DNA of 32,187 nucleotides from Gemmatimonadaceae bacterium (GTDB lineage Bacteria > Gemmatimonadota > Gemmatimonadetes > Gemmatimonadales > Gemmatimonadaceae): positions 4,736 to 36,922 of the forward strand of contig JACDDT010000020.1 of NCBI GenBank assembly GCA_013816855.1, written 5' to 3'. Under the pieces are notes generated by a model that was not told the origin of the DNA, searched no databases, and worked only from the letters and a program-made list of their open reading frames with translations. The position numbers and the translations under genes are program-made. Positions 1 through 32,187 of this stretch are shown here, in pieces (the first letter of the stretch is position 1; each line of letters begins with the position of its first letter).

Positions 1-956
1 ATGTTCGCTGCGGCGACGGCGTCGTGAATGGCGATGTTGATTCCGATCCCGCCGATAGGCGACATCGCGTGTGCAGCGTCCCCGATGGCGAGATATCCGC
101 TCCTATACCAACGGGTGAGACGGTCTGATTTCACCGTGAGCAGCTTCACTTTCTCCCATTCATCGATCTCGCCAACGCGGTCGCTCATCTCAGGGAGCAG
201 CCGCACGACCTGCGCCCTGAATTCCTCGAGTCCGTGCGAGCGCACGCGGTCGCCCTCTCCCTTCGGTATGAGGTAGGCGATCTGCCAGTATTCACGCCGG
301 TCGATCAACACTGCGAGCTGCCCCGCGCCGAGACGTCCGCCGAGGACGGCCTCCTCGTCCGCCTTCTTGGAGAGTCGGAACCAGAGCACGTCCATTAGCG
401 GCGACGTCGCGACGAAGGGAAGTCCAGCGCGCTCGCGGGTCACGGACGTTCTGCCATCGGTGCCCACGACGAGGGGCGCGCGCAGCTCGCGATCTACTTC
501 AGCTGTTTGATATCTCACTCCGCGAACGCGGCCGCTTTCGATGATGAGATCCGTCACTGCTGAATTCATCAGCAGCTTGAACGCCGGATACTTCGCCGCT
601 TCGCCAGTGATGAACTTTAGAAAGTCCCACTGGGGGACAAACGCGATAAATGGAAACTTCGTGCGAAGGCGGGTGAAGCTGAAGCCAACTACTTGCTTCG
701 AAGCGCTCGAAACTTCAACGCGCGAGATTTGGCTGTGCGGAAGCTGAAGGAATTTTGCGGCCAGACCAAGCTGGTCAAGGATTTCGAGCGTCGATGGATG
801 GATCGTGTCGCCGCGAAAATCACGAAGAAAGTCTCCGTGTTTCTCCAGCACGACGACCCGCACCCCCGCCCGCGCAAGGAGAAGGCCGAGCACGGCCCCC
901 GCCGGTCCGCATCCGGCGATGATACAGTCAGGGACGCGCGCGGGGAATTCCGTGGT
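1..956 (-). CDS. FAD-dependent monooxygenase/oxidoreductase (UbiH/PHBH-like), 3' part cut by window edge
   Basis: Flavoprotein hydroxylase family; the substrate cannot be told. Read on the minus strand, the frame begins with a dinucleotide-binding motif (CIIAGCGPAGAVLG), then VVLEKHGDFLRDFRGDT and HPSTLEIL. Further on come a GTDGRTSVTRERAG segment and the second FAD motif GDAAHAMSPIGGIGIN, which are in family order. The C-terminus lies outside the window. The frame directly follows the stop codon of the upstream hydrolase and shares its reading frame. No ATG, GTG or TTG occurs between that stop and the GxGPAG motif, so the start cannot be placed. A TTG at 960-958 would serve if one C of the CCCC run (942-945) were extra. 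The family call is firm, the 5' end is not. Confidence 0.85.
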
Positions 957-1985
957 TCAATGTCCGGCGTGAGTGGAATCGTTGCGCGATGGACTCGTCG
1001 AATCGACGTGGCGAAGAAAATCGCCGATTGATTTGATGGTGGCTGACGGGTTGTCCCAGGTCACGAGGTGCGCGGCACCGGGGACGACGACATACTTTGC
1101 TCCCGGCGTCATATTCGCAAAGCGTTTCACGATGCGCGGATTCGCTTCGTCGAATTCTCCAACGGTGTAAAGGACGGGCACTCTCACGCTTTTGAGGTAT
1201 GGCGTCGCGTCGTAGTACTTGAGTGTTCCGACGATGGTGAACTCGCTCGGCCCCTGCATGTAATTGTAGATGTCCATGTTCGCGCCCTTCAACGTGCTGT
1301 CGAGATTTACGGAATCAGGATGGCGCCAAACGTAGCGTCCGTAGAAGTCGCCGAGCGCGTGCTGGTAGTCGGGGGCGTCGAACTTTTTTTCCGCTTCGCG
1401 AAGCTTGATAATCCTCTGCTCGGAATCAGGCAGGGTAGTGACAAGCTGCTTTGCGTTCTTTTCCCAGGCAGGGATATCGAGCGCGGGGCTGGCGAGAGTG
1501 AGGCTCGCCACGTGCTCGGGGTGAGCGCGGTAATATTCGAGCCCGAGAATGGTGCCCCACGAATGACCGACGAGGTGCACCTTGTCGTATCCGAGCACCG
1601 CGCGAAGGGAATCCAGCTCCGCGACGAAATGCGGAATGGTGAACAGAGTCGTATCGGAGATACGATCGGAGCGGCCGGACCCGAGCTGGTCGTACCGAAC
1701 GACTGTGCGACCGGCGCCAAGCGCTTCCAGCGGCTTGAGGTAATGGCTGGTGAAGCCGGGGCCGCCGTGAAGCAGAATCACAGGCGTGGCGCTGCCATTA
1801 CCCGTTACGCGATACCAAATCCGCCCCCCGGGAACTGCAAGGTACGACTCGCCCGGTGCGAGCGGAGAGCCGGTGGGGGCCGTAGAGACGGTGCTCGACG
1901 CCGCAGCATTAGAATCACCGTTCGCGGTCTTGCTATCCGAACAGGCAACGGCTGCAACGACAAAAGGAAGGATGGCTGCGCGCAT
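957..1985 (-). CDS. Lipoprotein alpha/beta hydrolase, proline iminopeptidase-like
   Basis: Serine hydrolase of the alpha/beta-fold (S33, proline iminopeptidase-like) group, probably anchored in a membrane as a lipoprotein. The protein of 342 aa starts MRAAILPFVVAAVAC, a short lipoprotein signal with Cys15 as the modified residue. HGGPG (about 73-77) is the oxyanion-hole motif, YDQLGSGRSD follows, and GHSWG puts the nucleophile at Ser142. A late GEFDE and AAHLVTWDNP supply the likely Asp and His. An open frame extends upstream to 2114, but the ATG at 1985 has GGAG 7 nt upstream and gives the signal peptide, so it is preferred. Its stop abuts the FAD monooxygenase frame, suggesting co-transcription. 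The peptide or ester substrate is unknown. Confidence 0.88.
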   Translation of the reverse strand: MRAAILPFVVAAVACSDSKTANGDSNAAASSTVSTAPTGSPLAPGESYLAVPGGRIWYRVTGNGSATPVILLHGGPGFTSHYLKPLEALGAGRTVVRYDQLGSGRSDRISDTTLFTIPHFVAELDSLRAVLGYDKVHLVGHSWGTILGLEYYRAHPEHVASLTLASPALDIPAWEKNAKQLVTTLPDSEQRIIKLREAEKKFDAPDYQHALGDFYGRYVWRHPDSVNLDSTLKGANMDIYNYMQGPSEFTIVGTLKYYDATPYLKSVRVPVLYTVGEFDEANPRIVKRFANMTPGAKYVVVPGAAHLVTWDNPSATIKSIGDFLRHVDSTSPSRNDSTHAGH

Positions 1986-2056
1986 CTGGAGCTCCGATAA
2001 AAAGTGCGTGTATTCCCTCAAAATTTGGGAAGCACGCAGCGAGCGCGGAAGTCCGG

Positions 2057-2515
2057 CTAGAGGGAGAACTGCCTCAGGTGGTGATCGAGGTGCAGGTACC
2101 CCCAACGCAGCCATTCCGCGTCAGTCAATGGGCCGAAGAGGGGATGCTCAAGCATCGTGTTTTCTTTCTTCGCCAGCACGAAACGGTGGGTGGTCTTCTC
2201 GAGCGCGGCGACGTCGCTTTTCAGGTCGGTCGGCTGTACGCCGCGGAACGGCGCAGCGGGCTTCTTTCCGGTTGGAACGTTTTTCGGCCAGTGGACGGGC
2301 GCGTAGAGGACGAACCATTTGAGGAGCGTGGTCGCGAGCGGCTTCGATACGCGACCGACTTTTGTCTCGCCGAGCGATACGTGAAAGGCGTCGATGCAAT
2401 GACAGACCATCTCGCCGGCGGACATTTTCCCCCATTGGCGGGGGCTGTCGGGACGAAGACTCCTAAGGCGCGAGATGACCGCGTCGAGGTCACCGCGGTT
2501 GGCGAGCGTTTTCAT
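2057..2515 (-). CDS. DUF1569 / DinB-like four-helix protein
   Basis: A 152-aa soluble protein of the DUF1569 branch of the DinB/YfiT superfamily. These are four-helix bundles that usually bind a metal through three histidines; no reaction can be assigned. MSAGEMVCHCIDAFHVSLG contributes the first histidine region, and the C-terminal WGYLHLDHHLRQF gives the paired histidines. The gene is the last of three DinB-like genes in this minus-strand run, 67 nt after the DinB gene at 2583-3077 and 71 nt before the lipoprotein hydrolase. The open frames on the opposite strand here look like shadows. Confidence 0.82.
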   Translation of the reverse strand: MKTLANRGDLDAVISRLRSLRPDSPRQWGKMSAGEMVCHCIDAFHVSLGETKVGRVSKPLATTLLKWFVLYAPVHWPKNVPTGKKPAAPFRGVQPTDLKSDVAALEKTTHRFVLAKKENTMLEHPLFGPLTDAEWLRWGYLHLDHHLRQFSL

Positions 2516-2582
2516 TGTGGAGATCGCTTCCGGTGGGGGCGCATCATTGTGTGCTGGAAGTTACGCGCTCAACCTTGTCGGG

Positions 2583-3077
2583 CTACCGCGTCCAATCCAT
2601 TCCCATCCAGGCGTTAGCCGTATTGAGCTCCTCGGAGCCCGTCGTTTTCAGATAATGGAAGAGCATGAGCTTGTATGCGGGCAGCCACTTGAAGGGAAGG
2701 TCGAGAATCGCCTTTCCGAGCAGCTCCGTTCCGCCCACAGGGAGCTTCGCGTCACGCGTCTCCAGATCGCGCTCTGTGACGGATTCGAAAAACTCCGTTA
2801 TCTCGCGCTTTTGCAGGTCCATCGCCGCGAAAAAGTCCTCGCCTTTCATTCCGGATGACCTCTCGACGTATTTGCCGAAGGCCTTCCAATCGCTCTGGTA
2901 AAGCGACTGGATCCCGGCAATACCGCAGATCGATAGGTATCGGAGAACCTCGAGCGCCGAGCGCTGGTTGCCCGCCGGCTTATAGTCGTACGCCGCCGGT
3001 GTCATTTTCGTGTGAAGATGTTTGGCGACATCGCACTCGAACAACATCGAAGCGGCGATTTGTTCTTTGGTGATCAT
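2583..3077 (-). CDS. DinB-superfamily protein with altered metal site
   Basis: A 164-aa soluble four-helix protein that resembles the DinB superfamily. It starts MITKEQIAASMLFECDVAKH, then has a TPAAYDYKPAGNQRSALEVLRYL segment typical of the region before helix 2. The helix-2 position that usually carries a metal-binding His reads VLRYLSICGIAG, with Tyr instead. Near the C-terminus only one His is seen (KLMLFHYLKTTG). The metal site may be lost, so the protein may not act like its neighbours. The ATG at 3077 has GAGG about 8 nt upstream; the frame is open much further upstream, but that part overlaps the next gene and reads as low-quality protein. Confidence 0.78.
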   Translation of the reverse strand: MITKEQIAASMLFECDVAKHLHTKMTPAAYDYKPAGNQRSALEVLRYLSICGIAGIQSLYQSDWKAFGKYVERSSGMKGEDFFAAMDLQKREITEFFESVTERDLETRDAKLPVGGTELLGKAILDLPFKWLPAYKLMLFHYLKTTGSEELNTANAWMGMDWTR

Positions 3078-3184
3078 TGGATACCTCGGTGCTCGTTGGA
3101 GGTTGCCGCAAAAGATACCTGCATTCAGTGCTGGCGAAATGGGTGGGCGAATGCGAGGCACGTCCATCGCCTTGCGGCAAAGCG

Positions 3185-4093
3185 TCAGCGCACGCTGTTC
3201 AGCTTGAAATCGAAGGGGAGGATCACTTCCTGCGGATATCTGCAGCCCGCGAGCGTCGCTGCATGAAACTTTGTTTTCGGCATCGCATCCGCGACGGCGC
3301 GCACGAAGTCGCGGTAATAGTCGGCCATGTCGCCTACGGGCCTCGGTGCGCCGAAGGGCAGAACGTCGTGCATTGTCGACATGAGCGCGTGCCCGGTCGT
3401 GTCGACAACGAAAGACATCGTAATTCTCCCCTCGATGTTGTGAGAGCGCGGGGAGTCGGGGTAAACGGGCTTTGGCGAATTGTCCGCAGTCGCTTGCTCG
3501 GCCCACGGCAGCGCGATGGAAAAAGCGGCGATTGCGAATTGCACATTCGCTTTCCCGGGAGTTCCGTCGCGCCGTGGGAGAGGCGCCCAAAATGAAATAC
3601 GGAAGCTCGCCGAATCGCCCTTCGCTTTTTCCGGCCAGAAGACGCGCTCCCCTTCATCCCAGGCCGCACGCAGAAGCCGCCCGAGAGCGGCGGTTCCCGC
3701 AGCGTTGGCAGAATCGGTGAAGATCGTGTCTCGAACGACCGTCGCGGTCATGCGCCCATCGCGGAACAGTGTCACCCGAACTGCACCGAACGTGTTGTCT
3801 TTCGTGTACGATGGCTCGGCGATCGGAAGATCACCGTGCTTGGCGCCGAGTGATGCGCGCAAGCGCTCACCGACGATTTCGAGGAGAAGCTCCGCAGGCT
3901 TGGTGAAGGCGCGGGCGGAGTCGGGCGCATCGGAGGTAATGAACGCCGCGACGCGGCGAAGGTCGGAGGGGCGCACTCGCTCGAAGCACTGCTTGAATGT
4001 TCCGTTCGAGAGAGCCGGCTTCTGAGCCGCTACCGGCTCTGCGAGAATACCGGCGAACAACACCGCGTATGCAAACGAGGCGCGCCACAACAT
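3185..4093 (-). CDS. Exported protein with TonB C-terminal-like domain
   Basis: A 302-aa protein with an N-terminal signal peptide (hydrophobic FAYAVLFAGILAEPVAA, cleavage near AQKP). The middle is unrecognised. The C-terminal third contains KPVYPDSPRSHNIEGRI followed by MSFVVDTTGHAL, the pattern of the TonB C-terminal domain (YP, then EGxV, then FxVDxxG). Unlike TonB there is no proline-rich linker and no lasting membrane anchor, so it is probably a periplasmic protein reusing that fold. It starts 7 nt after the DinB gene at 4101-4622, so the two are likely translated from one message. Its exact role is unknown. Confidence 0.78.
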   Translation of the reverse strand: MLWRASFAYAVLFAGILAEPVAAQKPALSNGTFKQCFERVRPSDLRRVAAFITSDAPDSARAFTKPAELLLEIVGERLRASLGAKHGDLPIAEPSYTKDNTFGAVRVTLFRDGRMTATVVRDTIFTDSANAAGTAALGRLLRAAWDEGERVFWPEKAKGDSASFRISFWAPLPRRDGTPGKANVQFAIAAFSIALPWAEQATADNSPKPVYPDSPRSHNIEGRITMSFVVDTTGHALMSTMHDVLPFGAPRPVGDMADYYRDFVRAVADAMPKTKFHAATLAGCRYPQEVILPFDFKLNSVR

Positions 4094-4100
4094 CGCTCTG

Positions 4101-4622
4101 CTATCCGCGGGCTTGCTTGTACTTCTCTTCTATCACTCCGCGGTGGTGGATCTCGTGGCCGGCGGTGATGTAGGCGAGTGCGCGGACGCTCACTTCGGCA
4201 TTGTTTGCTGTGCCGCGTCTGGCGGTCGCTTCATCACTCATGTGCCGGTAGAGAAAACACGTGCTGCGCCGAACGCTCTCGAGCTCGGAGACGAGCTCGG
4301 ATAACGGATACTTGTCGAAATCCGCCTCGCGCACGTAGTCGTCCTGCTCAAACCCGGGCAAGGGAGTTTTGTCGGCGCGCGCGAAGCGGAGAGCGCGCGC
4401 GGAAAACAAACGCTCGCCGTCCAGGAGATGTCCGACCACTTCGTTGATGCTCCATTTCCCCTCGGCGTAACGATAGGTCCCGCGCGAGTCGGGAATGGCG
4501 CGAAGCATCGAAACGGTCTGCTTGATCTGGGATTCGAGAATGCCGATGATGTCGCCGTCGTCCACCAGCTTGATGTAATTCTCGTAGTACGGGAGGTATT
4601 CGTCTTTTCCAGGGCGCTTCAT
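4101..4622 (-). CDS. DinB family metal-binding protein
   Basis: A 173-aa cytoplasmic four-helix protein of the DinB family. KWSINEVVGHLLDGERLF supplies the helix-2 histidine, and ITAGHEIHHRGVIEEKY supplies the conserved HxxxHRG pair, so the three-His metal site looks intact. Related enzymes are thiol-dependent transferases such as bacillithiol or mycothiol S-transferases, but the substrate here cannot be inferred. The ATG is preceded by a strong GAGGTGA ribosome site. It lies 18 nt after the HNH nuclease gene and 7 nt before the exported TonB-C-like gene, in what looks like one transcription unit. Confidence 0.87.
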   Translation of the reverse strand: MKRPGKDEYLPYYENYIKLVDDGDIIGILESQIKQTVSMLRAIPDSRGTYRYAEGKWSINEVVGHLLDGERLFSARALRFARADKTPLPGFEQDDYVREADFDKYPLSELVSELESVRRSTCFLYRHMSDEATARRGTANNAEVSVRALAYITAGHEIHHRGVIEEKYKQARG

Positions 4623-4640
4623 CGATTCACCTCGTGAGTG

Positions 4641-5084
4641 TCAGTCGCTGTACGGATAATCGGGGTCCGCAAGCTTGGCCGCGAGCGCAACCGCTTCCGG
4701 TCCGGCGATCTCCCGCGCGAGGTCGAGGAGCATGGGGCTCAAGTGATCGCCGTAACGAAGGAGATTCGCCGCACGCTGCGGCCGTGCTACGAGAAACGCG
4801 AGGATGTGAAGATCGGCTTTGCGCTTGTTGCAGTCGGGGCAGGCGAGCACGAGGTTGTCACGACGGTCATACGCGGTTTGCCCGCGGCGCGGAGTGACGT
4901 GATCGAGCGTCATCTTCTCCGGCTTGAGGCGCGTCTCGCAGTAGGCACAGACGGGCCCGTGTTGTTTCAGGAGCCATTGCCGGGTGTCGGAGTAAGCGTT
5001 CCGGCTCGTCGGCTGTGACGTGAGCTGCTTCGCAGGCCGGCCCGGCCTACCGCGCTTTCTGCTGGGACGGCGGGGAGGTGTCAC
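4641..5084 (-). CDS. HNH endonuclease
   Basis: A 147-aa protein with a complete HNH nuclease motif. CAYC provides the first zinc pair, LDHVTPRRGG-like sequence (LDHVTPRRGQTAYD) provides the catalytic His, and NLVLACPDCNKRKAD gives the second zinc pair and the final His-equivalent region. The N-terminus (about 25 residues) is rich in Arg, Pro and Lys and probably contacts nucleic acid. Translation starts at GTG (5084), only 4 nt after the stop of the 53-aa gene at 5089-5250, so the two are likely coupled. No phage, intein or restriction partner is nearby; it may be a free-standing housekeeping HNH protein of unknown target. Confidence 0.88.
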   Translation of the reverse strand: MTPPRRPSRKRGRPGRPAKQLTSQPTSRNAYSDTRQWLLKQHGPVCAYCETRLKPEKMTLDHVTPRRGQTAYDRRDNLVLACPDCNKRKADLHILAFLVARPQRAANLLRYGDHLSPMLLDLAREIAGPEAVALAAKLADPDYPYSD

Positions 5085-5088
5085 GCGA

Positions 5089-5250
5089 TCAGCCGCCGCG
5101 TCTTCCGGATTTTGAGGAAGTCGCCGCCGGCTTGGTAACGCGGGGCGGTGTGTTCGGCTGCGCTTGCGATTTCGTCTGCGGTACGGCTCTCATGCCAGCG
5201 CCTTTCTGCTTGCTGGAGAAGTCGGGGATGGCCTGATTTTTCTTTTTCAT
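5089..5250 (-). CDS. Small basic protein, 53 aa, upstream of HNH nuclease
   Basis: An unrecognised small gene. The frame runs from an ATG at 5250 to a TGA at 5089 and encodes 53 residues starting MKKKNQAIPDFSSKQKGAG and ending KSGRRGG. It is rich in Lys, Arg, Pro, Ser and Thr, has no hydrophobic segment, and is probably disordered. GGAG stands 6 nt before the ATG, and the stop is 4 nt before the GTG of the HNH gene, an arrangement typical of translational coupling. A transcription terminator just upstream (5323-5351) separates it from the propeller gene, so it is probably the first gene of its unit. Nucleic-acid binding is a guess from composition only. Confidence 0.65.
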   Translation of the reverse strand: MKKKNQAIPDFSSKQKGAGMRAVPQTKSQAQPNTPPRVTKPAATSSKSGRRGG

Positions 5251-5316
5251 TATCGCTCCACTTGTGTTCGCAGTGAAGTTAACGCAACCGCGCGGTCGCG
5301 TCGAGAAACGAGAGCG

Positions 5317-5351
5317 AAAAAAAACGCCGCCGGCTGACTGCCGGCGGCGTT
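5317..5351 (-). terminator. Rho-independent terminator after the propeller gene
   Basis: A perfect 12-bp GC-rich stem (5340-5351 with 5323-5334) encloses a 5-nt loop. Read on the minus strand it is followed by a run of eight T (5324-5317). It starts about 20 nt after the stop of the gene at 5371-6726 and should end the receptor-propeller transcript. Confidence 0.93.
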
Positions 5352-5370
5352 CCCATTTTCAAGTGCGTGT

Positions 5371-6726
5371 TTACCGGAGCTTGGCTTTTGCGAGAGTGAA
5401 CGCCGCTCCGTTCTGGAGCGTGAGGAAAACGCTTCCGTCTGCTCCGAAACCTGCGATGCTTGTCTTGGCTGGAACTTGAACGCGATCTACGAGAGCGCCC
5501 TTTCTATCGATGACGTCGTAAACCGGGCCGCCCTCGATCTTCTTCGTAGGTATGGTTCGGATCCAAAGATTCCCTCGGGCGTCCACCTTGGTCGACCCCG
5601 CAAAGAAGGCGGGCTTGTAGTCGGGCAGGTCGCTCGGCGAGACGAACGTCACGCGCGGTCCGCCTCTCCCACCAAGGGCGCCGCCGAATCCACCTCCACC
5701 GCCCCCGCCACGTGGTCCGCCGTCCGGTCCTCCGCTTATGATCGTGATGTTCGGCCCTCCGCCGCCACCGCCGACGGGAGCAGTGCCGGGAGCAGCGCCA
5801 CCCGGTCGGTTTGCATTCGCGCTGTCCACTTTAGCGCGCATAGCCTTTACCGAATCGATGAACGCGACCTTGTCGTTATCGGTGAGACGCTGCCAGTCGA
5901 ATGCGATCTTGGGCGCGGACGTCTTCGTTCCATTGGGCGCGTAATAGTCAACGTGGTAGTCGCTTCCGCGCACCATCGCGAGCGTTCCATCGGGAAGAAC
6001 GGCGAAGTCATCGACCGTAGGAAGCGGATTCACGATCGTTGTAACGCTGAAGCGACCTTCGCCCTGCTGAACGTCCAGCTTCACCTTGGGGATTCTTCCG
6101 AAGGCGAGCGTATCGACTTTCCGCGTCGCGAGATCCACGCGAATGATCGGCAGAGAATCAGGAAAAGTCGGAGGGGTGAATCCGGCCGGCCCACCGCCGT
6201 CAGTACGCGTAACTTGCCGCTGACCGCCTCCGAAAGCTCCGAACGGCGAGCCCCGATAAATGAGGCGACCGATCGGATCAAACCCCACGCTGGTGGAGAA
6301 AGGACCGGCGAGCATAGCCACGTCCTGCGTGCGCGGGACCGACATCACTCTGGCAATTTTGCCGCTTCCGTCGACAATCAACATCGACATCGACGTCGGG
6401 TCCACGAATATCGAGGAATCGGCGCGATAGGGAATGAGACCACCGGTGCGCCCGGCATATGCCGTCGCCGTCGCGCTCGTGGAATCGGCGACGAGAACTT
6501 GAGTGCCAAGCCCCGCGTCGAAGAGGACGAGCTTTCTTCCGGAGACATCGTTGACGATGACTCCTCCGCCCGAAAGCGGACGAACGCCTGCGATGCTCGA
6601 GAAAGTCTCGGTGGTTTTGCCAACGACTGGTCCGAGCTGGCGAATCGCCGGGCGCTGCTGCGCGCCTGCCGTCGAACAAACAATGGCGATCGCGACAAGG
6701 GATGAAACGGTAGATCTCACTCGCAT
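5371..6726 (-). CDS. Secreted propeller-like protein with glycine-rich insert
   Basis: A 451-aa exported protein (signal MRVRSTVSSLVAIAIVCSTAGAQ). Repeating units such as GVIVNDVSGRKLVLFDAG, SSIFVDPTSMSMLIVDGSGK and DDFAVLPDGTLAMVRG resemble blades of a six-bladed (NHL/TolB-type) propeller. Around residues 320-375 a low-complexity stretch of Gly runs (GGGGGG and variants) interrupts the fold. It lies 43 nt after the TonB receptor stop and is followed by a terminator, so it is probably co-transcribed with the receptor and works at the cell envelope. An in-frame TTG at 6744 exists, but ATG 6726 gives the better signal peptide. The ligand is unknown. Confidence 0.8.
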   Translation of the reverse strand: MRVRSTVSSLVAIAIVCSTAGAQQRPAIRQLGPVVGKTTETFSSIAGVRPLSGGGVIVNDVSGRKLVLFDAGLGTQVLVADSTSATATAYAGRTGGLIPYRADSSIFVDPTSMSMLIVDGSGKIARVMSVPRTQDVAMLAGPFSTSVGFDPIGRLIYRGSPFGAFGGGQRQVTRTDGGGPAGFTPPTFPDSLPIIRVDLATRKVDTLAFGRIPKVKLDVQQGEGRFSVTTIVNPLPTVDDFAVLPDGTLAMVRGSDYHVDYYAPNGTKTSAPKIAFDWQRLTDNDKVAFIDSVKAMRAKVDSANANRPGGAAPGTAPVGGGGGGPNITIISGGPDGGPRGGGGGGGFGGALGGRGGPRVTFVSPSDLPDYKPAFFAGSTKVDARGNLWIRTIPTKKIEGGPVYDVIDRKGALVDRVQVPAKTSIAGFGADGSVFLTLQNGAAFTLAKAKLR

Positions 6727-6769
6727 TGGTTTCTCTCTGTTCAATTGAGGATGACTCTTCCGAATACTA

Positions 6770-9700
6770 CTACTGCCTGATGATCACTCTCTCGCCACCA
6801 CCACCGCCACCGCCACCGCCACCGAATCCTCCCCCGCCGAAAGCATCGGCGCCGAAGAAGCCGGTGGTAAACGTGGCCGTTCCAGATCTGATCGACGCGA
6901 GGTACTGCGGCTCGAGGTAGCTCTGGACGCTCGATGGAAGCATGCGTTGCTGTGCCGGCGTGAGCAGACCCTTCACCTTCGGGACGATGCCGATCAACAG
7001 ATCGATGGTCGCTTTGCGGCCGCCTATATACTTGTCATACACCACATCGCGGTCATAGTGATCCGTCAGACCTACGAAATAGTGCACGATGGGTGTCCAG
7101 ATGGCGTCGTTCTTCACCGTGAACAAGCGATTCATGCTCGCAATGCTGTCCGCCTGGGTCGGCGTGAGCCTTAGCGAATCCTGCTGGCGAAGAATCGTCG
7201 CCATTGGATTCTGAATTCCGCCGCTGTTGTAGATGGCGCGGAGGAAACCTTCAGGCAGCTTGTCGCCCCCGCGCGTGCGGCCCCGATCGAGCTGCTGGAG
7301 AAGCTGCTGTCTCTCTCTCGTTGGACCGATGTCGAAGCGCATCACCGCTGTCAGCACGACGGGCGAACGCTGCGCGCCAAACGCAGCGTTCTGCGCGCCG
7401 AATCGTTGGTTGACTTCGTATTTGAAGCGCTGCGTCGCGGGATCGAAGCCGCGAACGTAGAGGAGCGAAGGATCGGGGATGACCTGTTGTCCCCACCCGC
7501 GGATGTTCGAGCCGTGAAGCAGCATGTCCGCGGCGCCGAGCGGATTGGAAAGCTGGAATGAAAGATTCGCGCGCTGCGGCATGCGCACTTTGGCAGGATT
7601 GAATGAGAATGACATGCTCGCGGTAGAGCTCCACGGACCCTGGCAGCTGTTCCGTCCGGCGAGCTGGCCGAGCTGTTTGGAGAGACAGCTGCGCGCTTCC
7701 TTCGACCCGTTCGCGAGCAGCGACTGCATTGCACCAGCGAGGGCAGCGTCGTTCGTCGAAGCGGGCTTGTAGACGAATGCGCGGTCGTTCGAGTAGCCAT
7801 CGCCGTTCACGTCGCCCACGGTCATCGGAGTGAAGGGAAGTCCGCTGCGGAAATTCCCGAACCAGTTGACGCGCACGAAGTCGGCGACGTTATAGCTCAA
7901 GTTGTACACGATCTGGTGGCGCGAGTCGAACGCAGCGCGTGACCACTCTACGTTCAGAGGATTGCTCACCGTGCTGCTGAATCCGCGCGACTGCTCTCTC
8001 ACGTTCGAGTACACGTAAGAAAGACTCCAGCTATACGTCGGATTGAACTTGAGCGGCGCGAGACGGAAGCTGAGCTGCTTGCTCTCCGACTTCAGGTCGG
8101 AGCGCAGCTCGCTCACCCGTGAGAACGATGGAACCAACCGTGCGTCTTGTGACGCGATCTGCCCGGTAGCGCCGACGATGCTCGCCGGCTGCACATACAC
8201 CGGGCGAAAGCTTTCATCGGGCAGCGCGAATTTCGGGACGCCACTGAAGTTGAGGTCCGTGTTTCCGGACTGATGGTAATTAAGCGAGAGCGTTCCGTCG
8301 ACCGTCGCGGCAAACCGGTTGCCGAACGTCGCGCCTCCCCAGCTAAGATTGGAGCGGACACTTCTCGGCGCCGAGTAATCCGGCGCGATGAGGCTGACGT
8401 TAGGCGCGGCGTTGGCGAATCTGCTTCCCGTGCTCCCGTTAGCGCACGTAGTTGGAATGAGCGTCGCGTCCTGTACGAAGGCCGCCCAATTCGCAGCGGG
8501 TGTTGCGGTTCCGACGCATGTGATCTGCTGCACAGCGCCGGGAAGACCGGTATTGTCCATCGCTGAAGCAACGAGATTCGAATTGGGAGTGTTACGAAAT
8601 ACGCCGAGGCCGCCGCGAATCACCGCACGCGGCGCGCGGAATGCGCCTTGAAACGCCTCGATCTGCGCCCCCGAGCCATAGGTCCACGAGAACCCCACGC
8701 GCGGACTGACATACAGCTTGTTCGGAACGAACTCGTTCGCGACTTTGAACGCGCTCGCGAGAGTGGGGTTGGCAACCGGATTGTCGAGGAACTTGTTTCC
8801 ATCGACGCGAACGCCGTACTGAAACTGAAGGTTACTCGTCCTTCGGTACGAGTCGCCGAGCGAGACCGCGCCGACGAGCTGCGACACATCGCGCACGCGT
8901 GGGCTCAGCTGGCGCGAGAACGACGAGGGAAGATTTGCCTGCAGGTCAGCGAGCGAGTTGTAAGTGTACGTGCCGTAGAGATTGGTCGCCTGCTGTTGTC
9001 CAGCGCCGTCGCGGCGAAGCTCACTGGTGAGCTTGACACGATGCTGGTTGTTGGTGCTAAACCAGGACAGCTGGTTGAGGAAACCGAGACTGTTGGTCGT
9101 TTGGTTCCCGCGAAGAGCCTGACTCCCACCGAAAGAAAGCGTCTGCACCCCGCTTGTCCCATCATTAAATGCGGAGTTGACGCGAACGGTTCCGCCGGGA
9201 AGATCGAGATACGGAGTCGAGAGCGTTTTCGATTCGCTGTAGCTGACCGATGTCTCACTGAGAATGGAATTGTGGATGTAGCTGCTGTGACGGCCTTGTA
9301 GTCCGCCGCGCCAGCTCGTGCGATCCCCGCTGTGGGCGGGCACTTCGTTCGGGAGGCCGCCCGCAGGGTTCTGTTTGTTCCAGCTTCCATTGAAGGAGAA
9401 GTTCAGCGCTGTGCCGCTCGTAGAGCTCGGCGGAGTGAAATCGAACGCGCCGAATATGACCCCGTTGTCTGCGACTCTCTGATTGCCGACAAGCTTGGTG
9501 CTCACAGGCACCCCATTCGTGTTTAGCAGACCGAGCAGACGAGCGACGGAATCGGCTGCTACACCTTCGGCCTGAAGACCGGTCGCATCCGTGTTGAGGA
9601 GAGTCTGTAAATCGCTCGCTCTTCTGCCGAGCTGGTACGAGACGTTGTAAAAGGCTTTGTCGAACTTGAGCGGGCCGGAGAGTGCACCGCCGACCGAGAC

Positions 9701-10549
9701 GTTGGAATACTCATGTCCAAGTGATTGCGTCGCGCGATCGCTCCACTGCAAGTGCGGTGAATCGAAGTTGAGGCTGACCCCGCGCGTGAGGAAGTTCGTT
9801 CCGGGGCGCGTGCGCAGATTGAACTGCGCCCCGCTGAAGCCGCCGCGGGAAACGTCGTATGGAGAAGTGACGAGGGAGCTGATAACGCCTGCGTCGCGGG
9901 GGAGATTGGATCCCCCGAAATTCATTCCGTTGAGCGTGGTGTTGTTCTGGTCTGCACCGAGGCCGAGTACGGAGAATCCGTCGCTCCCGTCGGAGCCCGT
10001 GACGCCTTGCACGCCGGGTAGCGACGCGGCCATCGCCGCAAGATCGCCGAGGAGATCAGCAGGCACTCCGGTGTTGTCCACTCTCTGTTCGGTGCCGCTG
10101 ATGTCAGGGGTCGGGTCGTTTCGCCGCACCTTGTCGCGACTCGTGCTCACCTGCACAGCGTCGAGAAGTGTTCCCGCGGAAGTGAGGCGCGCGTCCGCGA
10201 CGAGCACGTCTTCGTCGGCGACACGCCGGATCTCGAAGCGCTTCGCCGTAAATCCGATTGCGGCAAAGCTCACCATGTAGTCGCCGTCGCCCCCAGGGAA
10301 CGTCACAGTGAAGCGTCCCCTTTCATCGGTAACCGCGGTGCGGTTCACGTTTCCGGAGATGGACGTCACGGTGACGCGGACGCTCTTGATGGGAAGACTG
10401 TCTGGTCCTGTGACCTGTCCGCGAATCACATCGGCGTTCTGTGCATGCGCCGGCGAGGGCGCGATTAACGCGACAGTGAAGAGCAGGCCTGCTGCTATAA
10501 CGAAGCGACGAAAGGGCATCGTTCCTGGCTGAGTGTTCGTGTCCACCAT
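6770..10549 (-). CDS. TonB-dependent receptor with carboxypeptidase-regulatory N-domain and LTxxQ/polyglycine C-terminal extension
   Basis: A 1259-aa outer-membrane receptor. After a signal peptide (FVIAAGLLFTVALIAPSPAHAQ) comes a carboxypeptidase-regulatory-like domain (about 40-130: VIRGQVTGPDSLPIKSVRV, TDERGRFTVTFP). A plug follows (about 150-270: DLAAMAASLPGV, LGLGADQNNTTLNGMNFGG), then a long beta-barrel with many aromatic-alternating strands that ends near VVLTAVMRFDIG (about 1075). The last 184 residues are unusual: mostly helical, with LTPTQ (1128-1132) and LTPAQ (1196-1200) as in Spy/CpxP-type LTxxQ proteins, then a polyglycine tail and ERVIIRQ. ATG 10549 or ATG 10519 could be the start; the latter has AGGA close by and a shorter n-region. 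No substrate can be inferred. Confidence 0.93.
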   Translation of the reverse strand: MVDTNTQPGTMPFRRFVIAAGLLFTVALIAPSPAHAQNADVIRGQVTGPDSLPIKSVRVTVTSISGNVNRTAVTDERGRFTVTFPGGDGDYMVSFAAIGFTAKRFEIRRVADEDVLVADARLTSAGTLLDAVQVSTSRDKVRRNDPTPDISGTEQRVDNTGVPADLLGDLAAMAASLPGVQGVTGSDGSDGFSVLGLGADQNNTTLNGMNFGGSNLPRDAGVISSLVTSPYDVSRGGFSGAQFNLRTRPGTNFLTRGVSLNFDSPHLQWSDRATQSLGHEYSNVSVGGALSGPLKFDKAFYNVSYQLGRRASDLQTLLNTDATGLQAEGVAADSVARLLGLLNTNGVPVSTKLVGNQRVADNGVIFGAFDFTPPSSTSGTALNFSFNGSWNKQNPAGGLPNEVPAHSGDRTSWRGGLQGRHSSYIHNSILSETSVSYSESKTLSTPYLDLPGGTVRVNSAFNDGTSGVQTLSFGGSQALRGNQTTNSLGFLNQLSWFSTNNQHRVKLTSELRRDGAGQQQATNLYGTYTYNSLADLQANLPSSFSRQLSPRVRDVSQLVGAVSLGDSYRRTSNLQFQYGVRVDGNKFLDNPVANPTLASAFKVANEFVPNKLYVSPRVGFSWTYGSGAQIEAFQGAFRAPRAVIRGGLGVFRNTPNSNLVASAMDNTGLPGAVQQITCVGTATPAANWAAFVQDATLIPTTCANGSTGSRFANAAPNVSLIAPDYSAPRSVRSNLSWGGATFGNRFAATVDGTLSLNYHQSGNTDLNFSGVPKFALPDESFRPVYVQPASIVGATGQIASQDARLVPSFSRVSELRSDLKSESKQLSFRLAPLKFNPTYSWSLSYVYSNVREQSRGFSSTVSNPLNVEWSRAAFDSRHQIVYNLSYNVADFVRVNWFGNFRSGLPFTPMTVGDVNGDGYSNDRAFVYKPASTNDAALAGAMQSLLANGSKEARSCLSKQLGQLAGRNSCQGPWSSTASMSFSFNPAKVRMPQRANLSFQLSNPLGAADMLLHGSNIRGWGQQVIPDPSLLYVRGFDPATQRFKYEVNQRFGAQNAAFGAQRSPVVLTAVMRFDIGPTRERQQLLQQLDRGRTRGGDKLPEGFLRAIYNSGGIQNPMATILRQQDSLRLTPTQADSIASMNRLFTVKNDAIWTPIVHYFVGLTDHYDRDVVYDKYIGGRKATIDLLIGIVPKVKGLLTPAQQRMLPSSVQSYLEPQYLASIRSGTATFTTGFFGADAFGGGGFGGGGGGGGGGERVIIRQ

Positions 10550-10598
10550 TGGACGCGAAGGTCTACAAAAAGGTTTACGCGCGCCCCGGTGGTTTTGC

Positions 10599-10994
10599 TT
10601 AGGTGTCGCCGGTGGGAACGATCCCAGCGCCCTCGACCATTAGAATAATCGTCCGCTCGGGCGCCCTCGGCCTATGCTGCACTCCCTTAGGAACGACGAA
10701 CCCCTGTCGAGGGGCGAGCTCCACCGACCGGCCCTCGAGATCGATGATGAATGTTCCTTCGACTACATAAAAGAATTCGTCGAGATCGTTGTGCTGATGC
10801 CAGTGGTACTCGCCTTTCACCACACCGATCCGCACCACCGACTCGTTCACTTCGCAGAGAGTTTGGTTGAACCATTCGTCGGTCACCTCGTCCGCGATTT
10901 TCCCGACGTCGATTACCTCGAGAGGTTTGAAGCGAACGTCCATGCGGGTGACGTAAGGGAAGGTAGACGACGGAGTCTTTTTTGGGCTGGGCAT
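10599..10994 (-). CDS. Cupin domain protein
   Basis: A 131-aa single-domain cupin. GEYHWHQHNDLDEFFYVVEG is cupin motif 1, with the His and Glu metal ligands. GFVVPKGVQHRPRA is motif 2 with the last His, so a metal-binding site is likely. Small cupins of this type include sugar or polyketide isomerases and dioxygenase-like or sensor proteins; none can be singled out. An internal ATG at 10943 (MDVRFKPLEVIDV) is an alternative start, since neither has a clear ribosome site. It lies 49 nt before the TonB receptor on the same strand and may share its transcript. Confidence 0.87.
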   Translation of the reverse strand: MPSPKKTPSSTFPYVTRMDVRFKPLEVIDVGKIADEVTDEWFNQTLCEVNESVVRIGVVKGEYHWHQHNDLDEFFYVVEGTFIIDLEGRSVELAPRQGFVVPKGVQHRPRAPERTIILMVEGAGIVPTGDT

Positions 10995-11019
10995 GGGGCA
11001 GGGAAAAAGGCGGAGAGGA

Positions 11020-11034
11020 ATTCATGTAATGAAT
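11020..11034. repeat. Short perfect palindrome upstream of the cupin gene
   Basis: attcat-gta-atgaat: 6-bp arms with a 3-nt centre, 26-40 nt upstream of the cupin ATG. Its place in the leader or promoter region would suit an operator, but no regulator is identified. Confidence 0.4.
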
Positions 11035-11043
11035 GCGGGAGTA

Positions 11044-11171
11044 GAACTGCAAGCAGCGAGCTGTCTGTAACCCAAGCTTCCGGCTACTAGCTGCATTTGG
11101 CCGAAGTGATGGCCCGAGTGCTTAGCTAGCAGCGGTCAGCTTGTTTGCTATTAGCTCGCGGGTTGCAGTTC
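11044..11171. repeat. 128-bp imperfect palindrome (possible miniature element)
   Basis: The ends gaactgcaagcagcgagct (11044-11062) and the reverse complement at 11153-11171 match at 16 of 19 positions. A second, inner pair (about 11074-11092 and 11125-11143) matches at about 15 of 19, and GGCC pairs remain near the centre. The whole interval can fold into one long hairpin. It lies between the DinB gene (ends 11194) and the cupin gene (starts 10994) and contains no convincing coding frame. Its end motif gaactgcaa also occurs at the right end of the element at 26452-26749. Confidence 0.7.
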
Positions 11172-11193
11172 CAGGTCCGTAGTTTGTGCCGTG

Positions 11194-11712
11194 CTAAGCC
11201 TCCAGCTCAAACCCAGGAATCTTCCCGACGTCGACAGCAGGCACGACTACTGACTTGCCCGTGACGAAACGCCGGTGGTAGTCGAGCTGCCCGAGGTGGT
11301 ACGCGAGGTGGCTCGCGAGATGGACGACGAAATCCGCGGTGCTTACGGTGCGACCGGCGATCTGAATGGGGAATGGCTTAGTGAGAAGCTCGTTCGACAG
11401 TTTCGGAATCGTCGCCGCAATCGCGTCACGTGTCTCGCTCATCAGCGTGAGCAGCTCGGCTTTTGTCGCGGTGCGATTCGAAAACTCCGCCTCGCGGTCA
11501 CGCGCGAAGGGAACGCCGCCGAGCACATTCCCAAGGAAGTGGCGCAGGTTTCCCGCAATGTGGAGAACGAGAGTTCCGCCGACATTGCTGATTCCCGGCA
11601 TCGGCTTCCATAGACTTGCGTCGTCCGGGTACGTCTCTACCGAAGCCCGGACGGATTCGATCTCGCGAAGGAGAACGAATCCGGCCGACCGCTGCAGCAG
11701 GTTATCGCTCAG
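11194..11712 (-). CDS. DinB-superfamily protein, apparent CTG start
   Basis: A DinB-type four-helix protein with the metal motif intact: LVLHIAGNLRHFLG in helix 2 and VVHLASHLAYHLGQLDYHRR near the end. Starting at the ATG at 11601 would give 135 aa and remove the family's first helix. The frame upstream stays open and encodes a sensible helix (SDNLLQRSAGFVLLREIES), but it contains no ATG, GTG or TTG. A CTG at 11712 sits 4 nt after a GGAGG ribosome site and would give 172 aa, the expected family length. CTG is a rare start; a sequencing error or mutated ATG is the alternative. Enzymatic role unknown. Confidence 0.75.
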   Translation of the reverse strand: MSDNLLQRSAGFVLLREIESVRASVETYPDDASLWKPMPGISNVGGTLVLHIAGNLRHFLGNVLGGVPFARDREAEFSNRTATKAELLTLMSETRDAIAATIPKLSNELLTKPFPIQIAGRTVSTADFVVHLASHLAYHLGQLDYHRRFVTGKSVVVPAVDVGKIPGFELEA

Positions 11713-11716
11713 ACGG

Positions 11717-11721
11717 CCTCC
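11717..11721 (-). promoter_or_regulatory. Strong ribosome binding site GGAGG deciding the CTG start
   Basis: GGAGG on the minus strand, 4 nt before CTG 11712, and the best ribosome site near this gene. The ATG at 11601 has none. It supports initiation at the CTG. Confidence 0.6.
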
Positions 11722-11758
11722 GAAAGGGAAGTGAAGTGGAAATCGCGAGCGCGAATGG

Positions 11759-11792
11759 CCGGCATTACGACGCCGGCGGCGGGTGATGCCGG
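11759..11792. repeat. Inverted repeat upstream of the DinB gene
   Basis: Arms ccggcatta (11759-11767) and tgatgccgg (11784-11792) pair at 8 of 9 positions around a 16-nt GC-rich loop. TTTT follows on the plus strand, where there is no gene to terminate. On the minus strand it lies between the gene at 11874 and the DinB gene and may only slow transcription. Confidence 0.45.
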
Positions 11793-11873
11793 TTTTCTGA
11801 GAAAATGGCGACGTGTTGTTGTCATCGAATGGGGAAGGAGACTACTGACGCTACGACGAGGTGAACCCGTGTG

Positions 11874-12215
11874 TCAATGCCGGTAGGAGCGTCCGATTCC
11901 GGTGACTTCTGCGCCGTCGCAAACTATCGTCCGGCAGCTGATCTCGATCTCAGCACCGGCGACGGTCTGTGCGTAAAGGCGCCACACTTCGCCGGCTCCG
12001 AGCTTCTCAAGGCCTACGGTGTCGAGCGGCGAGGGAGGAGCTGGGTTCTTCGCCGGCTTCCAGCGCATGATCTCAACCTGGTGAAAAACGAGATCAGGTG
12101 CCGCGGCCGCCCCGCCTCGCTCGACGCGAATGGCGAGACGGCCCTCTGAAAAACTCATCGTACTGAGGTCAATCGTCGAGCCGTGCAAGATCCCGGTGAC
12201 ATCGCGAAAATCCAC
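11874..12215 (-). CDS. Hypothetical protein, 113 aa
   Basis: Not recognised. A 113-aa soluble protein without signal peptide or membrane segment. It has alternating strand-like sequence (GRLAIRVERGG, LVFHQVEIMRWKPAKN, VWRLYAQTVAGAEIEISC) and two cysteines near the end, suggesting a small beta-rich domain. It starts at GTG 12215, 11 nt after the M16 peptidase stop, and is most likely the last gene of that unit. The coding call rests on codon pattern and tight spacing. Confidence 0.6.
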   Translation of the reverse strand: MDFRDVTGILHGSTIDLSTMSFSEGRLAIRVERGGAAAAPDLVFHQVEIMRWKPAKNPAPPSPLDTVGLEKLGAGEVWRLYAQTVAGAEIEISCRTIVCDGAEVTGIGRSYRH

Positions 12216-12226
12216 TGCCGTGCCGC

Positions 12227-15142
12227 TTATCGATCGAAGACCTGATCGACCGCTGTTATCCGAATCTTGGAAGCGCTGATGTTGAGCTTTCGCGCCCCGA
12301 TGATCTTGTCTTCGGCGAGCAAGTCTGCCGCTTTCTCGGACTCATATGTAATCGGCGAGAACGCGTCGGCGACGAGCGCATTCCGAAGCGCTTCGGCATC
12401 CTTGGCAATGATGACCACTTCCAGATCGGTCGCTGAGAGGTTCCGCTTAATCGCCGCATTTACATCGGCCCGCGTCAGCTTTGAGAGAGCGGCGCGCATG
12501 TAGCTGGCGAACTCCGGAGTGCCGTACCACTTCGAGTCGAGCGCGTAACCGAGCTGCTGATCCTGTGTCGATGTCATGAGGTAGACATTCTTCATCAGGT
12601 AGTCGCGGGTGCTCTCGAAATCCTTCTGCGACAGTCCGTCGTCGATGAGCTTCTGAAGCTCTGCAGTCGCAATGCGCAGCGCCATGTGCGCGTTTTCGGG
12701 GACGACCGGGCGGATCCAAACTTCGAAGAGCTGCCCGCGCCGGACGAGGTTGGGGCTGGGGAAGAACTGGAACATGCCGCCAGGGAACGCCTCGATATAC
12801 GCGTAGTCACCGTAGTTCATGCCGCGGACTTCGCGGATGCGCTGGTAGAGATGCGACTGCGAGCTGCGGTGTTCGCCAAGCCATACGCGAGCTACGGAGA
12901 GGGCGGCAAAATCGGGATGCGACCGGGTCACCGCGATGGGGAGCCCGAATGAAATAGCAGTCGAGCGTGTGTCCTTCTTGATGATCTCGACGTTCATTCC
13001 AACCGGCTTCGTGGCGGCGATGGTCGGGGCCGCGGGCTTTGTGCCTTCGGGGAGTTTGGCGATGAGACTGCCCATCACTGCATCGAAACCCGGGGGAACA
13101 TCGCCGCTCAACCCAACGCGAAGATTCGAGCGTGTGTAGTGATCGCGCACGAACGCTTTGACATCATCGAGGGTAATGGAGTTGATTCCGGCAACGGTGC
13201 CCAGCGCTGGATGCGCGTAGGCAGTTCCCGCGAAGACGTTCGTCTGGAGCCGCTCCTTCGCAAGCTCTTCTTCGTTGTTCTGTCTCAGATCTTGCGTGAG
13301 TCGCGTCAGCTGCTGAGCCTTGAGGCGCCTGAAATCAGCTTCGCGAAATCCCGGCGTTGCGAGCTGGCCGAGTACTATGTGAAGGTAGGGATGCCAATTG
13401 TCCTTATGGATGCTGCCAGAGAAAGTCGCCAGCTCCTTGTCCACCTGGCGTCCGAAACCCGCGGCCATCGGATAAAGCGCCTGGCGGATCTCGCTCACCG
13501 TAAGCGCCTGCGATCCCGCGTCAGCGATCATCGAGGCGGATAGCGCAGCCAAGCCTTCTTTGCCGGACGGATCGTACGCCGAACCCGCGTTAAAGACGAG
13601 CTTCATCGCCAGCTGCGGCAACGCGGTTTTGACAAGCGTGATGTCCATCACCGGCATCGGCTGCTTCGCGCTCATGTCCCCCGCGATGAGCGCATCGAGT
13701 TTCGCCTTGAGCGCGGTACGAGCGGAATCGACGGTGGAGGTGGCGCCGCCGGCAGAAGGTGCGAGCGATGTCAGGGCGGGAGCCGTCGCAATCGCCGAGG
13801 GCAGCGCGTCGTGGGAGAGCGTGGCAACGACGAGGTTGTTCTGGGTGAAATACTTCTGGGCGGCGGCGCGCAGATCTTCGGGGGTGAGCGCGGCGTACTG
13901 GCGGTAAACATTGTTCAGCGTGTTATACGACCGGCTGAACTTTCCGTATTCGCCGATGAGGGTCGCGATCGTGTTGGTGTTGTCCATCGCGCGCGCGAAG
14001 CCATAACGCTGCGCCGCTTTCGTGTCGTCCAGCTGCCACTTCGGAACGAGTTCGTTCCGCGCCTGATTTATGGTGCGAAGGATTTCGTCGCGCACGTAAG
14101 GCGCATCCTTTGGATCTTTGAGCCGGGCGGTAACTGTGAAAAGCTCCGGGTCCACGTTCGTCGAATTGCCGGCTCCGAAAGAGTCGAGGCGCTGCTCGTT
14201 TACGACGAGCTTCTTGTAGAGATCCGACGTCGAGCCGAAATAGATAACGGAGAGGAGATCCATCGCCGCGTTCTCCTTATTCGTCTCGGAGAACGGAGCG
14301 TTGCGGAACGCTACATACATCAGTGGCGGCGTGGCCGTCGGCCAATCGACGTGCGCGTATTTCGGAGCGGTCGCGGTTGGTTCCTTGGGAATGACCGCCT
14401 TGTACGTTCCGCGCTTCCACATTCCCCAATATTTCGTAACCAACGGAATGACCTTCGCCGGGGTGACATCGCCCGCTACGACTACGGTTGTGTTTTCAGG
14501 ACGGTACCAGCGTGAGAAAAATTCCCTCGAATAGGCGTACTGGTTCGGCATGTTCTCGATGTCTTCGATAAACCCCATCGTCGTGTGGCCGTACGTATGC
14601 GTTCCGAAGGCGCTCTTGCGGAGCACTTCATAGAGCTTGCTCCCCGGGTTCGCCGCGTTCTTGTTGTATTCGCCCAGGACTGCGCGGGATTCCGTTTTGA
14701 AGGCGGGCTCGCTGTACTCGAGATGCTGGAACTGATCCGCCATCAATGCAACAATGTCCTCGAGATTCTCCTTGGCGAACGTCGCGTAGAAGAGAGTGCG
14801 GTCGTCGCTGGTGGATGCGTTGTTCCGCGCGCCGGCGCGCGTCATTCGAGCGTTGAAGCTGTCGGGCGGATTGAGCGGGGTGCCGCGGAACATCATGTGC
14901 TCGAAGAAATGCGCGAAGCCGCTTTTTCCAGGCTCGATCTCATTCCGCGAACCCGTCTGCACGGGAATCTGGATGGAGACGATATTTGGAAATCCGGTGG
15001 GCACGATGATGACCTTTAGCCCGTTCGGGAGCGTCGTCTCGGTTGCCTTGAAGGGAAGGATGTCGCTCGCTTTCCCCGTTTGAGCGGCTGCAAGGGCGGG
15101 GAGGAGTAGGACCGTGGCGAAGAGCGTACGGAGAGCGCGCAT
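12227..15142 (-). CDS. Exported M16 (pitrilysin-type) zinc peptidase, two-domain
   Basis: A 971-aa zinc metallopeptidase exported by a signal peptide (MRALRTLFATVLLLPALAAAQ). The N-terminal half carries the inverted zinc motif HFFEH (78-82) and a downstream ESRAVLGEYN with the third ligand Glu at about 158, 76 residues later as in the family. The C-terminal half (from about VMDITLVKTALPQLAMKLVF) is a second M16 domain without HxxEH, as in other periplasmic pitrilysin-like pairs. An in-frame GTG at 15178 would add 12 residues before the signal; ATG 15142 is preferred. It follows the CAT-like gene by 84 nt. It probably degrades peptides in the periplasm. Confidence 0.93.
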   Translation of the reverse strand: MRALRTLFATVLLLPALAAAQTGKASDILPFKATETTLPNGLKVIIVPTGFPNIVSIQIPVQTGSRNEIEPGKSGFAHFFEHMMFRGTPLNPPDSFNARMTRAGARNNASTSDDRTLFYATFAKENLEDIVALMADQFQHLEYSEPAFKTESRAVLGEYNKNAANPGSKLYEVLRKSAFGTHTYGHTTMGFIEDIENMPNQYAYSREFFSRWYRPENTTVVVAGDVTPAKVIPLVTKYWGMWKRGTYKAVIPKEPTATAPKYAHVDWPTATPPLMYVAFRNAPFSETNKENAAMDLLSVIYFGSTSDLYKKLVVNEQRLDSFGAGNSTNVDPELFTVTARLKDPKDAPYVRDEILRTINQARNELVPKWQLDDTKAAQRYGFARAMDNTNTIATLIGEYGKFSRSYNTLNNVYRQYAALTPEDLRAAAQKYFTQNNLVVATLSHDALPSAIATAPALTSLAPSAGGATSTVDSARTALKAKLDALIAGDMSAKQPMPVMDITLVKTALPQLAMKLVFNAGSAYDPSGKEGLAALSASMIADAGSQALTVSEIRQALYPMAAGFGRQVDKELATFSGSIHKDNWHPYLHIVLGQLATPGFREADFRRLKAQQLTRLTQDLRQNNEEELAKERLQTNVFAGTAYAHPALGTVAGINSITLDDVKAFVRDHYTRSNLRVGLSGDVPPGFDAVMGSLIAKLPEGTKPAAPTIAATKPVGMNVEIIKKDTRSTAISFGLPIAVTRSHPDFAALSVARVWLGEHRSSQSHLYQRIREVRGMNYGDYAYIEAFPGGMFQFFPSPNLVRRGQLFEVWIRPVVPENAHMALRIATAELQKLIDDGLSQKDFESTRDYLMKNVYLMTSTQDQQLGYALDSKWYGTPEFASYMRAALSKLTRADVNAAIKRNLSATDLEVVIIAKDAEALRNALVADAFSPITYESEKAADLLAEDKIIGARKLNISASKIRITAVDQVFDR

Positions 15143-15226
15143 TTGAGATTGCGTTGGAAGTGAAGTCTGAAAAAACACGTTGCCTACATTATCCCCGCGA
15201 GCGGGCAGAAGCCAATGGCGGGAGGG

Positions 15227-15859
15227 TTAGCCGCGGAAATTCTGGAGCGCTTCCTCGAATTTCTCAAAGAAATGCCCGACGTCGACCCCGTCTACCACCG
15301 AATGGTGGACTTCGACACCAACTGGCATCGGCCAGCGATTGCCGTCCCTCACACATTTTCCGAATACCACTCTAGGAACTGAATCGGATACGGCGTCGAG
15401 TGCGTTCGTGAACGAGGTGAAGCGCACCCATGGAATCGTCGAGTGATAGATGAGATTGTCGTCCGGGTGCGAGACGACGAGTGGCTTCACTTTCTTCGCT
15501 TCGGCGACGGCGATCTCTCCTGCCGCCTCGAATGTCTTGTAGTCGGGGGCCGGGTCGAATCGCACGAACCCAAAGGTGTTATCCGTGCGAAGCACTGTCG
15601 GCGTAATCGAAACCTGATCGTGAACCCACGCCGTGTCGCCGCGGACGCGAGTGCGGAAGGCCTCGATCTCATTGCAGACCTTGAGCGCGAGGTACACGGT
15701 TGCGAGAAAGAAGGACGGCCCGCCGGAGGCGCTGCAGAGTTCGCGCGTCGCGCCGGCATCGACGTCCGCGGTGAGGCTGAAGAAGGGATTCGCGAAATTC
15801 TTGTATAGCTGAAAGTGTTCGCGCCGCTTCCAGGTATCGATGTCGATGCTGTGGCCCAT
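15227..15859 (-). CDS. Chloramphenicol acetyltransferase-like (CatA fold) acetyltransferase
   Basis: A 210-aa protein of the trimeric chloramphenicol acetyltransferase family, close to the usual 213-220 aa. It starts MGHSIDIDTWKRREHFQLYK, matching the family N-terminus (WxRxxxFxxY). The C-terminal HHSVVDGVDVGHFF contains the catalytic His (second His, about 186) in the HHxxxDG signature. It transfers acetyl from acetyl-CoA to a hydroxyl; chromosomal members of such lineages are often not proven resistance genes, so the acceptor is left open. The frame is open to a GTG at 15946, but the extra residues have no family match. The start is 112 nt from the divergent M1 peptidase. Confidence 0.86.
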   Translation of the reverse strand: MGHSIDIDTWKRREHFQLYKNFANPFFSLTADVDAGATRELCSASGGPSFFLATVYLALKVCNEIEAFRTRVRGDTAWVHDQVSITPTVLRTDNTFGFVRFDPAPDYKTFEAAGEIAVAEAKKVKPLVVSHPDDNLIYHSTIPWVRFTSFTNALDAVSDSVPRVVFGKCVRDGNRWPMPVGVEVHHSVVDGVDVGHFFEKFEEALQNFRG

Positions 15860-15970
15860 TGACGGCAAAGTTCGGGCAAGTTGCAGGGATAGGTCAAGCG
15901 CGGTGCTCTGCAACCCTTCTTCAACCCGGCTAATGTTCAGCGGCACCCACCACCTTTGCGTAAGACAAAG

Positions 15971-17971
15971 ATGAAGAATTTTCTCCGCATTCTGCCCTTT
16001 GCCGCTGCGGCAGCGCTGGCGTCCCCGATCTCGGCACAGACCGCGGCGCCAACTCCCGGTCGGGCAATTCGCCGCACAATTCCCATCACGAACGCGATTC
16101 GCTACGCGATGAAAGCCGGTACGCGCGACTCTTCCGGGCGACCCGGCTCGAAGTACTGGCAGATGCGGACCGACTATACAATCTCGACCAGGCTCGACGT
16201 CCCTCGTTCGACCGTGAGCGGGCGAGAGCGCGTCATCATCCGCAACAACAGCGACTCCGTGCTGAGCTCCGTCGTGCTGCGCCTGGATCAGAATCTGTTT
16301 CGCGGAACTATCGTCCGCGCCAGTGCCGTGCAGGAGGTCACCGCCGGGCTCGAGCTTACCAAGCTCGTTCTCAATGGGGAGACGATCGATCTCGCGAGCA
16401 GTGTCACCGCTCCAATCCCCGGGAGCACGCGCCGCACCCCCTCAATCGCCGACGTCATCAAGGGCACTTCGGCAAAATTCAATCTTGCCACGCCCATTCC
16501 CGCGAAAGGCACAGGTACGATGGAAGCCGAGTGGAACTTTCGCGTTCCGCTTTATCCATCCGGCGCGCGCGGGGACAGGCTCGGCCGCTGGGGGGACAGT
16601 CTCTATCAGGTCGCCCAGTGGTATCCCCGGCTCGCCGTCTACGACGATCTCCGCGGCTGGGACACCGAACCATACTTAAATGGCTCGGAGTTCTACAACA
16701 ACTTCGGGAGCTTCGACGTCACTATCGACGTGCCCGGTGGCTGGTTGGTCGGCGCGACGGGTGTGCTCCAGAATCCCGCAGACGTTCTTACGCCGTCGGC
16801 GAGAGAAAAACTCGCTCATCTCCGCCCTGATTCATCGATGAACATCGTGTCCGCTACAGAACGCGGGCCGGGTAAATCAACTGCGTTCGGCGACCGCCTC
16901 GTCTGGCATTTCGTCGCGGATAGCGTCGCCGATTTTGCGTGGGGCGCGTCGAGCAATTTCGTTTGGGACGCCGATCTTGCCGTGATACCGGGACGACCTC
17001 CCGTGCCGGTACACTTTTTCTATCTACCGGGAAACGCGCAGCGCTATGCGACTGGAGTCAGTCTCGCTACGCACGCGCTCGAATTCTATTCCAAGCTATG
17101 GATGCCATATGCTTTCCCGCAGCTCACCGCAGTGGACGGTCCGGAAAACGGAATGGAATATCCGATGTTCATTATGTCGAGCTCTGGTGCGGCCGATCAT
17201 GAAGCCGGTCATCAATGGTGGCCGATGACAGTGGGCGTGAACGAGACCTGGTACCCGTTCATGGACGAGGGCTTCAACAATTTCATGAACGCGTTGTCGC
17301 GAGCCGATCGCGATCATAAGAAAGCGAGCCTCGACAGCCTCGGGCAGTCGTACGGAAAGTTCAGCGGCGATGAGCGCGAAGCGCCGCTAATGTGGAATGC
17401 GAATTACGGCGGACCGAAGTACTCCTTTCAGGCGTACTCCAAAGCGGGGATGATGCTCTCCATGCTCGGCGGCATCGTCGGCGACTCGGTGATGCTCGGC
17501 GCGATGAGCGAATACGCGAAGACTTGGAGTTTCAAGCATCCATCGCCGTGGGATTACGCGTTCTTCATGAGCAACGCGCTGCACCGCGACCTCGGCTGGC
17601 TCTGGTACTACTGGCTGTTCACGACAGAATCGGTCGACGGGTCGATCCAAAACGTCGTAACGCGCGGGAACCGGACGATCGTGACAGTGCGCCAGGATGG
17701 TGAGATGCCGTCGCCAGTTGTTCTCAAGGTGGATCTGAGCGGCAAGCGTGTGGCGCAGAAACTTCCGGCGAACGTTCGCATGCTCGGCGATTCGGCGGCG
17801 CTCGTTACTTATCCCGTCGATGTATGGTTTTCGGGGAAGCGGACTTTTGACGCGGTGCTGGATTTCGGTGGACGAAAAATTTCGAAGATCACGCTCGACC
17901 CGGGGAAGCGATTTCCGGATCGAGACCCGAGTGACAATGAGTGGCCGAGGGCTATGCCGACGGTTCGCTAG
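15971..17971 (+). CDS. Exported M1 family (gluzincin) aminopeptidase-like metallopeptidase
   Basis: A 666-aa protein with signal peptide MKNFLRILPFAAAAALASPISAQ. The catalytic block has a GMEYP segment in place of the GAMEN exopeptidase motif. HEAGHQWW (His410, Glu411, His414) is followed 19 residues later by Glu433 in FMDEGFNNF, giving HExxH-x18-E as in M1 peptidases. The N-terminal part is the beta-rich saddle domain (DYTISTRLDVPRSTVSGRER). It probably trims peptides in the periplasm, like the M16 enzyme transcribed away from it. A TTG at 15956 is possible, but ATG 15971 is preferred. Its last 4 bases overlap the convergent DUF1761 gene. Confidence 0.92.
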   Translation: MKNFLRILPFAAAAALASPISAQTAAPTPGRAIRRTIPITNAIRYAMKAGTRDSSGRPGSKYWQMRTDYTISTRLDVPRSTVSGRERVIIRNNSDSVLSSVVLRLDQNLFRGTIVRASAVQEVTAGLELTKLVLNGETIDLASSVTAPIPGSTRRTPSIADVIKGTSAKFNLATPIPAKGTGTMEAEWNFRVPLYPSGARGDRLGRWGDSLYQVAQWYPRLAVYDDLRGWDTEPYLNGSEFYNNFGSFDVTIDVPGGWLVGATGVLQNPADVLTPSAREKLAHLRPDSSMNIVSATERGPGKSTAFGDRLVWHFVADSVADFAWGASSNFVWDADLAVIPGRPPVPVHFFYLPGNAQRYATGVSLATHALEFYSKLWMPYAFPQLTAVDGPENGMEYPMFIMSSSGAADHEAGHQWWPMTVGVNETWYPFMDEGFNNFMNALSRADRDHKKASLDSLGQSYGKFSGDEREAPLMWNANYGGPKYSFQAYSKAGMMLSMLGGIVGDSVMLGAMSEYAKTWSFKHPSPWDYAFFMSNALHRDLGWLWYYWLFTTESVDGSIQNVVTRGNRTIVTVRQDGEMPSPVVLKVDLSGKRVAQKLPANVRMLGDSAALVTYPVDVWFSGKRTFDAVLDFGGRKISKITLDPGKRFPDRDPSDNEWPRAMPTVR

Positions 17972-18390
17972 ACCCACGCTCCGATGATCGCGCCCGCGAG
18001 CACGAACGCCACCAAGTTGTAGAGCGAATCGATCAGCCAGAGCTGCTTCGGCTTCATTGAGAACAGCGCCGTCGCATAGCTCGTCGGCGCGGCGAATCCG
18101 AGCCAGGCGAGGGCGCCGACGTGCGCGCCGATCAGCGCCGACTGGCGACCCATGTGCGACATGAACGCCGCGAGCACATAGGCGGTGAGCAGCCCGGAGA
18201 GGAAAGCGCCGAGGTACATGAGAGGCATATTCGAGCCGGCCGCGTCCGCTTTCATCTGATCCATCGTTTTACCCTGAAGCGCGACCCACTTTTTCGAGAA
18301 CAAGACGGGCGAGTACCAGAGTCCACCGAGCATGAAGATGACCAACCCGGCGGCGAGTACTGCGAGATAATTCACTTGCGGCATCATCAT
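17968..18390 (-). CDS. DUF1761 membrane protein
   Basis: A 140-aa integral membrane protein with four hydrophobic helices. The N-terminal VNYLAVLAAGLVIFMLGGLWYSPVLFSKKW is the DUF1761 hallmark (GxxWYSPxxFxKxW). The function of the family is not known. ATG codons at 18390, 18387 and 18384 follow one another; AGGGG lies upstream. It converges on the M1 peptidase gene with a 4-bp overlap. Confidence 0.87.
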   Translation of the reverse strand: MMMPQVNYLAVLAAGLVIFMLGGLWYSPVLFSKKWVALQGKTMDQMKADAAGSNMPLMYLGAFLSGLLTAYVLAAFMSHMGRQSALIGAHVGALAWLGFAAPTSYATALFSMKPKQLWLIDSLYNLVAFVLAGAIIGAWV

Positions 18391-18561
18391 TGTCGTGAGC
18401 CCCTAAACGTGAGTGAAACTTCGGCAACGCCGGCGAATGTAGGGGACGAGCGGGCATCGTCCAAGTGCCTCATTTTCCTACTGCGTCCAACAGTGATCTA
18501 AGTTCGCGGTTCGGCCGCCGGAAATCTCCCGATCGAGATAATTGCGACTCTGATGCGTTGC

Positions 18562-18867
18562 TTACTTCGGAGCCTCCAATGAGGGTCCTTCGGTAACAAC
18601 GATGCGCGCGTCCGAGCACGACTGGCGAATGTGTTTCGCCTCGGCGTACTCAGGAGAATTCCACCAGCGTCGCGCAGCATCCGCCGACGGGAACTCGAGA
18701 ACGACGAGACGCTCGCGTTTGAATTTTCCCTCGAGCGCCTCGACCGAGCCGCCTCGCGCCGCGTACCGCCCACCGTACTTGAAGATCGAAGCTGGGGCAA
18801 GCTCCTTGTAGCGCTCGTAGGTCACTGGATCGTGGATGGTGATTTCAGCGATGACGTAGGTCGGCAT
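18562..18867 (-). CDS. DUF1330 protein
   Basis: A 101-aa small soluble protein of the DUF1330 family (ferredoxin-like dimeric alpha/beta-barrel fold). MPTYVIAEITIHDPVTYERY and the GGRYAARGG and VVLEFPSADAARRWWNSPEY segments are typical. The biochemical role is unknown. A clear AGGAG precedes the ATG by 6 nt. It lies 18 nt after the four-TM membrane gene (18886-19428), so the two are probably co-transcribed. Confidence 0.9.
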   Translation of the reverse strand: MPTYVIAEITIHDPVTYERYKELAPASIFKYGGRYAARGGSVEALEGKFKRERLVVLEFPSADAARRWWNSPEYAEAKHIRQSCSDARIVVTEGPSLEAPK

Positions 18868-18885
18868 TTGCTGCTCCTAGGGAGT

Positions 18886-19428
18886 CTAAGCGGGTGGACT
18901 CGTGCCGACCGCGGCCGGCTCAGGAGTTACCGCCGCCGGTCGCACGATCGACGCGACCATTGGTAAACCGACGAAAGGGAAATGTCCGATGAGCTGAACC
19001 CACCACCGTGTTGTGATATTTGGCGGGCGGTGCGCCAGCAGCGGTATCACGATCAGCGACATGAAGAGCCAAATGAAGGGTCCGTACAGAGCGGCGATCT
19101 TAAACACGCCATACGGCGACGCGGCAGTCCGGCGCAAAGAGCGCGACCGCGTGAACAAGAACACGAAAACCGCCGACCACGTGAATGCGACTCCAAAGTG
19201 GAGGAGCATGCCGAGGATCTCGGTGCGGACTCCACCGTTGAGCGCTTCCTTCCCGAGCGGCACTGACGCGACGCCCTGCCACAGCCGCATCGCCGTCGAG
19301 TTGTAAAAAAATATGCTGAGCACCGTTGCGAACAGCCCGTCGCTGATCCCGGTGAGCAGCCCGGCGCGAATCCACCGGCCAAGCGCATCGCCCGGCTCGA
19401 GGGGCTCAACCATTCTCTCAATTACCAT
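18886..19428 (-). CDS. Hypothetical four-TM membrane protein
   Basis: A 180-aa membrane protein not assigned to a named family. Four hydrophobic segments are seen: near GLLTGISDGLFATVLSIFF, ILGMLLHFGVAFTWSAVFVF, AALYGPFIWLFMSLIVIPLL and GHFPFVGLPMVASIV. Conserved-looking His residues lie inside or beside membrane segments. The start at ATG 19428 has GAGG upstream; the frame extends to 19779, but that part is antisense to the GlsB-like gene and reads as non-protein. It is divergent from the GlsB-like gene and 18 nt before DUF1330. Confidence 0.75.
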   Translation of the reverse strand: MVIERMVEPLEPGDALGRWIRAGLLTGISDGLFATVLSIFFYNSTAMRLWQGVASVPLGKEALNGGVRTEILGMLLHFGVAFTWSAVFVFLFTRSRSLRRTAASPYGVFKIAALYGPFIWLFMSLIVIPLLAHRPPNITTRWWVQLIGHFPFVGLPMVASIVRPAAVTPEPAAVGTSPPA

Positions 19429-19543
19429 TGGGAGCCTCTTATCGGGCTGATGGGTCGTCCTGCGTTCGCGAAGAATCGTATATTGGCTCACGCAATCGCC
19501 GGCCGCGAGATAGCCGGAAAAGACAATCTTCTCAGGAGCTGCA

Positions 19544-19804
19544 ATGGACCTCGTCACCTGGATCGTAGTTGGCCTCGTAGCCGGCCTTCTCGCCTCGCTC
19601 GTAATGGGCGGAACCGGATTTGGCTTACTCGGCGACATCATTATCGGAATCGTGGGCGCATTCATCGGTGGATGGGTCTTCCGCCAATTGGGAGTCTCCG
19701 TACCGTTGGGCGGCATCGCCGGGACGATTTTTGTCGCCTTCATCGGCGCCGTGATTTTGCTCTTCATTTTGCGCCTCATCAGGTCGCGCGGGCGCCGAGT
19801 CTAG
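19544..19804 (+). CDS. GlsB/YeaQ/YmgE family small membrane protein
   Basis: An 86-aa protein with three hydrophobic, glycine-rich helices ([54 protein letters not shown]). This is the transglycosylase-associated/GlsB family, commonly linked to envelope or general stress. AGGAG precedes the ATG by about 5 nt. It is followed after 13 nt by the carboxyltransferase gene and may be read through into it. Confidence 0.9.
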
Positions 19805-19817
19805 CGGAGGCAGTTGC

Positions 19818-21368
19818 GTGACGATGAGAGACAAGCTCGATCTTCTCTCCCGGCGCCGCGCAGAAGCGGAGCAGGGAGGAGGAGAGGCGCGCGTGAAAGC
19901 GCAACATGCGAAGGGAAAGCTTTCCGCGCGCGAGCGGCTCGACCTGCTTCTCGATGAGGGCACGTTCGTCGAGCTCGACCGATTCGTCGTCCACAGGTCC
20001 ACCGATTTCGGACTCGACGAGCAGAAGATTTACGGCGACGGCGTCGTCACCGGGCATGGACGCGTCGACGGGCGGCTGGTTTACGTCTTCTCACAGGACT
20101 TCACCGTCTTCGGGGGATCCCTCTCGGAAACCTTCGCGGAAAAGATTTGCAAGGTGATGGACCTGGCCGTTCGCAACGGCGCACCGGTCGTCGGCCTCAA
20201 TGACTCCGGTGGCGCGCGCATTCAGGAAGGCGTGGTCTCACTGGGAGGCTACGCCGAGATTTTTCTCCGCAACACGCTTGCATCCGGAGTAGTTCCGCAG
20301 ATCTCGGCGATCCTCGGGCCGTGCGCCGGCGGGGCGGTTTACTCGCCGGCGATCACCGACTTCACGTACATGGTGCGCGGATCGTCCTACATGTTCGTCA
20401 CCGGTCCCAACGTCGTGAAGACAGTCACTCACGAAGACGTGACGATGGAAGCTCTCGGCGGAGCGGACACGCACGCGGCGACGTCCGGCGTAGCGCACTT
20501 CGCCTGCGATTCCGAACCGCAGTGCATTCAGGAGATTCGCGATCTCTTCCGCTTTATCCCGTCGAACAATCTCGACACGCCGCCGCGCGGCAGCGCGACG
20601 GACCCGCGCGACCGCCGGGACGAAGCACTGCTCGACATAGTGCCGGACAACGCGAACAAGCCGTACGACATGCACGAGGTGATCAAGCGCATCGTCGACG
20701 ATGGCGAGTATTACGAAGTCCATCGCGACTACGCGCAGAATATCATCTGCGGATTCGCGCACATCGGCGGATTCAGCGTGGGCATTGTAGCCAATCAGCC
20801 CGCGGTGCTGGCGGGCGTTCTCGACATCAACGCATCTACGAAGGCGGCGCGCTTCATCAGGTTTTGCGATGCGTTCAACATTCCGATTGTGACGTTTGAA
20901 GACGTCCCCGGATTTCTACCCGGCGTAGCGCAGGAGCACGGCGGCATCATCAAGCACGGCGCGAAGCTTCTCTACGCTTACTGCGAGGCGACGGTGCCGA
21001 AGCTGACCGTCATCACCCGCAAGGCGTACGGCGGCGCCTACGACGTCATGAGCTCGAAGCACATTCGAGGCGACTTCAACGTTGCCTGGCCGACGGCCGA
21101 GATCGCGGTGATGGGGCCGAAAGGGGCGGTGGAGATTCTGTTCAAGAAAGAGATCGCGGAAAGCGAGGATCCGCAAAAAGCGACGGATGCGAAGATCGAA
21201 GAGTATCGCGAGAAATTTGCTCACCCGTATATCGCCGCGGCGCGCGGCTACCTCGACGACATCATCGATCCGCGCGATACCCGGCCGATGCTGATCGACG
21301 CGCTTGAGACGCTGCAGAATAAGAGGGACAGGAACCCGGCGAAGAAGCACGGAAATATTCCACTGTGA
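19818..21368 (+). CDS. Acyl-CoA carboxylase carboxyltransferase (beta) subunit, PccB-like
   Basis: A 516-aa carboxyltransferase of the propionyl-/methylcrotonyl-/acetyl-CoA carboxylase beta family. It moves CO2 from carboxybiotin to an acyl-CoA, most likely propionyl-CoA (judged from overall resemblance only). Two crotonase-like halves are visible: the first with [13 protein letters not shown] and [18 protein letters not shown], the second with [29 protein letters not shown] and [16 protein letters not shown]. The GTG start (19818) has GGAGG 7 nt upstream. The biotin carboxylase and carrier subunits lie 1.8 kb further on the same strand. The interval holds the inverted-repeat cassette and two genes on the other strand. 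Confidence 0.93.
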
Positions 21369-21382
21369 CTTCAACTACCACC

Positions 21383-21427
21383 TAAGAACTACCGGCCGGG
21401 GGCCGTGGGCGGAGCGGCTGGGGGCTT
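21383..21427 (+). repeat. Left inverted repeat of the four-helix cassette
   Basis: A 45-bp GC-rich repeat starting taagaactaccggcc and ending in gggggctt. It is the partner of 21884-21928 in opposite orientation, and its core is shared with both ends of 26452-26749. Confidence 0.88.
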
Positions 21428-21487
21428 CGGGCGAAACGCGGAAGGATTCGATGCACGGTGGACCGGCGCGCCGTTGAGCTTTACTGG

Positions 21488-21922
21488 ATGCAGGATTTCA
21501 AGAAGCTCTTCGTCTGGCAGAAAGCACACGCGCTTTCGTTAGGTGTTCACCGCGCGACGAGCAGAATGCGTCGCTCGGAATTATTCTCCCTCCGCAGCCA
21601 AACGTTCCGCGCTGCGATGTCAATCTCGGCGAACATTGCGGAAGGACGCCGCCAAGCGACGGACAAGCAGTTCGGGCGGTTCTTGGGCTACGCGCTCAAT
21701 TCTGCGTCCGAGCTAGAGCATCACCTGATAGTTGCGCGCGATCTAGGCGCCATCGGATCGAATGAATTCAATGCTCTTGCCGGCGAAACGATTCGCGTGC
21801 GCAAGATGCTATTCGCACTAATCCGACGTCTGTCCTCAGCGGCACAATCCCCGAACATCGATCCCAACGTTCAAGCGGGCACCAAGCCCCCGGCCGGGCC
21901 GCCCATAGCCCCCGGCCGGTAG
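21488..21922 (+). CDS. Four-helix bundle protein (S23 / 23S rRNA intervening-sequence protein family)
   Basis: A 144-aa protein of the S23/IVP four-helix-bundle family, known from open frames inside 23S rRNA intervening sequences and related in fold to the Avd proteins of diversity-generating retroelements. MQDFKKLFVWQKAHALSLGV is the family's helix 1. SISANIAEGRRQ (45-56) and LNSASELEHHLIVARDLG are its two hallmark segments. No catalytic residues are known for the family, and a nucleic-acid or scaffold role is presumed. It starts at ATG 21488; a GTG at 21458 is less likely. Residues 133-144 (KPPAGPPIAPGR) and the TAG are encoded by the right inverted repeat, so gene and repeat evolved together. 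It is not inside an rRNA gene here. Confidence 0.9.
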   Translation: MQDFKKLFVWQKAHALSLGVHRATSRMRRSELFSLRSQTFRAAMSISANIAEGRRQATDKQFGRFLGYALNSASELEHHLIVARDLGAIGSNEFNALAGETIRVRKMLFALIRRLSSAAQSPNIDPNVQAGTKPPAGPPIAPGR

Positions 21923-21928
21923 TTCTTA
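21884..21928 (-). repeat. Right inverted repeat of the four-helix cassette
   Basis: The reverse complement of the left repeat with about five mismatches. It encodes the last 12 residues and stop of the four-helix-bundle gene on the plus strand and ends 14 nt from the stop of convergent msrA. Confidence 0.88.
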
Positions 21929-21942
21929 TTTCATCGTTTCCC

Positions 21943-22635
21943 TTATTTCGCCGCAGCCTCACTGTACAGCGCCGGCAAAATCCGCTTGAGGTGCGTCAGT
22001 TTCGGCGCATCGTTGATCACGATGTACGGCTGGTACGGATGCAGCGCGAGGTAATTCTGATGGTACGCCTCGGCCAATGAGTAGTTGCTCAGCTTCGACA
22101 CCTCGGTCACAATCGGCTTCCTGAATGTCTTCGCGTTCGTCAGCTGCTTGATGTACGCCGCGGCGAGCTGCTTCTGCTGATCGTTCACGTAGAAAACGGC
22201 GGAACGATACTGGCTTCCGACATCGGGGCCCTGACGATTGAGCTCCGTCGGGTCGTGCGACGCGAAGAAAACCTGAAGCAGCTGCGCGTATGTCACCTGC
22301 GACGGATCGTAGACGACTCGCACCGCTTCCGCATGGCCGGTCGTACCTGTCGACACTTCCTCGTAGCTCGGGTTCACCGGAGTCCCGCCGGCGTATCCCG
22401 AAGTCACTTCCATCACGCCCTTTACATGCTTGAACACGGCGTCGATTCCCCAGAAGCATCCACCGGCGAACACCGCGGTCTCTTTCCCCTTCGTCGGGGA
22501 GAGCTTTGCGTCCACCTCGGCGCGGGGCAGCACGGCGCTGAGATCGCTCGTGTGAGTGGTCGTCTTCGAAACTGCAAACGTTCCGCCCACTGCGGCGGCG
22601 GCGATGGTGAGACCGCGAGCGATGGATCCAATCAT
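21943..22635 (-). CDS. msrA: Peptide-methionine (S)-S-oxide reductase MsrA, exported or membrane-anchored
   Basis: Repairs oxidised methionine (S-sulfoxide) in proteins. The 230-aa protein has the active-site GGCFWG with Cys60, followed by the family segments SGYAGGTPVNPSYEEVSTGTTGHAEAV and FFASHDPTELNRQGPDVGSQYRS. The first 25 residues (RGLTIAAAAVGGTFAVS) form a hydrophobic signal or anchor, so it probably acts in the periplasm. No other cysteine is seen, so recycling would need an external thiol partner instead of an internal resolving Cys. A clean AGGAG sits 6 nt before the ATG. It is convergent with the four-helix cassette. Confidence 0.95.
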   Translation of the reverse strand: MIGSIARGLTIAAAAVGGTFAVSKTTTHTSDLSAVLPRAEVDAKLSPTKGKETAVFAGGCFWGIDAVFKHVKGVMEVTSGYAGGTPVNPSYEEVSTGTTGHAEAVRVVYDPSQVTYAQLLQVFFASHDPTELNRQGPDVGSQYRSAVFYVNDQQKQLAAAYIKQLTNAKTFRKPIVTEVSKLSNYSLAEAYHQNYLALHPYQPYIVINDAPKLTHLKRILPALYSEAAAK

Positions 22636-22757
22636 TTACTGCTCCTGTAAAGAAGGCGTGGCGAACATTGTTGATACCCTCGTTGCACGCTTTCGTTCAC
22701 TAGCTGATCCACGTGCCAATTAGCACGGTCGCCGCGCGCGGAGTCAGGCAAGCCTGC

Positions 22758-23105
22758 TCATCGGCCGCAGAAAGCGCCGGGGCCGGACCCCGAGCAGACG
22801 GCGTCGTAAAGCAGGACACCTCCACCCACCACGACGAAGCCGGTGGCAGCGCCGGAAAGCAGCCTGCTGCCGACAGAGTGGTTGCTGTCCGCGATTACGA
22901 AAAGCACCGCCCCGCCGACTGCGCCGACCAATCCCCAGCGCACCCACCTTGGCATTCCCGAATTCCCGGGGAGAGCCGCCGCAGTCGTCAGGAGCGCGTG
23001 CGGTGCAAGGCGTGGAGCGAAGCCCACTCGCTCAGCGCGCTGGGCGCCGGCGCTTTGCGATGCAGCAAGCGACAGCGCGAGAACTACGGTGAGTATGGTT
23101 TTCAT
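22758..23105 (-). CDS. Hypothetical exported/membrane protein, 115 aa
   Basis: Not recognised. It starts MKTILTVVLALSLAASQSAGAQ, a good signal peptide with cleavage after AGA. The mature part contains two glycine-rich hydrophobic segments (RWGLVGAVGGAVLFVIA and LLSGAATGFVVVGGGVLLYD). It ends with two cysteines (CSGSGPGAFC) that could form a disulfide in the periplasm. GGAG stands 8 nt before ATG 23105. It is divergent from the biotin carboxylase gene, with 95 nt between the starts. Confidence 0.7.
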   Translation of the reverse strand: MKTILTVVLALSLAASQSAGAQRAERVGFAPRLAPHALLTTAAALPGNSGMPRWVRWGLVGAVGGAVLFVIADSNHSVGSRLLSGAATGFVVVGGGVLLYDAVCSGSGPGAFCGR

Positions 23106-23200
23106 CGGCGGGGCTCCGGAGAATTGTCGGACAACGTTGCCGGCCGTTCCTGCGCGGCTAGCTTTCCGAGAGATGACTCCTCCGCACTTCAAAGAGCAAC

Positions 23201-24715
23201 GTGTTCGATAAAGTCCTCGTCGCAAATCGCGGCGAAATCGCCCTGCGCGTCATCCGTGCCTGTCACGAGCTCGGTGTCAAAGCCGTTGCCGTTTACTCCG
23301 AAGCCGACGCGCGCGCGCCGCACGTGCGCGAGGCCGATGAAGCAATCTGCATCGGTCCGCCGCCGTCCAGTCAGAGTTATCTCGTCGGCGAGAAAATCAT
23401 CGAGGCTGCGAAGAGCACCGGTGCGCAGGCAATCCATCCCGGGTATGGTTTCCTCTCCGAGCGCGAGTGGTTTGCGCGCGCAGTGCGGGACGCTGGACTC
23501 GTGTGGATCGGTCCGCCCGCGGAAGCAATCGCCGCAATGGGCAGCAAGACAGCCGCGCGCACGCTGGCGGTGAAGAACGACGTGCCCGTCGTCCCGGGGA
23601 CCACGGAAGCGCTCACCGACGCCGCTGAAGCATCTAAAATCGCGAAGAAGTTCGGATTCCCGATTCTGCTCAAAGCCGCGGCCGGAGGCGGCGGAAAGGG
23701 GATGCGCGTCGTGACGAAGGAACGCGATCTCGCCTCGTCTCTCGACGCGGCGCGGCGCGAGGCGAAGAGCGCCTTCGGCGATGACGCAGTGTACGTCGAG
23801 AAATTCATCGAGAAGCCGCGTCACGTCGAAATTCAGATTCTCGCGGACTCTCACGGGACCGTTCTCTACCTCGGAGAGCGCGAGTGCTCGGTGCAGCGGC
23901 GTCACCAGAAGATGATCGAAGAGGCGCCGAGCGTCGCGGTGGATCCAGCGCTGCGGAAGCGGATGGGCGAGACCGCGGTGCGTGCAGCGCGGGCAGCCGG
24001 TTATGTGAATGCGGGAACCTGCGAATTTCTTCTCGACGCATCGGGAAATTTCTATTTCCTCGAGATGAACACCCGCCTCCAGGTCGAGCATCCCGTCACC
24101 GAGCTCGTGACGGGAATCGATCTCGTGCAGTGGCAGCTTCGCATCGCCTCCGGTGAAAAGCTTCCCTTCAAACAGGAAGACATCGTTCCGCGCGGGTGGG
24201 CGATCGAGTGCCGCATCACAAGCGAAGACGCGTCGAACGGATTTCTTCCGTCGACAGGCCGCATAGAGTATTTGCATCTACCCAGCGGCCCCGGAGTTCG
24301 GTGGGACGGGGGAATCGAGACGGGCAGTGAAGTCGGACTGTTCTATGACCCGATGCTTGCGAAGCTGATCGTCTGGGCGCCGACGCGCGATCACGCAATC
24401 GTCCGTATGCGCCGGGCACTTACGGACCTCGTGATACTTGGCGTCGAAACCTCGCGGGACTTCCACGTGCGTATGATGGACGACGAGGATTTCCGCAAAG
24501 GCGACATCGAGATTCAGTGGCTCGAGAGAAAGCTTCCTGAAATTCTCGCCAAAAAGCCCGACGAAGCGAGCCTTCGCGCGGCGGCGATCGCGGCTGTAAT
24601 GCTCGCGGATCAGAGCCGCACTTCGCCGAGAAAGCAGTCGGAGACGATTGCTGGTGGAAGCGCGCCGTCCGCCAGCTCGTGGCGTCAGGCCGGACTGCTC
24701 GAAGGGCTGCGGTAG
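23201..24715 (+). CDS. Acyl-CoA carboxylase biotin carboxylase subunit
   Basis: The 504-aa ATP-grasp enzyme that carboxylates the biotin carrier with ATP and bicarbonate. It starts FDKVLVANRGEIALRVIRAC (after the GTG-encoded Met) and contains IHPGYGFLSE and the glycine-rich ATP loop AAAGGGGKGMRVV. YLGERECSVQRRHQK and FLEMNTRLQVEHPVTE carry the metal- and biotin-site residues. The last 55 or so residues go beyond the basic biotin carboxylase fold and look less ordered. Its TAG overlaps the GTG of the next gene by one base (TAGTG), so translation is coupled to the rRNA methyltransferase. Confidence 0.95.
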   Translation: MFDKVLVANRGEIALRVIRACHELGVKAVAVYSEADARAPHVREADEAICIGPPPSSQSYLVGEKIIEAAKSTGAQAIHPGYGFLSEREWFARAVRDAGLVWIGPPAEAIAAMGSKTAARTLAVKNDVPVVPGTTEALTDAAEASKIAKKFGFPILLKAAAGGGGKGMRVVTKERDLASSLDAARREAKSAFGDDAVYVEKFIEKPRHVEIQILADSHGTVLYLGERECSVQRRHQKMIEEAPSVAVDPALRKRMGETAVRAARAAGYVNAGTCEFLLDASGNFYFLEMNTRLQVEHPVTELVTGIDLVQWQLRIASGEKLPFKQEDIVPRGWAIECRITSEDASNGFLPSTGRIEYLHLPSGPGVRWDGGIETGSEVGLFYDPMLAKLIVWAPTRDHAIVRMRRALTDLVILGVETSRDFHVRMMDDEDFRKGDIEIQWLERKLPEILAKKPDEASLRAAAIAAVMLADQSRTSPRKQSETIAGGSAPSASSWRQAGLLEGLR

Positions 24716-25947
24716 TGCCAAACATCGTCAGCGTTCCAATCGATTCAATCGCCGCCGGCGGCGACGGAGTCGGGCGGAGCGACGGTCTGGTCGTCTTCGT
24801 GCCGCGCAGTGCGCCGGGCGATGTCGTTACCGCGCGCATCTCCGGGAAGGGACGCTTCGCGCGCGGGTCGCTCACTACTATAGTATCGCCCTCCGCCGAC
24901 CGTACCGATCCGCCGTGCGATCACTATAAGCGCGACAGGTGCGGCGGCTGTCAGATCCAGCACATCACGTATCACGCCCAGCTCGCGGCGAAAAAGCAGA
25001 TCATTGCGGATGCCATCCAGCGTATTGGCAAGCGCGACTCATCCTCGTTGCCCGATGTGGAGCCGAGCGCGAAGGAATGGCGCTATCGCACCAAGCTGAC
25101 GATGGCGATTCGGAGAGAGGGCAGCGCCTGGATAGCGGGACTTCATCGCTACGATCATCCGGGACAGATATTCGTCCTGAACGATTGTCCGATCACGGAG
25201 AGCGACGTCGTGGCAGCGTGGCGCGAAGTCATGTCGGCGTCACGTTTCTTTCCCACCGCGAAGGAGCTGCGCGGAAGTGTGCGCATCACGAGCGCGGGCG
25301 CGACGTTCGTCCTTTACGGCGGACTGCAGTGGCCTTCGAGCGAAGATTTTCTCGACGCCGTTCCATCTGTCCGCGCTCTATGGTGGGAGCCGGAGCAGGG
25401 TGACCGCCGACTCGTGGAAGATCGCCGCGACGAAAAAACTCCTTCCGCGTCATTCGGTCAGGTGAATCCGGAAGTTGCCGCCGAGATGCAGCGACACCTC
25501 CTCGAAAGAATCCGGTCGTACTCGCCCGACTCTGTCGTAGACGCTTACGCCGGACTCGGCGACACTTCGGTCGAGCTGTCGCGTGCAGGCGCGCGCGTCA
25601 CCGCGATAGAGCTGGACGCCGAAGCATCGGAATGGGCTTCGCAGAGATTGCCAGCTCCGTCGCGCGCACTGCGCGGGAGAGTGGAAGAGCTGATTGGCGA
25701 ATCGCTTCCCGCGGACGTAGTCGTGATCAACCCTCCGCGTGCGGGAATCGACGCAGCGGTCGCCGAAGCGTTGGAGGCGAACGTTGCGACAACGAAAGCG
25801 GTGATGTACGTGAGCTGCAATCCGGCAACGCTCGCACGCGATCTCACCCGCCTCCCATCGTACCGCATCGCGTCACTTCAGCCGTTCGACATGTTTCCGC
25901 AAACGGCGCACGTCGAGACCGTTTGCGAATTGGTGCCCGCCGCGTGA
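24715..25947 (+). CDS. rlmD: 23S rRNA (uracil-5-)-methyltransferase, RlmD/RumA-like
   Basis: A 410-aa SAM-dependent RNA uracil-C5 methyltransferase of the RlmD/RlmCD/TrmA group. An N-terminal TRAM-like domain (SIAAGGDGVGRSDGLVVFV, GDVVTARI) is followed by an iron-sulfur cysteine cluster (Cys68, Cys76, Cys79 in CDHYKRDRCGGCQIQH, with a later Cys in VLNDCPI). The methyltransferase domain has VDAYAGLGDTSVEL, VVINPPRAG and the nucleophilic Cys in MYVSCNPATLARDL, then HVETVCEL with the general-base Glu. The substrate base cannot be told from sequence. The start at GTG 24715 overlaps the biotin carboxylase stop, and its own TGA overlaps the carrier's GTG (GTGA). Confidence 0.9.
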   Translation: MPNIVSVPIDSIAAGGDGVGRSDGLVVFVPRSAPGDVVTARISGKGRFARGSLTTIVSPSADRTDPPCDHYKRDRCGGCQIQHITYHAQLAAKKQIIADAIQRIGKRDSSSLPDVEPSAKEWRYRTKLTMAIRREGSAWIAGLHRYDHPGQIFVLNDCPITESDVVAAWREVMSASRFFPTAKELRGSVRITSAGATFVLYGGLQWPSSEDFLDAVPSVRALWWEPEQGDRRLVEDRRDEKTPSASFGQVNPEVAAEMQRHLLERIRSYSPDSVVDAYAGLGDTSVELSRAGARVTAIELDAEASEWASQRLPAPSRALRGRVEELIGESLPADVVVINPPRAGIDAAVAEALEANVATTKAVMYVSCNPATLARDLTRLPSYRIASLQPFDMFPQTAHVETVCELVPAA

Positions 25948-26444
25948 AGTACGTCGTCGGCATCAACGGCGAGTCGCGCGAGATATCGGTCGACGCTGAC
26001 GGAGTGCGATACGAAGGTGAGATGCTGAACGTGGAGCTCGCTGATCCGGAAGGATCGCCGGTCCGCGTCGTGAAAATCGGGAACGAGATCTACCGCGCCG
26101 TGGTGCAGAAACGGGAAGGCCGTGGGAGTTACACGATTTGGGTGAACGGCCACCGCTTCGATGTGGAAGCGCTGGACGAGCGTACCCGCGCGATTCGCGA
26201 GATGAGCGCGGCGGCCGAGGGTCCCACTGGACCGGCGCCGGTGAAGGCGCCGATGCCGGGACTCATCGTCAGTGTGAACGTGCAAGTCGGCGACGAGGTC
26301 GAGGCGGGCCAGGGAGTGGTCGTGATGGAAGCGATGAAGATGGAGAACGAGCTCCGCACCACGGGGGCGGGGAGGGTGAAGGCGATTCACGCGGTGCCGG
26401 GCGCGGCGGTGGAGAAGGGCTCGCTGCTGGTGGAGCTTGAGTGA
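25944..26444 (+). CDS. Biotin carboxyl carrier protein of acyl-CoA carboxylase
   Basis: A 166-aa protein with a C-terminal biotinyl domain: KAPMPGLIVSVNVQVGDEV, then VVMEAMKMENEL, where Lys132 is the biotinylation site. Residues 1-90 form a separate beta-rich domain (VNGHRFDVEALDE) like that of propionyl-/pyruvate-carboxylase-type carriers. It shuttles carboxybiotin between the biotin carboxylase (23201-24715) and the carboxyltransferase (19818-21368). GTG 25944 overlaps the methyltransferase stop by 4 bases. An inverted-repeat miniature element begins 7 nt after its stop. Confidence 0.93.
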   Translation: MKYVVGINGESREISVDADGVRYEGEMLNVELADPEGSPVRVVKIGNEIYRAVVQKREGRGSYTIWVNGHRFDVEALDERTRAIREMSAAAEGPTGPAPVKAPMPGLIVSVNVQVGDEVEAGQGVVVMEAMKMENELRTTGAGRVKAIHAVPGAAVEKGSLLVELE

Positions 26445-26451
26445 GTAGGTG

Positions 26452-26749
26452 GAACTACAAACTCAAGACTACCGGCCGGGGGCTTTGGACTTAGCCGGCT
26501 CGGGGCTGCGGGCCTTTGCCGAGCGATCGCCTGGTCATCCGCGCTTCAGTCAGAAGAACTTGATTTCCATCGAGCGTAAGTCGCATTGGTACGCGCAGAT
26601 GACAAAACCAAAGTCGCGCATGCCAACGCCCCTATAGGTGACCGTTTCCAGAGGAATTCTCCTCCAAAATCGACGGTTTGAAGGGAGGCCCGAAGCCCCC
26701 AGCCGGCTCGGCCGACGGCCCCCGGCCGGTAGTCTTGAGTTGCAGTTCT
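26452..26749 (-). mobile_element. Miniature inverted-repeat element related to the four-helix cassette
   Basis: A 298-bp unit whose ends are inverted copies of each other (ctcaagactaccggccgggg at both ends). The similarity reaches outward (gaactacaaactc at left, reverse complement gaactgcaactc at right) and inward to agccggct. The core ctaccggccgggggc is the same as in the cassette at 21383-21928. Oriented on the minus strand it reads: repeat, ggggcttcgggc-type inner edge, about 70 nt, an ATG followed by RDF, a short body, then a tail ending APGR-stop. This matches the cassette with its middle removed. It lies 7 nt after the biotin carrier gene. Confidence 0.72.
26469..26621 (-). pseudogene. 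Remnant of a four-helix-bundle gene inside the miniature element
   Basis: On the minus strand an ATG at 26621 begins MRDFGFV, similar to the family start MxDFxKL. It stands about 70 nt inside the repeat, against 60 nt for the intact gene. The frame stops early. In another frame the sequence ends EPAKSKAPGR followed by TAG at 26471-26469, corresponding to the APGR-stop end of the intact gene. The central helices are missing. The remnant reading rests on position and these short matches, not on a long alignment. Confidence 0.42.
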
Positions 26750-26765
26750 CAGGGCCCGCTCCCGG

Positions 26766-26794
26766 TTGACACTAAAGCCCCGTCCGAATACCTT
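26766..26794 (+). promoter_or_regulatory. Sigma-70-type promoter for the rplM operon
   Basis: A perfect TTGACA (26766-26771), a 17-nt spacer and TACCTT (26789-26794) as the -10. It lies about 100 nt before the rplM ATG, between the miniature element and the ribosomal genes, and is the best promoter match noticed in the window. Confidence 0.7.
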
Positions 26795-26834
26795 AAAAGG
26801 CTGTCGTAAAACCACTTACTTCGCACCAAACCAC

Positions 26835-26877
26835 CCGCATTCCGGCCCTCGGGCGAGATGCGGTTTCATTTTCTTTT
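26835..26877 (+). promoter_or_regulatory. Hairpin plus T-rich tract in the rplM leader (attenuator-like)
   Basis: The stem ccgcat (26835-26840) / atgcgg (26858-26863) encloses an inner gcc-ctcg-ggc hairpin and is followed by tttcattttcttttttt. It starts about 33 nt after the expected transcription start and ends about 20 nt before rplM. It could be an attenuator or a ribosomal-protein autoregulatory leader. No Shine-Dalgarno is visible before rplM. Confidence 0.5.
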
Positions 26878-26895
26878 TTTCGTCTACGCTCATCA

Positions 26896-27345
26896 ATGAA
26901 GACTTACTCCGCGACTCCAACCGACATCAAGCACGAGTGGTACATCGTCGACGCCGATGGACTGGTGCTCGGACGACTGGCCACCGAAGTCGCGCGCATC
27001 ATCCGTGGCAAGCACAAGCCGATGTTCACGCCGCACATGGATACCGGTGACAACGTCATCGTCATCAATGCGAGCAAGGTGAAGGTCACCGGCAAGAAGG
27101 CGGAGCAGAAGAACTATTTCCGCCACACCGGCTACATGGGCCACGAGCGTTTCACGCCTTACGCGACGATGCTCGCCAAGCACCCCGAGCGCGTCATCGA
27201 GAAGGCCGTCTACGGAATGCTTCCGAAGACCGCCCTCGGCAGGCAGAAGCTCCGCGGCAAGCTCCGCGTTTTCGCGGACGCAAAGCACACGCACGCAGCA
27301 CAGCAGCCGAAAGTGCTAAACCTCAAGAAGGACGAATCGAAGTAA
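26896..27345 (+). CDS. rplM: 50S ribosomal protein L13
   Basis: A 149-aa large-subunit protein. WYIVDADGLVLGRLATEVARIIRGKHKP is the family N-terminal region; NASKVKVTGKK, YFRHTGYMG and AVYGMLPKTALGRQKLRGKL follow. The length is normal, with a few extra charged residues at each end. It is the first gene of a plus-strand operon with rpsI, whose ATG overlaps its stop (TAATG). A promoter and a structured leader lie upstream. Confidence 0.98.
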   Translation: MKTYSATPTDIKHEWYIVDADGLVLGRLATEVARIIRGKHKPMFTPHMDTGDNVIVINASKVKVTGKKAEQKNYFRHTGYMGHERFTPYATMLAKHPERVIEKAVYGMLPKTALGRQKLRGKLRVFADAKHTHAAQQPKVLNLKKDESK

Positions 27346-27734
27346 TGGCTGATACGACGCACACCATCGGACGCCGCAAAGAAGCGGTTTGCCGTCTCTA
27401 TCTGAAGCCCGGCTCCGGCAAGTGGATCGTCAACGGCCGCACGCTCGGAGATTATTTCCCCCGCCCCTCGTACGTCTCCTCCATCCAGCAGCCGTTCACC
27501 GCGACCGACACGCTCGGCCGCTATGACGTCACTGCCCGGTTGCAAGGCGGCGGACTCACGGGTCAGGCCGGTGCGCTGCGCCTCGCAGTAGCGCGCGCTC
27601 TCGTAAAGATCGACGAAGCATACCGCCCGAAGCTGCGCGGTCTCCAACTGCTCACGCGCGACGCACGCGCTGTCGAGCGCAAGAAGCCGGGCCGTCCGAA
27701 GGCACGCAAGAAGTTCCAGTTCTCCAAGCGCTAA
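27345..27734 (+). CDS. rpsI: 30S ribosomal protein S9
   Basis: A 129-aa small-subunit protein. It starts with the family [19 protein letters not shown] and has [19 protein letters not shown]. It ends in the conserved basic tail [25 protein letters not shown], which reaches the P-site tRNA. Its ATG overlaps the rplM stop by one base. Nineteen nucleotides separate it from rpsB. Confidence 0.98.
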
Positions 27735-27753
27735 ACCAAGAGATCATCACTTA

Positions 27754-28653
27754 ATGGCTCAACCCAATCTGGATCAGCTTCTCGAAGCCGGTGTCCACTT
27801 CGGACACCAGACGCGTCGTTGGAACCCGAAAATGCGGCGTTTCATTTTCGCCGAGCGCAACGGGATCCACATCATCGATCTGCAGAAGACGCTTCGCCAG
27901 CTCGAGCTGGCGCAGAAGCTGGCGAGGGAAGTAATTCTCCGCGGCGACAACGTTCTCTTCGTCTGCACCAAGCGGCAGCTCGTCAACATCGTGAAGGACG
28001 AAGCGGAGCGCTGCGGCGCGATGTACGTCACGGAGCGGTGGCTTGGCGGTCTCCTCACCAACTTCCAGACGGTGAAGAAGCAGGTTCGTAAGCTCAAGGA
28101 TCTCGAGGCGGGCAGTGAAGCCGGCGGTGATTTCGAGAACTACACCAAGAAAGAGCAGCTCATGATGTCGCGTCAGCGCGACAAGCTCTCCAAGAACCTT
28201 TCGGGCATCAAGAACCTCACCCGTTTGCCGGGCCTGATGTTCGTCGTGGATTCCAAGAAGGAGCGCATCGCCGTCGCTGAAGCCAACAAGCTCAAGATTC
28301 CTCTCATCGCACTCGTCGATACGAATGCGGATCCCGATCTCATCACTGTTCCGATCGCCGGTAACGACGACGCCATCCGCTCCGTCGAGCTGATGACGAA
28401 GTCCATCGCCGACGCGATCATCGAAGCGCGCCGCGAAGCTCCGGTTCGCGAGGAAGTGGAAGAGACGGAGAGCTACACGTACAGCTCCGACAGGGGCGCA
28501 GAACCGGAAGGCGACGCCGAACGTAAGCGGAAGCGCCGTCCGCGAAGACGCCGAGCTAAACCGGAGGCTATCGCTGCCCGGCTCAAGGTCGGCGGCGAAG
28601 GAGAGGTGGAAGGCGAAGCAGAGCCTGCCGCCGAGCCCGAGCAGGAAGGTTAA
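27754..28653 (+). CDS. rpsB: 30S ribosomal protein S2 with charged C-terminal extension
   Basis: A 299-aa protein. Residues 1-228 or so are normal S2: [61 protein letters not shown] low-complexity tail of about 70 residues follows, first acidic (EEVEETE), then strongly basic ([16 protein letters not shown]), then acidic again ([19 protein letters not shown]). The tail is probably disordered; its use is unknown. A hairpin separates the gene from tsf. Confidence 0.97.
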
Positions 28654-28661
28654 ATTTTCTT

Positions 28662-28693
28662 ACGCCGCCGGAGATTCACCCGGCGGCGTTTTC
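28662..28693 (+). terminator. rpsB-tsf intergenic hairpin (partial terminator/attenuator)
   Basis: A 10-bp perfect stem (28662-28671 with 28680-28689) with an 8-nt loop, followed by TTTTC. It has a strong stem but a short T run, so it probably lowers tsf transcription relative to rpsB instead of ending it. Confidence 0.75.
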
Positions 28694-28736
28694 ACGAATA
28701 CACAGCAAGCCGGCAACACCGGTAGGAATAAGGGAA

Positions 28737-29342
28737 ATGACGAAGACAGCAATCTCAGCTAAAGACGTAAACGAGCTCCGCCGCCGCACCGGCGCGGGGA
28801 TGATGGAATGCAAGAAGGCGCTCGAGGAGAACAACGGCGAGATGGAGAAGGCCGCCGATCATCTTCGCGCCAAGGGAATCGCCAAGGCGGAGAAGCGCGT
28901 CGGCAAGCAGACGAGCGAAGGTCTCATCTCCAGCTACATCCACCACAACGGCAAAGTCGGCGTGATGGTCGAGGTGAACTGCGAGACGGACTTCGTCGCC
29001 CGCACCGATGACTTTAAGCAGTTGGTGAAGCACATCGCCGAGCACATTGCAGCGGCGGCGCCTGTCGGAGTGGACAAGGATTCTGTTCCGCAGGAGAAAG
29101 TCGACCGCGAGCGGAAGATCTTCGAGCAGCAGGTTCGCGAAAGCGGCAAGCCGGAGAACCTCATCGAGAAGATCGTCGCCGGAAAGGTCGAGTCGTTCTA
29201 CAAGGACGTCGCGCTCCTGCATCAGGAGTGGGTCCGGGAGCCGAAGAAAACCGTCGGCGATCTGATCAAGGAAGCTTCGGCGAAGCTGGGTGAAAACATT
29301 CAGGTGCGCCGATTCGTTCGCTACCAGATGGGCGAGGAGTAA
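28737..29342 (+). CDS. tsf: Elongation factor Ts
   Basis: A 201-aa guanine-nucleotide exchange factor for EF-Tu. The N-terminal UBA-like part reads VNELRRRTGAGMMECKKALEE, and KVGVMVEVNCETDFVARTDDF is the core signature. ALLHQEWVREPKKTVGDLIKEASAKLGENIQVRRFVRYQMGEE closes the protein. Its size matches the short form with one core subdomain, unlike the roughly 280-aa E. coli protein. AAGGG precedes the ATG. It follows the rpsB hairpin and precedes pyrH by 9 nt. Confidence 0.97.
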   Translation: MTKTAISAKDVNELRRRTGAGMMECKKALEENNGEMEKAADHLRAKGIAKAEKRVGKQTSEGLISSYIHHNGKVGVMVEVNCETDFVARTDDFKQLVKHIAEHIAAAAPVGVDKDSVPQEKVDRERKIFEQQVRESGKPENLIEKIVAGKVESFYKDVALLHQEWVREPKKTVGDLIKEASAKLGENIQVRRFVRYQMGEE

Positions 29343-29351
29343 GAGGCCAAC

Positions 29352-30065
29352 TTGGCCAGCCTGAAATATCCCCGCGTACTGCTGAAACTCTCCGGCGAGG
29401 CTCTCGCCGGGGAGAAGCGGTCGGGCTTCGACTTCGACGTAATTCAGCGTCTGGCCGGTGAAGTGAAGGACATCGTCGAGATGGGCGCCTCGGTCGGGCT
29501 GGTCATCGGCGGAGGCAACATGGTTCGCGGTGCGCAGCTCTCGAAGATGGGAATGGACCGTGTCGCCGCCGACTACATGGGAATGCTCGGCACGGTCATC
29601 AATGCGCTAGCGGTACAGGACGTTCTCGAGAAGATCGGTCTCGATACGCGTGTGATGACCGCCATCGGAATGAAAGAGATCGCGGAGCCGTTCATCAGAC
29701 GGAGAGCGATCCGCCACTTCGACAAGAAGCGCGTGGTGATCTTCGCCGCCGGCACGGGTAATCCGTACTTCTCCACCGATACTGCGGCAGCGCTACGCGC
29801 CATTCAGATTCAAGCCGACATCATCGTTAAGGCGACGAGCGTGGACGGTGTTTATTCCGCCGACCCCAAGCTCGACCCGAACGCAACGCGGTTCGAGGAA
29901 ATCAGCTACAAAGATGTCATCGCGCAGGAGCTGGGCGTGATGGACCAGACCGCGATCACTCTGTGCAAGGAAAACAAGGTTCCGATCATCGTGCTCAACA
30001 TTCATCGCCACGGGGAAGTCGCTCGCGCTCTCCAGGGTGAAAAAGTGGGAACTCTCGTCAAATGA
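29352..30065 (+). CDS. pyrH: UMP kinase
   Basis: A 237-aa enzyme that phosphorylates UMP to UDP with ATP in pyrimidine nucleotide synthesis; hexameric, amino-acid-kinase fold. RVLLKLSGEALAGE, GLVIGGGNMVRG, RVAADYMGMLGTVINALA and FAAGTGNPYFSTDTAAALRA are all present. It starts at TTG 29352 with AAGAGG just upstream; no ATG is near. Its end overlaps frr (ATGA). Confidence 0.97.
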   Translation: MASLKYPRVLLKLSGEALAGEKRSGFDFDVIQRLAGEVKDIVEMGASVGLVIGGGNMVRGAQLSKMGMDRVAADYMGMLGTVINALAVQDVLEKIGLDTRVMTAIGMKEIAEPFIRRRAIRHFDKKRVVIFAAGTGNPYFSTDTAAALRAIQIQADIIVKATSVDGVYSADPKLDPNATRFEEISYKDVIAQELGVMDQTAITLCKENKVPIIVLNIHRHGEVARALQGEKVGTLVK

Positions 30066-30616
30066 TTGCAATTCCGCAGATCGTGAAGGATTGCCGCACG
30101 GCGATGGAGAAGTCACTGGAGAGCTCGAAGCGCGAGCTCGCTTCCATTCGTACGGGCAAGGCGACGACGAGTCTTCTCGACACCGTGCGCGTCGACGCGT
30201 ACGGACAGTCGATGCCGATCAATCAGGTTGGAAGCGTTTCCGCCCCTGAGCCCCGTCTCCTCACCGTCACGCCGTGGGACAAGGGTTTAGTGCAGGCGAT
30301 CGAGAAGGCGCTCCGGGATTCGGATCTCGGTCTCAATCCGATGACGCAGAACGGAGTGATTCGCGTTCCGCTTCCTGCGCTCAACGAAGAGCGGCGCAAG
30401 GATCTCGTCAAAGTGGTGCACAAGCTGGCCGAAGAGGCGCGCATCGGAATTCGCCACGCGCGCACCGAGTGCCGCGACAAGCTCAAGAAGCTGGACAAGG
30501 TTTCCGAGGACGACGTCAAGCACGCCGAGAAGGATCTTCAAAAAGTGCATGACGAGTTCATCGGGAAGATCGACGAGCTCCTGAAGGGGAAAGAAGCCGA
30601 AATCATGGAAGTGTGA
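30062..30616 (+). CDS. frr: Ribosome recycling factor
   Basis: A 184-aa protein that splits post-termination ribosomes together with EF-G. The triple-helix arm and the ELASIRTGKATTSLLDTVRVDAYG and LNEERRKDLVKVVHKLAEEARIGIRHAR segments are typical, and the length is normal (about 185). Its ATG overlaps the pyrH stop by 4 bases, and cdsA follows after 4 nt. Confidence 0.98.
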   Translation: MIAIPQIVKDCRTAMEKSLESSKRELASIRTGKATTSLLDTVRVDAYGQSMPINQVGSVSAPEPRLLTVTPWDKGLVQAIEKALRDSDLGLNPMTQNGVIRVPLPALNEERRKDLVKVVHKLAEEARIGIRHARTECRDKLKKLDKVSEDDVKHAEKDLQKVHDEFIGKIDELLKGKEAEIMEV

Positions 30617-30620
30617 TCGC

Positions 30621-31475
30621 GTGTCAGAGCTGACACGGCGAATCATCTTCGCAGTGATCGCCGCGCCGGCCGGGGTGGCGATCATTTATTTCGGCGATTG
30701 GGCGCTCGCCACGATGCTGGCGATCCTTTCCGCGCTCGGGGCTTGGGAGCTTTTCCGGTTCTCCAAGGAGACGGGTACGCGCGCGTTCGAGCCGGCGGGA
30801 ATCGCCCTCGCGGCGTTCATTCCCATCGCTGTTCACGCTTCCAGGCTTGGTGTTTACAATCTTTCCCTTACCGCGGTTCTCGCCCTCGTGCTGCTGCTCT
30901 TTGCGAGCACGCTCTGGTTCCGCGGGGCGACGGGCCGACCCCTCGCATCCGTATCGATCACTGTCTTCGGTGTGGTTTACGCGAGCCTCATCACGTATGT
31001 ATACGCGCTGCGGTACCACCAGTACGCCGTGGGCGCGCTCGCGGGCACGCTCGTCGCGGTTCTTCCGGTGCTGTTGACGTGGGCAACTGATGTCGGCGCG
31101 TACGCCTTCGGCAGAATGTTCGGATCGAAAAAGCTGATGCCGTCGGTGAGCCCCGGAAAAACTGTGGCCGGCGCGTTGGGGGGACTCATTCTTACAGTCA
31201 TTGTGTGTCTGCTTTACGTGAGGTTCGCGCTCATCCCGTACGCGCAGCTCGGCCTCACCATTCAGGGCGCGATTCTTTTCGCCATAATCGTCAGTGTTGC
31301 GGGCCAAACGGGCGACCTGGCGGAGTCGCTGCTGAAGCGTGAAGCGGGAGTGAAGGACAGCTCGACGCTGATTCCCGGTCACGGCGGCATTCTCGACCGC
31401 TTCGATAGTCTGCTCTTCGTGCTTCCGATCGCGTTTCTCGTGCTCGGAAAGCTGATGCTGCCGATTCCGCGATGA
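30621..31475 (+). CDS. cdsA: Phosphatidate cytidylyltransferase (CDP-diacylglycerol synthase)
   Basis: A 284-aa inner-membrane enzyme making CDP-diacylglycerol from phosphatidate and CTP for phospholipid synthesis. About eight hydrophobic helices are seen. The signature runs SPGKTVAGALGG, then GDLAESLLKREAGVKDSSTLIPGHGGILDRFDSLLF near the C-terminus, with the metal-binding Asp residues. The GTG start lies 4 nt after frr. In many bacteria uppS sits between frr and cdsA; there is no room for it here. The stop overlaps dxr (ATGA). Confidence 0.96.
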   Translation: MSELTRRIIFAVIAAPAGVAIIYFGDWALATMLAILSALGAWELFRFSKETGTRAFEPAGIALAAFIPIAVHASRLGVYNLSLTAVLALVLLLFASTLWFRGATGRPLASVSITVFGVVYASLITYVYALRYHQYAVGALAGTLVAVLPVLLTWATDVGAYAFGRMFGSKKLMPSVSPGKTVAGALGGLILTVIVCLLYVRFALIPYAQLGLTIQGAILFAIIVSVAGQTGDLAESLLKREAGVKDSSTLIPGHGGILDRFDSLLFVLPIAFLVLGKLMLPIPR

Positions 31476-32187
31476 TTCGCGCGCCTGCCGCCCGCGTGAA
31501 GGGCGTCGCGCTTCTTGGGTCGACGGGCTCCATCGGAACCAGCGCGCTCCGTGTCCTCGACCGGCATCGCGACCAGTTCTCTGTTACCGCTCTTACCGCG
31601 CACAGCAACTCCGCACTCCTCGCCGAGCAGGTGGGCCGGTTTAATCCGCGCTATGTCGGGCTAGTTGAAGCTTCCGCGGGCAGCGGAAAGAACGGGCAGG
31701 AGCGGTGGTGCACCGGTGAGAAATGTCTCGTTGACGCTGCCACGTACGCTGACGCGGATATCGTCATCAATGCGATCGTCGGGGCTGCGGGGCTCGACGC
31801 GACTCTCGCTGCGCTCGACGCGGGAAAGCGGGTCGCGCTCGCGAACAAGGAGACTCTCGTCATCGCCGGAGAGCTAGTGCAGCAGGCGAGAGAGCGGGGC
31901 AAGGCCGATCTGATTCCAGTTGATAGCGAGCACAGCGCGATACTCCAGTGCATCGCCGCGCGCCCGAACTCCGAGGTGCGCCGCATCATTCTTACCGCGT
32001 CAGGGGGACCGTTTCGCGAATGGGATTCCGATAAACTGGCTTCCGCTTCGGTGACCGATACCCTTCGCCACCCGACCTGGAAGATGGGGAAGAAAGTCAG
32101 CGTCGACAGCGCGACGCTCGCGAACAAGGCGCTCGAAGTCATCGAAGCGCATTTCCTCTTTGGCATTCCGTACGAGAAAATCGAAGT
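31472..32187 (+). CDS. dxr: 1-deoxy-D-xylulose 5-phosphate reductoisomerase, 3' end outside window
   Basis: An NADPH enzyme of the MEP isoprenoid pathway (DXP to MEP). The 238 visible residues include the NADPH loop VALLGSTGSIGTSALRVL, NKETLV, the metal and substrate motif PVDSEHSAI, TASGGPFRE and HPTWKMGKKVSVDSATLANKALEVIEAH. The protein is cut at about 60 percent of its usual 390-400 residues by the window edge. It overlaps the cdsA stop by 4 bases, so it is coupled to the same operon. Confidence 0.97.
   Translation, partial: MIRAPAARVKGVALLGSTGSIGTSALRVLDRHRDQFSVTALTAHSNSALLAEQVGRFNPRYVGLVEASAGSGKNGQERWCTGEKCLVDAATYADADIVINAIVGAAGLDATLAALDAGKRVALANKETLVIAGELVQQARERGKADLIPVDSEHSAILQCIAARPNSEVRRIILTASGGPFREWDSDKLASASVTDTLRHPTWKMGKKVSVDSATLANKALEVIEAHFLFGIPYEKIE

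Follow-up and report, generated by a model that had tools for sequence, protein, structure and literature searches.

A putative mobile DNA element composed of an S23/IVP gene and convergent seven-base repeat arrays, in Gemmatimonadaceae and other bacteria

Introduction

Among described systems, the rRNA intervening sequences (IVSs) that bear an S23 open reading frame (ORF), such as that of Coxiella burnetii, come closest to the locus reported here, in that both place an S23/IVP gene between terminal inverted repeats. As described in excerpts of PMC4990558, the Coxiella IVS consists of a 28-bp inverted-repeat stem, the S23 ORF, and tandem heptamers just ahead of that ORF; the ORF is judged there to be decaying and probably unexpressed, and older proposals of a mobile origin are cited. 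IVP ORFs within rRNA insertions of CPR bacteria are likewise described in a portion of PMC11270868, and, according to part of PMC10053308, the family PF05635 resembles Avd, a protein of diversity-generating retroelements.

A second group of relevant sequences consists of orphan heptamers, 7-bp tandem repeats that are dispersed and mostly intergenic and that have been described as GGGAATC in Xanthomonas, GGGGA(C/T)T in Nostoc, and TAACTGA in Beggiatoaceae (excerpts of PMC4692102 and PMC4679880). In two Xanthomonas genomes, the former paper counts 186 and 183 GGGAATC repeats with 70 and 75 convergent pairs, an orientation like that of the arms described below, and in its excerpted text finds genomic stability to be increased near the repeats and a link to mobile elements to be absent; for the TAACTGA repeats, the excerpts of the latter suspect horizontal transfer, with no evident mechanism. 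Unlike the arrays considered here, these heptamers are not tied to S23 genes or to a mobile element in the excerpted portions of either paper (PMC4692102 and PMC4679880). Our literature search, which covered open-licence PMC papers, returned none that connects heptamer arrays with S23 genes located outside rRNA.

Here, we analyze an S23 unit contained in a 32,187-nucleotide stretch of DNA (the window) from the genome of a Gemmatimonadaceae bacterium (2.47 Mb, 94.9% complete; genome G000, of which the window is contig C104). From rRNA IVSs, this unit differs in lying outside an rRNA gene, in having many dispersed copies, longer arms, and miniatures, and in having arms without sign of RNA selection. 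A further comparison is with REPIN/RAYT systems, in which dispersed palindromic miniatures accompany one gene, which may act on them in trans; this RAYT gene is a Y1 transposase. The window element has palindromic miniatures of this kind, whereas no Y1 transposase was detected in its genome.

Results

A first-pass annotation had placed an S23/IVP-type gene between inverted repeats at this locus, with a 45-bp right repeat (21884-21928) encoding the last 12 residues and the stop, and had remarked on an IVS-like layout among ordinary protein genes. Each of these points is borne out, and the features of the window are as follows (basis in parentheses).

21383..21928, plus strand: whole element, comprising arm, S23 gene, and arm (inverted-repeat comparison and profile match)
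21383..21432, plus strand: left arm, degenerate 7-bp repeats (inverted-repeat comparison, lag identity)
21488..21922, plus strand: S23/23S_rRNA_IVP four-helix-bundle gene, 144 codons plus stop (ORF, profiles, structure model)
21879..21928, minus strand: right arm, an inverted copy that encodes the S23 C terminus and stop (inverted-repeat comparison, lag identity)
26463..26738, no strand assigned: 276-bp miniature of this arm family, lacking S23 (no S23 motif in any of the six reading frames)

The two arms, 50 nt each, are 86% complementary and separated by 446 nt (their outer 45 bp are 89% identical), and the gene, which begins with ATG at 21488, ends with a TAG at 21920-21922, within the right arm. 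Judging from an AACTAC-like start at 21373, comparable to those of the miniatures, the true outer ends of the element may lie ~10 bp farther out. Both sides display a seven-base period: in the left side (21373-21452), identity is 0.49 at lag 7 versus 0.27 to 0.36 at other lags from 4 to 11, and in the right arm, it is 0.41 versus 0.25 to 0.37 at other lags. The genes on either side converge on the element: a carboxyl transferase gene stops at 21368, to its left, and a peptide methionine sulfoxide reductase gene stops at 21943, to its right. The window has no match to any Rfam family, which places the unit outside any rRNA gene. The unit therefore has the terminal inverted repeats that frame an IVS and has protein genes as neighbors in place of a 16S or 23S rRNA gene; signature oligonucleotides for 16S and 23S were found in none of 82 loci, a scan that carries little weight because it had no positive control. 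In genome_contigs, the loci closest to the element belong to Gemmatimonadaceae/Gemmatimonadetes MAGs. A ribosomal protein S2 gene occupies window positions 27754-28653, ~1 kb past the miniature.

The encoded protein matches PF05635 (E value of 1.8e-29; 102.5 bits against a curated cutoff of 33.8) and TIGR02436 (E value of 3.8e-30; 104.3 bits against a cutoff of 24). Its structure model (pLDDT of 95.4) has four helices and aligns as a four-helix bundle with 2gsc_B (TM-score of 0.85, rmsd of 1.1), 2GSC being XCC0516; 2RLD is also matched. The model has the same fold as Avd, with matches weaker than that to 2GSC (4DWL, TM-score of 0.78; 8UB7, 0.79; by query length, with E values of 0.05 to 0.08) and at an identity of ~9%. 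The S23 protein is under purifying selection, with dN/dS of 0.03 to 0.13 in seven pairs whose dS, 1.0 to 3.1, is near saturation. Net charge is +11 in the window protein and has a median of +6 among S23 domains of the genus; since the median of a wider set is only +1, charge provides no general argument.

The repeat is not confined to one place. Searches of its own genome with the 546-bp element returned at least 39 matches (40 of 50 candidates scored), a count that takes in the match of the element to itself, arms at other places, and fragments of further S23 genes. Eleven arm-bearing loci were inspected: seven, among them the one at 26463-26738 in the window, have both arms with no room for S23 (125 to 276 bp), and at four, a single arm was seen. 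The seven two-arm miniatures of the window family thus constitute dispersed short palindromic units, as in REPIN/RAYT systems, and no target-site duplication was clear by eye at seven miniatures. The same genome holds seven S23 genes, all framed by inverted repeats (34 to 86 bp), and these seven units differ from one another, their arms included.

Among 19 genomes of the genus, some of them incomplete, S23 copy number ranges from 0 to 8, and PF05635 is present in 17. No S23 gene was detected in G001 or G009; the latter (68% complete) nonetheless carries window-family arms, possibly as orphan miniatures. The 71 S23 matches in the genus comprise 58 that are armed, 4 that are armless with both flanks present (two of which are gene fragments), and 9 that are too near a contig end for arms to be judged. 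Inverted repeats therefore surround 58 of the 62 genes with both flanks, in comparison to 0 of 185 random intervals at the same loci (57 of the 58 armed elements were called by script, and the window element, whose S23 match overlaps the right arm, was counted by hand). These elements have sizes of 375 to 837 bp (median of 609), arms of 24 to 136 (median of 68), and arm identities of 76 to 97%.

Two copy pairs delimit the unit. In G002, the copies share one stretch of 429 bp at 90% and another of 189 bp at 82%, the gene of the second copy being incomplete, and in G011, they match at 78% over 633 bp; similarity in both pairs stops within ~30 bp of the element ends, and the flanks are unrelated.

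Orthologous sites of seven G011 and G014 units were sought among eight genomes of the genus and compared. The L077 unit is absent from G014, where 9 bp replace 758; 124 and 41 of these lie outside the arms, and because these outside bases are missing too, the gap is possibly a deletion in G014. An imperfect direct repeat of ~15 bp flanks this unit, with its left copy ~90 bp outside the arm and a single copy in G014. The unit on G014:C51 corresponds to a short palindrome in G011 that keeps both outer ends. That on G011:C3 is common to G014 (internally deleted there), has a partial match at a contig end in G010, and corresponds to ~200 to 220 bp in place of 828 in G013 and G012; that on G011:C11 is partly deleted in G014, shared with G004, and entered by a contig end in G016, and in G010, ~240 bp stand where the unit has 697. 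At the site of the G011:C12:570368 unit, a gap of 2 bp (G003) or 48 bp (G012) separates the neighboring genes, other inverted-repeat sequences (by eye) lie there in G010 and G013, G016 matches up to its contig end, and G014 has one side only. For the G011:C5:596419 unit, the right flank alone was found in G014, and a G014 match to the G011:C12:645229 unit was sought and not found; the G011:C5:601122 unit is common to G011 and G014:C43, and a site shared by G018 and G015 holds different units (S23 DNA 66% alike, arms poorly alike). Some units are common to more than one species and decaying. Units thus come and go, although some site differences are deletions.

Within the convergent gene pair that borders the L091 unit, G010 and G013 have different inverted-repeat sequences (L211 and L212, by eye), and this gene pair is possibly a hot spot. 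Six-base (GTTGCA)n repeats adjoin the right unit end in L063 and L205, in numbers that differ between G014 and G011.

Nor do all relatives carry the gene at the locus of the window unit. None of 29 relatives' loci has S23, and 26 of these include the 3' end of the carboxylase gene (one with only 53 bp past it), 4 of them with a 7-periodic array there. A clean empty site for the window unit was not obtained, in that the left neighbor gene occurs without S23 and the right neighbor lies elsewhere in most relatives.

The makeup of the arms and their spread over phyla add to what the first-pass annotation had noticed: both in the genus and in other phyla, the arms are, unexpectedly, arrays of degenerate 7-bp repeats. 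In the genus, 53 left arms (3,982 nt) have a lag-7 identity of 0.442 versus 0.275 in shuffles (z of 21), and lag 7 is the best of lags 4 to 13 in 40 of the 53 arms versus 4 of 53 flank controls. The identity rises to 0.76 (z of 24) in 23 arms from outside Gemmatimonadota, two of them from viral contigs, and 19 arms from the G074 class (Gammaproteobacteria) reach 0.81 at lag 7 and 0.83 at lag 14, with 0.25 to 0.29 at the other lags from 2 to 15. Inverted repeats were detected at 29 of 30 loci in Gemmatimonadota (whose genomes largely coincide with the genus set) and at 26 of 44 complete loci outside it (one viral), leaving 18 of the 44 without a detected one, against 4 of 328 controls.

A 7-periodic array lies near S23 at 33 of 43 loci (viral loci omitted) versus 11 of 189 controls, and arrays at lags 5, 6, 8, and 9 lie near S23 at 0, 0, 1, and 1 of the 43, respectively. 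Array density is 0.58 per kb near S23 and 0.057 per kb elsewhere in the 82 loci, a tenfold difference. In a sample from the G074 class chosen regardless of arms (S23 in 60 of 369 genomes; 30 loci, 24 complete), inverted repeats occur at 17 of the complete loci, and arrays flank one or both sides at 22 and both sides at 14, compared with 1 of 18 control windows; the corresponding counts in another set of 30 loci, which largely repeats loci of the phyla-wide set, are 20, 26, and 12, with 1 of 23 in the control.

On mobile replicons, 10 of 18 plasmid records with S23 were taken, all cyanobacterial; 9 of the 10 have an array of lag-7 identity of at least 0.86 on one side or both, and 5 have arrays on both sides (two being one duplicated segment), in a set that has no control. 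Phages had no S23 match at an E value of 0.01, and viral contigs contributed two loci. In one of these (L204, 4927-5903), perfect heptamer arms of 36 bp enclose an S23 gene, and further 7-periodic arrays are present. In two cyanobacterial plasmids (L247, 2501-2860; L248, 2495-2863), S23 with heptamer arrays on both sides lies between cas6 and cas4 of a type I-D CRISPR operon, the same position in both, which may reflect an insertion hot spot or co-option; the excerpted text of PMC10910872 lists the 23S rRNA IVP among CRISPR-linked domains.

Mismatches between arms bear on the level at which their symmetry is kept. Among 548 arm mismatches in the 58 genus elements, 131 are G-U (in the coding-strand RNA) and 145 are A-C (P = 0.43), and outside Gemmatimonadota, the numbers are 24 and 21. 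A selected RNA stem should clearly favor G-U, so the lack of an excess leads us to reject an RNA hairpin as what keeps the arms alike and suggests that their symmetry is kept at the DNA level. Neither reverse transcriptase (PF00078) nor Y1 transposase (PF01797) was detected in the element's own genome or in G011 (98% complete), each being present in 3 of the 19 genus genomes. Movement by an own-genome enzyme of either type is thus not supported, and the genome shows neither the reverse transcriptase gene of a diversity-generating retroelement nor the Y1 (HUH) transposase gene of a REPIN/RAYT system. The first-pass annotation had suggested a free-living relative spreading as DNA or RNA without a recognized transposase. 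Dispersed copies, matching ends, and unrelated flanks, from which we infer movement, agree with this suggestion; its RNA branch is disfavored, and its lack of a transposase holds for the Y1 family, the one searched.

Each of the three genomes tested has, scattered through its sequence, further copies of the heptamer found at its S23 gene. Scoring overlapping matches within an array separately, tandem GGGAATC has 29 matches in G451, whose S23 gene is broken and has GGGAATC arrays in its arms, 2 in G000, and 0 in 12 other genomes, and tandem GTGAATA has 186 in G333, 82 in G331 (adjoining S23 in both), and 0 in 12 others. A convergent partner lies near 10 of 21 dispersed arrays from G451, G331, G333, and G000, and a divergent partner lies near none of the 21. 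In three arm sets, G outnumbers C on the upstream arm in 38 of 58, 20 of 28, and 18 of 19 cases (the reverse in 17, 5, and 1). Distances between proteins and between heptamers are correlated (Mantel r of 0.31, P = 0.0005; 45 elements), which joint inheritance alone could produce; three Bacteroidales/Paludibacteraceae proteins that are 4 to 21% apart share one heptamer. G-quadruplex formation was ruled out as a common property of the repeats, many heptamers being without G runs.

Discussion

The unit of arms and S23 recurs in the genus and in other phyla, gene-less two-arm miniatures exist, and some orthologous sites are without the unit. We favor the reading, to which we assign a probability of roughly 0.55, that the window feature is one instance of a small, widespread mobile DNA element, made up of an S23/IVP gene and two convergent 7-bp arrays, whose S23 protein reads the arms and promotes copying without a recognized transposase (among Y1 enzymes, those searched). 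Under such a scheme, S23, with its fold of 2GSC and Avd, would bind the arm heptamers as an oligomer, bring the two arms together, and promote the copying of arm-bounded DNA to new sites by replication or repair enzymes of the host. Mobilization of the miniatures would occur in trans, and DNA-level copying between arms would maintain their likeness within a copy. Counting against this reading are the lack of a clear target-site duplication, the 18 of 44 complete loci outside Gemmatimonadota without a detected inverted repeat, the possible deletion behind the L077 gap in G014, the units that are common to more than one species and decaying, the broken S23 gene of G451, and the presence of 2 GGGAATC matches in G000. 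The increased stability near the Xanthomonas repeats (excerpts of PMC4692102), the decaying ORF of Coxiella (excerpts of PMC4990558), the near-zero charge of S23 in the wider set, and the chance that joint inheritance accounts for the protein-heptamer correlation weigh on the same side.

The main rival is that S23 is a nucleic-acid-binding host protein, a regulator whose inverted heptamer arrays serve as binding sites or bidirectional terminators and spread by slippage and recombination. Conservation of the protein, the placement of the window unit between convergent gene ends, the commonness of gene-less arrays, and the two armed cyanobacterial S23 genes inside CRISPR I-D operons would all suit such a regulator. 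We nevertheless regard it as unlikely, because whole units, gene included, are duplicated within genomes amid unrelated flanks, because a single genome has seven different units with different arms, and because the 19 genus genomes (some incomplete) carry anywhere from 0 to 8 copies of S23.

Somewhat more doubtful still is that S23 is cargo in a MITE-like unit moved by an unrelated transposase. Miniatures do keep both ends, and the enzyme search covered only Y1 transposases and reverse transcriptases; against this, S23 is the sole gene found inside units from many phyla whose arms are unrelated in sequence, purifying selection acts on it, target duplication is not clear, and arm and protein divergence correlate. 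It is very improbable that the unit is an RNA element like an rRNA IVS, with a transcript that would form a hairpin through its arms, undergo RNase III cleavage, and move by reverse transcription in trans: the Coxiella IVS, which has the same protein, the same arrangement of inverted repeats, cleavage by RNase III, and heptamers ahead of S23 (excerpts of PMC4990558), and the Avd-like fold speak for it, but the arm mismatches lack a G-U excess in the genus and elsewhere, and reverse transcriptase went undetected in the element's own genome and in 16 of the 19 genus genomes. That plain microsatellites lie near S23 by chance is scarcely credible: heptamer repeats are indeed known from several genomes with S23 unmentioned (excerpts of PMC4679880 and PMC4692102), but the arrays keep to lag 7, are concentrated near S23 relative to controls and to the rest of the loci, and occur at 22 of 24 complete loci in the sample chosen regardless of arms.

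Extending the mobile-element reading beyond the window feature, we tentatively propose, at somewhat less than even odds, that S23 elements form a separate class of mobile DNA in many phyla, without a recognized transposase, in which an oligomer reads its cognate array, pairs convergent arrays, and directs host enzymes. The orphan heptamers of Xanthomonas, Nostoc, and Beggiatoaceae would derive from such elements, and the S23-bearing rRNA IVSs would be copies that landed in rRNA genes. If true, this would join three loose ends, namely, the role of the large S23/IVP family, the origin of S23-bearing rRNA IVSs, and the 7-nt repeats strewn through several bacterial genomes, for which the excerpted papers offer no mechanism; the arms of an S23 gene would predict which heptamer is dispersed in a genome and which DNA the protein binds. 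The recurrence of this package in many bacterial groups suggests a type of mobile DNA that has escaped notice and that may account for such repeats.
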